A stretch of DNA of 64,000 nucleotides from Furfurilactobacillus milii. GTDB lineage: Bacteria > Bacillota > Bacilli > Lactobacillales > Lactobacillaceae. The translations under genes and the position numbers were made by a program. This document shows positions 1 through 64,000 of this stretch, piece by piece. The number at the start of each line of letters is the position of its first letter. Within the stretch, counting starts at the first letter, position 1. The stretch spans positions 62,001 to 126,000 of the forward strand of contig NZ_JAIWJF010000008.1 in NCBI RefSeq assembly GCF_021654115.1. Reading direction: 5' to 3'. The notes beneath the pieces are model-generated. The model had not been told where the DNA came from. It ran no database searches and was given only the letters and a program-made list of their open reading frames with translations.

Positions 1-557
1 CAAATCAATTTACAATTTTTATTGCCGGATTGTCCGATTTATTAGCTTGTGCTTTTTCTATGGCATCTGGCGAATATGCCTCAGTTAGTTCACAAAAAGA
101 TACTGAGCGGGCTGCGGTTGCACAGGAAAGTGAATTGTTAAAGACGCAACCTGATCAAGAAGCTGCGATTGTCCGTGATTATTACGTTAGTCGGGGTGTC
201 ACCCAACAAACGGCGCAGGAAATCACTGACGAGTTGATGACAAAAAATCCGCTGGGAACGCTGGCGCGAATTAAGTATGACCTTGAATTAGGTCACTACA
301 TGAATCCATGGAACGCCGCTTTTTCCTCACTGATTGCGGCATCGACAGGTGGCATTTTCCCATTATTTGCCATGACATTCTCACCGGTCAGTATCCAGTG
401 GCCAATGACCATCTTGGCCGTTACACTATCGGTTGCTTTGACTGGTTATTTGAGTGCCAAACTAGGGGATGGTTTGACTAAAACGGCGATTATTAGAAAC
501 GTGATTGTCGGTTTGATTACGATGTTTATTCACTACCGTGTTGGGTTACTGCTCTAA
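1..557 (+). CDS. VIT1/CCC1 family iron/manganese transporter (5' truncated by window edge)
   Basis: The reading frame is open from base 3, so the gene begins before the window. About 185 C-terminal residues are visible. The segment SMASGEYASVSSQKDTE is the family signature (SMAxGEYxSVxSQxDxE) that follows the first membrane helix. Next come a cytosolic charged region and three hydrophobic segments at the C-terminus. Known members move Fe2+ or Mn2+ out of the cytoplasm by proton exchange. The substrate here is inferred only from the family. A terminator follows 13 bases after the stop, so the gene ends its transcript. Confidence 0.9.
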   Translation, partial: NQFTIFIAGLSDLLACAFSMASGEYASVSSQKDTERAAVAQESELLKTQPDQEAAIVRDYYVSRGVTQQTAQEITDELMTKNPLGTLARIKYDLELGHYMNPWNAAFSSLIAASTGGIFPLFAMTFSPVSIQWPMTILAVTLSVALTGYLSAKLGDGLTKTAIIRNVIVGLITMFIHYRVGLLL

Positions 558-570
558 TTGAATTAGTTAG

Positions 571-606
571 ATCCCGAAAACTGTTATGGTTTTCGGGATT
601 TTTTTA
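571..606 (+). terminator. Rho-independent terminator after VIT1 family gene
   Basis: ATCCCGAAAAC and GTTTTCGGGAT form an 11-bp stem around TGTTATG, followed by a run of seven T. Confidence 0.9.
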
Positions 607-619
607 TGAGTGCAAACTG

Positions 620-1125
620 AAAGGTAGCGCATTTTTGAATGGCGTCTACGGTTGGGCAACATTGATACGCTCACCGTGGGGCCGGTTCAAGCCGCCTGGA
701 AACCAGCGTCTTTCACCTCGCCGCAAAGCTTCGTGGGGAGCCGAGTCTTTGCGACCATCCGTAACCTAAGTTCGAGCAAACCACTCGAATTAACGTTACC
801 TTCATGGTTTGGTATCAATGTTGCCGCTCTCCAGCTGAAATTGTGGCAAGCTGCCTGTCATGGTCATCTAGCAGTAGCTATCAGAAAATTTAGTCATTTA
901 CCATAACCGTTTACTATAGGAGTGGAGCTGACTGGAAACAGAGTTCCGTGTCGGCAACACTTGCGGCAGGAATTTGGCCGCTTAGTGGTGCGGGATGACT
1001 TATGAGACGTGTACTTCGGCTCATAATCAAGGTAGAAGACTCCGGGCTTCAGGAGGCTGAGACCGATCCCCATGGAACGGCGTTTCGGGTCAGCGTAACG
1101 GCATGAAGGTTGTCTCCAAAAAAAA
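620..1125 (+). ncRNA. Candidate large structured noncoding RNA, class unknown
   Basis: This gene-free stretch holds many nested complementary segments. A 14-bp perfect helix joins GGCAACATTGATAC (655-668) to GTATCAATGTTGCC (812-825). Inside it are 722-728/747-753, 754-758/804-808, 761-765/795-799 and 769-776/784-791. Downstream helices are 832-836/849-853, 860-864/900-904, 927-932/950-955, 958-961 plus 963-967 with 977-981 plus 984-987, 1000-1006/1020-1026 and 1057-1064/1088-1093. Strand is inferred from a GAAA loop closed by CTG/CAG (932-941) and from the upstream terminator facing +. I found no RNase P, tmRNA, SRP or group II intron domain V motifs. Size and ornateness recall the ROOL/GOLLD classes, but I cannot assign it. 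Ends are approximate. Confidence 0.65.
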
Positions 1126-1237
1126 TTACTAGCGGTACACGTATGTGAGTTGTTTAGGCCGCTTCAAACTTTCACTATTTTGCGGTAAAACTAGTGGTAA
1201 TATAGTTAACAAATTTAACGTTAGGAAGTGGCCCAGC

Positions 1238-1768
1238 ATGTTACAAGATGCGTTATTAGTGATCGATGCTCAAAAGGGAATGGTCAATGCAGCCAATTAT
1301 GAGCAAGTCATTGATCAAATTAATGATCGGATTGATGCCTATCGTGCGGAAAATAAACCACTATTATTCATTCAACATACGGATGATGAATTTGTTTATG
1401 GTTCTGACCCGTGGATGTTGGCACCGCAACTACATCGCCAACAAACGGATCGAGTTATGTTGAAGTACCACTCAGATTCTTTTTATGAAACGGGGTTGGC
1501 ATCATTGTTACACCATCGGGCCGTTCGATTTGTTGAAATCTGCGGTTTTCAAACGGAATATTGTGTTGATACCGCTATGCGAGTTGGTCATGACCAAGGA
1601 TTCGACATGTCAATCATGCAAGGATTGTCGTCGACGATGGCTAGTAACGGATTGACGGCTGCTCAAATCATTAATCATCATGAACAGATTTGGCAAGGGA
1701 CATTTGGCCACGTCATGCCAAATCCGACAGTTCAATCTGAAACAACGACTGACGACGCGGCGCATTAA
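1238..1768 (+). CDS. Isochorismatase-like cysteine hydrolase
   Basis: A 176-residue protein of the cysteine hydrolase (isochorismatase/nicotinamidase-like) fold. The catalytic Asp is in LLVIDAQKGMV near the N-terminus, the Lys in MLKYHSDSF, and the nucleophilic Cys in GFQTEYCVDTA, the usual D-K-C triad. The substrate cannot be told from sequence. A GTG at 1145 would add residues that do not fit the family. ATG 1238 has AGGAAG just upstream, and a plausible -10 (TAATAT, about 1197-1202) precedes it. The stop overlaps the next ATG (TAATG), so the three genes to 2737 are probably one operon. Confidence 0.85.
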   Translation: MLQDALLVIDAQKGMVNAANYEQVIDQINDRIDAYRAENKPLLFIQHTDDEFVYGSDPWMLAPQLHRQQTDRVMLKYHSDSFYETGLASLLHHRAVRFVEICGFQTEYCVDTAMRVGHDQGFDMSIMQGLSSTMASNGLTAAQIINHHEQIWQGTFGHVMPNPTVQSETTTDDAAH

Positions 1769-2310
1769 TGAAAATTTATTTATGTGGATCAGTTGGTAGT
1801 GGTAAGTCAACAATTGCTCGAAAATTGGCTAGTCAGACCGGGTGGCCCGCGTGGTCGCTGGATGATATCACCTGGGTTCGTGGAACGGTTGCTCAAAAAC
1901 GGCCAGAAGAAGAACGAATTGCAATGGTGAATAAAATCTGTCAACGACAGAATTTTATCATTGAAGGTGCTCAACTAGGTTGGATTGGCAAGACGACAAT
2001 ATTCGAGCGTGCAGACTTATGTATATTACTCGAACCGAGTATCAAAAAAGTTCGTTGGCAGATTGACTCACGTTTTGTAAAGCAGTTGTTGCATTTAGAA
2101 CACGCAGACTATCAACCGACTTGGCAAGGATTAAAAGATATGCATCGGTGGCAGCGTCAATATAACCAAAATGATCGACAAAAGGTTTGTTTGCTCATTG
2201 CTCAGGCCGCAAAAACGCCAACAATTTGTGCTGATTTTGCGGAGGTGCAACAGGCAGTTTCACGTTTTTCAGAAAAGGGTGGTCAGGAACATGATGATAA
2301 AAGAATTTAA
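1768..2310 (+). CDS. P-loop kinase, DNA topology modulation protein (FlaR)-like
   Basis: A 180-residue nucleoside-kinase-like P-loop protein. Walker A is at residues 6-14 (GSVGSGKST), followed by SLDDITWVRG, the conserved segment of the FlaR/topology-modulation family of small kinases. IIEGAQLGW sits where the second substrate-binding segment lies. The name comes from an old Bacillus annotation; the true substrate is unknown. It starts at the last base of the upstream stop codon and overlaps the GNAT gene by 20 bases, which suggests translational coupling. Confidence 0.75.
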   Translation: MKIYLCGSVGSGKSTIARKLASQTGWPAWSLDDITWVRGTVAQKRPEEERIAMVNKICQRQNFIIEGAQLGWIGKTTIFERADLCILLEPSIKKVRWQIDSRFVKQLLHLEHADYQPTWQGLKDMHRWQRQYNQNDRQKVCLLIAQAAKTPTICADFAEVQQAVSRFSEKGGQEHDDKRI

Positions 2311-2737
2311 GGCGTTAACAACACGGGAATTATTTGAAATTTATCGTGCACGAACGGATGTCTTTGTCGTCGAACAAGCTTGTGCCTATCCTGAAGTGGA
2401 CACCGTCGACTTAAATGCCCAGCATGTATTTTCAACGACTGCAGACGGGCATGTGCAAGCGTACTGCCGAATTTACCGTGATGAGTCGCAAACAGACCAT
2501 TGGCATATTGGGCGCGTTCTGGTTGCTAAGCCGGACCGTGGTCGCGGATTGGCACGTGAACTGGTGCAAACAGCGATAGACTGGATTAAAAAGCAACCGG
2601 AGGCCAAGGTTATTGATATTGAGGCACAAGTTTATTTATCTGCCTTTTATCAACAAATGGGATTTGAAATTATGAGTAAACCGTTTGATGATTTTGGTAT
2701 TGCGCATCAGGAAATGTCACAAACTTTAGTAAATTAA
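2291..2737 (+). CDS. GNAT acetyltransferase, ElaA family
   Basis: A 148-residue GCN5-related N-acetyltransferase. The N-terminal FKALTTRELFEIYRARTDVFVVEQ and the acetyl-CoA binding segment GRVLVAKPDRGRGLA (V-x-x-x-x-R-G-x-G) mark the ElaA subgroup. The C-terminal SAFYQQMGFE is the usual GNAT beta5 region. Starts ATG ATG at 2291/2294 follow a GGTCAGGA stretch. An upstream start at 2171 would lie deep inside the kinase gene and is rejected. The acceptor molecule is unknown. Confidence 0.85.
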   Translation: MMIKEFKALTTRELFEIYRARTDVFVVEQACAYPEVDTVDLNAQHVFSTTADGHVQAYCRIYRDESQTDHWHIGRVLVAKPDRGRGLARELVQTAIDWIKKQPEAKVIDIEAQVYLSAFYQQMGFEIMSKPFDDFGIAHQEMSQTLVN

Positions 2738-2800
2738 TTGACTTATAGACTGGCTATGCCAGCAGGACAGTAAAACGCGGTTTCGCTCAAGCAAATAATA

Positions 2801-2829
2801 TTGTGTTTCACAGCCGTAGTTGGTATAAT
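2801..2829 (+). promoter_or_regulatory. Promoter of argS T-box leader
   Basis: TTGTGT (2801-2806), 17-bp spacer, TATAAT (2824-2829) with an extended TG two bases upstream of the -10. Confidence 0.8.
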
Positions 2830-2835
2830 AGCTTG

Positions 2836-3033
2836 CGTTCACGTTTGAAGAAGTAGTCTGTATTGGTATTGTTAAGCGAGTCGCGTTGGTGGAAGGCGAT
2901 CAAGAGAGCAGACGAAGCGTGTCAAACGGTTAAAGTTAAATATTAAATGAGTGGATTGGGTAATTACCTGATCAAAAAGAGTGGTACCGCGGAAAATCGC
3001 CTCTTACATACACATGTAAGGGACGTTTTTTTG
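2836..3033 (+). ncRNA. T-box riboswitch of argS, specifier CGU
   Basis: Stem I base CGTTTGA/TCAAACG (about 2841-2847 and 2921-2927) encloses a specifier loop and the helix GTCTG/CAGAC. CGT (2918-2920), an arginine codon, sits one base before the 3' base strand and is the likely specifier. The T-box GAGTGGTACCGCGG is at 2979-2992. Its TGGT bulge would pair with a tRNA ending ACCA. A terminator (CTTACAT/ATGTAAG and T run) closes the leader at about 2998-3033. Uncharged tRNA-Arg should favour the antiterminator and argS expression. Confidence 0.9.
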
Positions 3034-3079
3034 TTTTTTAACACGACATTTAGAATTTGAACCATGAAAGGGAGATTTA

Positions 3080-4771
3080 ATGAATAATCGCGAACAAGTT
3101 GCGCAAGCCATCAGTGAAGCGTTAGATGGTCAATTAACAGCTGAGGATATTGTTGTCAAAATTGAACAGCCGAAAACTTCTGACCTTGGTGACCTAGCAT
3201 TTCCAACGTTTGTATTAGCCAAGACACTTCATAAAGCACCTAATTTAATTGCCGCTGATTTGGCAGACAAAATTGACCAAACGGCCTTTGAAAAGGTTCA
3301 AGCGGTTGGCCCTTATGTTAACTTCTTCCTAAAGAAGGGCAGCTTTGCTGCAACTACGTTGGCTGCCATCTTAACTGATAAGGATCAATACGGTGCTCAA
3401 AACCTTGGTAATGGTGGTAATGTGCCCATCGACATGTCGTCACCGAACATTGCTAAACCAATGTCGATGGGCCACTTGCGGTCCACAGTGATTGGTAATG
3501 CGATTGCCAATATTTTATCTAAAACTGGGTATCATCCAATTAAAATCAACCATTTAGGTGACTGGGGCACACAGTTTGGTAAGTTAATGCAAGCTTATAA
3601 AATGTGGGGGACTGAAGCCGAAGTGAAGGCAGATCCCATCAATAAGTTGCTTGAATACTACGTTCGTTTCCATAAAGAAGCAAAAGAACATCCGGAAATG
3701 GACGAAGACGCCCGAGAATGGTTTAAAAAGCTTGAAGATGGTGATGAAGAAGCAACTCGTCTATGGAAGTGGTTCCGTTCAGAATCACTTAAATCCTTTA
3801 TGCGGATTTATGATGAATTAGGCGTGAAGTTTGATTCTTACAATGGTGAAGCTTTCTACAACGACAAGATGGACGAAGTTGTCCAAATTCTTGAAGATAA
3901 GCATCTTTTACATGAAAGTAAGGGTGCGGAAGTTGTTGATCTTGACAAGTACGACTTAAACCCAGCGCTAATTAAAAAATCAGATGGTGCAACACTGTAC
4001 ATCACACGTGATTTGGCTGCTGCTATTTATCGGAAACGTGAATACAAGTTTGTCCAATCTCTTTACGTTGTGGGCGCTGAACAAGTTAACCATTTCAAAC
4101 AATTAAAGGCAGTGTTGACGGAAATGGGCTTCGACTGGGCCGACCAGATTCACCACATTCCGTTTGGTCTCATTACCTTGAATGGTCAAAAATTATCCAC
4201 TCGTTCTGGGCGGGTTGTCTTACTGGAAGACGTATTAAAAGATTCCATTGATTTGGCCATGAAGCAAATCGAAGCAAAGAACCCATCATTAGCTAACAAG
4301 ACTGAGGTCGCTCATGAAGTTGGTGTGGGGGCCGTAATTTTCCACGACTTGAAGAACGAACGGCTGAACAGTTTCGACTTTAATCTTGAAGAAGTGGTTC
4401 GCTTTGAAGGTGATACTGGTCCGTACGTTCAATATGCACGGGCGCGGGCTGAAAGTATGTTACGGAAAGCCAACAAGACGACGTTTGATTTAGATGACAT
4501 TAGCATTGATGATCCAGCGGCTTGGAACACGATCAAGGCGTTGAGTGAGTTTGGTGATGTTATCAAACGGGCAGCTACAGAGTACGAACCATCCGTTGTG
4601 GCAAAATACGCAATCAATTTGGCGCGTGAATTTAACAAGTATTACGCTAATTCGAAAGTCTTGGTTGAAGATGATGGCTTAAATGCCCGTCTAGCACTTG
4701 TTAAGAGTGTCAGCATCGTGTTGAAGGAAAGCTTACGGTTGCTTGGCGTTGAATCACCAGACGAAATGTAG
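3080..4771 (+). CDS. argS: Arginyl-tRNA synthetase
   Basis: A 563-residue class I synthetase charging tRNA-Arg. The N-terminal Add-1 type domain (residues 1-100) recognises the tRNA D-loop. [16 protein letters not shown] contains the HIGH-equivalent HLRS. LSTRSGR stands in for KMSKS, as is common in ArgRS. The C-terminal DALR anticodon-binding domain contains [15 protein letters not shown]. The start has AAAGGGAG upstream. It is preceded by its own T-box leader and followed after 14 bases by argR. Confidence 0.98.
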
Positions 4772-4785
4772 GGCGGTGGTCACGC

Positions 4786-5238
4786 ATGCAAAAGCAACAA
4801 CGGCAAGCGGTAATTGTAAAGTTGATTGAATCAGCTAACATTACTAACCAAGATGCGTTGCAAAAAGCGTTGGTTGCACAGAATGTGCACGTAACACTGG
4901 CCACACTCTCACGTGATTTGAAGGAATTGCATATTGTCAAAGAACCTAATGCGGAAGGACACGCAGTCTACCGGGCTTTAAAAACGACCAGTGGCGTGTC
5001 GAACAATCGTTTTGAACAACGCTTTGGTGAAGTGGTGATTGATTTCACTCAAGTTGAGTTTATGAATGTTGTTAAAACGACGCCCAGTGATGGTAACGCA
5101 TTAGCGGCGTTGATTGATGACATGGATGACGATGCTATAACGGGCACGTTGGCTGGTCATGATACGATTTTAGTTATCAGTCCTAACCGTGAGGCAGCGA
5201 GCAGGTTGCATGACCGTTGGGCAGCATATCAGCATTAA
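4786..5238 (+). CDS. argR: Arginine repressor ArgR/AhrC
   Basis: A 150-residue arginine-responsive repressor. The N-terminal winged helix (residues 1-70, with ATLSRDLKELHI as recognition region) binds ARG boxes. The C-terminal domain holds GTLAGHDTILVIS, the hexamerisation and arginine-binding segment; the usual GDDT is GHDT here. The ribosome binding site is weak (GGCGGTGG). It lies 14 bases after argS, so arginine starvation sensed by the T-box would also raise repressor transcription. Confidence 0.95.
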   Translation: MQKQQRQAVIVKLIESANITNQDALQKALVAQNVHVTLATLSRDLKELHIVKEPNAEGHAVYRALKTTSGVSNNRFEQRFGEVVIDFTQVEFMNVVKTTPSDGNALAALIDDMDDDAITGTLAGHDTILVISPNREAASRLHDRWAAYQH

Positions 5239-5285
5239 AAGCAGGATATTAGGTGATTAATGCTTTCTTAATTGTTAGCAAAATT

Positions 5286-5335
5286 AAAGGTGATGTTTGA
5301 GAACGTTTGCGACGTTTTTGAATATCACCTTTTTA
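5286..5335 (+). terminator. Terminator after argR
   Basis: AAAGGTGAT pairs with ATATCACCTTT around an inner AACGT/ACGTT stem, followed by a T run. Confidence 0.8.
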
Positions 5336-5419
5336 TCATCCATACGGATAAAATGCGTGTTTGTCAGGTTACATTCATAAACGGACTAATAAAAATTGTT
5401 AAAACTGCCGATTTCAACG

Positions 5420-5447
5420 CTGACGCCAGGGTTTAGTGTGGTACGAT
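5420..5447 (+). promoter_or_regulatory. Probable promoter of PBP gene
   Basis: CTGACG (5420-5425), 16-bp spacer, TACGAT (5442-5447) with an extended TGG before the -10. It fits the gene start 36 bases downstream. Confidence 0.55.
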
Positions 5448-5482
5448 ACACTGGATTAATTTAGACAGAAGGGTACAAATTT

Positions 5483-7669
5483 ATGAAGCGCAATCAGCAT
5501 CCGGATTCCGGTCAGTCTTGGCGGGATTCCGCCTTTATGCAGGGCCTAAAACAATTTAAAAACTCTGCATTTATGCAGTGGTTAGGACGTTTGTGGCATG
5601 CCATGTGGCGTCACATCCGTCATTTCTGGCGTCGCTTTCAACTCACACGGTGGGTTATTGTGGCTATCTTAAGCGTTATTTTCGTGATGAGCGCTTACTT
5701 TACGTTTGAGGCAAAGACGGCCCATGTTGGTAATTTAAAAGCAGCATTGTCGCAGCCAACGGTAATTTACGACCGGAAGAGTCAAAAAGCCGGGGAGCTG
5801 TACTCACAAAAAGGGACTTACGTTTCATTAGATAAGATTTCACCTAACATTCAAAACGCGGTGTTATCAACAGAAGATCGCAATTTTTATCACGAACACG
5901 GGTATTCGATTAAAGGGTTGGCACGGGCCTTCTTTCTGTTAGCTCGAAATAAGCTCCTTCACCGAGATTACATTAGTGGTGGTGGATCAACGTTGACTCA
6001 ACAATTGGTTAAGAACGCTTACCTGTCACAGGAACAAACAGTGACACGTAAGGCACGTGAAATCTTCCTGTCCATTGAAGTTGAAAACGTTTATTCCAAA
6101 CAGGACATTCTGGCAATGTATCTCAACAATGCTTATTTCGGACATGGTGTTTGGGGCGTTGAGGATGCATCTGAGCGATATTTTGGTAAGCATGCGACTC
6201 AGTTAACTGTTCCGGAATCGGCAGTATTGGCAGGGATGTTAACGTCCCCAAGCGGTTATAATCCAGTTGATCAGCCAGCCGCTTCGAAAGCGCGGCGAAA
6301 CGTCGTGCTCGGTTTGATGGCAGACAACAAAAAGATTTCATCGGCTGACGCGACTGCTTATCAAAAAACAGCCTTAGTGACGACAGATAATTATGCGCCG
6401 GACAGTTCTTACCGGTACCCTTATTTCTTTGATGCAGTGATTGATGAGGCCATTTCTAAATATGGTCTAACAGAAGCTGACATCATGAATCATGGGTACA
6501 AGATCTACACAACCTTGGATCAAACGCAGCAAACAACCATGCAGAACTTGTTTAAGAACTCCGCCAACTTCCCAGCTAACGCTAGCGATGGCACAATGGT
6601 TCAGGCAGCAAGCATTGCAATGGATCCTGATAACGGGGGCGTGTCTGCTGTTATGGGAGGCCGTGGTGAACACGTCTTCCGTGGCTTTAACCGAGCAACA
6701 CAATCATTGCGTTCACCGGGCTCAACGATAAAGCCGTTTGCTGTTTATACGCCGGCACTTCAAAATGGTTACTATTATGATTCTGAGTTGCAGGATAAGA
6801 AACAATCCTATGGCGCTAATCATTATTCACCAAGTAACTATGGCGATACTTATCGTGGTGAGGTGCCGATGTATCAAGCGCTTCAAAACAGTTACAATGC
6901 GCCAGCGGTTTGGCTGTTGAACAAGATTGGTGTTCAAAAGGGTTATGACTCTGTTCAACGATTTGGAATTAACTTGGATAAATCCGATAATAACCTGGCA
7001 ATGGTGCTTGGTGGTATTAAGAAAGGTGTGTCACCTGAGACGATGGCACAAGCGTTTACGACGTTTGCCAACGGTGGTAAGCTAACTCAGGCTCACTTTA
7101 TTACTAAGATTGTGGATGCTTCCGGAAAAGTCATCGTAGATAATGACTACGATCAGCCAAAACGGATTATCAGCAAGAATGTCGCTAACGAAATGACCAG
7201 TATGATGTTGGGGACATTTACCCATGGTACCGGTGTCTACGCCAAACCAGCGGGTTATCAAGTGGCTGGGAAGACCGGTACCACCGAAGCGGACGGTGTT
7301 GGTGACACTACTGGAACCACGGATATGTGGGTTGACGGCTACACGCCGGACCTAGTCATGGTTAACTGGGAAGGCTTTGACCAGACTAATAAGGGGAATC
7401 ATCTAGATGTTCCCCAGGGGTTAGCTGTTAGTCAGCTCTACAAGGCCGAAATGACGAGCATGTTGCCGAATACCAAACAAACGGCGTTTACCGTTAAAGA
7501 TGCCAATACGTTGGCAGCAACTGAAAGTTCAGCGGAAAGTGGCAACGTTTGGGATGAGGTGCAACAAGGCGCTGGTAAAGTCGGCAAATCAATTGGTAAG
7601 GGCGCCGATTCGTTGCTTCAAAAAGCTGGCGATCTTTGGAACCAGTTCACCGGTGTTCTAGGACGTTAA
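5483..7669 (+). CDS. Bifunctional class A penicillin-binding protein (PBP1A/2A-like)
   Basis: A 728-residue membrane-anchored peptidoglycan synthase. Residues 1-50 are a basic cytosolic tail with two copies of a SAFMQ-containing motif. A transmembrane helix spans about 54-74. The glycosyltransferase (GT51) domain has EDRNFYHEHG (about 130, catalytic Glu) and GGSTLTQQLVKN (about 168). The transpeptidase domain has the STIK active site (about 413), SYN (about 471) and KTGT (about 598). The C-terminal 60 residues are Ser/Gly/Lys rich. It stands alone with its own promoter. Confidence 0.95.
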   Translation: MKRNQHPDSGQSWRDSAFMQGLKQFKNSAFMQWLGRLWHAMWRHIRHFWRRFQLTRWVIVAILSVIFVMSAYFTFEAKTAHVGNLKAALSQPTVIYDRKSQKAGELYSQKGTYVSLDKISPNIQNAVLSTEDRNFYHEHGYSIKGLARAFFLLARNKLLHRDYISGGGSTLTQQLVKNAYLSQEQTVTRKAREIFLSIEVENVYSKQDILAMYLNNAYFGHGVWGVEDASERYFGKHATQLTVPESAVLAGMLTSPSGYNPVDQPAASKARRNVVLGLMADNKKISSADATAYQKTALVTTDNYAPDSSYRYPYFFDAVIDEAISKYGLTEADIMNHGYKIYTTLDQTQQTTMQNLFKNSANFPANASDGTMVQAASIAMDPDNGGVSAVMGGRGEHVFRGFNRATQSLRSPGSTIKPFAVYTPALQNGYYYDSELQDKKQSYGANHYSPSNYGDTYRGEVPMYQALQNSYNAPAVWLLNKIGVQKGYDSVQRFGINLDKSDNNLAMVLGGIKKGVSPETMAQAFTTFANGGKLTQAHFITKIVDASGKVIVDNDYDQPKRIISKNVANEMTSMMLGTFTHGTGVYAKPAGYQVAGKTGTTEADGVGDTTGTTDMWVDGYTPDLVMVNWEGFDQTNKGNHLDVPQGLAVSQLYKAEMTSMLPNTKQTAFTVKDANTLAATESSAESGNVWDEVQQGAGKVGKSIGKGADSLLQKAGDLWNQFTGVLGR

Positions 7670-7784
7670 ACGATAAGGCACTGACTGATTGAAAATTTGA
7701 TGAGATTTTCAAAGCGAACAGCTGTTTCCTTTTGAAGGAAATGGTACACTAATAAGGAATTAAAAAATGAGGAGGCTACCGTTT

Positions 7785-8129
7785 ATGGCAGCAGATATTT
7801 TGGCCGACGCAAAGTCCATGGCCACGACCCTAGAAGCAAGCGACGAATTTCAAGCACTGAGTGATGCCTACGATAAAATGAAGCAAAACGATGAGGCTTA
7901 TAAAACTTTTCAAGAATTTCAGTCAACTCAATTGAGTTTGCAACAAAAGCAGATGCAAGGTCAAAATCTGAGCGAAGACGAAATGAACAACGCCCGTGAG
8001 TTAGCCACGAAGGTTGGTAACTTCGAAGAGATCAAAACATTGATGCAAAAGGAAGAGGCTGTTAACAACTTGTTGAACGAACTCAACAATGTGATTACTA
8101 AGCCAATTCAGGATTTATACAGAAAATAA
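7785..8129 (+). CDS. YlbF/YmcA (YheA, UPF0342) family protein
   Basis: A 114-residue all-helical cytosolic protein resembling Bacillus YheA, including LQQKQMQGQNLSEDEM and the C-terminal LNNVITKPIQDLYRK. The relatives YlbF and YmcA are RNase Y regulators; YheA itself has no settled role. ATG 7785 is chosen over ATG 7767 because GAGGAGG (7769-7775) sits nine bases before it. Its place beside the YhaM exoribonuclease cluster makes a link to RNA metabolism possible, but that is inference. Confidence 0.85.
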   Translation: MAADILADAKSMATTLEASDEFQALSDAYDKMKQNDEAYKTFQEFQSTQLSLQQKQMQGQNLSEDEMNNARELATKVGNFEEIKTLMQKEEAVNNLLNELNNVITKPIQDLYRK

Positions 8130-8143
8130 TTAAGTTCGATATC

Positions 8144-8190
8144 GCAGTCTGGTAGTAACGGTTAGTCCCGTGACTGCCAGACTGTTTTTA
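8144..8190 (+). terminator. Terminator after yheA-like gene
   Basis: CAGTCTGG(TAGT) pairs with (ACTG)CCAGACTG, then TTTTTA. Confidence 0.85.
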
Positions 8191-8249
8191 GTAAGCGATA
8201 GGCGAGTATTGCGTTAAACAAAAAGTACCGAGGTAAAGGAGACATCAGC

Positions 8250-9488
8250 ATGAAGTTCATTCATACGGCTGACCTACATTTAGACAGTCCATTTTTGGGT
8301 CTTAAAGATTTGCCGGATGTTTTGTGGCAAAGAATTTATGAATCGCCTCTAATGGCCTTTAAACGGTTGGTTAGCGACGCCATTGACACACAGGTCGATT
8401 TTGTTTTAATTACCGGTGACATTTATGATCGTCAGGAACGTGCGATTAACGCTCAGGCAGCCTTTTTAACCGAGATGGAGCGATTGAATCAGGCACAGAT
8501 CCCAGTGTATTTAAGTTATGGCAATCATGATTATCTGGATGCGGCAACGGATGGTCTACAACTGCCGGCCAACGTTCATTCGTTTGGTGAAGAAATTTCT
8601 AGTTTTAAACTGACGACGCGGGATCAAACAAAAGTTGAAATAGTCGGTTTTTCGTATCCGACTCGAGTTGTTACCACAGATATGGCGGCCACATTTCCTG
8701 ATCGCGATCCGCAAGCGGACGTTCAAATTGGCATGTTGCATGGCTCAATTGCTGGCAAACCAGGACCACATGACACCGATGCACCGTTTACTGTTGATGA
8801 GCTTATGAGCAAGCATTACGATTACTGGGCGCTTGGCCACATTCACAAACGGCAGGTCTTGCATGAGGAACGACCGTGGATTATTTATCCAGGCAATATT
8901 CAAGGACGCCACATAAACGAAACTGGTGAAAAGGGGTACGTGCTGGTGCAACAGGAACAAAGTCGTTTGGTGCCAACTTTTCATGCGGTTGCCCCCGTCG
9001 TGTGGAACAGGCAAACGGTGGACTGTGCCAGCATCACCGCCACAAGTGATCTGCAACAAACAATTGCCAAACAGTTAAGTCAGTTAGCTGACCGAGTGAA
9101 GACACATTCCACTAAACAGTCTTTAGAAATGTTGAATCTTAAACTAATCCATACAGATCAATTGGCCGCTGAAACTAAGCAACGGTTGACTAATGGGAGT
9201 CTGTTAAGTTTACTTCAATCCCAAGAAATGGCCCGATTAGCTGAAGCTAACCAACTGGTTGTGGATCTGCAACTGGCAGATGAAGACAGTGAATCGACAC
9301 ACTTTACACAATTGGATCAACATTATTGGAATCAAGCTGCGGATTCGGTTTTTGCGGCAGAAAACATTGCTAAAACTGCTGATCAACTTTTTGCTGAGCC
9401 GACAATTGCAAGCGCGTTGGCTCATAGTGGCGAAAATCTGAAACAGGCTGTCATTCGACAAGTCAACGCGGCTGGAAGGAATGAGTAA
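8250..9488 (+). CDS. yhaO: Metallophosphoesterase, SbcD-like exonuclease YhaO
   Basis: A 412-residue Mre11/SbcD-type nuclease. The five metallophosphoesterase motifs are visible: HTADLHLDSP (DxH), ITGDIYD, SYGNHDY, GMLHGS and ALGHIHKR. The C-terminal 150 residues are family-specific and probably contact YhaN. AAAGGAG precedes the ATG. It is separated by three bases from yhaN, matching the Bacillus yhaO-yhaN pair. By analogy with SbcCD or Rad50-Mre11 it should process DNA ends or hairpins, though this has not been shown for YhaNO. Confidence 0.9.
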   Translation: MKFIHTADLHLDSPFLGLKDLPDVLWQRIYESPLMAFKRLVSDAIDTQVDFVLITGDIYDRQERAINAQAAFLTEMERLNQAQIPVYLSYGNHDYLDAATDGLQLPANVHSFGEEISSFKLTTRDQTKVEIVGFSYPTRVVTTDMAATFPDRDPQADVQIGMLHGSIAGKPGPHDTDAPFTVDELMSKHYDYWALGHIHKRQVLHEERPWIIYPGNIQGRHINETGEKGYVLVQQEQSRLVPTFHAVAPVVWNRQTVDCASITATSDLQQTIAKQLSQLADRVKTHSTKQSLEMLNLKLIHTDQLAAETKQRLTNGSLLSLLQSQEMARLAEANQLVVDLQLADEDSESTHFTQLDQHYWNQAADSVFAAENIAKTADQLFAEPTIASALAHSGENLKQAVIRQVNAAGRNE

Positions 9489-9491
9489 TCG

Positions 9492-12002
9492 ATGAATATT
9501 ACAGAAATCAATATCGACGGTTTCGGTAAATGGCAAAACAAAACTTTTCCGGTCAATCCTCAGCTACAAGTTTTTTATGGCGAAAACGAAGCAGGAAAGA
9601 CAACGATTCAAAAATTCGTTAGCAGTGTGTTATTCGGCTTTGCGACGGCCAAACATCCGGCTGAACAGTACTTACCGAAAACGGGTGCCGGCTATGGTGG
9701 GAGCTTAACGTTTACGGTGGATGATGCCCAGCAAACACAATATCGTCTGCGTCGTACTTCGGGTAAGAATGGTGGCGACATTCAGCTGACAAATTTGACC
9801 ACTAATCAAGTGATGCCGCCCGAGCTATTGGACCAATTGCTAGGACCGGTTGATCGAACATTGAACGATGCTACGTTTAATTTTGATCTGAGTGGTTTAC
9901 AACTCTTGACCACTGTGACGCAACCCGAGTTGATGGCAAATGTTCAACGTGTTGGGGCAGTCGGAAGTACATCGTGGATTGAGCTGGCTGAGCAATTTGA
10001 TAAAGATGCGGACGATTTATACCGTCCTAGAGGTCAAAAGCCCGCCTTAAATCAGCAGCTAACAACTTATCATGATTTGCAGGCGCAACTTAAAGCGGCA
10101 GAAGCGAGCTATCCCGATTTCGTCAAACGTCAACACGACATTCTATCTGGTAAACAGAGGGTTGCTCAACTCGGTGACCACATTAAAGAATTAACGAGTA
10201 AACGGGACGAGTTAGCAAGAATTAAGCAGTTGTGGCCGGTCTTTGAAAAGTACCGGGACATGTCAGATGGTCTGCCGGATGTGAATGAAAAACTGATTAC
10301 GGCAGAAGATTATGCCGACTTTTTAAAACTGCAGACACAGCGTGAACAGCTGATGCAAACGTCAGTCCGTCAGGTGGCTCAACTAAAGGATCAGACGGCA
10401 GAAACGCCTCACGACGTTCAATTCTATATTGATCATCAAAGTGCCTTTAAGTCGCAGGCTGCGTCGTTTGATCAGATTGAAACGGCAATTCATGAGCGTC
10501 AGTATAGTCGACAGCAAGTTTCTGAGCAAAGTGATGAACGGGATCAAATCGTAGCAAAGCATCGATTTAATGCGCCGTGGCCGACACCACTAAATGATTC
10601 GGAATATGAGCAAGTTAGTCGACTTACTCAAGCTGGACAGCAACGGGCCACAAATGGTTCAAAGACACGTGAACAGTGGTTAATGATGGGCGTCGGTCTT
10701 GTCCTTTTGTTGCTTGGACTGATAATGAGTAGCGGTGTGAAATGGTTGTTTGTACTATTGGGTATCGCTGGCATAGCTGGTGGCTGGTTCAACGTTTTGG
10801 ACTGGTTTCGGGGTCAACAGGCTCATGGAACGGCGGCAACAAAAGAAAGTAGCCTATCCGAGCTAACCCAGCAACATCATATGGCTGGCCTTCCGGTGGA
10901 CACATGGTTAGCCTTACAATTGGACATTCAACGATTAAATCAGTTAACGGATCAAATTGATTTATTAAAAAGTAAAATTCAACAGTTGAACGCTGATATC
11001 AACCACTTCTTTGAAGGGTATCAGTTTGCTGAGACACAATTGCCGCTAACAAATTTGTCAGCAGCAGATGCGTTATTAAAGGCACGACAGTATACATCGG
11101 CAAAGGAACTAGCCGTTGCAACTGTGCAGGGACAATCACAGCAGCGCTTGCAACTTATCCGTGAAAATAGTGACTTACAGTCCAGATTAAGTGAGGTAAC
11201 GACATCATTACAACAAGTGATGCAACGTTATCATGTACAAACGCCAAATGATTTTGAAAATTTATATCAAAAGCAACTTCAGTTAGCTGATCAAACAGCG
11301 GAACGTCGGGCACTTGGCAATCAATTGACACCGGAGTGGCTAGCCAAACTAACTTCATATCAGGATCTATCAGCCGTTGACCAACGCCACATGGAAGTAA
11401 CAGCAGATTTACAAAGCGATATTGAGCAACGTGATCAGGTACAAGAAGACATTGCAAATCAACAGGCGCTGTTTGCTCGTCAAAGTGAGGATGACACCAT
11501 GCCAGTACTGCGGCAACGTTTGGCAAACATGGAAACTAAACTGGTCGAAACTGCGCAACGATGGTTGGTTGACCGACTAAGTGCACAGTGGATCGACGGG
11601 GCACTTAATGCTGCGTCTGCTGACCGTTTGCCAGCAATTGTAAAGCGCGCGCAAACATATTTTGCGACGTTAACACTGTCGCACTATACTAAGATTGAGT
11701 TTATTAACGAGGCGTTAACAGTAACAACGTCTCAAGGAACCGTTTTCGACGTTACTGAATTATCTCGTGGTACGGCCGAGCAACTCTATATCGCGCTTCG
11801 ACTTGGATTTGCCAGTGTCATGGCAGACAGGACGGCAATGCCATTGATTATTGATGATGCGTTCGTTGACTTTGATTGTCATCGTAAACAGGCAATGTTT
11901 AACTTGATGAAAGAGCTCGCTCAACAGGTTCAGGTGATTTACTTTACTGCGGATGCAGGGGCACTAACTACGTTTGATGACAATCAGATTACTGAGCTTT
12001 AG
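9492..12002 (+). CDS. yhaN: SMC/Rad50-like ATPase YhaN with membrane segment
   Basis: An 836-residue ABC-type ATPase with split head. Walker A YGENEAGKTT (about residues 30-39) is at the N-terminus. The signature SRGTAEQLYIALRL (about 758) and Walker B PLIIDDAFVDFD (about 784) are at the C-terminus. Two long coiled-coil arms flank a hydrophobic hairpin at about 394-440, so the coiled coil is tethered to the membrane rather than ending in a Rad50 zinc hook. No CxxC hook motif is seen. It is shorter than Bacillus YhaN (about 960). It is the partner of YhaO. Confidence 0.9.
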   Translation: MNITEINIDGFGKWQNKTFPVNPQLQVFYGENEAGKTTIQKFVSSVLFGFATAKHPAEQYLPKTGAGYGGSLTFTVDDAQQTQYRLRRTSGKNGGDIQLTNLTTNQVMPPELLDQLLGPVDRTLNDATFNFDLSGLQLLTTVTQPELMANVQRVGAVGSTSWIELAEQFDKDADDLYRPRGQKPALNQQLTTYHDLQAQLKAAEASYPDFVKRQHDILSGKQRVAQLGDHIKELTSKRDELARIKQLWPVFEKYRDMSDGLPDVNEKLITAEDYADFLKLQTQREQLMQTSVRQVAQLKDQTAETPHDVQFYIDHQSAFKSQAASFDQIETAIHERQYSRQQVSEQSDERDQIVAKHRFNAPWPTPLNDSEYEQVSRLTQAGQQRATNGSKTREQWLMMGVGLVLLLLGLIMSSGVKWLFVLLGIAGIAGGWFNVLDWFRGQQAHGTAATKESSLSELTQQHHMAGLPVDTWLALQLDIQRLNQLTDQIDLLKSKIQQLNADINHFFEGYQFAETQLPLTNLSAADALLKARQYTSAKELAVATVQGQSQQRLQLIRENSDLQSRLSEVTTSLQQVMQRYHVQTPNDFENLYQKQLQLADQTAERRALGNQLTPEWLAKLTSYQDLSAVDQRHMEVTADLQSDIEQRDQVQEDIANQQALFARQSEDDTMPVLRQRLANMETKLVETAQRWLVDRLSAQWIDGALNAASADRLPAIVKRAQTYFATLTLSHYTKIEFINEALTVTTSQGTVFDVTELSRGTAEQLYIALRLGFASVMADRTAMPLIIDDAFVDFDCHRKQAMFNLMKELAQQVQVIYFTADAGALTTFDDNQITEL

Positions 12003-12061
12003 CGAATGCATGACTGATAGTGTGTCTCGGAGTGACAAAATAAACGTAAGGAGTCGTGAAT

Positions 12062-13036
12062 ATGGCGGAAAAACAATTGCTGTCATTTCAGGTAGATGAA
12101 CAATTTGATTTGTTCTTGTTACTGAAAGGGGCAGATGTAAGAACGGCTAAAAACGGAAAACAATTTATTCGGATGACGTTTGAGGACCCTTCTGGCGAAT
12201 TGTCCGGTAATTTTTGGGATGCAACAGATCAAGATATTGCTACGTTTGAACCGGGAAAAGTGGTCTTGGTTAGAGGCAAGAAGGAACTTTATCAGGGAAA
12301 TCCGCAACTCAAAATTATGAATCTGCGGTTAGCTAATACCAGTGAACCCAACGATCCGTCCCAGTACGTCGCCCACGGGACGATGACGCGGGCTGAAATG
12401 GAAGAATCCGTTTCAAATATTATTTTTGAAATCACTGAGCCTACGTGGAATCGGGTAGTTCGAACATTACTTCAGCGCCATGCAGATGATTTCTATAATT
12501 TTCCGGCTGCTAAGAAAAACCATCATGCATTTGCAGGTGGGTTAGCTTATCACACGATCTCAATTGTGAGACTAGCCAAGACTGTTGCTGATTTGCATCC
12601 AAATATTGATCGCTCGCTGCTGTACTCCGGAGCACTTCTACATGATTTGGGCAAAACCATTGAATTGTCGGGCCCCATTTCAACAACCTATACATTGGCC
12701 GGTAATTTGATTGGCCACATTGTCCTGATTGATGAAGAAATTGTGAATGTCTGTCAGGAACTGCATTTTGATCCCGAAAGTGAAGAAATGCTGTTATTAC
12801 GGCACATGATTCTGGCACATCACGGTTTATTGGAATACGGTTCGCCAGTGCGACCACATTTGTTAGAAGCGGAAGTTCTTCATGATTTGGATGAACTAGA
12901 TGCTTCGATTCAAATGATGAGTACGGCAGTTGAACATACTGAACCTGGTGATTTCTCTGAGCGAATTTTTGGGTTAGATGGCCGTAATTTTTACAGACCC
13001 ACAGCACTCAAAACTAGTCAATCGGAGGATAATTAG
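12062..13036 (+). CDS. yhaM: 3'-5' exoribonuclease YhaM
   Basis: A 324-residue protein with an N-terminal OB-fold (residues 5-110) and a metal-dependent HD phosphohydrolase domain. HHAFAGGLAYHT and LLHDLGKT (about 190-197) carry HD metal ligands, and HMILAHHG gives further histidines. YhaM degrades RNA and single-stranded DNA 3' to 5' in Gram-positives. AAGGAG (12048-12053) is eight bases before ATG 12062 but only two before GTG 12056, so the ATG is chosen. Confidence 0.93.
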   Translation: MAEKQLLSFQVDEQFDLFLLLKGADVRTAKNGKQFIRMTFEDPSGELSGNFWDATDQDIATFEPGKVVLVRGKKELYQGNPQLKIMNLRLANTSEPNDPSQYVAHGTMTRAEMEESVSNIIFEITEPTWNRVVRTLLQRHADDFYNFPAAKKNHHAFAGGLAYHTISIVRLAKTVADLHPNIDRSLLYSGALLHDLGKTIELSGPISTTYTLAGNLIGHIVLIDEEIVNVCQELHFDPESEEMLLLRHMILAHHGLLEYGSPVRPHLLEAEVLHDLDELDASIQMMSTAVEHTEPGDFSERIFGLDGRNFYRPTALKTSQSEDN

Positions 13037-13102
13037 TGCTTCATTATTGAATATTAAAACGCGTTCATCATGAGCCATGCTTCACTCGATGGCAAACTTC
13101 AA

Positions 13103-13150
13103 TGCACGATAAAAGGCAACCCCATAAATGAGGTTGCCTTTTATCGTGCA
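13103..13150. terminator. Bidirectional terminator between yhaM and prsA
   Basis: A perfect 19-bp stem, TGCACGATAAAAGGCAACC against its complement, around a 10-base loop. It sits between convergent genes; the A/T runs inside the stem serve both directions. Confidence 0.85.
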
Positions 13151-13175
13151 TGAACTAATTCAATGATTGAATTGC

Positions 13176-14087
13176 TTAGTTTGCTGAAGATGATGAGGTG
13201 GAAGTGTACTGTGAAAGCACATCCTTCAAGTCATTATCCTTAATGTTAACGTTACCCTTCTTCAATTCCTTAGCAATAACGGATTGAAGGACAGTACCAC
13301 CATTGTTGGTATCCATGTCTTGGCTCCAAATTTGTTCCTTTAGAGCTTGTTTGTGTTGTGTCCAAGTACCCTTGGCAGGCTTGTTCAACATTTTGATAAC
13401 GTAGTAACTCTTTGCCCCAGTTTGTGAGTTCGTGTCTGTGACAGGAGTCTTCGTGTACTCACCATTGTTCAGTTTGAAGGCAGCCGTTTTAATACTGTCA
13501 TCAACTGAAGTGGAGGCGTTGTCAAACGTTCCGACTTTGCCACCTTTATTCTTCGTACTGGTGTCTTCAGAATATTTCTTAGCAACCTTAGCAAATGAGG
13601 TACCAGAATTCAATTCATCAATAGCCTTGGTAGCAGTGTCTTTCTTGCTAGTTACGATAACAGCCGTCGACACCTTAGGTTCCCAACTCTTGAATTGTTT
13701 CTTCAAGTCAGAGTCGGTAATCTTAACGTCGTTCTTTACGGCTTCTTTTAGCAACAGGTTCATGCGAAGGGTGTCTTTTAAGCTGGAGGCTGTCATCCCT
13801 TGTTGGGTCAACATGCTGTTGAAGCTTGAACCGTACTGTTTCTTAACCGTGTCATATTGCTTGTTAACTTTACTGCTTGAAACCTTGCTACCGTAATTCT
13901 TTTCAAGCACTTTTTTGATGATCATTTGTTGCAGGACTTGCTTGCCCTGACTAGTGGTCTTCATACTTGAGTAGTATTGGTCCTGGGTGATTTTACCACC
14001 ATTGGTCGTTGCCACAGTTTTGTTTCCACACGCAGCAAGTGAAAAGGCCATCACTAAACCGGCTGGAACAAGAAGCCATTTTTTCAT
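13176..14087 (-). CDS. prsA: Foldase PrsA, parvulin-type lipoprotein
   Basis: A 303-residue extracellular peptidyl-prolyl isomerase/foldase. The signal peptide ends in the lipobox LAAC with Cys20 for lipid attachment. An N-terminal chaperone region precedes the parvulin domain at about 135-235 (SKKDTATKAIDELN, FAKVAKKYSED). A Ser/Thr-rich tail ends the protein. PrsA helps secreted proteins and PBPs fold after Sec export. In Bacillus too it lies near hit, ecs and yhaM. Confidence 0.95.
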   Translation of the reverse strand: MKKWLLVPAGLVMAFSLAACGNKTVATTNGGKITQDQYYSSMKTTSQGKQVLQQMIIKKVLEKNYGSKVSSSKVNKQYDTVKKQYGSSFNSMLTQQGMTASSLKDTLRMNLLLKEAVKNDVKITDSDLKKQFKSWEPKVSTAVIVTSKKDTATKAIDELNSGTSFAKVAKKYSEDTSTKNKGGKVGTFDNASTSVDDSIKTAAFKLNNGEYTKTPVTDTNSQTGAKSYYVIKMLNKPAKGTWTQHKQALKEQIWSQDMDTNNGGTVLQSVIAKELKKGNVNIKDNDLKDVLSQYTSTSSSSAN

Positions 14088-14193
14088 AAAAAATATTCAC
14101 ATCCATTTCGATTTTTGTTTGCCATGTCAACATGGCGAAACGTACAAAAGCTATATTAACATAGATTAATGCCGATGTAGAAACAAGCTGCCG

Positions 14194-14233
14194 CCTTAAC
14201 GGAAACTTTTACTTGCGTTAAGGTGCCGTTAAG
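14194..14233. promoter_or_regulatory. Cluster of CTTAACGG half-sites upstream of prsA
   Basis: CCTTAACG (14194-14201) and CGTTAAGG (14216-14223) form an 8-bp inverted repeat. A third half-site, CCGTTAAG, lies at 14226-14233. The cluster lies in the 205-bp gap upstream of prsA. It could be an operator; the regulator is unknown. Confidence 0.35.
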
Positions 14234-14240
14234 CTACTGA

Positions 14241-14284
14241 ATAAAAAATGCACTAAGGCCAAAGTAGCAGGCATCAGTGCATGT
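14241..14284 (-). terminator. Terminator after hit operon (minus strand)
   Basis: On the minus strand ATGCACT pairs imperfectly with TTAGTGCAT, followed by TTTTTTATT. It separates the hit pair from prsA. Confidence 0.7.
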
Positions 14285-14292
14285 AAACAACA

Positions 14293-14553
14293 TTATTTTT
14301 TATCCTTGTGACGATTAATGGCGGCTAAGTCATCATTCAACTTGTCCAAGTTTTCTTGAATGACTTTTTCGTGAGCTGCTGTTTTGAACTGAAATTGTTC
14401 AACAGATTTCTGAATATCATTAACCGTTTCTTGTGCTTTAGCTGCTGTTTCAGACAATTGCGAAACACTATTTTGCAAGCGATGCAGTGCGGTGGTGAAG
14501 CCTTGAACTGAAGCAACGAGTTCTCGAATAGGCGCAGTTAGTTTAGCAAACAT
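14293..14553 (-). CDS. Small coiled-coil protein, unknown function
   Basis: An 86-residue hydrophilic, mostly helical protein without signal peptide or recognised domain. Heptad-like runs of Leu, Ile and Val between residues 20 and 80 suggest a coiled coil. It starts three bases after the hit stop, so the two are co-transcribed. In Bacillus the same interval between hit and prsA holds small uncharacterised genes (yhaH, yhaI), so position rather than sequence suggests equivalence. Confidence 0.75.
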   Translation of the reverse strand: MFAKLTAPIRELVASVQGFTTALHRLQNSVSQLSETAAKAQETVNDIQKSVEQFQFKTAAHEKVIQENLDKLNDDLAAINRHKDKK

Positions 14554-14556
14554 GGA

Positions 14557-14991
14557 TTACGCCTCCATATGTGCCATGATGTCTTGCTGAATTTTGCGGT
14601 AGGCCGCATCATCATAGTTATCACTGTTATCTTTAAAAATCATTTTGAAATCATCGTCATCGCTATAGCGAGGAACAATGTGAAAGTGTGAGTGGAACAC
14701 AGACTGATAAGCGACCTTGCCGTTGTTGTTGACAATGTTCATGGCAACAATATTAGGGTTTGATGCACGGACGGCACGGGCAATTTTGGGAATCCTGGCA
14801 AACACACGTTGTGCCAAATCTTCGTCATAAGCAAAAATATCTGGTACATGTGTCTTAGGAATGACCAAAGTGTGGCCTGGCGTGCCTTGTGAGATATCTA
14901 AAAACGCTTTAACTTCGTCATCTTCATATACCGTGTAGCTTGGAATTTCGCCTTTAATAATCTTACAAAAAATGCAGTTATCGTCTAGCAT
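14557..14991 (-). CDS. hit: HIT family nucleotide hydrolase
   Basis: A 144-residue Hint/HIT-branch protein that hydrolyses nucleoside phosphoramidates or dinucleotides. The histidine triad HSHFHIV is at residues 100-106. The N-terminal CIFCKIIKGEIPSY carries the CxxC pair typical of bacterial HIT proteins. GAGGAGG precedes the ATG. It is divergent from ecsA, as in Bacillus. Confidence 0.95.
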   Translation of the reverse strand: MLDDNCIFCKIIKGEIPSYTVYEDDEVKAFLDISQGTPGHTLVIPKTHVPDIFAYDEDLAQRVFARIPKIARAVRASNPNIVAMNIVNNNGKVAYQSVFHSHFHIVPRYSDDDDFKMIFKDNSDNYDDAAYRKIQQDIMAHMEA

Positions 14992-15183
14992 TACAGTTCC
15001 TCCTCATTTACGTAAAGGTGCAAATGTTTCGTTTGATTTAGCAATCCGTGATTTGACTCATATGCACCTATACATCTTTTCACTTATCTTGATTATACAC
15101 ATCTGTCTTGACTGCGGAAAGGATTGTGAGACGTAAGTGTGTTAATCACTTGCACCGCGCAATCCGTCTTTGAGGAGGATATA

Positions 15184-15192
15184 TGCTATAAT
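15184..15192 (+). promoter_or_regulatory. Extended -10 promoter for ecsAB
   Basis: TGCTATAAT, an extended -10 (TATAAT at 15187-15192) with no good -35. It implies a leader of about 155 bases before ecsA. Confidence 0.5.
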
Positions 15193-15354
15193 CAGGGACA
15201 GCATTTTTAAACATAAGCGCCAATACCAATGAAAATAGTGTTGTAACAGTTTAACGTTTATTCGCGCCGAGACTTGGTCTAAACATGGCACGATGATCGG
15301 AACAGAATAACAGAGTAATATGAATGTAGATAAAATAATTGAAAGGATATAACT

Positions 15355-16092
15355 ATGGGAATTGAAGTTGAACATTTAGTGGGCGGTTATTCGCAGGTTC
15401 CAGTACTAAAAGATGTCAGTTTTTCCGTTGCAGACGGCGAAGTGGTCGGCCTCATTGGCTTAAACGGAGCCGGCAAGTCGACGACAATTAATCATATTAT
15501 TGGTTTGTTAACGCCAATTCGAGGACATATCCAATTAGGCGGGGTGGATCTCAAAACAGATCCGTCCGCGTACAAACAGCAAATTGCGTATATTCCAGAA
15601 TTACCAGTGTTATACGATGAGCTAACCCTTCAAGAAACACTCACGTTGACCATGATGGCTTATGGTTTAGATGTTGAGAAAACATGGATTCGGGCACATG
15701 AATTATTAAAAACATTCCGTTTAGATAATAAGTTGAACTGGTTTCCTGCCAATTTTTCTAAGGGAATGAGACAAAAGGTTATGATTGTGAATGCATTTAT
15801 GACCAATGCGAAAGTTTTTATTATTGATGAACCGTTTTTAGGCTTAGATCCGGTTGCTGTGCATGACTTGCTTCAATTGATTGAGGAAGCACGTGGCCGT
15901 GGGGCGGCCGTCCTCATGTCGACACACGTGCTTGCAAACGCTGAAAAATATTGTGACCGATTCATCTTGCTAAACCAGGGTGAAGTGAAGGTTTCTGGGA
16001 CGTTAGATCAGTTACGGGCCGCTTTCCCAGACGTAGGTGGTTCTCTGGATGATATTTATTTGGCACTAGCAAATGGTGAACGTAATGACTGA
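15355..16092 (+). CDS. ecsA: ABC transporter ATP-binding protein EcsA
   Basis: A 245-residue ABC ATPase. Walker A GLNGAGKST (about residues 36-44), signature SKGMRQK, Walker B VFIIDEPFLGLD and the switch histidine in STHVLAN are intact. EcsA powers the EcsB membrane partner; in Bacillus the pair affects secretion, competence and intramembrane proteolysis by RasP. The substrate is unknown. The stop overlaps the ecsB start by eight bases. No ecsC follows. Confidence 0.93.
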   Translation: MGIEVEHLVGGYSQVPVLKDVSFSVADGEVVGLIGLNGAGKSTTINHIIGLLTPIRGHIQLGGVDLKTDPSAYKQQIAYIPELPVLYDELTLQETLTLTMMAYGLDVEKTWIRAHELLKTFRLDNKLNWFPANFSKGMRQKVMIVNAFMTNAKVFIIDEPFLGLDPVAVHDLLQLIEEARGRGAAVLMSTHVLANAEKYCDRFILLNQGEVKVSGTLDQLRAAFPDVGGSLDDIYLALANGERND

Positions 16093-17305
16093 TTTGCAGA
16101 AACTGTTTTCCCAACGTTTATCACGCCATGCCGGTCAGCTATTGAAATATTTACGGCTGGTCTTTACTGATCACTTTGTCATTGCGTTGTTTTTCTTCTT
16201 TGGGGCATTGGGATTTGCCTACCAGAATGAATTAAAAACGTTAACACTAGGTGTCTGGTGGGGACCATGGTTAACCATGCTGATCTTAGTTATTACACTA
16301 CAAATGGGAAGATTAGCAACATTGTTGGAACCTGCTGACGCCGTCTTTTTGCTATCTGCAGAAACAACTCTTCATCAGTATTTAAAGCATGCCCGCAATT
16401 ATAGCTTGTTAATGGCAAGTTTCATTCAAATTGCGGTTGGCGTGGTTTTATTACCATTTTTAGCTCGTGGTGACCAGATGACGTTGCTTGAAGCCGCCAT
16501 CCTTATTATGACTCAGTTAATTACTAAGGCAGCATGGATGAATTGGCAGCTACAACAAGGCGTCCAACAGGAAAAACATTCGATTGCACAAGTTCGATTG
16601 GTAAACTGGTTGGGCGCAATTGTTATTTTTGGCCTCAGTTTGTTTGTGTCTGTCTGGGTTGGTTTGATCGCAGCTTTGCTAGCTTTGAGCGCTTCGATTG
16701 CTGATTTAGGAAAGCGTTGGCAACTTGGTCAGTTGGCTTGGCAGTCGCTAATTACAAATGAAAATGGACGCATGATGGTTTTGTATCGTTTCTTTAACCT
16801 ATTTACAGATGTTCCACAGGTTAAGGCAACGGTTAGAAGACGACGCTATTTAGACCCATTGTGGAAGCTCGTTATCGGTCATTCGACCAATCCGTATTTG
16901 TTCCTATTTACGCGAGGGCTTGGCCGTGATAGCGATACGTTTGGACTCATCACACGATTGACAGTTATGGGAATGATCATCTTAATCTTTTTGACTAATC
17001 AATGGGCCAGCCTTGTTGTGATGCTGCTGGCGATCTATTTGATTGGTTTTCAATTGTTGCCTTTCTATCGCGAGTATGAGGGAAAGGTATTTACTCATCT
17101 GTTTCCAGTTACTAAAGGACAACAGTTGTCAGCTTTCAAAACAGTTTTAACTGACGTTTTGACAATTTGCGCCGTTTTATTTGTCATCGTTGATGTTGCG
17201 GTCAACTGGTCATGGCTGCGGCTTCTGATTGATGTCGTTGCGATGGCGGCTGAATTGATTATCTTTATTGGCTGGTATAGCGGTTGGCGGTTGAGAAAAA
17301 GCTAG
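16085..17305 (+). CDS. ecsB: ABC transporter permease EcsB
   Basis: A 406-residue integral membrane protein with multiple hydrophobic segments grouped at about 30-150, 170-215 and 290-400. The large loop at 215-285 is positively charged. ATG 16085 (ATGACTGA overlap with ecsA, GGTG upstream) is preferred over ATG 16073, which has no ribosome binding site. It pairs with EcsA. Confidence 0.9.
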   Translation: MTDLQKLFSQRLSRHAGQLLKYLRLVFTDHFVIALFFFFGALGFAYQNELKTLTLGVWWGPWLTMLILVITLQMGRLATLLEPADAVFLLSAETTLHQYLKHARNYSLLMASFIQIAVGVVLLPFLARGDQMTLLEAAILIMTQLITKAAWMNWQLQQGVQQEKHSIAQVRLVNWLGAIVIFGLSLFVSVWVGLIAALLALSASIADLGKRWQLGQLAWQSLITNENGRMMVLYRFFNLFTDVPQVKATVRRRRYLDPLWKLVIGHSTNPYLFLFTRGLGRDSDTFGLITRLTVMGMIILIFLTNQWASLVVMLLAIYLIGFQLLPFYREYEGKVFTHLFPVTKGQQLSAFKTVLTDVLTICAVLFVIVDVAVNWSWLRLLIDVVAMAAELIIFIGWYSGWRLRKS

Positions 17306-17449
17306 GCTTAAGCTACTGATAAAGTAAAAAAACTAGATTCAAAGCGCCATTCACAATGCAAAATGCAGGACAGTTTGGTGTGCTCAACAAGCAACTCATT
17401 ATCCGAAAATCACATAATTATTAAACACAGTACAAGGAGAACCTTTTAT

Positions 17450-18115
17450 ATGCGAGTAAGAAACAAACCATGGGCGGACGATCTTATTGCTGAAAACCCT
17501 GAAGCCATTGTATTAGATCCTGCTGCTCACCGAGGTCATTGGCAAGATCGTTTTAAACAGCGACAGCCGTTACAAGTAGAGATTGGCACCGGTAAGGGTC
17601 AGTTTCTGATTGGCATGGCAAAAGCCCATCCAGAAATTAATTTTGTCGGTATTGAATTACAAAAGTCAGTCTTGGCAGCGGCCTTAAAGACGTCTTTGCC
17701 AGAAGCGTTAGATAATTTACAGTGGGTTTTGGCAGATGGCGATGGTGTTGAAACTTTCTTTGAGCCAGGTGAAGTTGATCAACTCTACTTAAATTTTTCT
17801 GATCCATGGCCGAAAACCCGGCATGAAAAGCGCCGTTTGACGTACAAAACTTTCCTTGCCAGTTACAAGGCTGTCCTGCGTGACAATGGTAAGATTCAAT
17901 TTAAAACTGATAATCGCCATCTATTTGAGTATTCACTCATGAGCATGACGACATTTGGGTTGCGACTAACTGAAGTTTCATTGGATCTACATGCAGACAT
18001 TGCGGCTAGTGATGGTAAGCTGGAAAACATTGAGACAGAATACGAACAAAAATTTTCGGCGAAGGGCCAACCCATTTATCGACTCGTCGTTGAAATGCCA
18101 GACAAGGCTAAATAA
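17450..18115 (+). CDS. trmB: tRNA (guanine-N7)-methyltransferase TrmB
   Basis: A 221-residue SAM methyltransferase making m7G46 in tRNA. EIGTGKGQF is the SAM-binding loop, VGIELQKSV the acidic motif II, and LNFSDPWPKTRHEKRRL the TrmB signature. AAGGAG lies ten bases before ATG 17450. The longer frame from 17363 has no ribosome binding site and adds non-conserved residues. In lactobacilli trmB often follows ecsAB. Confidence 0.97.
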   Translation: MRVRNKPWADDLIAENPEAIVLDPAAHRGHWQDRFKQRQPLQVEIGTGKGQFLIGMAKAHPEINFVGIELQKSVLAAALKTSLPEALDNLQWVLADGDGVETFFEPGEVDQLYLNFSDPWPKTRHEKRRLTYKTFLASYKAVLRDNGKIQFKTDNRHLFEYSLMSMTTFGLRLTEVSLDLHADIAASDGKLENIETEYEQKFSAKGQPIYRLVVEMPDKAK

Positions 18116-18144
18116 CCAGTTAGTCGAATTAGAAATCAAAAGAA

Positions 18145-18301
18145 GTTGCGACATCAGTTTATTTGGAACGAATAATGTGAGCAATATCGCGCTCCAAAGT
18201 CCTGAGAATTCCGCTTAGCCCAAAACTGACCCATTCCCCAAGTTCGGGAATAGGTCAGTTTTTCGTTAATGCTTGTTCTCAAGTCGGACTTATGTCGCAG
18301 C
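18145..18301 (+). mobile_element. MITE-like dispersed repeat, copy A (157 bp)
   Basis: A non-coding element bounded by imperfect terminal inverted repeats GTTGCGACATCAG (18145-18157) and CTTATGTCGCAGC (18289-18301). An A-rich flank on each side extends the similarity to about 20 bases. A second copy in opposite orientation lies at 35765-35921, with the same length and about 88% identity by eye. A central hairpin (CTGACC..TTCC with GGAATAGGTCAG, then TTTTT; about 18226-18263) can end trmB transcription. No transposase is present, so it would be mobilised in trans if at all. Confidence 0.8.
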
Positions 18302-18329
18302 TCGTTTTTGATTATCACGAAAAACGGTT

Positions 18330-18358
18330 ACCGCTTGCACGTCGACAGAGCAAGCGGT
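18330..18358 (+). promoter_or_regulatory. Inverted repeat in leader of PTS EIIC gene
   Basis: ACCGCTTGC and GCAAGCGGT form a perfect 9-bp stem around 11 bases, ending 36 bases before the EIIC start. No T run follows, so it is more likely an operator or leader hairpin than a terminator. Confidence 0.4.
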
Positions 18359-18394
18359 ATAAAGAACGTGACACATTATGAGGACGTGACTGTA

Positions 18395-19747
18395 ATGATG
18401 AAACAACTTGGAAAAGATTTTCATATACGTAACGCAGAAGTAGCTTTATTTTTGCGAGACAGACCAATGACTTCTGTTATTCGGCACTCGTTAACCATTT
18501 TGTTTCCGTTTGTTTTAATGGACGTCTTACTGAGTTGGATCGATGAGGCGTGGTTGCGGCCTGATGGTTTTTACTATCAAATTTTTCAATTCAAACGTGC
18601 TGGTAGTGCATTAATTGAGGTCGGTTACTCGCTGAGTGATTTAGTCATCATGCTAAATGTGGTTGTCAGTATTTGCGCAGCCTATCTTGTGGGTTATTAC
18701 TATGCAGAGTTTTTTCACAAAGACAAAATGACGACTGGACTCGCCAGTGGTGCAGCGTACATTATTCTAAATTATGATTATCGAAGTCCGGATAACTTAT
18801 TCTTATTTGATAATTTTGGCTTGCGTGGTCTGTTCTTGGCGTTTGTGACTGGCATCATTGTGGGCTTAATATTCCGAATTCCTTTCAGCAATCACTTTTC
18901 CAGTCATCAGGTTGTAACAGAGGATGACCGACTTTTTTCGCGTTCTCAACGCATGTTTTTTCCGTTGGCAATCGTAATTATTTTGTTTGTGGGCATCGGC
19001 TTTAGCTTAAGTTTGATAACTGCGGCTGGTCCGCTTGGCATCCTCAATGAGGGAATTGCGACCCTTACTTTGGGCAAGGCGACAACGCATGTTTTTGCTA
19101 TTCTGGCATCGGCTGTAATTAGTAATTTGTTAATGTTTTTTGGCCTGGCTAGTCCAATCGCGCAACCGCGATTAACTGGTTTTACGACATACTCCGGTGC
19201 AAATTATCAATTTTCACAAGCGCATCATACATCGTTTGGTGCACCGTACCCAATTACCTTACATACTCTGTATGATGTGTTCGGCAATATTAGTGGCGTG
19301 GGTGGCATGTTGGCCTTGATGATTGCGATTTTACTGGTTGGAATCGTCCATCGTGAACGACGAGTCGCTTATCGTGGACTTCTGCCAACGTTATCCAATA
19401 TGTCGGGGATTGGGCTGGTTGGTCTGCCAATGATTTTTAATTCAATTTATTTGCTGCCGATGCTGATTGTTCCTGTATTCAATATGTTGGTTGGGGCGGT
19501 GTTGATTAAATCGCGTATTATTCCACCAGCAGTTTATCGAATTCCGTGGACGACTCCGGGGATTCTTCAGGGATATGCGGGCACGGGTGGTGATATTGCC
19601 ACATTAGTTGTGGCGATTATTCTCTTTTTCTTGGACATTATTTTCTTTATACCGTTTGTTAAAAACGGGAATCGCCTGCAGGCATTATTAATAACGCGTG
19701 AGCGGAGTCATAAGACAGAGACGGGACGTGATCAAAATGACCAATAA
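18395..19747 (+). CDS. Orphan PTS EIIC-family sugar permease (cellobiose/lactose type)
   Basis: A 450-residue membrane protein with roughly ten hydrophobic segments resembling the IIC domain of lactose/cellobiose-type PTS permeases. The C-terminal pattern (VYRIPWTTPGILQGYAGTGG, then a last helix) matches the family. No EIIA or EIIB gene lies nearby, so it must borrow them, or it acts in a different role. Start ATG 18395 (or 18398) follows AGGACGTG. An upstream frame opening at 18269 runs out of the MITE-like repeat and is rejected. It overlaps the next gene by 11 bases. Confidence 0.75.
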   Translation: MMKQLGKDFHIRNAEVALFLRDRPMTSVIRHSLTILFPFVLMDVLLSWIDEAWLRPDGFYYQIFQFKRAGSALIEVGYSLSDLVIMLNVVVSICAAYLVGYYYAEFFHKDKMTTGLASGAAYIILNYDYRSPDNLFLFDNFGLRGLFLAFVTGIIVGLIFRIPFSNHFSSHQVVTEDDRLFSRSQRMFFPLAIVIILFVGIGFSLSLITAAGPLGILNEGIATLTLGKATTHVFAILASAVISNLLMFFGLASPIAQPRLTGFTTYSGANYQFSQAHHTSFGAPYPITLHTLYDVFGNISGVGGMLALMIAILLVGIVHRERRVAYRGLLPTLSNMSGIGLVGLPMIFNSIYLLPMLIVPVFNMLVGAVLIKSRIIPPAVYRIPWTTPGILQGYAGTGGDIATLVVAIILFFLDIIFFIPFVKNGNRLQALLITRERSHKTETGRDQNDQ

Positions 19748-20720
19748 AATCAAACGATGGTTATTTGTCGGCGGCCTGTTTGTATTTGTCATTGTAGTGA
19801 CTTGTTTCACGATTCCGTGGGTCAAGAGCTCAGTCACTAAGCCGCGAGCCATTCGACAATCCCAAATGTCGCCAGTTATTTTTATTCCTGGATCGTCGGC
19901 TGGACAAAACCGTTTTGATGATTTGTTTAAAACAATCAATTCAGGTCAGGGTGTGGCCAAAAATGTTCAGGGTGGTCAAAAGTCGACGCCAGTTCAACAC
20001 AGCATTGTTAAAATTACGGTTAAGGAAAACGATACCCTCCAAGTCACGGGGCAAGTTCGGGCCGGTGACAACACGCCGTTTTTCGTCGTTGCGTTTGAAA
20101 ATAATCATGATGGTTATACAAACATTAAAAAGCAGGCCAGATGGTTTAACATTGCTTTTAACTATTTAGCCAAAAAGTACAATTTTAACAACTTTTCTGG
20201 GTTTGGTCATTCTAACGGTGGGCTGATATACACATTGTTTTTAGAAAACTATTTCAATCAGTCTAAGTTTAAAATGCACGAATTGATGATGCTGGGATCA
20301 CCGTTTAATCTCGAAGAAAAAGATCAGAGCAAACGGGTCGCTATGTTAGATGACATGGTCGATAACCGTAATAAATTGCCATCTTCATTAAATGTATATT
20401 TGGTTGCTGGTACGGAAAACTACACAAATGACGGAATCGTGCCCGTTGATAGTGTGTACGCCGGTAAATATGTCTATCAAGATCAAGTCGCGCATTTTAC
20501 AGAACTCACGGTAACAGGCAGTGACGCGGAACATTCTGATTTGCCACAAAACAAACAGATCGTGTCATTAATGTCGCAAAACCTGCTACAATTCCAAGAG
20601 CGACAACCACGCATGAATAACGGAACGACTAATCAAAAATCGAAGAACAATTATAATAATCCTGACAATAATCAACCATCTTCAAGTCAATCAAGCAGTG
20701 GTAGCAGTAAGAAAAAATAG
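19737..20720 (+). CDS. Membrane-anchored alpha/beta hydrolase (DUF915-like)
   Basis: A 327-residue protein with an N-terminal transmembrane helix or uncleaved signal (about residues 8-28), VIFIPGSSAG near the oxyanion region, and the nucleophile elbow GHSNGG. DGIVPVDS places the acidic residue and AEHSDLP the histidine. The tail is Asn/Ser rich and ends in lysines. This is the DUF915-type lipase/esterase-like group common in lactobacilli; no substrate is known. ATG 19737 overlaps the EIIC gene, so the two are coupled. Confidence 0.8.
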   Translation: MTNKIKRWLFVGGLFVFVIVVTCFTIPWVKSSVTKPRAIRQSQMSPVIFIPGSSAGQNRFDDLFKTINSGQGVAKNVQGGQKSTPVQHSIVKITVKENDTLQVTGQVRAGDNTPFFVVAFENNHDGYTNIKKQARWFNIAFNYLAKKYNFNNFSGFGHSNGGLIYTLFLENYFNQSKFKMHELMMLGSPFNLEEKDQSKRVAMLDDMVDNRNKLPSSLNVYLVAGTENYTNDGIVPVDSVYAGKYVYQDQVAHFTELTVTGSDAEHSDLPQNKQIVSLMSQNLLQFQERQPRMNNGTTNQKSKNNYNNPDNNQPSSSQSSSGSSKKK

Positions 20721-20769
20721 AATTGCTATGGTATGTAAGACTAGGTTGAGGTATTCGTAGATGAAGCAC

Positions 20770-20823
20770 GATAGCGAAGAAGCCACCGAGATTGTGATTA
20801 ATCTCGGTGGCTTCTTCGCTATC
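20770..20823. terminator. Bidirectional terminator, 24-bp perfect stem
   Basis: GATAGCGAAGAAGCCACCG..ATT and its exact complement surround GTGATT. It lies between convergent genes. Confidence 0.85.
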
Positions 20824-20860
20824 TTATGCGGTTAATTTTTCATGCTATTAAAAATCATGA

Positions 20861-21202
20861 TTATGATTGGAGTTGTGAAGTTACCTTCCAAACATCGACC
20901 ACTTTGCCGGTTTTAGTATCGGCTAAAAACTCGTAAGCTACAGGCTGACCATCCTCATGTTTGATGACACCGCCACGATAGACGAGTGTTTGAGCAGCAA
21001 AGCGTTTAAAGGGTACAGGATGATGTTCAATCCAAGCACCATCAAGAGCGCCTGATTTACGGAAGGAAGTTTTAACCTCCGTTAAAATTCGATCCGGACG
21101 CTTTAGATGTAGATCCTGAATAAGCGCACCAAGAGCAAGACCGGCCGATATTCCCAGTCCTGCTAAGATGGCTAATTGGCTAAAATGCTGATTGTTTGTC
21201 AA
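20861..21202 (-). CDS. Small membrane-anchored protein with PepSY-like region
   Basis: A 113-residue protein with one N-terminal hydrophobic segment (about 6-26), then a basic/mixed domain ending in VAYEFLADTKTGKVVDVWKV. That tail resembles the beta-strand ending of PepSY-type domains, but the match is weak. A TTG start at 21202 is chosen because GGAGGG sits six bases upstream. A TTG eight codons earlier lies before that site. Probably faces the cell wall. Function unknown. Confidence 0.7.
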   Translation of the reverse strand: MTNNQHFSQLAILAGLGISAGLALGALIQDLHLKRPDRILTEVKTSFRKSGALDGAWIEHHPVPFKRFAAQTLVYRGGVIKHEDGQPVAYEFLADTKTGKVVDVWKVTSQLQS

Positions 21203-21344
21203 GGCAATCCCTCCAGTTGTGGTCAAAATGAATTGCTCATAGTGTACACCATTTTAGGAAAACAGGAAAATGTTGTCTGAACGATTGACCACGTAGGTGC
21301 AAGAGGCTAAACTTTAATAACGACATTATATTCGGAGGAAGAAC

Positions 21345-21986
21345 ATGTTAATTGCAAGTATGAACCAGCAAGCATCCCCAGATGTACTGGTGGTCATTTT
21401 GGCTCCCAATGTGGCGGAGCAATCTGTGGAAACCAACCAGAACATTGCGCGTATCTATGATCCTAAAACCGATACAACCTTGGGTTTTAACTTTATTGGT
21501 GTTAGCCATATTGACAAGAGTATCGCCGGTAATGGACCAATTGAATTGTCGGATGATCAAATCAATGCCTTAAAGGCAGCAGTTGAACAAGCTGGGTTTG
21601 ACGCTACAGTTTTAGTTGCTGACCGCACGCCAAAGTTTGTGGTTGGTTATGTAGAATCAACAACGAAGCATCCTGATTCTGATCACTTGTTAGTAACAAA
21701 AACTCGTGTTGACAATGATGAAACGCTGCAAATCGTGAGTGGATCGCCAAACATGCAGGAACATATTTATGTTGTTGTTGCCAAAGTTGGTGCAGTGATG
21801 CCAAACGGTGAAATCATTTGGCCTGGCGAATTGCGGGGCGTTTCCTCAAATGGTATGATTACTAGTGGTCGTGAGCTTCATTTGCAGAATGCACCTCAGG
21901 AAAAAGGGGCACTGATTCTACCAGACGATTTTGCAAAAGTCGGTGATCGGTTTGACTTTAAACGCGGCAATAAGCTTTTTGTGTAA
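21345..21986 (+). CDS. ytpR: tRNA-binding domain protein YtpR
   Basis: A 213-residue protein with an N-terminal DUF4479-type region (residues 1-95) and a C-terminal EMAP/tRNA-binding OB fold (about 100-205). TKHPDSDHLLVTKTRVD, LQIVSGSPN and LRGVSSNGMI are the conserved OB-fold segments shared with PheT and MetRS tails. GGAGGAAG precedes the ATG. YtpR lies beside sftA and murC in Bacillus also. Its biological role is not established. Confidence 0.9.
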   Translation: MLIASMNQQASPDVLVVILAPNVAEQSVETNQNIARIYDPKTDTTLGFNFIGVSHIDKSIAGNGPIELSDDQINALKAAVEQAGFDATVLVADRTPKFVVGYVESTTKHPDSDHLLVTKTRVDNDETLQIVSGSPNMQEHIYVVVAKVGAVMPNGEIIWPGELRGVSSNGMITSGRELHLQNAPQEKGALILPDDFAKVGDRFDFKRGNKLFV

Positions 21987-22050
21987 TGCATTTAATTATT
22001 AGTTAGTCCTTTTTCATGTTTTAGAAGTTTGAATTGCATGATAAGGGTGC

Positions 22051-22074
22051 GAGGGGGCAGAGGCCTCCTCTTTT
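22051..22074 (+). terminator. Probable terminator after ytpR
   Basis: GAGGGGG pairs with CCTCCTC (one G-T pair) around CAGAGG, then TTTT. Confidence 0.6.
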
Positions 22075-22228
22075 GCTAGTTCAAATTTTTAAATTCAAGT
22101 TAGGTTCATGAACCGTTGTTACACGAATAGTGATGACGTTAACTTAGAATCCGATTTGATTTGAAATTAGTGGATTGCAGAGATGGCTGTTTGAAAACGA
22201 TACTCAATAATTTGACTTAGGTGATTCA

Positions 22229-24694
22229 ATGAAACATTACGATGGTCCGGCGTTTCTCCGGCAACATCCAGAAGAATTAACAAGAATAAAACAGCATCGG
22301 CATCATGTTCTACACGCACCTAGTGGTACTGACCGGCAAAGTGGCGGTAGTCAGCGCGTGTCTGAGGATCGACAGGAGACGTCTTCTGCCAACGGTAGTC
22401 AAGACAGAACACCAACTAGTGCGCCAGTTCGTTTCGGTAATGATGAGGTTCAAATAGATCGTGCAACTGCAAGCATGTATGCTTCCCAGCAGGCGCGAGC
22501 TCTTGAACAGACAATTCGTCCTCGTCGACGCCCATGGCAACCCAAGCCTAAGTCGGCTGCTCCTGATACGCAGTACGTATCTGCACTGAATAAACCATTT
22601 GCGCCAGCATCCGCAGCATATTCTGCAACCCCTGATAAGGCAACCAGCAGTTGGGGTAAAGATGACTGGTCACACAAAACAGAGGATGCATCGACAAGTT
22701 CAGATTTGGCGACAACATCACCGAAACGTGAACCAAGCAATAGTGCTTCAAGCACTGAGGTAGTTGCTCATCAGGATTCTGGTCAGTCGTTAACTAGTGC
22801 CGCTTCGGCTCATTCTGCCGTTTCTGAAATAGTAGTGCAGGTAACGAATGCGGTAAGTTCGACACAAACTAGCCATCAAGATGACAGTTATGAGACGAAA
22901 AGTATTCAACATTCGGATAACTCCGCTGCTCTGCAGGAATCCGTCGCAAGTAGTAAGGAGCATTCAGCGCAGAGCATGGCCAATGTTACTTCTCATGCAA
23001 CTGACAGTGATACGGTCGCAACAAGTTCACCAGTTGCACGTTCGCAAACAGCCCTTGGTCATGGATTAGCTGATATTTTGAATGAAGAGCAAAATGGTCA
23101 GAAAGACTTGGCTTTGTTTAATCATGATCATGCTGATTCTGATAAGACGACGGAAGGGTTGGATCAACGACCTGTTCCAGAAAGTGCTCAAGCGAATAAT
23201 AGCACGCAGACCGTTGGGCAAACGGTTGCGCAGCTTTCTGGTCGGACGTACGCATCTGAAAGTGATAAGGGCTTAATGACGTATCATTTTCCGAGTTTGG
23301 ACTTACTTAAGCCGCCAGTACTGCGTGACGAAGCTAAGTTGGATGCCTGGATTGAGAAACAAATTGATGTGCTGAACAGTACCTTGTCCGCCTTTAACGT
23401 GGATGGGGAAGTGGTTGATTACACGGTTGGCCCAACTGTTACCCAATTTCAGGTTAGCCTTGGTCCTGGGGTTCGGGTAAACAAGATCACTAATTTACAA
23501 GATGACCTTAAACTGGCTTTGGCAGCTAAAGATATTCGAATTGAAGCGCCAATTCCCGGTCAATCAACGGTTGGAATTGAAATTCCTGATCTGAAATCTC
23601 GGCCAGTTATGCTGTCTGAGGTTTTGCGTTCTGATGTGTTCCAGAACAGTTTGTCACCACTGACAGTAGCGTTGGGTGTTGATTTATTTGGTAAGCCTCA
23701 GGTAACTGATTTGCGCAGCATGCCACATGGGTTAATTGCCGGAGCAACGGGTTCTGGTAAGTCCGTGTTCATCAACAGTTTGCTGATGTCAATTATGTAC
23801 AAGGCAACGCCACAGGAAGTTAAGCTGATTTTAATTGATCCTAAGGCTGTGGAAATGGCACCATACAATGGGATTCCGCATTTATTATCACCAGTAGTTT
23901 CCGAACCACAAGCAGCAGCAGCCGCTTTGAAATGGGCTGTTAATGAAATGGAAGAACGTTACCAGAAGCTTGCTGCTGGTGGTGCCCGTAACATTGAACA
24001 ATTTAACGAGAAGGCCATGGCAAGTGGTCATCCCGAACAGAAGATGCCCTATATCGTGATTATCATTGACGAATTGGCTGACCTGATGATGGTCGCCGCC
24101 TCAGAGGTGCAAGACTACATCGCCAGAATTACTCAAAAGGCGCGTGCTGCTGGATTACACTTACTGGTCGCCACTCAGCGGCCATCCGTGGATGTTGTTA
24201 CTGGAACGATTAAAAACAATATTCCGACACGGGTAGCCTTTATGGTATCTAGTCAGGTTGATTCACGAACAATTTTAGATACAGCCGGTGCTGAACGTTT
24301 GCTGGGACGAGGAGATATGCTGTACCTCGGTAATGGCAAGAGTCAACCAATCCGACTACAGGGTACCTTTGTTGATGATGAAATTGACACCGTAACTGAT
24401 TTTGTCCGCGAGCAGATGGCGCCACATTATGCCTTCGAACCGAAACAATTGTTAGCAACAGAAATTGCCGCTGAGGATCAAGACGATTTATGGCCCGATG
24501 TTCTGAGTTACGTTGCGAATGAGAAGACGGTCTCTACTTCCAAACTGCAACGCGTCTTTTCTATTGGTTATAACCGTGCAGCAAACCTGGTTGACCAATT
24601 AGAAAGTCACAGTTATGTGTCCGCTCAACAAGGTTCTAAACCCCGAGAAGTTTTCCTGACACCGGATAAGTTAAAAAAGAGTGATGAAGATTAG
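22229..24694 (+). CDS. sftA: Soluble FtsK/SpoIIIE-family DNA translocase SftA
   Basis: An 821-residue DNA pump with no transmembrane segment at its N-terminus, unlike FtsK or SpoIIIE. Residues 1-345 are Ser/Thr/Gln/Ala-rich and probably disordered. The alpha domain starts near 350 (TYHFPSLDLL). Walker A GATGSGKSV is at about 504, Walker B IVIIIDELADLMM at about 610, and the winged-helix gamma domain at about 755-815 (KLQRVFSIGYNRAANLVDQLE). Gene order ytpR-sftA-murC equals Bacillus ytpR-ytpS-murC, which supports SftA. It clears trapped DNA from the closing septum. An AGGTG site precedes the start. Confidence 0.9.
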   Translation: MKHYDGPAFLRQHPEELTRIKQHRHHVLHAPSGTDRQSGGSQRVSEDRQETSSANGSQDRTPTSAPVRFGNDEVQIDRATASMYASQQARALEQTIRPRRRPWQPKPKSAAPDTQYVSALNKPFAPASAAYSATPDKATSSWGKDDWSHKTEDASTSSDLATTSPKREPSNSASSTEVVAHQDSGQSLTSAASAHSAVSEIVVQVTNAVSSTQTSHQDDSYETKSIQHSDNSAALQESVASSKEHSAQSMANVTSHATDSDTVATSSPVARSQTALGHGLADILNEEQNGQKDLALFNHDHADSDKTTEGLDQRPVPESAQANNSTQTVGQTVAQLSGRTYASESDKGLMTYHFPSLDLLKPPVLRDEAKLDAWIEKQIDVLNSTLSAFNVDGEVVDYTVGPTVTQFQVSLGPGVRVNKITNLQDDLKLALAAKDIRIEAPIPGQSTVGIEIPDLKSRPVMLSEVLRSDVFQNSLSPLTVALGVDLFGKPQVTDLRSMPHGLIAGATGSGKSVFINSLLMSIMYKATPQEVKLILIDPKAVEMAPYNGIPHLLSPVVSEPQAAAAALKWAVNEMEERYQKLAAGGARNIEQFNEKAMASGHPEQKMPYIVIIIDELADLMMVAASEVQDYIARITQKARAAGLHLLVATQRPSVDVVTGTIKNNIPTRVAFMVSSQVDSRTILDTAGAERLLGRGDMLYLGNGKSQPIRLQGTFVDDEIDTVTDFVREQMAPHYAFEPKQLLATEIAAEDQDDLWPDVLSYVANEKTVSTSKLQRVFSIGYNRAANLVDQLESHSYVSAQQGSKPREVFLTPDKLKKSDED

Positions 24695-24753
24695 CTTAAA
24701 CCTGTAAAGAACCTTGATTGTTAACGATTAATGTTGTTACATTAGATTTGTTC

Positions 24754-24779
24754 ATTACAAAATATAGATAGTTTGTAAT
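24754..24779 (+). promoter_or_regulatory. Inverted repeat in front of murC
   Basis: ATTACAAA (24754-24761) and TTTGTAAT (24772-24779) are perfect 8-bp arms around ten bases, ending 19 bases before the murC start. Operator or leader hairpin; the regulator is unknown. Confidence 0.4.
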
Positions 24780-24798
24780 ATTAAGGAGCCCATTATTC

Positions 24799-26133
24799 AT
24801 GGATAACACAGACACAACTTATTACTTTGTTGGTATTAAAGGGTCAGGAATGGCCTCGTTGGCATTAATCTTACATGATCGTGGGGACCGTGTTGAAGGC
24901 TCTGACATTGAGCAGTACACCTTTACACAACGACCTTTGGAACAGGCTGGCATTAAGATTTATGGATTTAATCCAGACAATTTGCATGCCGGTTTAACCG
25001 TTATCGCTGGGAATGCTTTCCCTGATACTCATCCGGAAATTGTTCGTGCCAAAGAATTGGGATTGACCGTGGTTCGTTATCACGAATTTTTAGGCCAATT
25101 GATGAAGGGTTACACAAGTATTGGGATTGCCGGCGCACACGGTAAGACCAGCACAACTGGTTTACTTTCACATGTTTTGAGTGGCATTGCACCAACCAGT
25201 TATTTGATTGGTGACGGTACAGGTAAAGGTACGCCTAACTCACGTTTCTTTGTCTTTGAAGCTGATGAATACCGTCGTCATTTCTTGGCTTACCACCCAG
25301 ATTATGCCATCATGACGAATATTGACTTTGATCACCCAGATTATTACAAGGGCATCGACGATGTTTACAGTGCCTTTGAAACATTTGCTGGTCAAGTTGG
25401 TAAGGCAATCTTCGCATGGGGTGATGATCCAGAACTGCGCAAGCTTACGGCTAAAGTCCCAGTTTATTACTACGGGGTTAACGATACAGATGACATTCAG
25501 GCCCGTAATGTTAAACGCACTACGAAGGGTTCAAACTTTGATGTTTATATCCATGATGAATTTATCGGAAACTTTGAAATTCAGTTATTTGGTGAACACA
25601 ATGTGCTGAACAGTTTGGCAGTTATCGCCGTTGCTCACTTTGAAAAAGTGGATATGGACGATTTACGTAAGGAATTGCTTTCCTTCCAGGGTGTCAAACG
25701 GCGTTTCTCAGAACGTAAAGTTGCCGATATGACAATCATCGACGATTACGCTCATCATCCGTCAGAAATCAAGGCAACAATCGATGCTGCCCGTCAAAAG
25801 TATCCTGATAAGGAATTAATTGCTGTCTTCCAGCCGCATACGTTTACGCGGACAATCGCGTTGATGGATGATTTTGCCAAGAGCCTTAATTTGGCAGATA
25901 AAGTTTACCTAACGAATATTTTTGGCTCTGCCCGTGAAAAGACTGGGGATGTCTCCAGTGCTGATTTAGGTGCTAAAATTACCAAGGGTGGCGAAGTGCT
26001 GACGTTGAATAATATGTCACCTTTACTGGACTATCATGACGCTGTGGCCATCTTTATGGGGGCTGGTGACGTTCAGAAGTATGAACGTGAGTACGAAACG
26101 CTTCTGAGTAACACGAGCTTGAATAATGGTTAA
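24799..26133 (+). CDS. murC: UDP-N-acetylmuramate--L-alanine ligase
   Basis: A 444-residue cytosolic Mur ligase adding L-Ala to UDP-MurNAc. [14 protein letters not shown] is the N-terminal UDP-binding loop, [11 protein letters not shown] the ATP P-loop, [10 protein letters not shown] the metal-binding acidic segment, and [10 protein letters not shown] the C-terminal domain signature. It follows sftA by 104 bases. The ribosome binding site is TAAGGAG. Confidence 0.98.
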
Positions 26134-26163
26134 TGTTGATTAAATACGATTCTTAGACATAAA

Positions 26164-26205
26164 CAAAAATACCATCGCGAAGTTAAATTCGTAACGGTAT
26201 TTTTA
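26164..26205. terminator. Bidirectional terminator between murC and MFS gene
   Basis: AAAAATACC pairs with GGTATTTTT around an inner GCGAA/TTCGT stem. Confidence 0.8.
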
Positions 26206-26220
26206 TTTGTCCATGTTTTT

Positions 26221-27417
26221 TTATAGATCCTTGTTGCTAGTTGTTGAGTGACTAAAGTGTAGCAAGATTAATCCTAAGGCTTCAAAAATTGAGATAAGAA
26301 TAATCATTGGGTAAGCAGTGTGGGAGCCAAATAAACCGACTAGCGGCGAAGCTACACCACCGACTAATTGAGACAGAGTACCTAAGATTGCTGAGGCTGT
26401 GCCAATGTTTTTAGTTGTGCTTTCCATAGCAATAGCAGTGGTGATAGTGCTATTGAAACCAACTGATGAAACGACAAACCACAAAGCGACTGCGAACAGC
26501 CAGAGCTGATTGATTGTTAATGCATTGACGATTAGGATGGCACACCCGATCAGAGGGACTAGGAAACCAACTTGGGCAATTTGATGCTCGTTTAGGAATT
26601 CAGAAACACGGCCGACAATTTTACTTCCCAGTGCGATTCCTAGACCATTAATAGCGTAGATAATACTGAAAGCAGTTGTGCTCAGATGATAGTCTTGCTG
26701 AAAGATAAACGAAGAATCTGCAATGTATGTAAACAAAGCACCATACACAAGTGCTAACAGACTTGCATTGAGCATAAAGCGTCCGTTTGAAAAAACGCTC
26801 TTGAAATCGAGCTTTTCAACAGGCCCGCCGATGCTAGTAGCTGTCTCTGGCAGACCGAAGGCACTGGCAATGACGAGTAAGATGCCAACAATTGTTAATG
26901 TTACAAATACTGATTCCCACGGGAAGAAACTTACTAGAACAGCTCCTAAAATGGGAGCGATAACTGGGAAAATTCCGTTGATGGACATTAACGTGGCGTA
27001 GAAAGTAGTTAATCGGTGCCCGGAGAAAAGATCTCTGGCTACTGCTCGCGATAGCACCTGACCAGCTGCACCAGCAAGGCCTTGAATAACACGAAGAACT
27101 AGAAAGACCACAATATTATGGACAAAGATAAGTGCCGCCGAAGTGAGTGTGAAGACAACCAACCCAATCAATAAGGGTTTCCGTCGCCCAACCCGGTCAC
27201 TCCACGGGCCAATAATTAACTGACCAACAGCCATGCCAATGAGGCAGGCACTGATACTTGCTTGAACCGCTGCTGAACTGGTGTGAAAACTAGCTTGCAG
27301 TTGGGGCAGTGCAGGCAGATACATATCTAGGGATAATGGGCCAAACGCAGATAGCGTGCCCAATAAAAGTGTTAAGAACAGACTGGGTTTTACAGTCTGT
27401 TGTTTTTCGACTGGCAT
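26221..27417 (-). CDS. Bcr/CflA-type drug efflux MFS transporter
   Basis: A 398-residue protein with about 12 hydrophobic helices. Motif A GPWSDRVGRRKPLL follows helix 2, and LDMYLPALPQLQ after helix 1 is typical of the Bcr/CflA subfamily. Proton-driven export of drugs such as bicyclomycin or chloramphenicol is known for relatives; the substrate here is unknown. AAGGAG precedes the ATG. Divergent from the BI-1 gene. Confidence 0.9.
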   Translation of the reverse strand: MPVEKQQTVKPSLFLTLLLGTLSAFGPLSLDMYLPALPQLQASFHTSSAAVQASISACLIGMAVGQLIIGPWSDRVGRRKPLLIGLVVFTLTSAALIFVHNIVVFLVLRVIQGLAGAAGQVLSRAVARDLFSGHRLTTFYATLMSINGIFPVIAPILGAVLVSFFPWESVFVTLTIVGILLVIASAFGLPETATSIGGPVEKLDFKSVFSNGRFMLNASLLALVYGALFTYIADSSFIFQQDYHLSTTAFSIIYAINGLGIALGSKIVGRVSEFLNEHQIAQVGFLVPLIGCAILIVNALTINQLWLFAVALWFVVSSVGFNSTITTAIAMESTTKNIGTASAILGTLSQLVGGVASPLVGLFGSHTAYPMIILISIFEALGLILLHFSHSTTSNKDL

Positions 27418-27550
27418 AATGGCTCCTTACACTAAATAGTTTATAAAACAAGGTAGACATAATTTTAAGCGTCTTGTGGTCAAAAAACTAGAGGGGATGG
27501 ACAGTTATCTATAAGGAATTCTAAAGTTGCGTATTGCACAGGTAAAACGC

Positions 27551-27578
27551 TTGCGTGTTTGGGTAAATCTGTTAAAAT
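27551..27578 (+). promoter_or_regulatory. Promoter of BI-1 family gene
   Basis: TTGCGT (27551-27556), 16-bp spacer, TAAAAT (27573-27578). Confidence 0.6.
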
Positions 27579-27650
27579 ACATCTTGAACATGAATTAGTC
27601 AGTATTTGTCAAACGACAATTAGTTAATTAATAAGAAATGAGGGATTTTT

Positions 27651-28370
27651 GTGAATAACAATGAATATCAACAACCTCGCCGAGAGGTGAACTCACAGGC
27701 TTCTGGTTTATCAGCCTTCATGAGTAAGGTCTTCGGTTATATGGGTGGTGCGGTACTGATTTCTGCAATCGTTGCTGTGCTTGCCGGCGTTGTCTTCCAA
27801 CAGCAATACTTTAATTTTATTGCTGCTAACCGCTGGTTCCCAATTGTTCTAGTGGTGGCTGAATTTGGACTCGTAATTGGCACTAGCTTTAAGGCCAACC
27901 GGAGTGCGGCAGCAGGACTGACGATGTTGTTTGGATTTGCGGCGATCAACGGGTTGATGCTGTCTAGCATTTTCCTACAATACGCGAGTGCGACGATCTT
28001 CTCTGCGTTCTTTGCCTCAGCCGCTATCTTTGGTGGAATGGCCTTTTATGGCTCAACCACCCATCGCGATTTGACTAAGATTGGTACGCAGGCGATGTTT
28101 GCACTGATTGGGATTCTCATCGTTAGTTTGATTAATATCTTCTTACGCTCATCCTTTATCAGTTTCATCTTTAGTTTTGTTATCGTAGCTGTCTTTGTTG
28201 TTTTGACCGCTTGGGATACACAACGGATGCGTAAAATTTATGAACAGTACGGCAATCAGATTTCGTTGAGTGGCCTAGCCGTTCAGGGTGCCTTCCAGTT
28301 GTACCTGGACTTCATCAACATTTTCATCTACATTCTGCAGATTTTTGGCTACGGTAGCAACCGCAACTAA
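27651..28370 (+). CDS. Bax inhibitor-1 (BI-1/YetJ) family membrane protein
   Basis: A 239-residue protein with seven hydrophobic segments. The C-terminal TAWDTQRMRKIYEQYG followed by a short last helix is the BI-1 hallmark; the Asp of that segment is part of the pH-sensing pair in Bacillus YetJ, a calcium leak channel. The start is GTG with GAGGG six bases upstream. No operon partner. Confidence 0.9.
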   Translation: MNNNEYQQPRREVNSQASGLSAFMSKVFGYMGGAVLISAIVAVLAGVVFQQQYFNFIAANRWFPIVLVVAEFGLVIGTSFKANRSAAAGLTMLFGFAAINGLMLSSIFLQYASATIFSAFFASAAIFGGMAFYGSTTHRDLTKIGTQAMFALIGILIVSLINIFLRSSFISFIFSFVIVAVFVVLTAWDTQRMRKIYEQYGNQISLSGLAVQGAFQLYLDFINIFIYILQIFGYGSNRN

Positions 28371-28450
28371 TCAAACCTGAATGACTAAAATCATGCTATG
28401 AGCAGGGCTTTAATTTTTTGAATAAGATGCTCGAATAAATCATAACTAGA

Positions 28451-28485
28451 AACCGTGTTGACATTGTTGTCGGCACGGCTTTTTG
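28451..28485 (+). terminator. Terminator after BI-1 gene
   Basis: AACCGTG..GAC pairs with GTC..CACGG, then CTTTTTG. It lies 80 bases after the stop. Confidence 0.65.
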
Positions 28486-28596
28486 TTTGTCAGTGTTTTT
28501 TGAACAGGGGGCGCGACTACGCCAGCAAAATCAGAGTCAGTCGATAATTATCAGCATCGAGCTCACTTAAAAATTCAATTACGCTTCTGCCTCAAA

Positions 28597-28626
28597 TTGG
28601 TGCGAGAGCGCTTAATTTGTTAAAAT
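28597..28626 (+). promoter_or_regulatory. Promoter of polA operon
   Basis: TTGGTG (28597-28602), 18-bp spacer, TAAAAT (28621-28626). The -10 overlaps an in-frame ATG at 28625, which therefore cannot be the start codon of a transcript made here. Confidence 0.6.
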
Positions 28627-28660
28627 GGAATCATTAAAATCAAAGAAAGCGACGGCCTTT

Positions 28661-31363
28661 ATGAGCGAACAATTAACGTTATCAACAAAGAAAAAACTAT
28701 TACTGATTGACGGCAACAGTGTGGCCTTTCGTGCCTTCTTTGCACTGCATCAACAATTGGATCGATTTACTAACCATGATGGCTTACATACGAACGCTAT
28801 TTACGCGTTCAAGACGATGTTGGATAAAGTAGTTAAGGCTGTTCAACCAGATAAGGCATTAGTGGCATTTGACGCCGGGAAAACAACTTTTAGAACTGGT
28901 AAATTTTCTGACTACAAAGGTGGCCGATCTAAAACACCGGAAGAATTATCAGAGCAAATGCCTTACTTACGAGATCTTTTGACCGGTTACGGCATCAAGA
29001 GTTATGAACTCAAGGATTGGGAGGCCGACGACATTATCGGCACCATGGCCCGTGAAGGTGAAACAGCCGGGTATCAAGTGATTATCGTAACTGGGGACCG
29101 AGATCTGACTCAGCTAGCAACAGATCAAACAACGGTGGCAATCACGCAAAAAGGTGTTAGTGAAATCGAATATTACACACCTGCTCACGTTCAGGATAAG
29201 TATGGCTTAGAACCCAAACAAATCATTGATATGAAAGGGCTCACGGGTGACACTTCCGATAATTATCCGGGTGTTACCAAAGTTGGTGAGAAGACGGCGA
29301 TTAAGTTGCTGACGCAGTTTGATTCCGTTGAGGGTGTCTACGAGCATCTAGATGATATTAAACAGAGCAAGATGAAAGATCACTTGATTGAGGATCATGA
29401 TCAAGCCTTGATGAGCAAGGATTTGGCGACGATTCGCACCAATGCGCCATTGGCAATTCATTTGGATGATATCGATTATAACGGCCCTGATATCGACAAA
29501 TTGATTGCCTTCTATCAACAAATGGACTTTAACAATTTCCTGAAACAGTTGCAGAATGCCGGCCTTTCTTTGGATTTAGGCGACGATGAAACAAGCACAG
29601 CTTTAAAGACTGTCAGTTGGACTGAATTAACCAAAGATAATCTAGACTTGGTTGATAATTTTACCGATGAAGTTAGTTTTATTTTGGAAATGCCTGATGA
29701 AAATTATCATCTCAGTGCATTTGCTGGTTTTGTGATGACCGATGGCAAACAAACATTGGTTAGTCGAGAAGTCGATCTGCTTCAATCTGCACAAATTAAG
29801 AAATTGATGGAAAATGGCAATATTGAAAAGAACGTTTTTAATGCTAAAGCTCAGTATGTCGGTCTACACCGTCTCGGAGTCAAACTTGTTGGTGTTGATT
29901 TCGATTTGTTACTCGTGTCTTACTTGCTGGATACGAATGATAATTCAAATGATTTGGGTAGCTTGGCTCAGCAGCATGGTTACGACCAGGTTGAAACAGA
30001 TGAAGCCGTTTACGGCAAGGGTGCCAAACGGGCGATTCCTGACGATGATGAACAATTTTTCGACCATTTGTCGCGGAAGGCATTGGCCATTCAAAATCTC
30101 CATGAAGAGCTGTTTAAAGAACTTGATCAAAATGAGCAGCGGGATTTATACGTCAACATTGAATTGCCGTTAACGTTTGTACTGGCGGACATGGAAATCG
30201 CCGGTGTTTACGTGGATACTGACCAATTGACCAATATGCGAGAAAAGTTCAAGGAACAATTGTCATCGCTGAAACAAACCATTTATAACGAAGCCGGAGA
30301 AGAGTTTAACATCAATTCGACCAAGCAATTGGGCCAAATTTTGTTTAAAAAAATGAAATTGCCAGTGATCAAAAAGACTAAGACGGGTTATTCAACTTCA
30401 GTTGATGTTTTAGAACAATTGGCGCCTCAAGCGCCTATTGTGGAGAATATCTTGGCTTACCGTGGCTTGTCTAAGTTGCAGTCGACCTATATTGAGGGGC
30501 TGTTAAAAGTCGTCCACAGCCATGATCACAAGGTGCACACGCGCTATTTACAAACTCTGACACAGACAGGTCGCTTATCTTCAGTTGACCCGAATTTACA
30601 AAACATTCCGATTCAAACCCAGCAAGGACGTGAAATTCGGAAGGCGTTTGTGCCAAGTCATGATGGTTGGGAAATCTTTTCTTCAGACTATTCACAAGTT
30701 GAATTACGTGTGTTGGCTCACATTACAGGGGATGCAAACTTGCAAGAGGCCTTCCGTGAAGACGAGGATATTCATGCGGCAACAGCTCGCAGAATCTTTG
30801 GGTTAACTTCTAATGATGAAGTGACGCCATTAATGCGGCGGCAGGCCAAGGCAACAAACTTTGGAATTGTTTACGGAATTAGTGATTATGGATTATCACA
30901 AAATCTGGGAATTTCCCGTCCTCAGGCAAAACAATTTATTGATACTTATTTCCGCGAATATCCGGATGTTAAAAAATATACAGAAGACGTTGTTGAACAG
31001 GCAAAGAAGCAGGGCTACGTGGAGACAATCACGCATCGCCGCCGGTATTTACCTGATATCAATGCGAAGAGCTTTAACCGCCGTTCATTTGCAGCGCGGA
31101 CAGCGATGAATACGCCAATTCAGGGATCAGCAGCAGATATTATTAAGATTGCTATGATTCAAATGCAGAAGGCATTAACTGATCACGATTTAAAGGCTAC
31201 TATGTTGCTGCAGATTCATGATGAGCTGGTCTTTGAAGCACCCAAGGAAGAAATTCCGATTCTTGAAAAATTAGTTCCAAGCATTATGGATTCAGCTGTT
31301 AGTTTGGACATTCCGTTGAAAGTTGAAAGTGCTCATGGATCTACTTGGTATGATGCGAAATAA
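28661..31363 (+). CDS. polA: DNA polymerase I
   Basis: A 900-residue polymerase for repair and Okazaki fragment processing. The 5'-3' exonuclease domain is at about 10-300 (LLIDGNSVAFRAFF, ELKDWEADDIIGT, GLTGDTSDNYPG). The middle 3'-5' exonuclease domain lacks the catalytic DxE, so it should not proofread, as in other Gram-positives. Polymerase motif A DYSQVELRVLAH, motif B RRQAKATNFGIVYG and motif C QIHDELVFE are intact. ATG 28661 is preferred because the upstream ATG overlaps the -10 box; the ribosome binding site is poor. Confidence 0.95.
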   Translation: MSEQLTLSTKKKLLLIDGNSVAFRAFFALHQQLDRFTNHDGLHTNAIYAFKTMLDKVVKAVQPDKALVAFDAGKTTFRTGKFSDYKGGRSKTPEELSEQMPYLRDLLTGYGIKSYELKDWEADDIIGTMAREGETAGYQVIIVTGDRDLTQLATDQTTVAITQKGVSEIEYYTPAHVQDKYGLEPKQIIDMKGLTGDTSDNYPGVTKVGEKTAIKLLTQFDSVEGVYEHLDDIKQSKMKDHLIEDHDQALMSKDLATIRTNAPLAIHLDDIDYNGPDIDKLIAFYQQMDFNNFLKQLQNAGLSLDLGDDETSTALKTVSWTELTKDNLDLVDNFTDEVSFILEMPDENYHLSAFAGFVMTDGKQTLVSREVDLLQSAQIKKLMENGNIEKNVFNAKAQYVGLHRLGVKLVGVDFDLLLVSYLLDTNDNSNDLGSLAQQHGYDQVETDEAVYGKGAKRAIPDDDEQFFDHLSRKALAIQNLHEELFKELDQNEQRDLYVNIELPLTFVLADMEIAGVYVDTDQLTNMREKFKEQLSSLKQTIYNEAGEEFNINSTKQLGQILFKKMKLPVIKKTKTGYSTSVDVLEQLAPQAPIVENILAYRGLSKLQSTYIEGLLKVVHSHDHKVHTRYLQTLTQTGRLSSVDPNLQNIPIQTQQGREIRKAFVPSHDGWEIFSSDYSQVELRVLAHITGDANLQEAFREDEDIHAATARRIFGLTSNDEVTPLMRRQAKATNFGIVYGISDYGLSQNLGISRPQAKQFIDTYFREYPDVKKYTEDVVEQAKKQGYVETITHRRRYLPDINAKSFNRRSFAARTAMNTPIQGSAADIIKIAMIQMQKALTDHDLKATMLLQIHDELVFEAPKEEIPILEKLVPSIMDSAVSLDIPLKVESAHGSTWYDAK

Positions 31364-31405
31364 CGATTTATCGCAAGCTTGAATTTCAAAATGGAGGCAT
31401 GAATG

Positions 31406-32290
31406 ATGCCAGAATTACCTGAGGTTGAAACGGTTCGTCGTGGGTTAACGCGGATGGTTGTTGGAAAAACGATTACTGGAATTGACGTTTATTACCCGAA
31501 GATGGTGTTAAATGGTGCCGACGCTTTTGTGACGCTGTTGACTGGACGGACAGTTACCCGAGTCGATCGGCGTGGCAAGTATTTGTTGTTTCGCTTCGAT
31601 GGCGGGCTGACGATGGTTTCTCATTTGCGAATGGAAGGTAAATACTTTGGGGCACCAGCCGACACGCCAAGGGATAAACACACTCATGTTGTTTTTCATT
31701 TAAGTGATGGTCAGTTACTGTGTTACAACGATACACGTAAATTTGGGCGCATGGTTGTGATTCATACTGGTGATGAAGACACAGTCGGTGGGCTAAAAAC
31801 GTTGGGGCCTGAGCCCACACCGGAAACGTTAAGCGTGGCGTATTTAGTTGCTAAAATGGCAAAGAGTCGTAAAGCAATCAAGACCTGGTTGCTGGATCAA
31901 AGCAACATTGCAGGGTTGGGCAACATTTACTGTGATGAAGTGCTGTGGCTAAGTAAAATTCATCCCGAACAACCGGCAAATACAGTGACCACTGCGCAAA
32001 TCAAACGATTACGGTTAAGTATTTTTGATGAATTACAATTGGCAATCGAACATCACGGTACGACAGTGTTCACGTACAGTGCGTTTGGACATGCGGGAGA
32101 ATTCCAAAACGAACTTCATGCATACGGTCATGGCGGTGAACCTTGCGAACGGTGTGGCACCACAATGGTGAAAATTAAAGTTGGTGAGCGGGGCACCACT
32201 TTTTGTCCCAAGGAACAAAAACTGCGTGTTGTGAAGATAGCTGCTTCCAAGGCACATTCTGCAGCAGCGACTAAGGAGACTTCTAAGTGA
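31406..32290 (+). CDS. mutM: Formamidopyrimidine-DNA glycosylase, altered zinc finger
   Basis: A 294-residue base-excision repair enzyme removing 8-oxoguanine. MPELPEVE supplies Pro1 and Glu2 after Met removal, so ATG 31406 (GGAGG eight bases upstream) must be the start rather than 31403. The conserved helix-two-turn-helix region has LDQSNIAGLGNIYCDE. The C-terminal zinc finger keeps Cys247, Cys250 and Cys267, but the fourth ligand is Glu270 (FCPKEQ instead of FCPxCQ). It overlaps coaE by four bases. Confidence 0.96.
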   Translation: MPELPEVETVRRGLTRMVVGKTITGIDVYYPKMVLNGADAFVTLLTGRTVTRVDRRGKYLLFRFDGGLTMVSHLRMEGKYFGAPADTPRDKHTHVVFHLSDGQLLCYNDTRKFGRMVVIHTGDEDTVGGLKTLGPEPTPETLSVAYLVAKMAKSRKAIKTWLLDQSNIAGLGNIYCDEVLWLSKIHPEQPANTVTTAQIKRLRLSIFDELQLAIEHHGTTVFTYSAFGHAGEFQNELHAYGHGGEPCERCGTTMVKIKVGERGTTFCPKEQKLRVVKIAASKAHSAAATKETSK

Positions 32291-32892
32291 CAACGGTGAT
32301 TGGACTAACTGGCGGTATTGCCAGTGGCAAATCGACAGTTTCTAAAATGTTTGCAACGGCAGGCATCCCAATTATTGATGCGGATAAAATCGCTCACGAG
32401 GTTGTGGCGCCTAATACAACCGCTTTGGCAGATATCATTAGTACGTTTGGGGATACGGTTTTGACAGCAACGGGTCAGTTAGATCGTCATAAATTAGGCA
32501 ACCTAGTCTTTAATAATGACGACAAGTTAGCTGAGCTTAATTCAATTGTTCAACCCGTTATCCGAAAAGTAATTCGGTCGCGAATTGATCGATTTAGGAG
32601 TCGAAACACGCCCGTAGTTGTCTTGGATGCGCCATTGCTCTTAGAACAACATTATGAAAAGGACGTTGACCTGATTGTGGTGGTCAGTGTTCCACTCAAG
32701 ATTCAACAGGCTCGGTTGATGGCGCGCGATAACTTGTCGTTAGCAGAGGCGAATGAACGAATTGAAAGTCAATTATCCTTGGCTAACAAAGTTGCCAAGG
32801 CAGATGTGGTTATCGATAATTCCCAACAACTTGAAGAGACCCGCCTACAAGTGGTAAACTTGCTTGACAAAGTCCGTCAGACTGCGGATTAA
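32287..32892 (+). CDS. coaE: Dephospho-CoA kinase
   Basis: A 201-residue P-loop kinase for the last step of coenzyme A synthesis. P-loop GLTGGIASGKST is at residues 6-17, DADKIAHEV follows, and VVLDAPLLLE is the CoA-binding lid region. The start is GTG inside the mutM stop (GTGA overlap) with GGAG eight bases upstream. Part of the polA-mutM-coaE-nrdR run. Confidence 0.97.
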   Translation: MTTVIGLTGGIASGKSTVSKMFATAGIPIIDADKIAHEVVAPNTTALADIISTFGDTVLTATGQLDRHKLGNLVFNNDDKLAELNSIVQPVIRKVIRSRIDRFRSRNTPVVVLDAPLLLEQHYEKDVDLIVVVSVPLKIQQARLMARDNLSLAEANERIESQLSLANKVAKADVVIDNSQQLEETRLQVVNLLDKVRQTAD

Positions 32893-32929
32893 AACGATTT
32901 AGTATTGATTAAAGGAGCACAGACAGGCT

Positions 32930-33403
32930 ATGCAATGTCCACGGTGTCACCATAACGATACCCGAGTTGTTGATAGTCGTCCGACCGCAGAGGGTCAGGC
33001 GATTCGTCGACGACGCGAGTGCGAAAAATGTGGTTTTCGATTTACAACGTTTGAACGGGTTGAAGTAGCCCCATTATTGGTCATTAAAAAAGATGGCACC
33101 CGTGAGGAGTTTAGTCGCGAGAAGATTCTTCGCGGAATTATTCGCTCTGCAGAAAAACGACCGGTTACCATGCAGCAAATGAATACCGTAGTTGATAAAG
33201 TCGAGTCAAAGGTCCGCGCATTGGGCGAGAACGAAATTTCTAGTCAACTGATTGGTGAGTACGTTATGAACGAGTTGGCTGATGTTGATGAGATTGCATA
33301 TATTCGATTTGCCAGCGTCTATCGTCAGTTTAAGGACATGAGTGTCTTTTTGGATGAAATGAAAGAAATGGTTGAGCGGGACAAGCGCTCGGATAAACGT
33401 TAA
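32930..33403 (+). CDS. nrdR: Transcriptional repressor NrdR
   Basis: A 157-residue repressor of ribonucleotide reductase genes. The N-terminal zinc ribbon has [15 protein letters not shown] and [15 protein letters not shown]. The ATP-cone domain at 49-139 ([16 protein letters not shown]) senses ATP/dATP. It follows coaE and precedes the helicase loading genes, the usual Firmicutes order. Confidence 0.98.
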
Positions 33404-33432
33404 TTGCTGAATACAAGAAGGGAGTGTCAGTC

Positions 33433-34812
33433 ATGAATGTTGCACCAACTTTAACACCGCGGTCAGGATTTGTGGTTACACTGCCACCTCGTGATGAGCA
33501 GCATCTGTTGAGTTGGCAAACGTTGTACGCACCGATATTGGGCGTTACTGCGTTTGGCTTATACACAGGGTTGACTACGTTCGCTAGCCAGCACCCCCAG
33601 TTGTCTAATCGTCGTCAACACAGTGAACTGTTGACATGGTTGCGATTGGATTTGGATCATTTTCTGTCTGCCCGTAAGCGATTGGAAGCGGCCGGCTTAT
33701 TGGATAGTTTTTACCAGCAAGACGCACTAGGGGATGTTTACGCTTATCAACTGCAGTCGCCACTTTCGGCGACTGCGTTTTTTGCTGATGATTTACTCAG
33801 TGTCTTGCTTTTACAATCTGTTGGTCAAACACGGTATGATGAACTGTTAGCAAAATTTGAACAGAAAACGGTTAACGTAAGTCAGATGAAAAATGTATCA
33901 GCCAATTTTTTATCTGTATTTCATATGAGTGATGCTCAATTGACTAACCGTCCAGCGCAGTTGTCGATTCAGTCCGATAATCATCGCACCGAGCGTGAGT
34001 CTAGCTTGGTTCAGGTTGACTTCAAACTGCTAAGCGATTATTTAAAACGAGAGTACGTTGAGTTGGATTCGGTAATGAATCAACGTGATTTAATTGCTAC
34101 CGAAGCGACGATGTATGGGTTAAATGAGCGAAGTTTAGCCAACTTTATTGTTCAGGCGACAAGCGTGACAACAAATCAGTTTGATGCTAATCGTTTCAAA
34201 CAAGTCGTTGCTGCTCAATTTCAAGCGACTCAGGCTGTGGACAATCCTGTGAATGCAAGCGATGGTGACTCCCAGAATGTCCAAACACAACCGGTGGCAA
34301 CAACCGGTGATAATCAGGATCAGGCACAAGTTAAGGCATTGGTGGCGGCCGTTAAGGCATACGCGCCAGCTGATTTTTTGGCCAGTTTAAAGACTGAAAA
34401 GAATCAGTATGTTAGTGATGGTGAACAACGCGTTTTGGCTAAATTCATGGATCGACATTTGTTTGCTCCCGCCGTTGTGAACATGCTAATTTACTACCTC
34501 ATTAGTGATCGCGATAAAAACGTTCTTTACCTTAACGACGTAGATCGAGTCGCTAATGATTGGGCCAAAGCAAAGGTGCAGACGCCAGAGCAAGCAATTG
34601 ACCACATGCGAAACTACAAGGAAGAACAGGAATCGCAGCGGATTCAACGTCAAAATGGCCGAGCACCCAAGGCACGAGAACAACTGACGGACTGGAACGC
34701 GCAGTCACAGACACCAACGTCAGAAGTGGCTGCTTCTGAAGATGACGCTAATGAAATTCAAAAATTACGGCAACGTTTAAATCAGGCTAAAAAGAATCAG
34801 GAGGATCAATAA
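33433..34812 (+). CDS. dnaB: Replication initiation/helicase loading protein DnaB (Gram-positive type)
   Basis: A 459-residue replication initiation protein that, with DnaI, loads the replicative helicase at oriC and restart sites. It is not a helicase itself. The N-terminal winged-helix region (about 1-200) and the C-terminal DnaB/DnaD-type helical domain (about 330-420, with YLNDVDRVANDWAKAKVQT) are visible. A Gln/Asn-rich linker separates them. ATG 33433 has AGGGAG eight bases before it; a GTG at 33424 overlaps that site. Confidence 0.93.
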   Translation: MNVAPTLTPRSGFVVTLPPRDEQHLLSWQTLYAPILGVTAFGLYTGLTTFASQHPQLSNRRQHSELLTWLRLDLDHFLSARKRLEAAGLLDSFYQQDALGDVYAYQLQSPLSATAFFADDLLSVLLLQSVGQTRYDELLAKFEQKTVNVSQMKNVSANFLSVFHMSDAQLTNRPAQLSIQSDNHRTERESSLVQVDFKLLSDYLKREYVELDSVMNQRDLIATEATMYGLNERSLANFIVQATSVTTNQFDANRFKQVVAAQFQATQAVDNPVNASDGDSQNVQTQPVATTGDNQDQAQVKALVAAVKAYAPADFLASLKTEKNQYVSDGEQRVLAKFMDRHLFAPAVVNMLIYYLISDRDKNVLYLNDVDRVANDWAKAKVQTPEQAIDHMRNYKEEQESQRIQRQNGRAPKAREQLTDWNAQSQTPTSEVAASEDDANEIQKLRQRLNQAKKNQEDQ

Positions 34813-34814
34813 TC

Positions 34815-35750
34815 ATGCAGGACTTAGGAAAATCAATGCGCGATTTACTTAATCGCCAGAATCTGAACTCTGATTACCAACGGCTGATTGCAAATGCGAT
34901 TAATGATCCCGATGTACAAGCGTTCATTAAGGCACATCAAGATGAGTTGGCAGAGGATGTGTTGGAGCGTAATGGATCCAAATTGTACGAATATGTGAGC
35001 CAGCGTGATAAATTACGTGCCGGTCACCAAGTTTTTGCACCTGGCTACGAACCGAAATTAGTGGTCAGTGACCATTATGTGGAAGTGACCTACGAACCAA
35101 CGGAAGACACGTTACTTGCACAAAAACGATCAATGCTTAAGAAGCGCGTTCACGCAGTTTCCATGCCGAAAATGATTGAACAAGCGTCGTTTGGTGATTA
35201 TAACGTGGATGGTGAAGAGGAGCAGCGTGCAAAAGCCTTGCGGCAAGCGATGCAATTTGTAGCTGACTATTCACAAAGGCCACATGAATTCCATCAAGGC
35301 CTGTACTTCTACGGGAATTTTGGAGTCGGTAAAACATTTTTGCTTGGCGCTATTGCCAATGAACTCGCTACATTGGGATATCAGTCAACGTTAGTTCACT
35401 TTCCCAGTTTTGCTGTGGAAATGAAAAATTCGATTGGTAAAAATAATGTTGCCGAAAAGGTTGATGCTATTAAACAGGCGCCAATCTTGATGATTGATGA
35501 TATTGGCGCGGATTCGATGAGCTCATGGGTTCGCGACGAAGTGTTAGGCGTCGTTTTAGAGTATCGAATGCAAGAGGAATTGCCCACTTTCTTCAGTTCA
35601 AACTTTTCTATGCAACAGTTGTCAGATCAGCATCTCTCAATTAATCAGCGTGGCGAAAAAGAAGAAGTTAAGGCTGCGCGGTTAATGCAGCGCATTCGTT
35701 TCCTAAGCCACGAAGTTGTGATTCAGGGACCAAATCGTCGGCCACAATAA
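34815..35750 (+). CDS. dnaI: Primosomal helicase loader DnaI
   Basis: A 311-residue AAA+ helicase loader. The N-terminal domain (1-120) contacts the helicase. Walker A YGNFGVGKT is at about 165-173, Walker B ILMIDDIGAD follows, and the arginine-finger/C-terminal segment is RIRFLSHEVVIQG. The ATG lies two bases after the dnaB stop with AGGAGG upstream, so the two are coupled. The second MITE-like repeat starts 14 bases after its stop. Confidence 0.96.
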   Translation: MQDLGKSMRDLLNRQNLNSDYQRLIANAINDPDVQAFIKAHQDELAEDVLERNGSKLYEYVSQRDKLRAGHQVFAPGYEPKLVVSDHYVEVTYEPTEDTLLAQKRSMLKKRVHAVSMPKMIEQASFGDYNVDGEEEQRAKALRQAMQFVADYSQRPHEFHQGLYFYGNFGVGKTFLLGAIANELATLGYQSTLVHFPSFAVEMKNSIGKNNVAEKVDAIKQAPILMIDDIGADSMSSWVRDEVLGVVLEYRMQEELPTFFSSNFSMQQLSDQHLSINQRGEKEEVKAARLMQRIRFLSHEVVIQGPNRRPQ

Positions 35751-35764
35751 AATATTTATGGGTA

Positions 35765-35921
35765 GCTGTGACAGAAGTCCGACTTGAAAACGGGCATTAA
35801 CATAAAACTGACCTATTCCTGAACTTTGGGAATAGGTCAGTTTTGAGCTAAGCGGAATTCTCAGGACTTTGGAGCGCAATATGGCTCACATTATTCGTTT
35901 CAAATAAACTTATGCCACAGC
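35765..35921 (-). mobile_element. MITE-like dispersed repeat, copy B (157 bp, inverted)
   Basis: The reverse complement of the element at 18145-18301, same length, about 18 mismatches by eye. Ends GCTGTGACAGAAG (35765-35777) and CTTATGCCACAGC (35909-35921) are imperfect inverted repeats of each other. The central hairpin ACTGACCTATTCC/GGAATAGGTCAGT (about 35808-35843), then TTTT, can terminate dnaI transcription. Confidence 0.8.
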
Positions 35922-36005
35922 TTTTTTTGTTTGCAACAGTCATAAATAACGGTTAAAAGAGGTTCACTTTAGGAATTTGCCGCGATTTCAAGTCAAAATT
36001 ATAAG

Positions 36006-36069
36006 AAAGTTCAGCTTTTAATGGAATTCATGACATGTTTTGCAGATAAAGTTCGACTTTAAATGAAAT
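36006..36069. repeat. Two 22-bp direct repeats with dyads, 42 bp apart
   Basis: A 22-base unit at 36006-36027 and 36048-36069 matches at about 18 positions. Each contains an AAAGT..ACTTT-like dyad, perfect in copy 2 (AAAGTTCGACTTT). They lie just upstream of the permease promoter. The 42-bp spacing equals four helical turns. Confidence 0.45.
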
Positions 36070-36079
36070 ATGTTCGTGT

Positions 36080-36108
36080 TTTACATTTAATAATAAAAAT
36101 GATACGAT
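36080..36108 (+). promoter_or_regulatory. Promoter of purine permease
   Basis: TTTACA (36080-36085), 17-bp spacer, TACGAT (36103-36108). Confidence 0.75.
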
Positions 36109-36130
36109 ATTACTCGTTCTTCAATGAATC

Positions 36131-36143
36131 ATATCCGAACAAT
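36131..36143 (+). promoter_or_regulatory. PurBox-like PurR operator
   Basis: ATATCCGAACAAT matches the Gram-positive PurBox consensus AWWWCCGAACWWT at every position. It lies in the 5' leader about 25 bases after the -10, where bound PurR would block transcription. Only a degenerate opposite half (GTTC at about 36116) is seen. Confidence 0.6.
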
Positions 36144-36198
36144 CACTAACGGCCGTTACGTGAATTTTAGGAATAATTATCTAAGGGAGCTTGTACTC

Positions 36199-37515
36199 GT
36201 GATTGAAAAATTGAATCATTATTTTATGTTGGATGAATTGCACACGACTGTTCCTCGAGAAATGCTGGCAGGATTCACAACTTTTATTTCAATGGCATAC
36301 ATCATGTTTGTGAACCCGAGCGTTTTAGGAGCCGCGGGTGTGGATAAAGGGGCCGTGTTTACGGCAACGGCATTGGCTAGTGCCATCGGCTGTATTCTGA
36401 TGGGAGTTCTAGCACGTTATCCAATTGCGACCGCTCCGGCACTAGGCATTAATGCATTTTTTGCTTACTCGGTTGTTATCGGAATGAAAGTTCCGTGGCA
36501 GACGGCAATGGCTGGAGTGTTTGTAGCTTCGCTGATTTTCTTGGTAATTACAATCTTTAAGCTTCGTGAAATGATTATTAATGCGATTCCATCGGATCTA
36601 AAGTATGCGATTTCGAGTGGTATTGGTTTGTTTATTGCTTTTATTGGGCTACACGATGGTGGCTTGATTGCCGCCAACAAATCAACTGTGGTGGGCTTAG
36701 GCTCATTTTCAACAGCGACAACTTGGCTAACGATTTTTGGTCTTATCCTAACGTCGATTTTAATGGTCATGCGCGTCCCTGGTGGTATTTTTATCGGGAT
36801 GGCGGCCACTGCAATTGTTGGACTCGTAACGAAACTGATTCCGATGCCACATCAGTTGGTTGCTGGTGCGCCGAGTTTAGCACCAACATTTGGTGTTGGC
36901 ATTAAGCACATTGGTGATATTAATTCCGTTCAAATGTGGGTGGTTGTATTGACGTTCCTGTTAGTAACCTTCTTTGATACGGCGGGGACGTTGGTGGGAC
37001 TTGCCCAGCAGGCGGGCTTTATGAAAAACAACGAAATGCCACGAGTTGGTAAAGCGTTGATGTCTGATTCTACAGCGATGCTGGCAGGCTCTGTGTTAGG
37101 TACATCACCGGTTGGTGCTTACGTTGAATCATCAGCCGGGATTGCTGTTGGTGGACGAAGTGGTCTAACTGCCATCACAACTGGTATTTTGTTTGTCCTT
37201 GGGATGTTCTTTTCGCCACTTTTGACGGTTGTGACTAGTCAGGTGACAGCACCGGCGCTCATTATCGTCGGTGTACTGATGGCGCAGTCATTGGCGCGGA
37301 TCAATTGGACAAAGATGGAAATTGCGATTCCTTCGTTTTTAATTGTCTTGGGCATGCCGTTGACGTACAGTATTTCAGACGGATTAGCGCTGGGTGTCAT
37401 CACTTATCCAATTACAATGATTGCTGCCAAACGTGGTCGTGAAGTTCATCCGTTAATGTACGTTTTGTTCTTTGTCTTCATCGGCTTCATGTGGATTCTA
37501 AACGTCAATCATTAA
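36199..37515 (+). CDS. AzgA-type purine (guanine/hypoxanthine) permease PbuG-like
   Basis: A 438-residue NCS2/AzgA permease with about 12-14 hydrophobic segments. EMLAGFTTFISMAYIMFVNP and ARYPIATAPALGINAFFAY are AzgA signatures, and TFFDTAGTLVG and SDSTAMLAGSVLGTSPVGAYVESSAG hold substrate-site residues. It imports purine bases by proton symport. GTG 36199 is preferred (AAGGGAGC nine bases upstream; conserved start IEKLNHYF). The frame from 36124 would run through the PurBox. Confidence 0.92.
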   Translation: MIEKLNHYFMLDELHTTVPREMLAGFTTFISMAYIMFVNPSVLGAAGVDKGAVFTATALASAIGCILMGVLARYPIATAPALGINAFFAYSVVIGMKVPWQTAMAGVFVASLIFLVITIFKLREMIINAIPSDLKYAISSGIGLFIAFIGLHDGGLIAANKSTVVGLGSFSTATTWLTIFGLILTSILMVMRVPGGIFIGMAATAIVGLVTKLIPMPHQLVAGAPSLAPTFGVGIKHIGDINSVQMWVVVLTFLLVTFFDTAGTLVGLAQQAGFMKNNEMPRVGKALMSDSTAMLAGSVLGTSPVGAYVESSAGIAVGGRSGLTAITTGILFVLGMFFSPLLTVVTSQVTAPALIIVGVLMAQSLARINWTKMEIAIPSFLIVLGMPLTYSISDGLALGVITYPITMIAAKRGREVHPLMYVLFFVFIGFMWILNVNH

Positions 37516-37557
37516 TTCTTATTGTTGATTTTTGTCAGTCATTTTATCGTCTAGTGA

Positions 37558-37586
37558 TTGACAAGCGATTATTTTGTGGTTTAATA
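37558..37586 (+). promoter_or_regulatory. Promoter of thrS T-box leader
   Basis: Consensus TTGACA (37558-37563), 17-bp spacer, TTAATA (37581-37586). Confidence 0.75.
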
Positions 37587-37597
37587 AGTTTTGTAAA

Positions 37598-37834
37598 CCA
37601 ATCAGATATGATGTCAGTTAACAAACCTCTTAGAGAGCATTCGGTGGTGAAAGGGTGCAGGTGTTAAGTGGTGTTACCCCTGATTCAAGCGTCCGGTGAT
37701 CAAGCTGGACCGATTGACCGCGTTATTGGTCACTAGAGGCAGTTATTGAGCGCGATATGCTCTAACTGTGAATTTTGGGTGGAACAACGTTAATGACGTC
37801 CCTGACCGCGATTGCGGTTAGGGACGTTTTTTTG
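37598..37834 (+). ncRNA. T-box riboswitch of thrS, specifier ACC
   Basis: The stem I base AATCAG/CTGATT and inner helix TTAACA/TGTTAA frame the specifier loop. ACC (37676-37678), a threonine codon, sits one base before the 3' base strand, as CGT does in the argS leader. The distal loop has AGAGAGC and GGTGGTG. The T-box GGGTGGAACAACG is at 37777-37789; TGGA suits a tRNA with discriminator U. The terminator ACGTCCCT..ACCGC/GCGGT..AGGGACGT plus T run is at about 37796-37834. Confidence 0.9.
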
Positions 37835-37890
37835 TTTCATGTCATAAACAAGCAGAACTGCAAGGTGTAATTTCAAGGAGGAAAAGCAGA

Positions 37891-39840
37891 ATGGCAGATA
37901 TTAAGATTACGTTTCCAGACGGCGCTGTTAAGCCGTTTGCCAATGGCTCAACGACGGCAGATGTTGCTAAGTCAATCAGCATTAGCCTTGCTAAAAAGGC
38001 TGTAGCCGGAAAGTTTAACGGCGAGTTAGTTGATTACGAGGCACCGTTAACAGAAGATGGCAAGATCGAAATTGTCACGAAAGATACACCAGAAGGTTTG
38101 ACTGTACTTCGCCATACTGCATCTCAAGTATTAGCTAACGCACTTCACCAGCTTTATCCAGAAATGCATTTTGGTCAGGGTGAGGCCAGTGATGACGGTT
38201 TTTCGTTTGATACGGACAATGCCGATCACCAAGTTAGTTCTGATGACTTGCCAGCCATTGAAGCCAAAATGAAGGAAATTGTGAAGGCCAACTTGCCAAT
38301 TTCCCGTGAAGTATTGGCTGAGGCTGACGCGCTTAAATTGGTTGATGGGGACCCTTACCAAACACAATTAGTTAAACAAGCGGCCGCCGCCAATGATGGT
38401 CAGGTTGCTGTTTACCGTCAGGGTGATTTCGTTGATTTAAGCGATGGTGTTCAAATGCCATCAACTGGTGATGTCAAGATCTTTAAGCTGCTGTCTGTTG
38501 CCGGCGCGTACTGGGAAGGTAAGTCATCTAACCCAATGTTGCAACGGGTTTACGGAACGGCCTTCTTCAATCAAAAAGACATGGACGCCGATGATGTTCG
38601 CCGTAAGGAAGCTCGTGAACGCGATCACCGTGTGATTGGTAACGACTTGGATTTGTTCTTTGTTGATCCTAAAGTCGGTGCCGGTCTGCCATACTGGATG
38701 CCAAATGGTGCAACGATTCGTCGTACCATTGAACGTTACATTATTGACAAGGAAATTCAGCATGGCTATGAACATGTTTACACGCCAGTTCTCATGAACT
38801 TGGATGCTTATAAGACATCTGGTCACTGGGAACACTATCGTGAGGACATGTTCCCACCAATGGACATGGGTGATGGTGAAATGTTGGAACTGCGTCCAAT
38901 GAACTGCCCAAGCCATATTCAAATTTACAAACATCACATTCGTTCTTATCGTGAATTACCATTGCGGATTGCTGAATTAGGCATGATGCACCGTTATGAA
39001 AAGTCCGGTGCGTTATCTGGTTTGCAACGTGTCCGTGAAATGACATTGAACGATGGTCACACATTCGTTGCTCCTGATCAAATTCAGGATGAATTCAAAC
39101 GTATTTTGAACTTAATGGTTGAAGTATATGCAGACTTTGACATTAAGGATTACTCATTCCGTTTGAGCTACCGTGACCCTAAGAACACCGAAAAGTACTT
39201 TGCTAACGACGAAATGTGGGAAAAGGCTCAGAAAATGTTGAAGGGTGCCATGGATGATCTTGGCCTTGACTACGTTGAAGCTGAAGGCGAAGCAGCCTTC
39301 TATGGTCCTAAGTTGGATGTACAAACTAAGACGGCCTTGGGCAATGAAGAGACATTGTCTACCATTCAGTTAGACTTCATGTTGCCTGATCGTTTTGACC
39401 TTCATTATGTCGGTGCTGATGGTGAAGAACATCAACCTGTTATGATTCACCGCGGATTAGTTTCAACGATGGAACGTTTCACCGCCTACTTAACAGAAAT
39501 GTACAAGGGTGCTTTCCCAACTTGGTTAGCACCTCATCAGGTTTCTATCATTCCAGTTAGTGAAGAACATCAAGGCGATTACGCTGAAAAGCTACGTAAA
39601 CAATTAGCAGCTGCCGGTGTACGCGTAACGGTCGATGATCGTAATGAAAAGATGAACTTTAAGATTCGTGATGCCCAAACGCATAAGATTCCTTACACGT
39701 TAGTTGTTGGTGACAAGGAAAAGCAAGACGACACGGTTTCTGTTCGTCGTTACGGTCATGATGAATCTACAAGTGAAGCAAGTAAGGACTTCCTGAGTGA
39801 TGTTCTGAACGATATCGCTTCGTATTCTCGTGAAAATTAA
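37891..39840 (+). CDS. thrS: Threonyl-tRNA synthetase
   Basis: A 649-residue class II synthetase. Domains in order: TGS (1-62), editing domain with [16 protein letters not shown] (about 70-220), catalytic core (about 270-540) with [11 protein letters not shown] zinc-ligand region and motif 2 [17 protein letters not shown], and the C-terminal anticodon-binding domain (about 545-645). A strong AAGGAGG site precedes the ATG. Controlled by the upstream T-box. Confidence 0.98.
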
Positions 39841-39855
39841 TTGCAGTTAAGTTTC

Positions 39856-39895
39856 AATAAGTGTCGCCATGTTAATCTGGCGGCACTTATTTTTG
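39856..39895 (+). terminator. Terminator after thrS
   Basis: AATAAGTGTCGCCA pairs with TGGCGGCACTTATT (one G-T pair), then TTTTG. Confidence 0.9.
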
Positions 39896-39936
39896 TGATT
39901 TGAACATTTTATATTGTTTTACTTATTATTTTGTAA

Positions 39937-39999
39937 TATTCTAATACTATTCTAATGTTTCGCTAAACGAATTGCATGCAAGACAGTCTGTTTAGCGAA
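39937..39999. promoter_or_regulatory. Direct repeats and inverted repeat upstream of ABC exporter
   Basis: TATTCTAAT occurs at 39937-39945 and 39948-39956, one helical turn apart. TTCGCTAAAC (39959-39968) and GTTTAGCGAA (39990-39999) form a perfect 10-bp inverted repeat. The 300-base gap before the exporter holds no gene. A regulatory region is likely; the regulator is unknown. Confidence 0.4.
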
Positions 40000-40197
40000 G
40001 ATACACATGTTAAGGAAGCGAAAGCCTAAATGTAAGTTTCTCCTTTAATAAATGGACAAAATTCGGCTGTGTGATGATGAATGGCCACAGAAACGAATGA
40101 ATCTATAATTTAATTTTTTTGACCATTTGACGCAGCTAAATTTCGCCATTTAATCTCTGAATGAATTCACAGATGATTTTTATAGGGAGGAATTGAA

Positions 40198-41847
40198 ATG
40201 TGGCAAGTATTGGTTAAACCTCAAAAAAAGTTATTTAGTCTCTTTTTCTTAGTGACGATAATACATGCGATTGTGACAACGGCTTACACGTTAATTATTG
40301 CTTTTTTAACGGCTTATATGACGCGTAAAATCAATATGTCCTTTGGTCAGGTTGTGACGATCACTTTATTATGTACGGCGTTTATTGCATTAGTAAACGT
40401 AATTGGTGGTTATCTTAAGGGTAAGGTTACCAATGGTGCAATGTGTCATTTAAGACGGCAGATATTTGAACGATTGATGTTAACGGTGGATTTTGGTGAT
40501 CGGCGCAAGGTTGGCGAAAAAGTGGCTCTACTGACGAGTAAGCTAGACGTCGTTGAGCAGAGCTACGTCAATAATTTTCTGCTTGGTTTATCGTTAGTCA
40601 TGCAGTTTGTTTTGGGCATATTGCTCGGCGTGATAGTGGATGTGCGGTTGACATTGATTGTCATTAGTCTCGATGTTCCGGCAATATTATTACCACTTAT
40701 AACACAGCGACAATTAAAATGCGCTAAACTGCCGGTGCTAAACAACCTAGATCGTTATACCAGTGCGATTACAAACTGGTTTTCAGGTTTAACAACAATT
40801 AAGAATTTTGGCCGTGAGCACACCTTTATCAACATGCACGCGTCCATATCAACGGATGTAAAGGTTAGCGAGAATCACGATATTTTAGTTCGCAAGATTG
40901 TCAGCGGTATTTCACAGTTTTGTGGAGATTTAGTTTACTTTGGTACTTGGGTCGTTGGTGGTTACTTTATTTTGGATCACAGTCTAACGCTAGCGGCGTT
41001 TATGACTTTTACGCAGTTATCGGTTCAAATTTCATTTCCATTGGAAACGGCGGCAGATGTTTTTTCTGATTTTTTTGGTGGTCAACGGGCTTATCAACAA
41101 CTACGTTTGGTTATTGAAGCGGTACCCCAAAATAATGAAAGACTTGCTCAGTTGTCAGCGCTGGACGACGTGTTCATTGCTTATGTTCACGCTACGATTG
41201 GCGGGGCAGATAAAGGTACAAGGCCACTACTGAAAGACGTTAACTTACAGATCAATCAATCAGATAAGGTCATCATTATTGGTGATAGTGGATCCGGGAA
41301 ATCTACGTTAATTAACGCTCTGTTTGGCTACCGACCATTGTTGGCTGGCTCGATTTTTGTTGATGGCCGCCCGCCAATCGTTGGTCGGTCCGCGGATATT
41401 GCTAAGATGATTGGTTATCAGAACCAGCAAACGTTCATTTTTGATGGTACAGTTAGGGATAATTTAACGATGTTTAGTGATCAATACACTGATCAAGAGC
41501 TTATCGATGCGTTAAACAGGGCTGAGCTGCAAACGGCTGATGGACACGCTCACACTAATGCTTGGTTGAGTCTGGTTCTTCATACCCAAGGTGGACCGTT
41601 GTCCGGCGGTGAAAGACAACGTATCGGTTTAGCTCGCAATTTATTAACGCACAAACGGTTTATGATTTTTGACGAATTGTCTAGTGGGCTAGATCATAAA
41701 ACAGCTGAAGCAATCGAGAAGCGTCTATTCAGGTTGAACATTGGTTTTATTTACATTACGCATAGTTATAACAGGTCATTATTGAAAGCAGCCGATAAAG
41801 TTTTCAAAGTGCACGACAAACGTGTTACGGCGGTATCACTAGACTAA
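40198..41847 (+). CDS. ABC half-exporter (permease fused to ATPase), unpaired
   Basis: A 549-residue half-transporter. Residues 1-300 hold about six membrane helices. The nucleotide-binding domain has Walker A GDSGSGKST (about 362), Q-loop GYQNQQTFIFDGTVRDNL, signature LSGGERQRIGL, Walker B RFMIFDELSSGLD and switch histidine in YITHSY. All ATPase motifs look active. Unlike many lactobacillar half-exporters it has no adjacent partner, so it may be a homodimer. GGGAGG precedes the ATG. Substrate unknown. Confidence 0.88.
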   Translation: MWQVLVKPQKKLFSLFFLVTIIHAIVTTAYTLIIAFLTAYMTRKINMSFGQVVTITLLCTAFIALVNVIGGYLKGKVTNGAMCHLRRQIFERLMLTVDFGDRRKVGEKVALLTSKLDVVEQSYVNNFLLGLSLVMQFVLGILLGVIVDVRLTLIVISLDVPAILLPLITQRQLKCAKLPVLNNLDRYTSAITNWFSGLTTIKNFGREHTFINMHASISTDVKVSENHDILVRKIVSGISQFCGDLVYFGTWVVGGYFILDHSLTLAAFMTFTQLSVQISFPLETAADVFSDFFGGQRAYQQLRLVIEAVPQNNERLAQLSALDDVFIAYVHATIGGADKGTRPLLKDVNLQINQSDKVIIIGDSGSGKSTLINALFGYRPLLAGSIFVDGRPPIVGRSADIAKMIGYQNQQTFIFDGTVRDNLTMFSDQYTDQELIDALNRAELQTADGHAHTNAWLSLVLHTQGGPLSGGERQRIGLARNLLTHKRFMIFDELSSGLDHKTAEAIEKRLFRLNIGFIYITHSYNRSLLKAADKVFKVHDKRVTAVSLD

Positions 41848-41852
41848 TTTAC

Positions 41853-41881
41853 TTGACCGATCGATTGAAGTTGTTTATGAT
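41853..41881 (+). promoter_or_regulatory. Promoter of uracil permease leader
   Basis: TTGACC (41853-41858), 17-bp spacer, TATGAT (41876-41881). Confidence 0.75.
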
Positions 41882-41887
41882 TTACTC

Positions 41888-42031
41888 GGCATGATGAACC
41901 TTTAATGTAGTCCTGTGAGGCTAACAAGGGAACGGCTGTTGTGACGTTTAGAATAGCGCAATTTGTGCAATTCTAGTACATCTTCACACGTAAACCAGAC
42001 CACTTGCCTTCCGGGTGAGTGGTCTTTTTTA
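41888..42031 (+). ncRNA. PyrR-responsive attenuator leader
   Basis: AGTCCTGTGAGGCT (41909-41922) matches the PyrR-binding loop consensus ARUCCNGNGAGGYU. A hairpin TAGAAT..GCGCA/TGTGC..ATTCTA follows at about 41950-41976. A terminator (AGACCACT/AGTGGTCT and T run) is at 41997-42030. PyrR with UMP should stabilise the anti-antiterminator and shut off the downstream permease. Confidence 0.85.
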
Positions 42032-42094
42032 TTTGGATGATCAAACGTTTAGGCCGGGACGGGTTCGCGTGAAGTGAGGAAGGGAGCGTTTTAA

Positions 42095-43402
42095 ATGACG
42101 CAAAAAGAATTTCACGATGACGCTGCAGTGTTGGATATCCATGATCGGCCTAAATTCTGGCCATGGGTGGGTTTATCGATTCAACACATGTTTTCAATGT
42201 TTGGCTCAACTGTTATTGTGCCGCTACTGGTTGGCCTTAGTCCAAGCATTGCTTTATTTTCATCTGGGGTAGGTACGCTGTTACATATTATGATCACCCA
42301 GCGAAAGATTCCGGCCTATATGGGATCGAGCTTTGCGTTTATTACACCAATGCTCGCCCTAATGAAGACAACGGGGTATCCAGGCATTGGGCAAGGTGTT
42401 GTGGCGGTCGGAGCTGTGTATCTCATTGTCGCATTGCTGATCGGCATGATTGGTTCTGATTGGGTTGATAAGGTACTACCACCAATTGTTGTTGGACCGA
42501 TCGTCATGGTCATTGGCCTTTCTTTGGCGGGCAGTGCCGCGACAGATGCAATGATGAAAGACGGTCATTATAATTTGGAATACTTTGCAATTGCGATGAC
42601 CACATTATTGTTGGCAATTTTCTTTAACATGTTTTTAAAGGGATCGTTAGGCTTAATTCCTGTATTGTTGGCGATTGTGTGTGGTTACTTGATTAGTGTA
42701 TTTGCTGGCATCGTTGATCTACATACGATTGCTGTGGCGCCATGGTTTAAGTTGCCTAAATTTCAGGTGCCTGGATTAACCTATCATTTTCATTTGGAAT
42801 GGGGCGCGATTGTGACCATTGCACCCATTGCGTTTGTTACAATGACGGAGCATATGGGTCACATTATGGTTCTGGATAATCTTACACACCGAAATTTCTT
42901 CAAGGATCCCGGTCTAAACAGAACGCTTGCTGGGGATGGCACGGCTTCTGTCGTTGCGGGACTGATTGGTGGACCGGCAGTTACCAGCTACGGTGAAAAT
43001 ATTGGCGTGATGGCAATTACTAAAGTACACAGTGTTTATGTGTTGATGGGTGCTGCCATGTTTGCAATTATTTTCGCCTTCGTTAACAAACTGAATGTTT
43101 TGATTATGGCCATGCCGCTGCCAGTGATTGGTGGCATCAGCTTCTTGCTATTTGGTACGATTGCAACAAGTGGCGTTTCTGTGATGATTGATCATCATGT
43201 AGATCTGGGCAAAAAACGGAATTTGATGATTGCATCGTCCGTGATGGTCATTGGAATTGGTAATGCCTATCTGCAATTAGGCAATTTTCAGTTCACTGGA
43301 TTAGCGTTTGCGACGATTTTAGGAATTGTGTTAAACTTAGTTCTACCACAGGAAGCTGCTAGTGAAAGAGCAGACTCGAATACGCTTGACAAAGCCAAGT
43401 AG
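42095..43402 (+). CDS. pyrP: Uracil permease (UraA/PyrP, NCS2 family)
   Basis: A 435-residue nucleobase:proton symporter with about 14 hydrophobic segments. WVGLSIQHMFSMFGSTVIVP, the catalytic-like TMTEHMGHIMVLDNL segment and PAVTSYGENIGVMAITKV are UraA signatures. The PyrR attenuator upstream fits uracil as substrate. GGGAG precedes the ATG. The infC promoter lies in its last codons. Confidence 0.93.
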   Translation: MTQKEFHDDAAVLDIHDRPKFWPWVGLSIQHMFSMFGSTVIVPLLVGLSPSIALFSSGVGTLLHIMITQRKIPAYMGSSFAFITPMLALMKTTGYPGIGQGVVAVGAVYLIVALLIGMIGSDWVDKVLPPIVVGPIVMVIGLSLAGSAATDAMMKDGHYNLEYFAIAMTTLLLAIFFNMFLKGSLGLIPVLLAIVCGYLISVFAGIVDLHTIAVAPWFKLPKFQVPGLTYHFHLEWGAIVTIAPIAFVTMTEHMGHIMVLDNLTHRNFFKDPGLNRTLAGDGTASVVAGLIGGPAVTSYGENIGVMAITKVHSVYVLMGAAMFAIIFAFVNKLNVLIMAMPLPVIGGISFLLFGTIATSGVSVMIDHHVDLGKKRNLMIASSVMVIGIGNAYLQLGNFQFTGLAFATILGIVLNLVLPQEAASERADSNTLDKAK

Positions 43403-43414
43403 CTCCTGTAAACT
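43386..43414 (+). promoter_or_regulatory. Promoter of infC-rpmI-rplT
   Basis: TTGACA (43386-43391), 17-bp spacer, TAAACT (43409-43414), overlapping the 3' end of the permease gene. Confidence 0.75.
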
Positions 43415-43420
43415 TATTAA

Positions 43421-43595
43421 CTGTTGAGAAAAGCAGAAGCACCCGCTTCTCGCCTTGGTAATTTTGTTGCCGGGCTAAAGATGAGTTGAACCGTACTGTT
43501 TCAGTGCGGACAGCGGGTGGCGATGGCCATCCGCTATTTTTCTGTTTAAATCTCACCATTGTTGATTCGTTTAGAATTTTATGGAGGTGAATACC
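43421..43595 (+). ncRNA. L20-type autoregulatory leader of infC operon
   Basis: A 175-base leader with three hairpins: GAGAA/TTCTC (about 43424-43450), CCGTACTG/CAGTGCGG (about 43490-43508) and a terminator AGCGG.TGGC/GCCA.CCGCT with TTTTT (43512-43542). Position and terminator fit the Firmicutes L20 leader, in which r-protein L20 binding stops transcription before infC. Confidence 0.8.
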
Positions 43596-44111
43596 ATAGC
43601 TCAAGATACTTTGGTAAATAATGCAATCCGCGCCCGCGAGGTTCGGTTGATTGCCGCTAATGGTGACCAGCTCGGGGTTAAGCAGACCAGAGAAGCACAA
43701 CAGCTTGCGGATGATGCAAACTTAGATTTGGTTCTGGTTGCCCCTAAGGCAAAGCCACCAGTTGCCAGAATCATGGATTATGGAAAGTACCGCTTCGAGT
43801 TACAAAAGAAGCAGCGTGAAGCTCGTAAGAATCAAAAGACGGTCGAAATGAAAGAAATTCGTCTTAGTCCGACGATTGACGAGAATGACTTCAACACTAA
43901 ATTGAAGAATGCAGAAAAGTTCCTGTCAAAGGGTAACAAAGTGCGTGTCTCAATTCGGTTTAGAGGTCGTGCAATCACGCATAAAGAAATCGGCCGCGAC
44001 GTGTTGAACAAGATGGCAGCTGCAACTAAAGAAGTAGCTGACGTTCAACAACAAGCTAAGATGGATGGTAGAAGTATGTTCTTAGTACTGTCACCAAAAC
44101 CAGAAAAATAG
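43596..44111 (+). CDS. infC: Translation initiation factor IF-3 (ATA start)
   Basis: A 171-residue IF-3 that keeps 30S subunits apart and proofreads start codons. [12 protein letters not shown] is the N-domain signature; [18 protein letters not shown] and [19 protein letters not shown] lie in the linker and C-domain. The ATG at 43581 overlaps the ribosome binding site GGAGGTGA (43583-43590). The conserved protein begins at ATA 43596, five bases after it. A rare start codon is typical of infC and lets IF-3 repress itself. Confidence 0.95.
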
Positions 44112-44137
44112 TTATCAATATTTAGGAGGACATTCTT

Positions 44138-44335
44138 ATGCCAAAGCAAAAGACAAACCGTGCCGCTGCTAAGCGGTTCAAACAATCTGCAAAGGGCGGC
44201 TTCATTGGTGCCAACGCTTACACAAGTCACCGTTTCCACGGTAAGACAAAGAAGCAACGTCGCCAATTACGTGGAACTAAGATGATGGACGCAACTACGG
44301 TTAAGACATACAAGAAGTTATTGTTGACCAAGTAG
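44138..44335 (+). CDS. rpmI: 50S ribosomal protein L35
   Basis: A 65-residue very basic protein with MPKQKTNRAAAKRFKQSAKG at the start and the conserved HRFHGKTKKQRRQLR. It lies between infC and rplT as in nearly all bacteria. AGGAGG precedes the ATG. A 6-bp hairpin TGACCA/TGGTCA (44352-44367) lies between it and rplT. Confidence 0.98.
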   Translation: MPKQKTNRAAAKRFKQSAKGGFIGANAYTSHRFHGKTKKQRRQLRGTKMMDATTVKTYKKLLLTK

Positions 44336-44386
44336 TTTTTAAACAGGAATCTGACCAGACTTGGTCAATTATTGGAGGATGCAATT

Positions 44387-44740
44387 ATGCGTGTTAAAGG
44401 TGGAAGTGTTACACGGCAACGTCGCCGTAAGATGATCAAATTAGCTAAGGGTTACCGTGGCCCAAAGCATATTCAATTTAAGGTTGCTAAGCAACAAGTT
44501 TGGAAGTCATGGCAATATGCTTACCGTGACCGTAAGAACACGAAGCGTAACTTCCGTAAGCTCTGGATCGCTCGGATCAATGCCGCTGCTCGTCAAAATG
44601 ACATGAGCTACAGCAAGTTGATGCATGGCTTAAAGGAAGCTAACGTTGAAATGAACCGTAAGATGTTAGCCGACTTGGCCGTTAACGACCCACGTGCGTT
44701 CACTTCTTTAACTAAAGAAGCTGCTAAAGCACTTAAGTAA
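44387..44740 (+). CDS. rplT: 50S ribosomal protein L20
   Basis: A 117-residue basic 23S rRNA-binding protein. [20 protein letters not shown] and [17 protein letters not shown] are typical. ATG 44387 follows TTGGAGGA; the frame from 44372 would include that site. L20 is the probable repressor of its own operon through the leader at 43421-43595. Confidence 0.98.
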
Positions 44741-44745
44741 TTCAT

Positions 44746-44792
44746 AAAAAAGCACTCATTCTTGAAAAATATTCAGGAATGAGTGCTTTTTT
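44746..44792 (+). terminator. Terminator after rplT
   Basis: A perfect 16-bp stem, AAAAAAGCACTCATTC against GAATGAGTGCTTTTTT, with a 15-base loop. Confidence 0.95.
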
Positions 44793-44900
44793 ATACGGAA
44801 ATCACGTTCAAGTCCTGCCTCAGAAAGCCTGGTTTATCAGTTTGACGAACGTCTCTTGACGATTCACAGCAAAATATAATCTATCGTTCGGGTCTGGCTG

Positions 44901-44928
44901 TTGACGACAATAGGCTGAACCTGATAAA
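44901..44928 (+). promoter_or_regulatory. Probable promoter of guaB
   Basis: TTGACG (44901-44906), 16-bp spacer, GATAAA (44923-44928). A GTTCGG core (44886-44891), half of a PurBox, lies ten bases upstream of the -35, but its flanks do not match the consensus. Confidence 0.5.
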
Positions 44929-44951
44929 TTAGTAACAATTTATTTCATTAG

Positions 44952-46115
<1,164 letters not shown>

Positions 46116-46146
46116 ATCAGCTAACTATTTAAAAATGGAGAAAAAC

Positions 46147-47706
46147 ATGCAAACAGTGGACCAAACTAAATTTGATCGGGTGATTGTATTAGATTTTGGT
46201 AGTCAATATAATCAACTGATTACACGACGAATTCGTGAATTCGGTGTGTATTCAGAATTAAAACCACATACAATTTCAGCCACTGAGCTTGCGGCCATGA
46301 ATCCTAAGGCTGTAATCTTTTCCGGTGGACCGAATAGTGTTTATGGGGAGGATGCCTTAACGGTTGACCCCGCAATTTATGATATGGGTTTGCCAATTCT
46401 CGGTATTTGTTATGGAATGCAGCTAATGGCAAAAGACCTTGCCGGTGGTGTGGTTGCGCCAGCTGAAGATAATGGTGACTACGGTCAGTCAGAAATGCAC
46501 ATCACTAACACCAATTCACCTTTGTTTAAGGGAATGGCAGCAGATCAAGAAGTTTTGATGAGTCATGGTGATTACGTCAAAACTGTGCCAGATGGTTTTG
46601 AGCAAATCGGAACCGGTGCCAATTGCCCAACAGCCGCCATGCAGGATGTTAAACGGGGATTTTACGGATTGCAATTTCATCCCGAAGTCCGTTTGACAGA
46701 AAACGGTAATGATATTTTACGACATTTTGTTTTCGATGTAGCTGGTGCAAAAGCCAACTGGACCATGCGTAATTTCATTGATCTGCAAATTGCTAGCATT
46801 CGCCAAACTGTTGGTGATAAAAAAGTATTGTTGGGTCTTTCAGGTGGTGTTGATTCCAGCGTTGTCGCTGTCCTTTTACATGAGGCTATCGGTGATCAAT
46901 TAACCGCGGTTTTTGTCGACCATGGTCTATTACGTAAGGATGAAGCGCAACAAGTGCTCGACAGTCTTAACGGTAAGTTTGGCATCAATATTGTTGCCGT
47001 GAATGCCAGTGACAGATTCCTGGGAGCTTTAAAAGGCGTTTCCAATCCTGAACGCAAACGTAAAATCATCGGTAAAGAATTTATTGATGTATTTAGTGAA
47101 GAGGCCCGTAAGTTAGATGGTGTAGAGTTTTTAGCACAGGGCACGCTTTACACAGATGTCATTGAATCTGGAACCGATACTGCCCAGACAATTAAGTCAC
47201 ACCATAATGTGGGCGGACTACCAGAGGATCTTAAGTTTAAATTGATTGAACCATTGAATAAATTATTCAAAGACGAAGTCCGTGAGTTAGGTGAACAGCT
47301 GGGTATGCCACATGACCTTGTATGGCGCCAACCGTTTCCTGGTCCAGGACTTGCTATTCGGACGCTGGGAGAAGTAACGCCCGAAAAGTTGATACTGGTG
47401 CGGGAATCCGACGCGATTTTACGTGCAGAATTCGCTAAAGCCGGGTTGGATCAAACCGTTTGGCAATACTTTACTGCACTGCCAGGCATTCACAGTGTTG
47501 GTGTCATGGGTGACGGACGTACTTATGATGAAGCAATTGTCATTCGTGCCGTGACTAGTGTTGATGGTATGACTGCTGAGTTTGCAGAAGTTCCTTGGGC
47601 CGTGTTAGGTGTGGTATCGACTAAGATCGTCAATGAAGTACCGGGAGTTAACCGCGTACTGTATGACATCACCGGTAAGCCACCTGCCACGATTGAGTAC
47701 GAATAG
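46147..47706 (+). CDS. guaA: GMP synthase (glutamine-hydrolysing)
   Basis: A 519-residue enzyme making GMP from XMP. The N-terminal class I amidotransferase has [11 protein letters not shown] (nucleophilic Cys, about residue 87) and FHPEV. The PP-loop ATPase has [25 protein letters not shown] and the C-terminal dimerisation domain ending [11 protein letters not shown] are typical. ATG 46147 has GGAG six bases upstream. It lies 31 bases after guaB. Confidence 0.98.
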
Positions 47707-47716
47707 CCTAGAAAAA

Positions 47717-47765
47717 AATCAGTCATTGTCTATGGGTGTCTATCCCTTGATAATGGCTGATTTTG
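47717..47765 (+). terminator. Terminator after guaA
   Basis: AATCAGTCATT pairs with AATGGCTGATT, with inner GGG/CCC, then TTTG. Confidence 0.75.
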
Positions 47766-48091
47766 TTGTAGCGAGTGAATTTCAAAAACGGATAGAATTG
47801 GACAGTTCGGGACTGTTTTGGGGGATTTTCTGGGAGACCATTTAAAAATGTTTTTTTACCCCGTAACTCATTTTTTTGCCCTGCCATCCATAGATTTTCA
47901 CCATGTTTAACATGGATAACTCACAGCTTCCATGTCCGCTTAAGTACGTGGTCCGCTATAAATAATGTTTCACAATGCACATGAAGGGGGTATTCGATAA
48001 TGTTGAAATTTTATCGATATAAAATAGTCTGACTACATCTGAATTAGCAAAAATAAATTGTTTCAGTTTGTGTGTGATTTTTGCTGTGACT
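47766..48091. other. Gene-poor interval between guaA and small acidic protein gene
   Basis: No convincing gene. A 15-base palindrome CCATGTTTAACATGG lies at 47901-47915. GAAGGGGG (47983-47990) precedes a 10-codon frame (ATG 48000 to TGA 48032). TATAAA at 47957 could be a -10 without a good -35. Confidence 0.4.
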
Positions 48092-48140
48092 AAAGAACCC
48101 ACCGATTACTGAAGATTCAGTAACTGATGGGTCTTGTTTT
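48092..48140 (-). terminator. Terminator of small acidic protein gene (minus strand)
   Basis: On the minus strand GACCCATC..TACTGA pairs with TCAGTA..GTGGGTTC, followed by TTT. Confidence 0.7.
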
Positions 48141-48160
48141 CGATTATAAGATTTGTGTAA

Positions 48161-48358
48161 CTAATTGTCGTTGTTGCCACCAAACAAGCCGCCAAGCTTA
48201 TCCATGATGCCGGAAGCGCCACCGCCAAGCAAGTCTTTAGCTTGGTCATAGTAGTCGCCAAGGTCGTCCTTGTGATCTTCGATAAATGACTTTGCGTCGT
48301 CGATATTGCCGCCGCTCACAAGATCTTTAGCCTTGTCCATAATTTCATCTTTATCCAT
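48161..48358 (-). CDS. Small acidic Gly-rich protein, unknown function
   Basis: A 65-residue protein without signal peptide. Asp/Lys-rich helices occupy residues 1-45 (DKDEIMDKAKDLVSGG, DDAKSFIEDHKDDLGDYYDQ). The tail is Gly-rich with an amphipathic stretch (GIMDKLGGLFGG). ATG 48358 has GGAGGG upstream. It is monocistronic. The pattern is common for uncharacterised small proteins of lactobacilli; I assign no function. Confidence 0.75.
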   Translation of the reverse strand: MDKDEIMDKAKDLVSGGNIDDAKSFIEDHKDDLGDYYDQAKDLLGGGASGIMDKLGGLFGGNNDN

Positions 48359-48551
48359 GAAAATCCCTCCACACAATTAGTCAGCTTTTAATGTCGTCAG
48401 GGTTGGACAGTTAACTATTTACGATGTTAACAACTAAAGTATAGCATTGTCGAGACAGAGGTAAAGTCATGTTATTGAAAAAATGAAGCCGTTTTCAATT
48501 CAGCAATAAAAATGATTCATATTTCATCGTCCATTTTCAAACAGAATCCGG

Positions 48552-48557
48552 TATAAT
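48552..48557 (+). promoter_or_regulatory. -10 element of ndt promoter
   Basis: Consensus TATAAT 37 bases before the start; no clear -35. Confidence 0.45.
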
Positions 48558-48593
48558 AGCGTAATATTGCCGTTTAGGAAAGGAAGATTTTTC

Positions 48594-49070
48594 ATGTATA
48601 AAAACCGTATTTACCTTGCTAGTCCGTTTTTCACTGATGAACAACGGGATCGTATTGATACTGTGGTGACATCTTTACGTCAAAATAAAACAATTGATGC
48701 AGATGGTATTTTTATTCCACAGGAACACCAAGAAGAAAGTCTAGAATTTGGCTCATTTGAATGGCAAGATTCTGTCTTTGCGAGCGACATGCGTCAGGTC
48801 AAACGTGCCGATGTCGTTGTTGCGATTTTAGATTATAAATATGAAGAGAAGAATCTTGAACCTGATGCTGGTACCATTTTTGAAATAGGTGCTGCCTGGG
48901 CTTGGCATATTCCAGTCATCATGGTTCAATTTCACCCAGAAAATGAGCTTAACCTGATGCTTGTGCGTTCACTGACGGCAATGTATACAGGAGACAAGAT
49001 TAAACAGGGACTTGCCACATATGACTTTAATAATTTGCCAACAAAATATACAGATATGAAAATTTTTTAA
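48594..49070 (+). CDS. ndt: Nucleoside 2-deoxyribosyltransferase
   Basis: A 158-residue enzyme exchanging the base of 2'-deoxynucleosides, a salvage route typical of lactobacilli. IYLASPFFTDEQRDRI is the N-terminal Rossmann-like loop. DSVFASDMRQVKRADVVVAILDY binds deoxyribose, and the nucleophilic Glu is in TIFEIGAAWAW (about residue 97). The C-terminal VRSLTAMY closes the neighbouring active site. ATG 48594 follows AAAGGAAG. Confidence 0.95.
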   Translation: MYKNRIYLASPFFTDEQRDRIDTVVTSLRQNKTIDADGIFIPQEHQEESLEFGSFEWQDSVFASDMRQVKRADVVVAILDYKYEEKNLEPDAGTIFEIGAAWAWHIPVIMVQFHPENELNLMLVRSLTAMYTGDKIKQGLATYDFNNLPTKYTDMKIF

Positions 49071-49112
49071 AGAAAGCGAGACACAACACGATTTGGCTTT
49101 CTCAGGTGTCAT

Positions 49113-49158
49113 AAAAATGATGTTCATGGGTGATTTCTCCCGTGAACATCATTTTTTA
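49113..49158 (+). terminator. Terminator after ndt
   Basis: AAATGATGTTCA.GGG pairs with CCCGTGAACATCATTT, then a T run. The following 140 bases up to 49296 hold nothing recognised. Confidence 0.9.
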
Positions 49159-49296
49159 TGTTAGATGAGCAAAACGCAGTGTTATGTCTCGCATTTGCGG
49201 CAAATTTTTAATTCGTGCCAACCTTGGCAGTTGAAGAAAAATGGCTTGTTGCCGTTGCGCTAAGATTCATGCTGAGGCGTTTTGTTCCAATCTCGT

Positions 49297-49980
49297 TTAT
49301 GCAGTCCCACCGCGTTGATCCCAAATCATTAAAATGAGTACAACAATTAGAATCAAGACGCTGCCTAGTAATGCCTGCGGTCCGATAGCATTTGTCAGTT
49401 TAGTGGAAATGAAAGCGCCAATGCCAAAACTAGCGGCCACCCAAAAACTATCTCTTAATAAAATCCAGTTAGTGGTTAGTTTGCCGCGGCGGAAGAGCAA
49501 ATTTAACGATGCTGCACCGACAGTTCGTAAGTTACCAGTGGTCATGGTTGTATTGTATGGATGATTATTCATGACCCGAAATGTATGAACCTGAAAGGCA
49601 GCAAATAAGGATAAACCACTAGTAATAAATGAACCGGGGATAAAGCCAATAAACAGATCGATTATTAAAATACCAACTAATTCGGCAATGATACTAAGTT
49701 CCTGCCAAATCACGGCTCCAGGACGGTGAAAAAATTGTTCCACCAAGTTAGCTAACCCAGCGCCCAGTGTGAAGCAGAAGATTGGAATAATGTATGTGAT
49801 TGCTTTAGCAAAATGACCGTTGGCTAAATTTAATCCCAGTAAGATAACATTTCCCGATTGGAGACTGGCGAACACTTCGTTGTGAAGAATATAGGTGTAA
49901 GCGTCCAGGTAGCCACCGACACCTGCCAATAAGGTGCCAATTAGGAGAGTTTCGTAAATCGGCTGACGTACGTTTTTCAT
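49297..49980 (-). CDS. DUF1275 (YoaK) family membrane protein
   Basis: A 227-residue protein with about six hydrophobic segments. GVGGYLDAYTYI, SLQSGNVILLGLNLANG and the later TTGNLRTVGAASLN match the DUF1275/YoaK family. Transport function is suspected but unproven. It stands alone on the minus strand. Confidence 0.88.
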   Translation of the reverse strand: MKNVRQPIYETLLIGTLLAGVGGYLDAYTYILHNEVFASLQSGNVILLGLNLANGHFAKAITYIIPIFCFTLGAGLANLVEQFFHRPGAVIWQELSIIAELVGILIIDLFIGFIPGSFITSGLSLFAAFQVHTFRVMNNHPYNTTMTTGNLRTVGAASLNLLFRRGKLTTNWILLRDSFWVAASFGIGAFISTKLTNAIGPQALLGSVLILIVVLILMIWDQRGGTA

Positions 49981-50243
49981 TTTTACGCCTCTTTATCTTT
50001 TTCTAAGTTTAATAGGCATATTGTAGCCAAAATTTGAATTTATTGCTGGTAAAAATACTCGTTTTAAAGCAGGTGTTAGTTAATGAATGGGGTGAAGAGG
50101 ATTACTTTGCGAACTAAACATATTACTTTGAAATTTGGTTTGACAATAAAAATACAAACTGAGTGATTTAATCAAAATTTTAATGGACATTGACGTGTGA
50201 AATCTGTATCCTATTGCCAATGACTAAAAAGGAGCGATTGCAC

Positions 50244-50465
50244 GTGATTACAAATGCAGAAACTTTTTTAACTGAGTTGAAGAACATTTTACGTGGAACC
50301 TACACGGATGATCAATATTTGATTGAAGCTGTGGTGAATAGATTGCAAATGTCTACTACGACGCACTATGAAGTGTCGAAATGGCGCGCTAACGATCATC
50401 GTGATCATGAGTTCACGTTTAAACAAAATGAAGATCAAACATATACGTACCTTACAACACGTTAA
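50244..50465 (+). CDS. Small hypothetical protein
   Basis: A 73-residue soluble protein of unknown function with a helical first half (FLTELKNILRG, DDQYLIEAVVNRLQM) and a polar Thr/His/Asp-rich second half. GTG 50244 is chosen because AAGGAG (50229-50234) sits nine bases before it. A frame from 50190 would include that site. A strong terminator follows, supporting a real transcription unit. Confidence 0.65.
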   Translation: MITNAETFLTELKNILRGTYTDDQYLIEAVVNRLQMSTTTHYEVSKWRANDHRDHEFTFKQNEDQTYTYLTTR

Positions 50466-50472
50466 TCAGGTT

Positions 50473-50524
50473 AAAAAATCATCGCTAAGCAAACGCAATT
50501 TGTCTGCTTAGCGATGATTTTTTT
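50473..50524. terminator. Bidirectional terminator between 50-kb hypothetical gene and yfhO
   Basis: AAAAAATCATCGCTAAGCA and its exact complement, 19 bp, around a 13-base loop, between convergent genes. Confidence 0.95.
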
Positions 50525-50556
50525 GATGAATGTCGTTTATTGTGAACTTAACCCTA

Positions 50557-53145
50557 TTATTTGATTGTTTTGACTGAAGCGCTTCTTTTACGAAAACGTA
50601 GCCATAAGAATAAGAGGTAGCTGGCAAAACTTAAGAGGCTGATGATGAGCCCTAAGCGAAAACCAGGCGCCCGGTAGGTTAAACGTATGCGATGTACGCC
50701 TGGCGTCAACTTTATAGCGCTGAGATTGCCGACAACTTTATCAATTAATACCTGTTTGCCATCCACATAAGCATGCCAACCATTGTCTTTAGGAATGCTC
50801 AGAAACAGTAATGGTTTCTTCTTAGTGGCTGTTATCGTGCCTTGAAGGTGATCTGGACGCCAGTCCTGATCAAGTTTGAATGTCGATTTATGAAGGTCAA
50901 TCAGGGACTGATTAAAGGATTGTTGGTCCAGTGTCTGCAATGATTGTGAAAGATGTGTTAGAGGCGTTTTGCTAGTTAAATTAATATGGACACGTTCGCC
51001 TTTTTTGAAATGTCCTAATGATAATACCGCTTGTGTGCTGACATCTAACCGTGTTGTTTTCTTAGTTCCGTTGACGTGAATATTGGCGTTTGCAACGCTA
51101 ACATTAGGGAAATAGGCATACAACGTACCAGTGGCGGTTGGTCTGATGATTAACTGGTAACGGTACTGTTTGTTTTTATATTCATAGCCCGTGCGCCGGA
51201 CATTAACTGATTTAAAATAACGTACGTTACGGCCGGTGATGGCCTGCCAAACGTTATTTTGATTTTCTAAGGCCACGCCACCCTTAAGTTTGACGTTCAA
51301 TAAGTTATCGTTCACGGCAAATCCTAGCGGTAGTGCATGGTCGTGGACAATAAGATCATAGTCATGGGGTGTCATCTGCAACTGGTATTTCACTGCAAAT
51401 AGTGCATTGGTTAGGTGAGTGCTACCTTCAGAACTGATTCGACGTTCATTTTTACTATAAAAGCCAAGTCGATTTAACATAACCCGCGTTGATTCATTTA
51501 ACGTTGAACTATATAAATCTATACCATGACTATTGAAGAGCAGCGGGTCGTTGTAATTGTTATACGTCTCTCCAAAGGCGGCATTAATTAATGAGTTGCT
51601 GTTGTCGACTCGATAAAAGGCGTGACTAGCTCGTCTGATTTTGTTGAAATAGTTTTTTTCAATCGTGAAATTCTTTTGATAAATGGTTTGATTTCCAAAT
51701 TGAGCAGGTTTAAGACCGAAATAGAAGTTTGCGGACAACTCAAATACAGTGACAAGAACAATACCAGAAAGGGCTAAACGGTGCCAATGCTGGTTGTTAT
51801 ATAAGATGAGTAAGCCGGCAATACAGATAATAAATCCTGTTGCAATCAACCAGTACCTAGGACTGACATAAAAGTTCGCCAAATCATCCCATCGTCGTAC
51901 GATCGGTTGCACAATCATGGCTGTCAGATAACCGATGGCTATCAGTACTATCGCAATCAACGCCGCATGCATCACTAACCTAGTTTGTTTGAAAGCGTCT
52001 GTTTGCCAAGCTTCGTATGCACTAATCACAACGATAAATGTGAAAAAGTAGGCGTCACGAAAGGGAAATCCGTTCGGTTGTTGCATCATGTGCCAGATAG
52101 TGTTAAACAGTGTCAAAAACATACTGAGCCCAAGAAAGGCTAGTAAGGTACCGGTTGTTCGTTTGTGATGGCCGGCAATGGTTTTATTTAGGAAAAATAA
52201 AAGTACGAGTAACAGTGCAAAACTGCCGACAAATATGCTGGGATCATGTTCTAATCGTTGTGGATAATCGGTTGCGTTTAGACCAAGCTGTGCGAAAGCA
52301 TCTAAGCCGAATTGAGGCGTAGGCAGGAAGGCCTGCCACGATAGACTCTGCTTGCTCGTTTTAAGCATGCCCAATAGGGTAGGTATCAGGACGAATAAGG
52401 TACTTAAACCACTCAAAACAGAGGTAATCAAAAATCGCTTGATTGCTTGAGTGTTGTGATGCCACCATTGTTTCAATGATTGTTTTTCCGTTTGCTGATC
52501 AATTGTAAAGTAAACAAAATAGGTCAATGCGAACAGGCAAGTCATGTAGCCTAAATAATAGTTAGTGACGATTGTCGCCCACAATGCAAAAAAGTAAAGG
52601 ACAGTGCCTTTGTTGTTAACTAATCGGCGAAGACCTAGAATAACCAGCGGCAATAAAATAAGGGCGTCCAGCCACATGATGTCATAAAAGTAAGTCGCGA
52701 CAAAACCGCTAAGACTAAAGATTGTTGAAAAAATGAGGTTTTGCCAGTTGGTATTATGGTACACGCGGCGCAAATAATAACTCATACTAAAGCCGATAGT
52801 GCCGACTTTTAATAAGATGATGAAAGTTATTGCCAGTGGCACCTGATTGGCTGGGAAGAAGAACAACAGCAGATTAAACGGGCTTAACATGTAATAGGCA
52901 ACTAACGGAAAAGCATTATCACCCAAAGATAGACTAAACGAATAGAACGAGAATTGACCAGTCGTAATTGCATGTCGAAATTGTGTTAACCAAGCAACAT
53001 ACTGTGTCCCCATGTCGCTTATTAGGAGGTTATGACTGCCGAATGGCGTAACGCCTAGTGCCCAAAATACTAAACCAACAAGTATCATTGGAACGACAAA
53101 AGCCGTCATATCGTATTGAAAACGTTGACGGCCATACTGGTTCAT
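50557..53145 (-). CDS. yfhO: YfhO family polytopic membrane protein (envelope glycosylation)
   Basis: An 862-residue GT-C-like membrane protein with about 13 helices in the first 560 residues, an extracytoplasmic beta-rich domain and a last helix near the C-terminus followed by a basic tail. LISDMGTQYVAWLTQF and FSFSLSLGDN are the conserved first outer loop. YfhO is thought to transfer sugar from a lipid carrier made by CsbB to lipoteichoic acid. ATG 53145 has no ribosome binding site. AAGGAGG (53203-53209) instead lies nine bases before an in-frame ATT (53193-53191), one base after the csbB stop, so the true start may be there (878 residues). Confidence 0.88.
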   Translation of the reverse strand: MNQYGRQRFQYDMTAFVVPMILVGLVFWALGVTPFGSHNLLISDMGTQYVAWLTQFRHAITTGQFSFYSFSLSLGDNAFPLVAYYMLSPFNLLLFFFPANQVPLAITFIILLKVGTIGFSMSYYLRRVYHNTNWQNLIFSTIFSLSGFVATYFYDIMWLDALILLPLVILGLRRLVNNKGTVLYFFALWATIVTNYYLGYMTCLFALTYFVYFTIDQQTEKQSLKQWWHHNTQAIKRFLITSVLSGLSTLFVLIPTLLGMLKTSKQSLSWQAFLPTPQFGLDAFAQLGLNATDYPQRLEHDPSIFVGSFALLLVLLFFLNKTIAGHHKRTTGTLLAFLGLSMFLTLFNTIWHMMQQPNGFPFRDAYFFTFIVVISAYEAWQTDAFKQTRLVMHAALIAIVLIAIGYLTAMIVQPIVRRWDDLANFYVSPRYWLIATGFIICIAGLLILYNNQHWHRLALSGIVLVTVFELSANFYFGLKPAQFGNQTIYQKNFTIEKNYFNKIRRASHAFYRVDNSNSLINAAFGETYNNYNDPLLFNSHGIDLYSSTLNESTRVMLNRLGFYSKNERRISSEGSTHLTNALFAVKYQLQMTPHDYDLIVHDHALPLGFAVNDNLLNVKLKGGVALENQNNVWQAITGRNVRYFKSVNVRRTGYEYKNKQYRYQLIIRPTATGTLYAYFPNVSVANANIHVNGTKKTTRLDVSTQAVLSLGHFKKGERVHINLTSKTPLTHLSQSLQTLDQQSFNQSLIDLHKSTFKLDQDWRPDHLQGTITATKKKPLLFLSIPKDNGWHAYVDGKQVLIDKVVGNLSAIKLTPGVHRIRLTYRAPGFRLGLIISLLSFASYLLFLWLRFRKRSASVKTIK

Positions 53146-53194
53146 AGTTTGAGGGATTTCAGGTTTGGACGATTGCGAATATTGACTTGGAATC

Positions 53195-54142
53195 TTACTT
53201 TTCCTCCTTAACGATGTAGATTGGCCGATGCTTGCTTTCCAAATAGAGTCGACCAACATACTTACCTAAAATTCCTAGGCAGAATAATTGAAGCCCGCCG
53301 ATCAAAAGGATGATACATACAAGTGATGGCCAACCAGCGGTGTGATCACCATAAATAAGTGCACGAATTACGATGAAGATTAGTGCGAAGAATGCAACAA
53401 CAAAGGATAAAAAACCAGTGTAGGATGCAATAGAAAGTGGTGCATCCGAAAAATCGATAATGCCTTCTAAAGAATAGCTAAACAGTTGAAAGAATGACCA
53501 ATGCGTGTCACCAGCCACCCGGTCCTGATTTTCAAATTCAATGTACTTTGTTTTGAAACCAACCCAGCTGAAAATTCCCTTTGAGAAACGATTAACTTCA
53601 GCCATTGATAAAATGGCATCAACAACTTGACGCGTCATTAAGCGGTAATCGCGAGCACCTTCAACAATGTGTGTTTGAGAAAGTCGGTTGATGACCCGAT
53701 AGAATGCTCGGCTAAAGAAAGAACGAATTGGCGGCTCACCCTTGCGTGTGACCCGACGAGAACCAACGATATCATAATGCTCGTTTTCAATACCCGAAAG
53801 CATTTGGATAAGCAATTCGGGAGGATCTTGCAGATCGACATCCATTACAGCAACAAAATTACCAGTGGCGTGCTGAAGACCAGCGTACAGAGCAGACTCT
53901 TTTCCGAAGTTACGGGAAAACGAGACATAATGAACATGGTCGACATCTTGTTGCTGTAATTTTCTCAATTCATTTAACGTGTTGTCCGTTGATCCGTCAT
54001 TAATAAACCAATACTCAGGTTCAAAGCCTGGAAACTGTTTGCACAGTTGGACAAAGACTTTTTGAACGGTTGGATAAAAGAGTGGAATGGTTGGTTCCTC
54101 ATTATAACAAGGGACAATAATTGAAATAATTTTTTTTGACAC
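53195..54142 (-). CDS. csbB: Polyprenyl-phosphate glycosyltransferase CsbB (GT2)
   Basis: A 315-residue membrane glycosyltransferase. SIIVPCYNEEPTIPLFYPTV starts the GT2 domain, DGSTDNTLNELRKL and DVDLQDPPELL carry the Asp and DxD motifs, and two C-terminal helices (about 230-255 and 265-290) anchor it. It likely loads GlcNAc or another sugar on undecaprenyl phosphate for YfhO. GTG 54142 with AAGGAAG upstream is preferred to GTG 54178. Confidence 0.9.
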   Translation of the reverse strand: MSKKIISIIVPCYNEEPTIPLFYPTVQKVFVQLCKQFPGFEPEYWFINDGSTDNTLNELRKLQQQDVDHVHYVSFSRNFGKESALYAGLQHATGNFVAVMDVDLQDPPELLIQMLSGIENEHYDIVGSRRVTRKGEPPIRSFFSRAFYRVINRLSQTHIVEGARDYRLMTRQVVDAILSMAEVNRFSKGIFSWVGFKTKYIEFENQDRVAGDTHWSFFQLFSYSLEGIIDFSDAPLSIASYTGFLSFVVAFFALIFIVIRALIYGDHTAGWPSLVCIILLIGGLQLFCLGILGKYVGRLYLESKHRPIYIVKEEK

Positions 54143-54555
54143 TGAGCTTACTTCCTTGTAGTTAGTTTCAACGCCCACGTTGATATGTGTTTGCGACTAA
54201 TACTAATTATAAACGAGTGCGTCCAATAAACGGGATAAAATTGCTTAAAAAGCGTCTAAATTAGCTCTTAATGAGACAATCGTGATAATATCTAATGAAT
54301 ATGTTGATGAATAGCTTTGTGTTATAGGCAAGCATTAAAGATGCATATGGCAAATTGCTTAAATAGGCTCATAGAATTACATGGATGATTACTTAAATAT
54401 AAAAATCTTATTTGTAAGGTCACGTTACCAACGCCGCTTGAAAAGAAAAGTCTGCTGGCGCTTTTTAAATGATGATTAATTGCGATTCCCTATGAATATC
54501 GGTAGATTTGCTGTGTAGTCAAGCAAAGATGTCTAATAATAGGAGGCGCATTACA
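54143..54555. other. Intergenic region between csbB and osmC-like gene
   Basis: Holds the divergent promoters. CGCCGC (54432-54437) and GCTGGCG (54454-54460) followed by CTTTTTAAA form a terminator-like hairpin with no gene before it on the plus strand. A -10-like GATAATAT lies near 54286, so a short transcript of about 165 bases is possible. No tRNA was seen. Confidence 0.35.
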
Positions 54556-55005
54556 ATGGCAGTAGAAGGTTCGCTCTATCACACTCACGTGGTTAATGAG
54601 AACGGCTTAGTTGGGCAAAGCTTTGTTGAAGGTAATGAAGGTTTGTCATTAGGCGTTAGTAGCTCTTTAGTCTCCGCATCAGGTACTAACCCAGAACAAT
54701 TTATTGGGTTTGCACTGAGCACTTGTTTTAATGCAACATTACGCATTGTTGAGCAGCAACGTCACATGCCACAGGATACACAGGTTCGAACAAGGGTTGA
54801 TATCGTTAAGGATACGATGGGATATAAGTTTATCGTTGACGCTCAGATTATGTTTCCAAACGAAAACCAAGAGGATGCCCAAGCAGTTTTAGATGATGCA
54901 TTAAATCAGTGTCCAGTCGCGAAATTGTTAAAGGCAAATGATAATGTTAATTTTAGGATTGTTAACGCTTTTAATGATGAGGACGCTGAAAGCTACGGTG
55001 AATAA
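54556..55005 (+). CDS. OsmC/Ohr family peroxide-reducing protein
   Basis: A 149-residue protein with the two OsmC/Ohr cysteines: FALSTCFNATL and LNQCPVAKLL. These form the peroxidatic and resolving pair acting on organic hydroperoxides. ATG 54556 has AGGAGG (54541-54546) upstream. Whether it belongs to the Ohr, OsmC or YhfA branch is not resolvable by eye. Confidence 0.88.
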   Translation: MAVEGSLYHTHVVNENGLVGQSFVEGNEGLSLGVSSSLVSASGTNPEQFIGFALSTCFNATLRIVEQQRHMPQDTQVRTRVDIVKDTMGYKFIVDAQIMFPNENQEDAQAVLDDALNQCPVAKLLKANDNVNFRIVNAFNDEDAESYGE

Positions 55006-55061
55006 TGCGCTAATTTTGCAGTGGTCTCATTTAACTTAAGAATTGAATCCTTTTTTCACTG

Positions 55062-55104
55062 GAAAACGCCCACTCGTTTGCTTACTAACGAGTGAGCGTT
55101 TTGC
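55062..55104 (+). terminator. Terminator after OsmC-like gene
   Basis: AAAACGC..ACTCGT pairs with ACGAGT..GCGTTTT, then GCTTT. Confidence 0.8.
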
Positions 55105-55217
55105 TTTACTTTGTTCTGAAAATGTTTAGACTGAGTATTCCAGTAGAGAAACAGGAGTTCTCACTGTTGGCGGGCTGGCGTCGATAGTTATTTGAGAGCG
55201 TAGAAAAGAGGTCACCT

Positions 55218-55418
55218 ATGAAAACTTACAAAATGCAAACACTTGGGGAATGGAATGTTGAAGTTTGCCACGGAAGACAATGGGTTTCAATTCTTGACCA
55301 CGTTTCATATGACACCGCTAAGTTAGCGTTGGATCGTATTAATGCCACACAGCAGGCCAACTACCGTCTTCATTATTTGGGACATGAAAACATGATCAAC
55401 TCAACGAAAACAGCTTAA
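55218..55418 (+). CDS. Small hypothetical protein
   Basis: A 66-residue soluble protein, Tyr/His/Asn-rich, with no known domain. WNVEVCHGRQWVSILDHVSYDTAKLALDRI suggests a short beta hairpin then a helix. GAGGT lies nine bases before the ATG. It sits between two terminators, so it is probably its own transcript. Function unknown. Confidence 0.6.
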   Translation: MKTYKMQTLGEWNVEVCHGRQWVSILDHVSYDTAKLALDRINATQQANYRLHYLGHENMINSTKTA

Positions 55419-55505
55419 AATTGTTACGATGCGGATGTAACAGTCGTCGGTTTCGACTTTAAAAACGTTGGTGAATTAAACGTTTTTACGGGTAGGCGAC
55501 GATTG

Positions 55506-55543
55506 AAGTCTGACAGGAAGAAATTTCCTGTCAGACTTTTTTG
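55506..55543 (+). terminator. Terminator after 55.2-kb hypothetical gene
   Basis: AAGTCTGACAGGAA pairs with TTCCTGTCAGACTT around a short loop, then TTTT. Confidence 0.9.
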
Positions 55544-55654
55544 TTATTACTGGTTTGACTTGTGCCCGTAAAGAATTCGGGTTACGATATCGTCACCGCA
55601 ATTGAATATAAAACAGTCTTTGTAACGAGTGAGACACTCAGGAAGGATCTAATT

Positions 55655-56218
55655 GTGAACAACGAATCTCTGAAAACGCTACTCGATGACCATATTGGTC
55701 AAATTTTTGCGACACCTGATCAGATTGAGGTGATGGTGTCTGCTGTTGCTAAACAGATCAGTGAAAAAAATAAGGCAACAAATCCACTACTTATCGGTGT
55801 GATGAAAGGCGCTGCTCAGTGGACAATTGCTGTCAGTCAACGGTTGTCGATTCCCTCTGATCTCGATTTTGTCTCTGTCACTAGCTATACTGGCGAACAG
55901 CAGAGCGAGCCAGTAATGCTTCAGGAGCCGACCATTTCGATCACGGGTCGTCATATCATTTTATTGGACGAAATTATTGATACGGGCAATACCTTGTTTT
56001 TTCTAAAACGTTGGTTATTGGCTCAAGGTGCTAAAAGTGTTGAGATAGCAGTTATGGCTGACAAACCAATGACACGCGTGGCGCCAGTTCACATTGATTA
56101 TCTTGGCCTGACGGTTCCTAACGTGTGGTTGGTCGGTTTTGGCATGGATTTAAACGGAGCATACCGTAATCTGCCGGCAATAGCCGAGTATGTTAAAAAT
56201 CCAGTTTCGAAGCGTTAG
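55655..56218 (+). CDS. hpt: Hypoxanthine phosphoribosyltransferase
   Basis: A 187-residue salvage enzyme converting hypoxanthine or guanine to IMP or GMP. The PRPP-binding motif ILLDEIIDTGNT is at about 102-113, LLIGVMKGA forms the diphosphate loop, and DFVSVTSYTG the flexible loop. GTG 55655 with AGGAAGG upstream gives the family-typical length. A frame from 55562 adds residues with no match and no ribosome binding site. This lone copy lies away from ftsH/tilS, the usual neighbours of hpt. Confidence 0.9.
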   Translation: MNNESLKTLLDDHIGQIFATPDQIEVMVSAVAKQISEKNKATNPLLIGVMKGAAQWTIAVSQRLSIPSDLDFVSVTSYTGEQQSEPVMLQEPTISITGRHIILLDEIIDTGNTLFFLKRWLLAQGAKSVEIAVMADKPMTRVAPVHIDYLGLTVPNVWLVGFGMDLNGAYRNLPAIAEYVKNPVSKR

Positions 56219-56309
56219 CTTGTGGTTTTATTGCGCTTTTGATTGGATGTTATTATTAATATTATGTTTTATATAGTAGAAACACACCAGAAAGTGGGTT
56301 AGCAAAACA

Positions 56310-57209
56310 TTGAAATTTAGTTGGCGTTCAACCGCAACTTATGTCAGCGTCAAACAATTTTTGTTTGCACAAGGAATCAGCCATAATTTATGGACTCGTC
56401 AGCGGCATCTTGGGGGCAAGATAACGGTGAATCAGCAAACCACTCAGCCGGATCATGCAGTTGCAATTGGTGATGTTGTCACGTTGTCGTTGCCCAACGA
56501 ACCTAGTGATGGAAATATTGCTGTCGATGAGGAACCAATCGATGTTTTGATGGCCGATGAAAATTGGCTGGTAGTTAATAAAAATGCAGGTGTTAACGCT
56601 GTTCCTGGACCGAGCGATCAGCAAACAACGATGGTCAATCGCATCAAAGGGTGGCTCGTGGCAAATAATGCTGATAATTTAGTGCCACATTTAATCACTC
56701 GTCTAGATCGCGATACAAGTGGCATCATGCTGGTGGCACGCAATGGCATTGTTCAGGGAATGATTGCCCCTCAAGTAGATCAGCACACAATGCGAAAAAC
56801 GTACCTCGCACTGGTAGAGGGTAGATTTGAGAACGATCACGGTGTTATTGACAGTCCAATTGGGCGAGTGGATGGACAGGTTGCTAGGGCGATAACTTCA
56901 AACGGACAATCTGCAATTACTGAATATAAAGTGCTAGAACAGTTTGAAAATATCGCATTAGTTGAATTAAATTTAAAAACAGGTCGGACTCACCAGATTA
57001 GAGTGCACATGCAAAGTATTGGTCATCCGCTACTCGGTGATCGTTTATATGGCGGGTCGCTTAGGTTAATGCAACGACAGGCATTGCATGCATGGCAATT
57101 ATCATTTACAGACCCTGTCACTCAACAGCGACAGACCTACACTGCGCCATTACCTGAGGACATGCAGGCGGTGGTAAATCATTTGCGTGATTCGAAACCG
57201 GTGGAATAA
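56310..57209 (+). CDS. RluA-family pseudouridine synthase
   Basis: A 299-residue rRNA/tRNA pseudouridine synthase. An S4-like N-terminal region (about 15-70, KQFLFAQGIS and GGKITVNQQ) precedes the catalytic domain. TRLDRDTSGIMLVARN holds the catalytic Asp (about 133); the usual His before RLD is Thr. GRTHQIRVHM and GDRLYGG are conserved. The start is TTG 56310 with a weak ribosome binding site. The RluD-like branch is likely. Confidence 0.92.
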   Translation: MKFSWRSTATYVSVKQFLFAQGISHNLWTRQRHLGGKITVNQQTTQPDHAVAIGDVVTLSLPNEPSDGNIAVDEEPIDVLMADENWLVVNKNAGVNAVPGPSDQQTTMVNRIKGWLVANNADNLVPHLITRLDRDTSGIMLVARNGIVQGMIAPQVDQHTMRKTYLALVEGRFENDHGVIDSPIGRVDGQVARAITSNGQSAITEYKVLEQFENIALVELNLKTGRTHQIRVHMQSIGHPLLGDRLYGGSLRLMQRQALHAWQLSFTDPVTQQRQTYTAPLPEDMQAVVNHLRDSKPVE

Positions 57210-57227
57210 GCATTTTTAAGTGCTTTC

Positions 57228-57236
57228 TGGTATAAT
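57228..57236 (+). promoter_or_regulatory. Extended -10 promoter of yqeG operon
   Basis: TGGTATAAT with consensus TATAAT (57231-57236); the -35 is weak. Confidence 0.5.
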
Positions 57237-57284
57237 GATTTAGATAATTTTGTGCTAAAAATAGTCGGAAGCAAGGAGTTTTAA

Positions 57285-57812
57285 ATGATCGCCAACTTCA
57301 AACCAACTTGGATGATTTCAGCAATATATAATGTTTCGCCTGAACAATTAAAGGCGGCAGGAATTCGTGTTATTTTGACAGACTTAGATAATACGCTGAT
57401 TGCTTGGAATAATCCGGATGGAACGCCGCAGTTACGGCGGTGGATCCAAACGATGCATGCGAATGATATTCGCATTGTAGTCGTTTCAAATAACAGTGCT
57501 GCGCGTGTGTCACGAGCAGTCACGCCATTAGGACTTGAATTCGTTTCACGTTCACTAAAACCATTAACGCGCGGTATTCGTCAAGCACAACGGCGGCTCT
57601 CATTAAGTAATAGCGAAGTTGTGATGGTTGGTGATCAGTTGATGACAGACATGTGGGCGGCAAATAACGCGCATGTGCGTAGTATTTTAGTGAAGCCGTT
57701 GATCGAAACGGACAAGTGGGATACACGGATTAACCGCTTTTTTGAGCGTTTTGTGATGCAACGGTTACGCCGTGTTTATCCGACGATGACATGGCAGGAG
57801 GACTTACGATGA
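57285..57812 (+). CDS. yqeG: YqeG family HAD-type phosphatase
   Basis: A 175-residue HAD IIIA hydrolase. Motif I LTDLDNTLIAW carries the nucleophile and acid Asp, motif II VVSNNS, and motif III MVGDQLMTDMWAAN. Substrate unknown; YqeG is nearly always next to YqeH. AAGGAG precedes the ATG. The stop overlaps yqeH (ATGA). First gene of a run to about 62.9 kb. Confidence 0.95.
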   Translation: MIANFKPTWMISAIYNVSPEQLKAAGIRVILTDLDNTLIAWNNPDGTPQLRRWIQTMHANDIRIVVVSNNSAARVSRAVTPLGLEFVSRSLKPLTRGIRQAQRRLSLSNSEVVMVGDQLMTDMWAANNAHVRSILVKPLIETDKWDTRINRFFERFVMQRLRRVYPTMTWQEDLR

Positions 57813-58954
57813 GTGAAGCAGTAACGAATGAAACGTCAGAGCCACTGTATTGCATTGGCTGTGGGGCCAAGATTCAAACGACAGATTCCACTGCCGTTGG
57901 CTATACACCACAATCGGCCTTAAAAAAAGGTCTTGAAAACGGTGAATTATATTGCCAGCGTTGTTTTCGTTTGCGTCATTACAACGAAATCGTACCAGTG
58001 TCATTAACGGATGATGATTTTAGACGGTTACTAGCTCAGATTCGGGATGCTAACGCCCTAATCGTCTATGTCGTTGATATTTTTGACTTTAACGGCAGTA
58101 TGATTCCTGGATTACATCGTTTTGTTGGTGATAATCCGATCCTACTAGTTGGTAATAAAGAAGATGTTTTACCGCGTTCGCTCAAACGAAGTAAACTGAC
58201 TGATTGGGTACGTCAACAAGCTAATGCCAATGGATTGCGACCACTGGCAACCACACTGTTGAGCGCAAAGAATGGCCGCGACGTGGATGATCTGTTGACA
58301 TTGATTGATAAATATCGCGGTGATCGTGATGTTTATGTTGTGGGTGTTACCAACGTTGGTAAGTCAACATTGATTAATCAGATTTTAAAACAAAACTCTG
58401 GTGTTGCTGATCTGATCACAACCTCACGTTTCCCTGGGACGACGTTAGACAAGATTGAAATTCCACTTGGCGAAGATCATGTTTTAGTTGACACACCAGG
58501 AATTATTCATCCTGAACAGATGGCTCATTTTCTAAGTGCTGGTGCTTTAAAGTATGTTGCGCCGCAAAAGGAAATCAAGCCACGTGTTTATCAGCTACAA
58601 GGTGAACAAACGTTGTTCATGGGTGCAGTAGCGAGGTTCGATTTATTGTTTTCAACGACAGACAGTCGGACAACCGGCGTTAGTGCCTATTTTGAGAACA
58701 ATCTAATGATCCATCGAACAAAATTGGCACACGCGGATGACTTTTATCGTGATCACGCTGGTGAGATACTTACACCACCTTCCCAGGAAGAGTTGGCAGA
58801 TCTACCTGAATTGACAAGACACGAATTTCGCACAACGGAGAAAAGTGATCTCGTTATTGAAGGATTGGGCTGGATAACAGTTCCTGCCAATGTAACGATT
58901 GCTGGCTGGGCGCCAAAAGGCGTCAACGTCTTGCTAAGACGCGCAATGATTTAA
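57809..58954 (+). CDS. yqeH: Ribosome biogenesis GTPase YqeH
   Basis: A 381-residue circularly permuted GTPase for 30S assembly. The N-terminal zinc finger has CIGCGAKIQ and YCQRCFRLRHYN. G-motif order is permuted: NKED (G4) first, then GVTNVGKSTLIN (G1) and DTPG (G3). A C-terminal RNA-binding region follows. ATG 57809 has CAGGAGG upstream, while 57791 would include that site. Confidence 0.96.
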   Translation: MSEAVTNETSEPLYCIGCGAKIQTTDSTAVGYTPQSALKKGLENGELYCQRCFRLRHYNEIVPVSLTDDDFRRLLAQIRDANALIVYVVDIFDFNGSMIPGLHRFVGDNPILLVGNKEDVLPRSLKRSKLTDWVRQQANANGLRPLATTLLSAKNGRDVDDLLTLIDKYRGDRDVYVVGVTNVGKSTLINQILKQNSGVADLITTSRFPGTTLDKIEIPLGEDHVLVDTPGIIHPEQMAHFLSAGALKYVAPQKEIKPRVYQLQGEQTLFMGAVARFDLLFSTTDSRTTGVSAYFENNLMIHRTKLAHADDFYRDHAGEILTPPSQEELADLPELTRHEFRTTEKSDLVIEGLGWITVPANVTIAGWAPKGVNVLLRRAMI

Positions 58955-58971
58955 AACGGGAGAGACATTAT

Positions 58972-59286
58972 ATGGATTTAAAGGGTAAACAAAAACATTT
59001 TTTACGTTCTGAAGCACACTCACTACGTCCACTGTTTTCAGTGGGAAAGAACGGTTTGACAGCAACGTGGTTAGACCAATTAACTGGTGCCTTGGAGAAA
59101 CGTGAACTGATAAAGGTGAACTTGTTACAAAGTGCAGATGCAACCGTCGCAGAGGCAAAGACCTTTATTGAAAAAAATCCGCGGATTACTGTGGTCCAAA
59201 CAATAGGTCATACGCTGGTATTGTTTATGACTGCAACGGATCCAGATAATCAACGGTTATCTAAAAAGGTTGCAGCATTGGTTTAG
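58972..59286 (+). CDS. yhbY: Ribosome assembly RNA-binding protein YhbY/YqeI
   Basis: A 104-residue CRS1-YhbY (CRM) domain protein. LKGKQKHFLRSEAHSLRPLFSVGKNGL is the conserved start with the GxxG-like SVGKNG loop, and AKTFIEKNPRITVVQTIGHTLVLF ends the domain. It binds pre-50S or rRNA. It lies 17 bases after yqeH. Confidence 0.95.
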   Translation: MDLKGKQKHFLRSEAHSLRPLFSVGKNGLTATWLDQLTGALEKRELIKVNLLQSADATVAEAKTFIEKNPRITVVQTIGHTLVLFMTATDPDNQRLSKKVAALV

Positions 59287-59323
59287 TGTTAGGGTAAACA
59301 CGTGAAATAAGTAGGGATAGACA

Positions 59324-59965
59324 ATGATTACATCGACGTTAACGACTAAACAAACGGGCACTCAAGTGATGACAGAAATGGTCACAGAAATGCCTAAACA
59401 ACGGGTAGGCATTTTGGGTGGGACTTTTAATCCGCCACACTTAGGTCATCTTATTATTGCGGATCAAGTGGGTAAGCAATTGGGATTAAATAAGGTTCTT
59501 TTTATGCCCAACGCTCAGCCTCCGCATATTGATCCTAAACTTGCAATTGATCCTTTGCTACGTGCAAGAATGGTTCGTCGTGCTATTTTCGGAAACCCAT
59601 TGTTTGACTTAGAGATGAGTGAAATTCAACGTGGCGGCAAAAGCTACACGTATGACACGATGGTGGATCTGAAGACGCGTCATCCTAAAACTGAGTATTA
59701 CTTTATTATTGGTGGGGATGAAGTGGCCTATCTGCCGAAATGGCATCGTATCGACGAGTTGGCAAAAATAGTAACGTTTGTTGGTGTTGGTCGAGCTGGC
59801 TATAAGAAACAAACGCCATATCCAGTTATTTGGGTCGATGTGCCGACAATTGACATCAGCAGTTCAATGATTCGTGATCGTGTCAAACGCAGGCAATCGA
59901 TTCACTACTTAGTTCCAGAGGCAGTTGAAGCATACATTAAGGAGCATCAGTTGTATCATGAGTAA
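59324..59965 (+). CDS. nadD: Nicotinate-nucleotide adenylyltransferase
   Basis: A 213-residue enzyme making deamido-NAD. GGTFNPPHLGH holds the HxGH nucleotidyl-transfer motif, and ISSSMIRDRVKR the C-terminal ISSTxIR motif. About 27 residues precede the catalytic strand, a usual extension in lactobacilli, so ATG 59324 (TAGGGA upstream) is kept. ATG 59369 is an alternative. It overlaps yqeK by eight bases. Confidence 0.96.
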   Translation: MITSTLTTKQTGTQVMTEMVTEMPKQRVGILGGTFNPPHLGHLIIADQVGKQLGLNKVLFMPNAQPPHIDPKLAIDPLLRARMVRRAIFGNPLFDLEMSEIQRGGKSYTYDTMVDLKTRHPKTEYYFIIGGDEVAYLPKWHRIDELAKIVTFVGVGRAGYKKQTPYPVIWVDVPTIDISSSMIRDRVKRRQSIHYLVPEAVEAYIKEHQLYHE

Positions 59966-60575
59966 GACAATGCGTTATCAGCAGCATCTTTATAACGGCA
60001 CACGTGATGAACTGGTTGAAGCAGTTCATCAACAGTTGCGTGACAAACGGTTCAATCATTGTTTGCGCGTAGAACAGACTGCGATTCAGTTGGCTGAAGA
60101 AAATGGTGTTGATTTGGAAAAGGCTAGTATTGCTGGCCTGGTCCATGATTATGCTAAAGAGCGTAGCGATGAAGCGTTCATCGGGATGATTAAAAAACAT
60201 CAAATGGATCCGGATTTACTGAACTGGGGCAATGCCGTTTGGCATGGTATTGTGGGCGCAGAATTTATTCATGATGAGCTCGGTATTGATGATGAAGATA
60301 TCTTAAATGCTGTCCGTTATCACACCACGGGCGCTGTGGAAATGTCTCCGTTGGCGCAAGTTGTTTATATGGCGGATTACATTGAGCCCGAGCGTAATTT
60401 TGATGGCGTCGATGAGGCTAGACAGATAACCCACAAAGATTTGCGTGCTGGTGTTGCTTTTCAGACGAAGCACACAATGCTGTATTTAGCTGAAAAGAAT
60501 GCGCCGATTTATCCGGCAACCTTATTAACGTTTAATCGTTGGGTCGCTCAGAAGCAAATGAAATATAACTATTAA
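59958..60575 (+). CDS. yqeK: HD-domain Ap4A hydrolase YqeK
   Basis: A 205-residue HD protein that symmetrically cleaves diadenosine tetraphosphate. HCLRVEQTAIQLAEENG and GLVHDYAKE provide the metal-binding His and HD, followed by AVWHGIVGAEF and VRYHTTG. ATG 59958 overlaps the nadD stop. Standard nadD-yqeK-rsfS order. Confidence 0.95.
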   Translation: MSKTMRYQQHLYNGTRDELVEAVHQQLRDKRFNHCLRVEQTAIQLAEENGVDLEKASIAGLVHDYAKERSDEAFIGMIKKHQMDPDLLNWGNAVWHGIVGAEFIHDELGIDDEDILNAVRYHTTGAVEMSPLAQVVYMADYIEPERNFDGVDEARQITHKDLRAGVAFQTKHTMLYLAEKNAPIYPATLLTFNRWVAQKQMKYNY

Positions 60576-60601
60576 TCAATTAAGTGAAATGAGGAACTAT
60601 T

Positions 60602-60964
60602 TTGGATAGTAAACAAATGTTGGAAGTGGCTGTTAAGGCCGGAGATGCTAAACGTGCTGAGGATATCGTGGCGTTAGATGTTGAGCAGGTTAGCTTAGTG
60701 GCAGATTATTTTGCCATTATGAATGGTGGTTCTAAGCGTCAAGTTCAGGCGATTACTCAGGCTATTTTGGATGCTGAAGGCGAGGCTGGTGTGACGGTTC
60801 GCCGTGTTGAGGGTAAAGCAGAAGGCACTTGGGTTCTGCTAGATTTCGGTGACATTGTTGTTCACATTTTCCAAGAAGAACAGCGTCATTACTATGATTT
60901 AGAAAAATTATGGTCAGATGCGCCGATGGTTAACCTAACAGATTGGTTGGGCGAAACAGCATGA
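60602..60964 (+). CDS. rsfS: Ribosome silencing factor RsfS
   Basis: A 120-residue protein that binds L14 and blocks subunit joining in starvation. DAKRAEDIVALDVEQVSLVADYFAIMNGGSKRQVQAI and WVLLDFGDIVVHIFQEEQRHYYDLEKLW are signatures. The start is TTG 60602 with GAGGA six bases upstream; ATG 60617 is less likely. The stop overlaps the next ATG. Confidence 0.95.
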   Translation: MDSKQMLEVAVKAGDAKRAEDIVALDVEQVSLVADYFAIMNGGSKRQVQAITQAILDAEGEAGVTVRRVEGKAEGTWVLLDFGDIVVHIFQEEQRHYYDLEKLWSDAPMVNLTDWLGETA

Positions 60965-61701
60965 TTTACGGACAGTTTGCCGATTTTTATGATGAACTGT
61001 TTGACCCAGCTATGTATGACTCATGGCTGGGTTTTGTGCGTTCTCGAGGAGTCACGAAGGCTGATAGTGTGCTGGACTTAGCGTGCGGTACTGGGCGATT
61101 AGCGATTAAGATGATTCAATCAGGATACCAAGTGACCGGCCTGGATCTAGCACCAGAAATGTTGAGTATTGCCGCAAGCAAGGCTCAGACAGCCGGTGTT
61201 GAATTGCCATTGATTCAGGGTGATATGACTGCATTAGGCGATCTTGAAATGTATAACACAATTACTTGCTTTGACGATTCTCTTTGCTATTTACCCAATG
61301 AAAATGAGATGGCGGAGGCGTTTCGCGAGGCCGTTGCACATTTGACTGCCAATGGTCATTATCTTTTTGACGTCATTACACCGCATCAAACAGATGACGT
61401 CTATCCCGGATATATGTACAATTTTCACGATGATCATCGTGCGTTCATGTGGACTAGTTATGAAGGCGATGCCGAACATCAGGTTGAGCACGATTTGAAC
61501 TTTTTTATTTGGAATGAATCAATTAAGGGTTATGACCATCACGCTGAACTGCATGTGGAAAGAACGTATCCACTGGCAACATATCAACGATTATTGACGC
61601 AGGCAGGCTTTAATCAAGTTCAGGTGTTTGCCGACTTTGGTAAAGCTGGACCGGAGGCAGACACAACGCGTTGGTTCTTTGACTGTCGACGGGAAGGATG
61701 A
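60961..61701 (+). CDS. Class I SAM-dependent methyltransferase
   Basis: A 246-residue methyltransferase of the YqeM-like group that follows rsfS in Firmicutes. YGQFADFYDELFD starts the protein, VLDLACGTGRLAIKM is the SAM loop, and TCFDDSLCYL the post-core segment. Substrate unknown. ATG 60961 overlaps the rsfS stop (ATGA). The ribosome binding site is weak, consistent with coupling. Confidence 0.9.
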   Translation: MIYGQFADFYDELFDPAMYDSWLGFVRSRGVTKADSVLDLACGTGRLAIKMIQSGYQVTGLDLAPEMLSIAASKAQTAGVELPLIQGDMTALGDLEMYNTITCFDDSLCYLPNENEMAEAFREAVAHLTANGHYLFDVITPHQTDDVYPGYMYNFHDDHRAFMWTSYEGDAEHQVEHDLNFFIWNESIKGYDHHAELHVERTYPLATYQRLLTQAGFNQVQVFADFGKAGPEADTTRWFFDCRREG

Positions 61702-61705
61702 CATT

Positions 61706-62854
61706 ATGCAGGCAGTAGGTGTTGTGGCGGAGTATAATCCATTTCATAACGGTCATCGATACCATTTGCAGCAAGCACGAGCGGTTACAGGTGCTGACGT
61801 CGTTATCGCTGTCATGAGCGGCAATTTCGTTCAACGTGGTGAAGCAGCCATATTCAATAAGTGGCAGCGAGCGTCAGAGGCACTTCACAATGGGGCTGAT
61901 CTCGTAGTAGAGTTGCCATTTCACTGGGCCGTTCAGCCGGCTCACTTGTTTGCACAAGGGGCCTTGTCATTGTTATCTGCCATGCAAGTATCGACGCTGG
62001 TTTTTGGCGCCGAACATGAGCAAACGGACTTTGCAGCGTTGGCTCATGCGACAGTCAATGATTCGCAGGCGTTTAAGACGTTTAATGAAACCTATGCCAC
62101 TTTATTTAACGCGCAATTAGAGTCACAAACCGGATTTCGTTTGGACCAACCCAACGATATTCTTGGCTATGGTTACGCCGTTGCGAACGCAAAGTTGTCG
62201 TCACCGTTGAAGTTGATGCCGGTGGCAAGGGTTGGCAGTGAGTACCATGATGACCAAATGAATCCACGGGGCTATTCGAGTGCAACTGCCATCAGACAGA
62301 CCGTTCTCGGTCATCAGCGCGGTGTTAATGTGGCGGCGAATGTGCCAGCTGAGACGTTTGCTGATATTCGCCATTTGACGCCACTGAAGGGGTGGTCACC
62401 CAAGATGTGGGCGTTGTTACGGCATACTCTATTGATGATGCCAATGGCGTCTTTACACCAAATTTATCAGATGTCTGAAGGCTTAGATTATCGTTTGAAA
62501 GAAGCTGCAGAAACGCAGTCACACTGGGATGATTTCTTAGCCGCTATTAAGACAAAACGATATACGTATTCACGATTACAACGGGTTTGCTTGTATGCTT
62601 TAGTTCACGCGCTTGATAACGAAATGACACCCGGTCAAACAGATTACTTGCGGTTACTTGGTTTTACATCAGCTGGTCAACAGTACTTAAACGCACATAA
62701 AAAAACGTTTGGACTACCCGTCGTAACTAGGTTTGACCAGAACTTAAAAAAAACGACGTTAAATTTAGACTATCGTGCCGGCATGCTATACGAAATGTTA
62801 ACGGGGCAGTCACAGGACTTTCGTCATGACCCGATCCGAATAGGCACCAAATAG
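61706..62854 (+). CDS. tmcAL: tRNA(Met) cytidine acetate ligase TmcAL
   Basis: A 382-residue nucleotidyltransferase-fold enzyme (formerly YlbM) that makes N4-acetylcytidine at the wobble base of elongator tRNA-Met from acetate and ATP. GVVAEYNPFHNGHRYHL holds the HxGH-like motif, and MSGNFVQRGEAAI and FHWAVQPAHLFAQGAL are typical. ATG 61706 follows GGAAGGATG, four bases after the methyltransferase stop. Confidence 0.95.
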   Translation: MQAVGVVAEYNPFHNGHRYHLQQARAVTGADVVIAVMSGNFVQRGEAAIFNKWQRASEALHNGADLVVELPFHWAVQPAHLFAQGALSLLSAMQVSTLVFGAEHEQTDFAALAHATVNDSQAFKTFNETYATLFNAQLESQTGFRLDQPNDILGYGYAVANAKLSSPLKLMPVARVGSEYHDDQMNPRGYSSATAIRQTVLGHQRGVNVAANVPAETFADIRHLTPLKGWSPKMWALLRHTLLMMPMASLHQIYQMSEGLDYRLKEAAETQSHWDDFLAAIKTKRYTYSRLQRVCLYALVHALDNEMTPGQTDYLRLLGFTSAGQQYLNAHKKTFGLPVVTRFDQNLKKTTLNLDYRAGMLYEMLTGQSQDFRHDPIRIGTK

Positions 62855-62881
62855 AATCATTTGGCTGTCAAGGATTTTACG

Positions 62882-62910
62882 TTGACATTGTATTAATGCG
62901 CCGGTATAAT
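62882..62910 (+). promoter_or_regulatory. Consensus sigma-A promoter of yceD-rpmF
   Basis: TTGACA (62882-62887), 17-bp spacer, TATAAT (62905-62910): a full match to the housekeeping consensus, 28 bases after the tmcAL stop. Confidence 0.95.
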
Positions 62911-62938
62911 GAAATTCGTTGCATTAGGAGGTTTATCG

Positions 62939-63490
62939 ATGAAATGGTCGCTCAAAGAGCTTGAAAAGTATCGTAATGAGCCACTGTGGATCGACGAAAC
63001 TTTAGATGTGAAAGTGAAGATGCTTGATCGGTTCGCCGATCAGGTTATCGACATCGATCCCGTTAAAGTGGTTGGAACCGTTATGGTTGATCGTGACGAT
63101 GTGCTACTAGATGTTAAGGTTAGCGGTAAAGTTATAGTGCCTTCGAGTCGTTCGTTGGCACCGGTGGATTTTCCGTTTGACTTTGACATGAACGAGATTT
63201 ACATCACGGAAGAGAGTCACTTTGATCGCTATGAGGAAAACGAAACGGTTTTACTCTTGGAGACTCAAACTGTTGACTTAGATGAGGGTGTGATTGACAA
63301 TATCATTGCCCAAATTCCTATGCAAATTCTAACTGAGTCAGAACGTAATGGTCAGGACATGCCAACTGGAAATGGTTGGGAAGTTATTTCTGAGGACGAT
63401 TACACAGCTGAACAGGAAGAAAATCAACCCATTGATCCACGTCTCGCTAAGTTAAAGGGATTGTTCCCTGATCAGGACCAAGACCGGTAG
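62939..63490 (+). CDS. yceD: YceD (DUF177) family protein, rRNA accumulation
   Basis: A 183-residue acidic protein of the DUF177 family, whose members are encoded next to rpmF and affect 23S rRNA accumulation. PVDFPFDFDMNEIYI and DLDEGVIDNIIAQIPMQI are the conserved parts. The usual C-terminal Cys pair is not present. AGGAGG (62926-62931) precedes ATG 62939; the frame from 62909 begins in the -10 box. Confidence 0.92.
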   Translation: MKWSLKELEKYRNEPLWIDETLDVKVKMLDRFADQVIDIDPVKVVGTVMVDRDDVLLDVKVSGKVIVPSSRSLAPVDFPFDFDMNEIYITEESHFDRYEENETVLLLETQTVDLDEGVIDNIIAQIPMQILTESERNGQDMPTGNGWEVISEDDYTAEQEENQPIDPRLAKLKGLFPDQDQDR

Positions 63491-63554
63491 GATGGCTTAG
63501 CAGATTTTAAAAACACATGTGTGGATAAAATCATTCAAGGAGGTGCTCGTTCAC

Positions 63555-63740
63555 ATGGCTGTACCAGCACGGAAAACATCTAAAGAAAAGAAGTTGAAGC
63601 GTCGGGGTCACATCAAATTAGCAACGCCTAATTTGGCTCCATGCCCAAACTGTGGTGAATTACGGATGTCACATCGTGTCTGCCCTAGTTGCGGATACTA
63701 CGATGGCAAGCAAGTCGTTAAGACTGCTAACAACGCTTAA
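63555..63740 (+). CDS. rpmF: 50S ribosomal protein L32
   Basis: A 61-residue basic protein with the zinc-binding CPNC and CPSC pairs. [19 protein letters not shown] is the conserved start. AAGGAGGTG lies before ATG 63555, and the longer frame from 63519 would run through it. This is the zinc-containing (C+) form of L32. Confidence 0.98.
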
Positions 63741-63751
63741 TTCATTATTGA

Positions 63752-63788
63752 AAACATCTGAGAGGCCTAGGCTCTCAGGTGTTTTTTT
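63752..63788 (+). terminator. Terminator after rpmF
   Basis: ACATCTGAGAG pairs with CTCTCAGGTGT, then TTTTTT. Confidence 0.9.
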
Positions 63789-63952
63789 CTCGATTTTTTA
63801 CCAATCAGTTTAAAAGACTCACTTTATGTTGAGCCACGGGGGAAGGCTGACAATACACCACCGGTTAGCTTGTTGTGTTACTGGCATTAAATATTAGTGG
63901 TGATGTGGATTTGATTCTTACCTTTGGGTCGAAAATACTGTGACAAATACGG

Positions 63953-63958
63953 TATAAT
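63953..63958 (+). promoter_or_regulatory. -10 element for gene starting at window end
   Basis: TATAAT about 36 bases before ATG 63994; the -35 is not clear. Confidence 0.45.
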
Positions 63959-63993
63959 CATTGCTTGTAATCTTTATGAACGGAGTGTGATCC

Positions 63994-64000
63994 ATGCGAA
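63994..64000 (+). CDS. Start of a gene cut by the window end
   Basis: ATG CGA at the last bases, with CGGAG about nine bases upstream and a TATAAT before that. Too little is visible to name it. Confidence 0.4.

Follow-up and report, generated by a model that had tools for sequence, protein, structure and literature searches.

Background

Small interspersed structured repeats are a known kind of bacterial sequence, and those nearest to the repeat described here are BOX, RUP and SPRITE, and the MITEs. The BOX, RUP and SPRITE elements of Streptococcus pneumoniae are short, intergenic, foldable and MITE-like, are enriched between convergent genes and follow the genome's strand bias (PMC3049150). 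The present repeat is likewise foldable, intergenic, enriched between convergent genes and strand-biased; it is set apart from these elements, as they are described in print, by its inverted, multi-branched twin units of ~190 nt, by covariation at nearly every pair and by its occurrence in ten genera. MITEs are short and have no ORF, which also holds for the present repeat, and a streptococcal relative of the repeat shares their inverted ends and target duplication (PMC10969869). It departs from MITEs in its target, where an entire hairpin, variable in length, is duplicated, and in that a large conserved fold fills most of the element. REPINs and BIMEs resemble it as inverted pairs of hairpin units present in high copy number between genes; REPs, however, have lengths of tens of bases and require a Y1 (RAYT) transposase, a family that is missing from the present host genome. 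What is new is the fold and the twin layout.

Larger structured sequences also invite comparison. ROOL, GOLLD, OLE (PMC12286853) and raiA are large structured bacterial non-coding sequences, some of them found in lactobacilli, but the present repeat has no covariance match to them and is unlike them in size and layout and in the number of its copies. HEARO and other transposon-linked RNAs are many-copy structured sequences tied to mobility; here, in contrast, there is no Rfam match to HEARO and no linked nuclease gene was recognised. No description of the family was found in Rfam or in the open-access literature searched, and an earlier description elsewhere is possible.

The locus considered here lies in a window of 64,000 nt from Furfurilactobacillus milii. 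It probably belongs to a new family of dispersed repeats of the Lactobacillales, non-autonomous and MITE-like, of which it is one copy. To the bacteria of sourdough and beer, and to related bacteria, the family would add a large structured element that covariation supports and that reaches more than 100 copies per genome.

The locus and its twin units

An earlier note, made from the window alone, had described positions 620 to 1125 as a large, ornate structured RNA in a gene-free stretch. By sequence and ORF list, 635-1105 is indeed without a credible gene, and credible coding is absent between the end of the upstream ORF (557) and the start of a downstream hydrolase (~1239). The ORFs listed inside the stretch are short and are not conserved between copies of the repeat, for which reason protein coding by the units was rejected. 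The terminator mentioned in the note is also present, as a terminator-like hairpin with a T-run at 571-606 on the plus strand; judged by sequence it belongs to the upstream gene, adjoins the repeat from outside and is excluded from it. The folding energy of the stretch is lower than that of its dinucleotide shuffles, with z of -3.4 and -3.5 on the two strands.

The locus consists of two homologous folded units of ~190 nt separated by a spacer. Unit A (645-834) has its multi-branched fold on the minus strand and unit B (917-1105) has the homologous fold on the plus strand, with covariance model scores (model R1, see below) of 68.5 bits (E 3e-18) and 179 bits (E 4e-50), respectively. In unit A the structured strand has its 3′ end on the outer, left side; in unit B it has it on the outer, right side. 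The spacer (835-916) is unconserved in sequence, varies in length among copies and shows no promoter enrichment. In unit A the closing helix is the perfect 14-bp pairing that had been noted earlier, and is exact: 655-668 (GGCAACATTGATAC) is the complement of 812-825 (GTATCAATGTTGCC), the helix being assigned to the minus strand. Its counterpart in unit B pairs 927-939 (5′ arm) with 1082-1094 (3′ arm) on the plus strand.

The repeat nature of the locus and the inverted kinship of A and B are invisible to a reader of a single stretch, and were found by searching the genome. BLAST with positions 600-1140 gave 43 matches in the own genome, the query included, the others at ~70-85% identity. A profile search (E < 0.001) over eight stitched contigs, which make up ~2.0 of the 2.65 Mb of the host genome, found 132 units grouped into 89 clusters. 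Alignment of 23 full copies resolved two conserved blocks, A and B, flanking the unconserved spacer. The A profile also picks up B copies, in reverse orientation, and A and B align over their full length with identical helices; a full copy is thus two homologous units in inverted orientation. Solitary units are also present. By our own count, all close pairs of the host genome (40 of 40, of which 35 are A/B and 5 A/A) are arranged head to head, once units that had been split by deletions, and so appeared as exceptions, are merged.

The interpretation of the locus as a structured element that Rfam does not list stands, while its interpretation as one large RNA gene does not. The Rfam search that the earlier note had called for, with ROOL, GOLLD, OLE and raiA included, placed no family on the stretch at gathering score; a scan of the stretch at a permissive threshold gave matches at chance level only, and a tRNA/tmRNA search gave none. 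A single RNA of ROOL or GOLLD type would suit the length of ~470 nt and the strong fold. Both the repeat structure and the outcome of the strand test already contradict it, since what had been taken for one RNA of ~500 nt is two units with opposite structured strands around an unconserved spacer, dispersed in more than 100 copies, with solitary units among them and with no Rfam match; this reading is scarcely tenable.

Some of the most similar A units of the host genome (G000), at 94-98% identity, are neighbours: C24:38930 and C24:40277, C11:415545 and C11:419978, and C21:29814 and C21:31636. Such near-neighbour similarity suggests that local duplication or gene conversion may have acted.

Fold and structured strand

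RNAalifold applied to 47 B units gave a fold of 58 pairs, with compensatory double changes inside the genus in 46 of the 58, and the covariance model R1 was built from this fold, its E-values coming from a short calibration. The architecture consists of the closing helix P1 (~13 bp, nearly free in sequence), P2 and a hairpin P3, beyond which a short GGAC/GUCC helix encloses two further hairpins, P4 and P5. In the alignments examined, P4 and P5 each carry a near-invariant AGAC/GGCU motif that includes an A-G mismatch, and the same motif is found with small departures in streptococcal copies. All four Watson-Crick pairs occur at many covarying columns: in P1 of unit B all 13 pairs show compensatory changes among copies, and in P1 of unit A several column pairs show three or four Watson-Crick pair types. 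Elaborate folding, as the earlier note had proposed, is borne out by compensatory changes among copies.

The fold also holds beyond the host genus. In an alignment of 42 distinct units taken from genera other than the host's, 92.4% of cells are paired and 56 of the 58 pairs show changes on both sides. Covariation scores 0.708 there, compared with 0.199 after shuffling and at most 0.122 with the partner slid; the alignment was fitted to R1 and so favours the model. Taken together, the covariation strongly backs the predicted fold.

Wobble pairs are concentrated on a single strand of each unit (132 vs 58 for A, 136 vs 24 for B). This strand is the minus strand for A and the plus strand for B in the window, so that the two structured strands point outwards from the spacer. 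As G-T wobble is tolerated in DNA and G-U in RNA, the wobble fixes the strand and not the type of molecule.

Orientation and gene context

With the leading strand inferred from local GC skew, 66 clusters lie along it and 18 against it (p 1.3e-7). This orientation with replication holds in every flanking-gene context, reaching 9:1 where both genes oppose replication. The copies are about twofold enriched between convergent genes, which flank 27-28 of 84 copies (about a third) compared to 96 of 633 comparable gaps (15%). In most cases the structured strand of unit A runs antisense to the neighbouring upstream gene, and a sigma-70-type promoter signal is not enriched upstream of A or B. A terminator adjoins unit A in the window copy and in several copies from other genera, which falls short of a rule for the Lactobacillaceae. 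Single loci had hinted at a wider association with terminators within Furfurilactobacillus; it was rejected, as strict terminator detection beside unit A in the host genome found no enrichment (5 of 84 against 44 of 336).

Taxonomic range

The host genus is Furfurilactobacillus, as matches named F. milii and F. rossiae show, and the core pattern was matched also in one Secundilactobacillus and one Levilactobacillus. Model R1 has matches in 68 of 301 Lactobacillaceae genomes, belonging to 10 of 40 genera, and in one further Lactobacillales genome from a different family; in a draw of 300 genomes from the class only the host's own genome matches. The R1 search found no unit in G004, a genome of the host's own genus. 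In other genera, too, the pairs of units diverge, except for one tandem pair, and at the homologue loci no Rfam family covers the units. R1 also matches 5 of 118 genomes of the genus of G433, which is inferred from gene content to be Streptococcus.

The core pattern is absent from the viral contigs, and the phages searched have no match. Among the plasmids searched, the only match is one captured chromosomal block. On plasmids of beer isolates (L066:4133-6206, a Pediococcus damnosus plasmid, and also L067 and L068) this block contains an SMR efflux gene, a MerR regulator, unit A, a carboxymuconolactone decarboxylase and a cupin, and it corresponds to the chromosomal locus C26:105364 of the host. 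It is evidently a gene capture in which one repeat was carried along.

A streptococcal relative with one unit

The streptococcal genome G838 has ~20 copies of an element of ~293 bp, which are 86-100% identical and mostly at least 95%. It contains a single unit, positioned off centre, and its ends are the imperfect inverted repeats TTAGACTGAAGAAAAAGT and TCAGGTTGTAGACAAAGT. When the flanks were read by eye, 17 of 18 full-length copies proved to be flanked on both sides by one and the same hairpin, in direct repeat, the exception being L316. Most of the duplicated hairpins resemble intrinsic terminators, and the duplicated target, also measured by eye, varies in length from ~13 to 31 bp. The orientation of the element relative to the terminator is variable (4 vs 2 among one-sided terminators, by eye). 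Further copies in the genus occupy the purL-purF and grpE-dnaK intervals. At the level of sequence, recent spread of the streptococcal form into terminator-like hairpins is evident, and points to a target rule in which the element would insert into such a hairpin and the hairpin is duplicated. The streptococcal and Lactobacillaceae elements have the unit in common; their ends are not visibly so, and a mechanism shared by both is thus no more than a possibility.

A second short non-coding streptococcal element, which has no structured unit, occurs at L330:4190-4400 and L331:3980-4180. Its end motif, TCAGATTGAAGAAAAAGT, is near-identical to that of the ~293-bp element, and duplicated hairpins flank it too. 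A search by end motif for an autonomous copy, in one streptococcal genome, gave only more short non-coding elements.

Age and constraint in Furfurilactobacillus

At most loci compared between F. milii and F. rossiae an element of the same size is present, and losses of single units are seen between relatives at some loci. One clear empty site was found: the element at C24:97181 is missing from two relatives, and at the base of a terminator stem it is flanked by an 8-bp repeat (AAAGTAGG/AAAGCAGG). For the old Furfurilactobacillus copies as a set, leftover flanking duplication was not detected.

Between orthologous loci (67 units, 116 comparisons), identity is 95.8% in paired columns, 93.4% in unpaired columns and 89.5-91.9% in the flanks. 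Pairing is kept in 38 of 42 double changes at the same locus. Of the distinct compensatory events, 26 of 28 are short-range and 3 of 28 isolated, and gene conversion or hairpin-templated change could therefore explain many of them. Among distinct events, changes from Watson-Crick to G-U exceed those from Watson-Crick to A-C by 78:44 (p 0.003), an excess that is significant for B and insignificant for A alone. In view of the range of the events and of these G-U and A-C counts, same-locus compensation falls short of proof of selection, and selection in place on the fixed copies may be regarded as weakly supported. Most copies in the host now look old, fixed and weakly constrained. The host species offer many orthologous loci at which the role of the fold can be asked about.

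Mobile element, host RNA or chromosomal architecture

The non-autonomous, MITE-like repeat that we favour is short and its copies have no conserved ORF. Terminal inverted repeats are found in the streptococcal element, while in Furfurilactobacillus inversion is seen for the units themselves only; target site duplication is found in the streptococcal copies and at the one Furfurilactobacillus site. Such an element would be moved by an enzyme supplied in trans, and that enzyme or a partner would recognise the fold, possibly as single-stranded DNA at replication forks, an idea that comes from the 3′ end of the Lactobacillaceae structured strand lying at the outer end of the element. It is possible, if somewhat doubtful, that the units are a new type of transposon end, in which the ~190-nt fold would be recognised as single-stranded DNA with its 3′ end as the terminus, and the enzyme would cut at hairpins, insert the element into terminators and duplicate the hairpin. 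Neither the Y1 transposase (PF01797) nor the reverse transcriptase (PF00078) family has a match in the host genome or in several other genomes that bear the element, which makes a REPIN/RAYT or reverse-transcription route unlikely to be active in the host now, and RAYT and reverse transcriptase were rejected as movers there. A derivative of a retroelement or group II intron was likewise rejected, given the absence of PF00078 and of any match of the stretch to the group II intron models of Rfam. Counting against a mobile repeat, the mover enzyme was not found in the families searched, the old Furfurilactobacillus copies have no detectable flanking duplication and terminators are not enriched beside unit A. 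The conservation of the whole multi-branched fold also exceeds the usual need of a transposon end.

The units could instead be functional RNAs of the host, either divergent small RNA genes or cis-acting 3′-UTR elements that are read through and serve stability or regulation. The fold is RNA-like, unpaired letters are conserved, the G-U wobble is confined largely to one strand, related species have the units in the same place and more alike than their flanks, and G-U is preferred over A-C in their changes. Yet the spacer is not enriched in promoters, the structured strand of unit A is mostly antisense to its upstream neighbour, the compensatory events have the short range of gene conversion and one genome of the genus has no units at all, which leaves a host RNA function unlikely. 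Still less likely is a role in chromosome architecture of the BIME/ERIC kind, where inverted units would extrude or fold when single-stranded and bind a nucleoid, topoisomerase or repair protein. It would agree with more than 100 intergenic copies in an inverted twin layout, and binding at folded single strands would account for an orientation with replication that is independent of gene direction; the repeat is, however, entirely lacking in one genome of the genus and in most of the family, and repeats of the BIME/ERIC type are not known to conserve a complex fold while its sequence varies freely.

Other regulatory elements in the window

Elsewhere in the window, positions 2760-3060 resemble a T-box leader, with an antiterminator motif (GAGTGGTACCGCGG) at ~2980, and precede an arginyl-tRNA synthetase-like ORF at 3080; the match is below the Rfam gathering score. 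Rfam also identifies an ordinary L20 leader at 43425-43548 and a PyrR binding site at 41895-42032.
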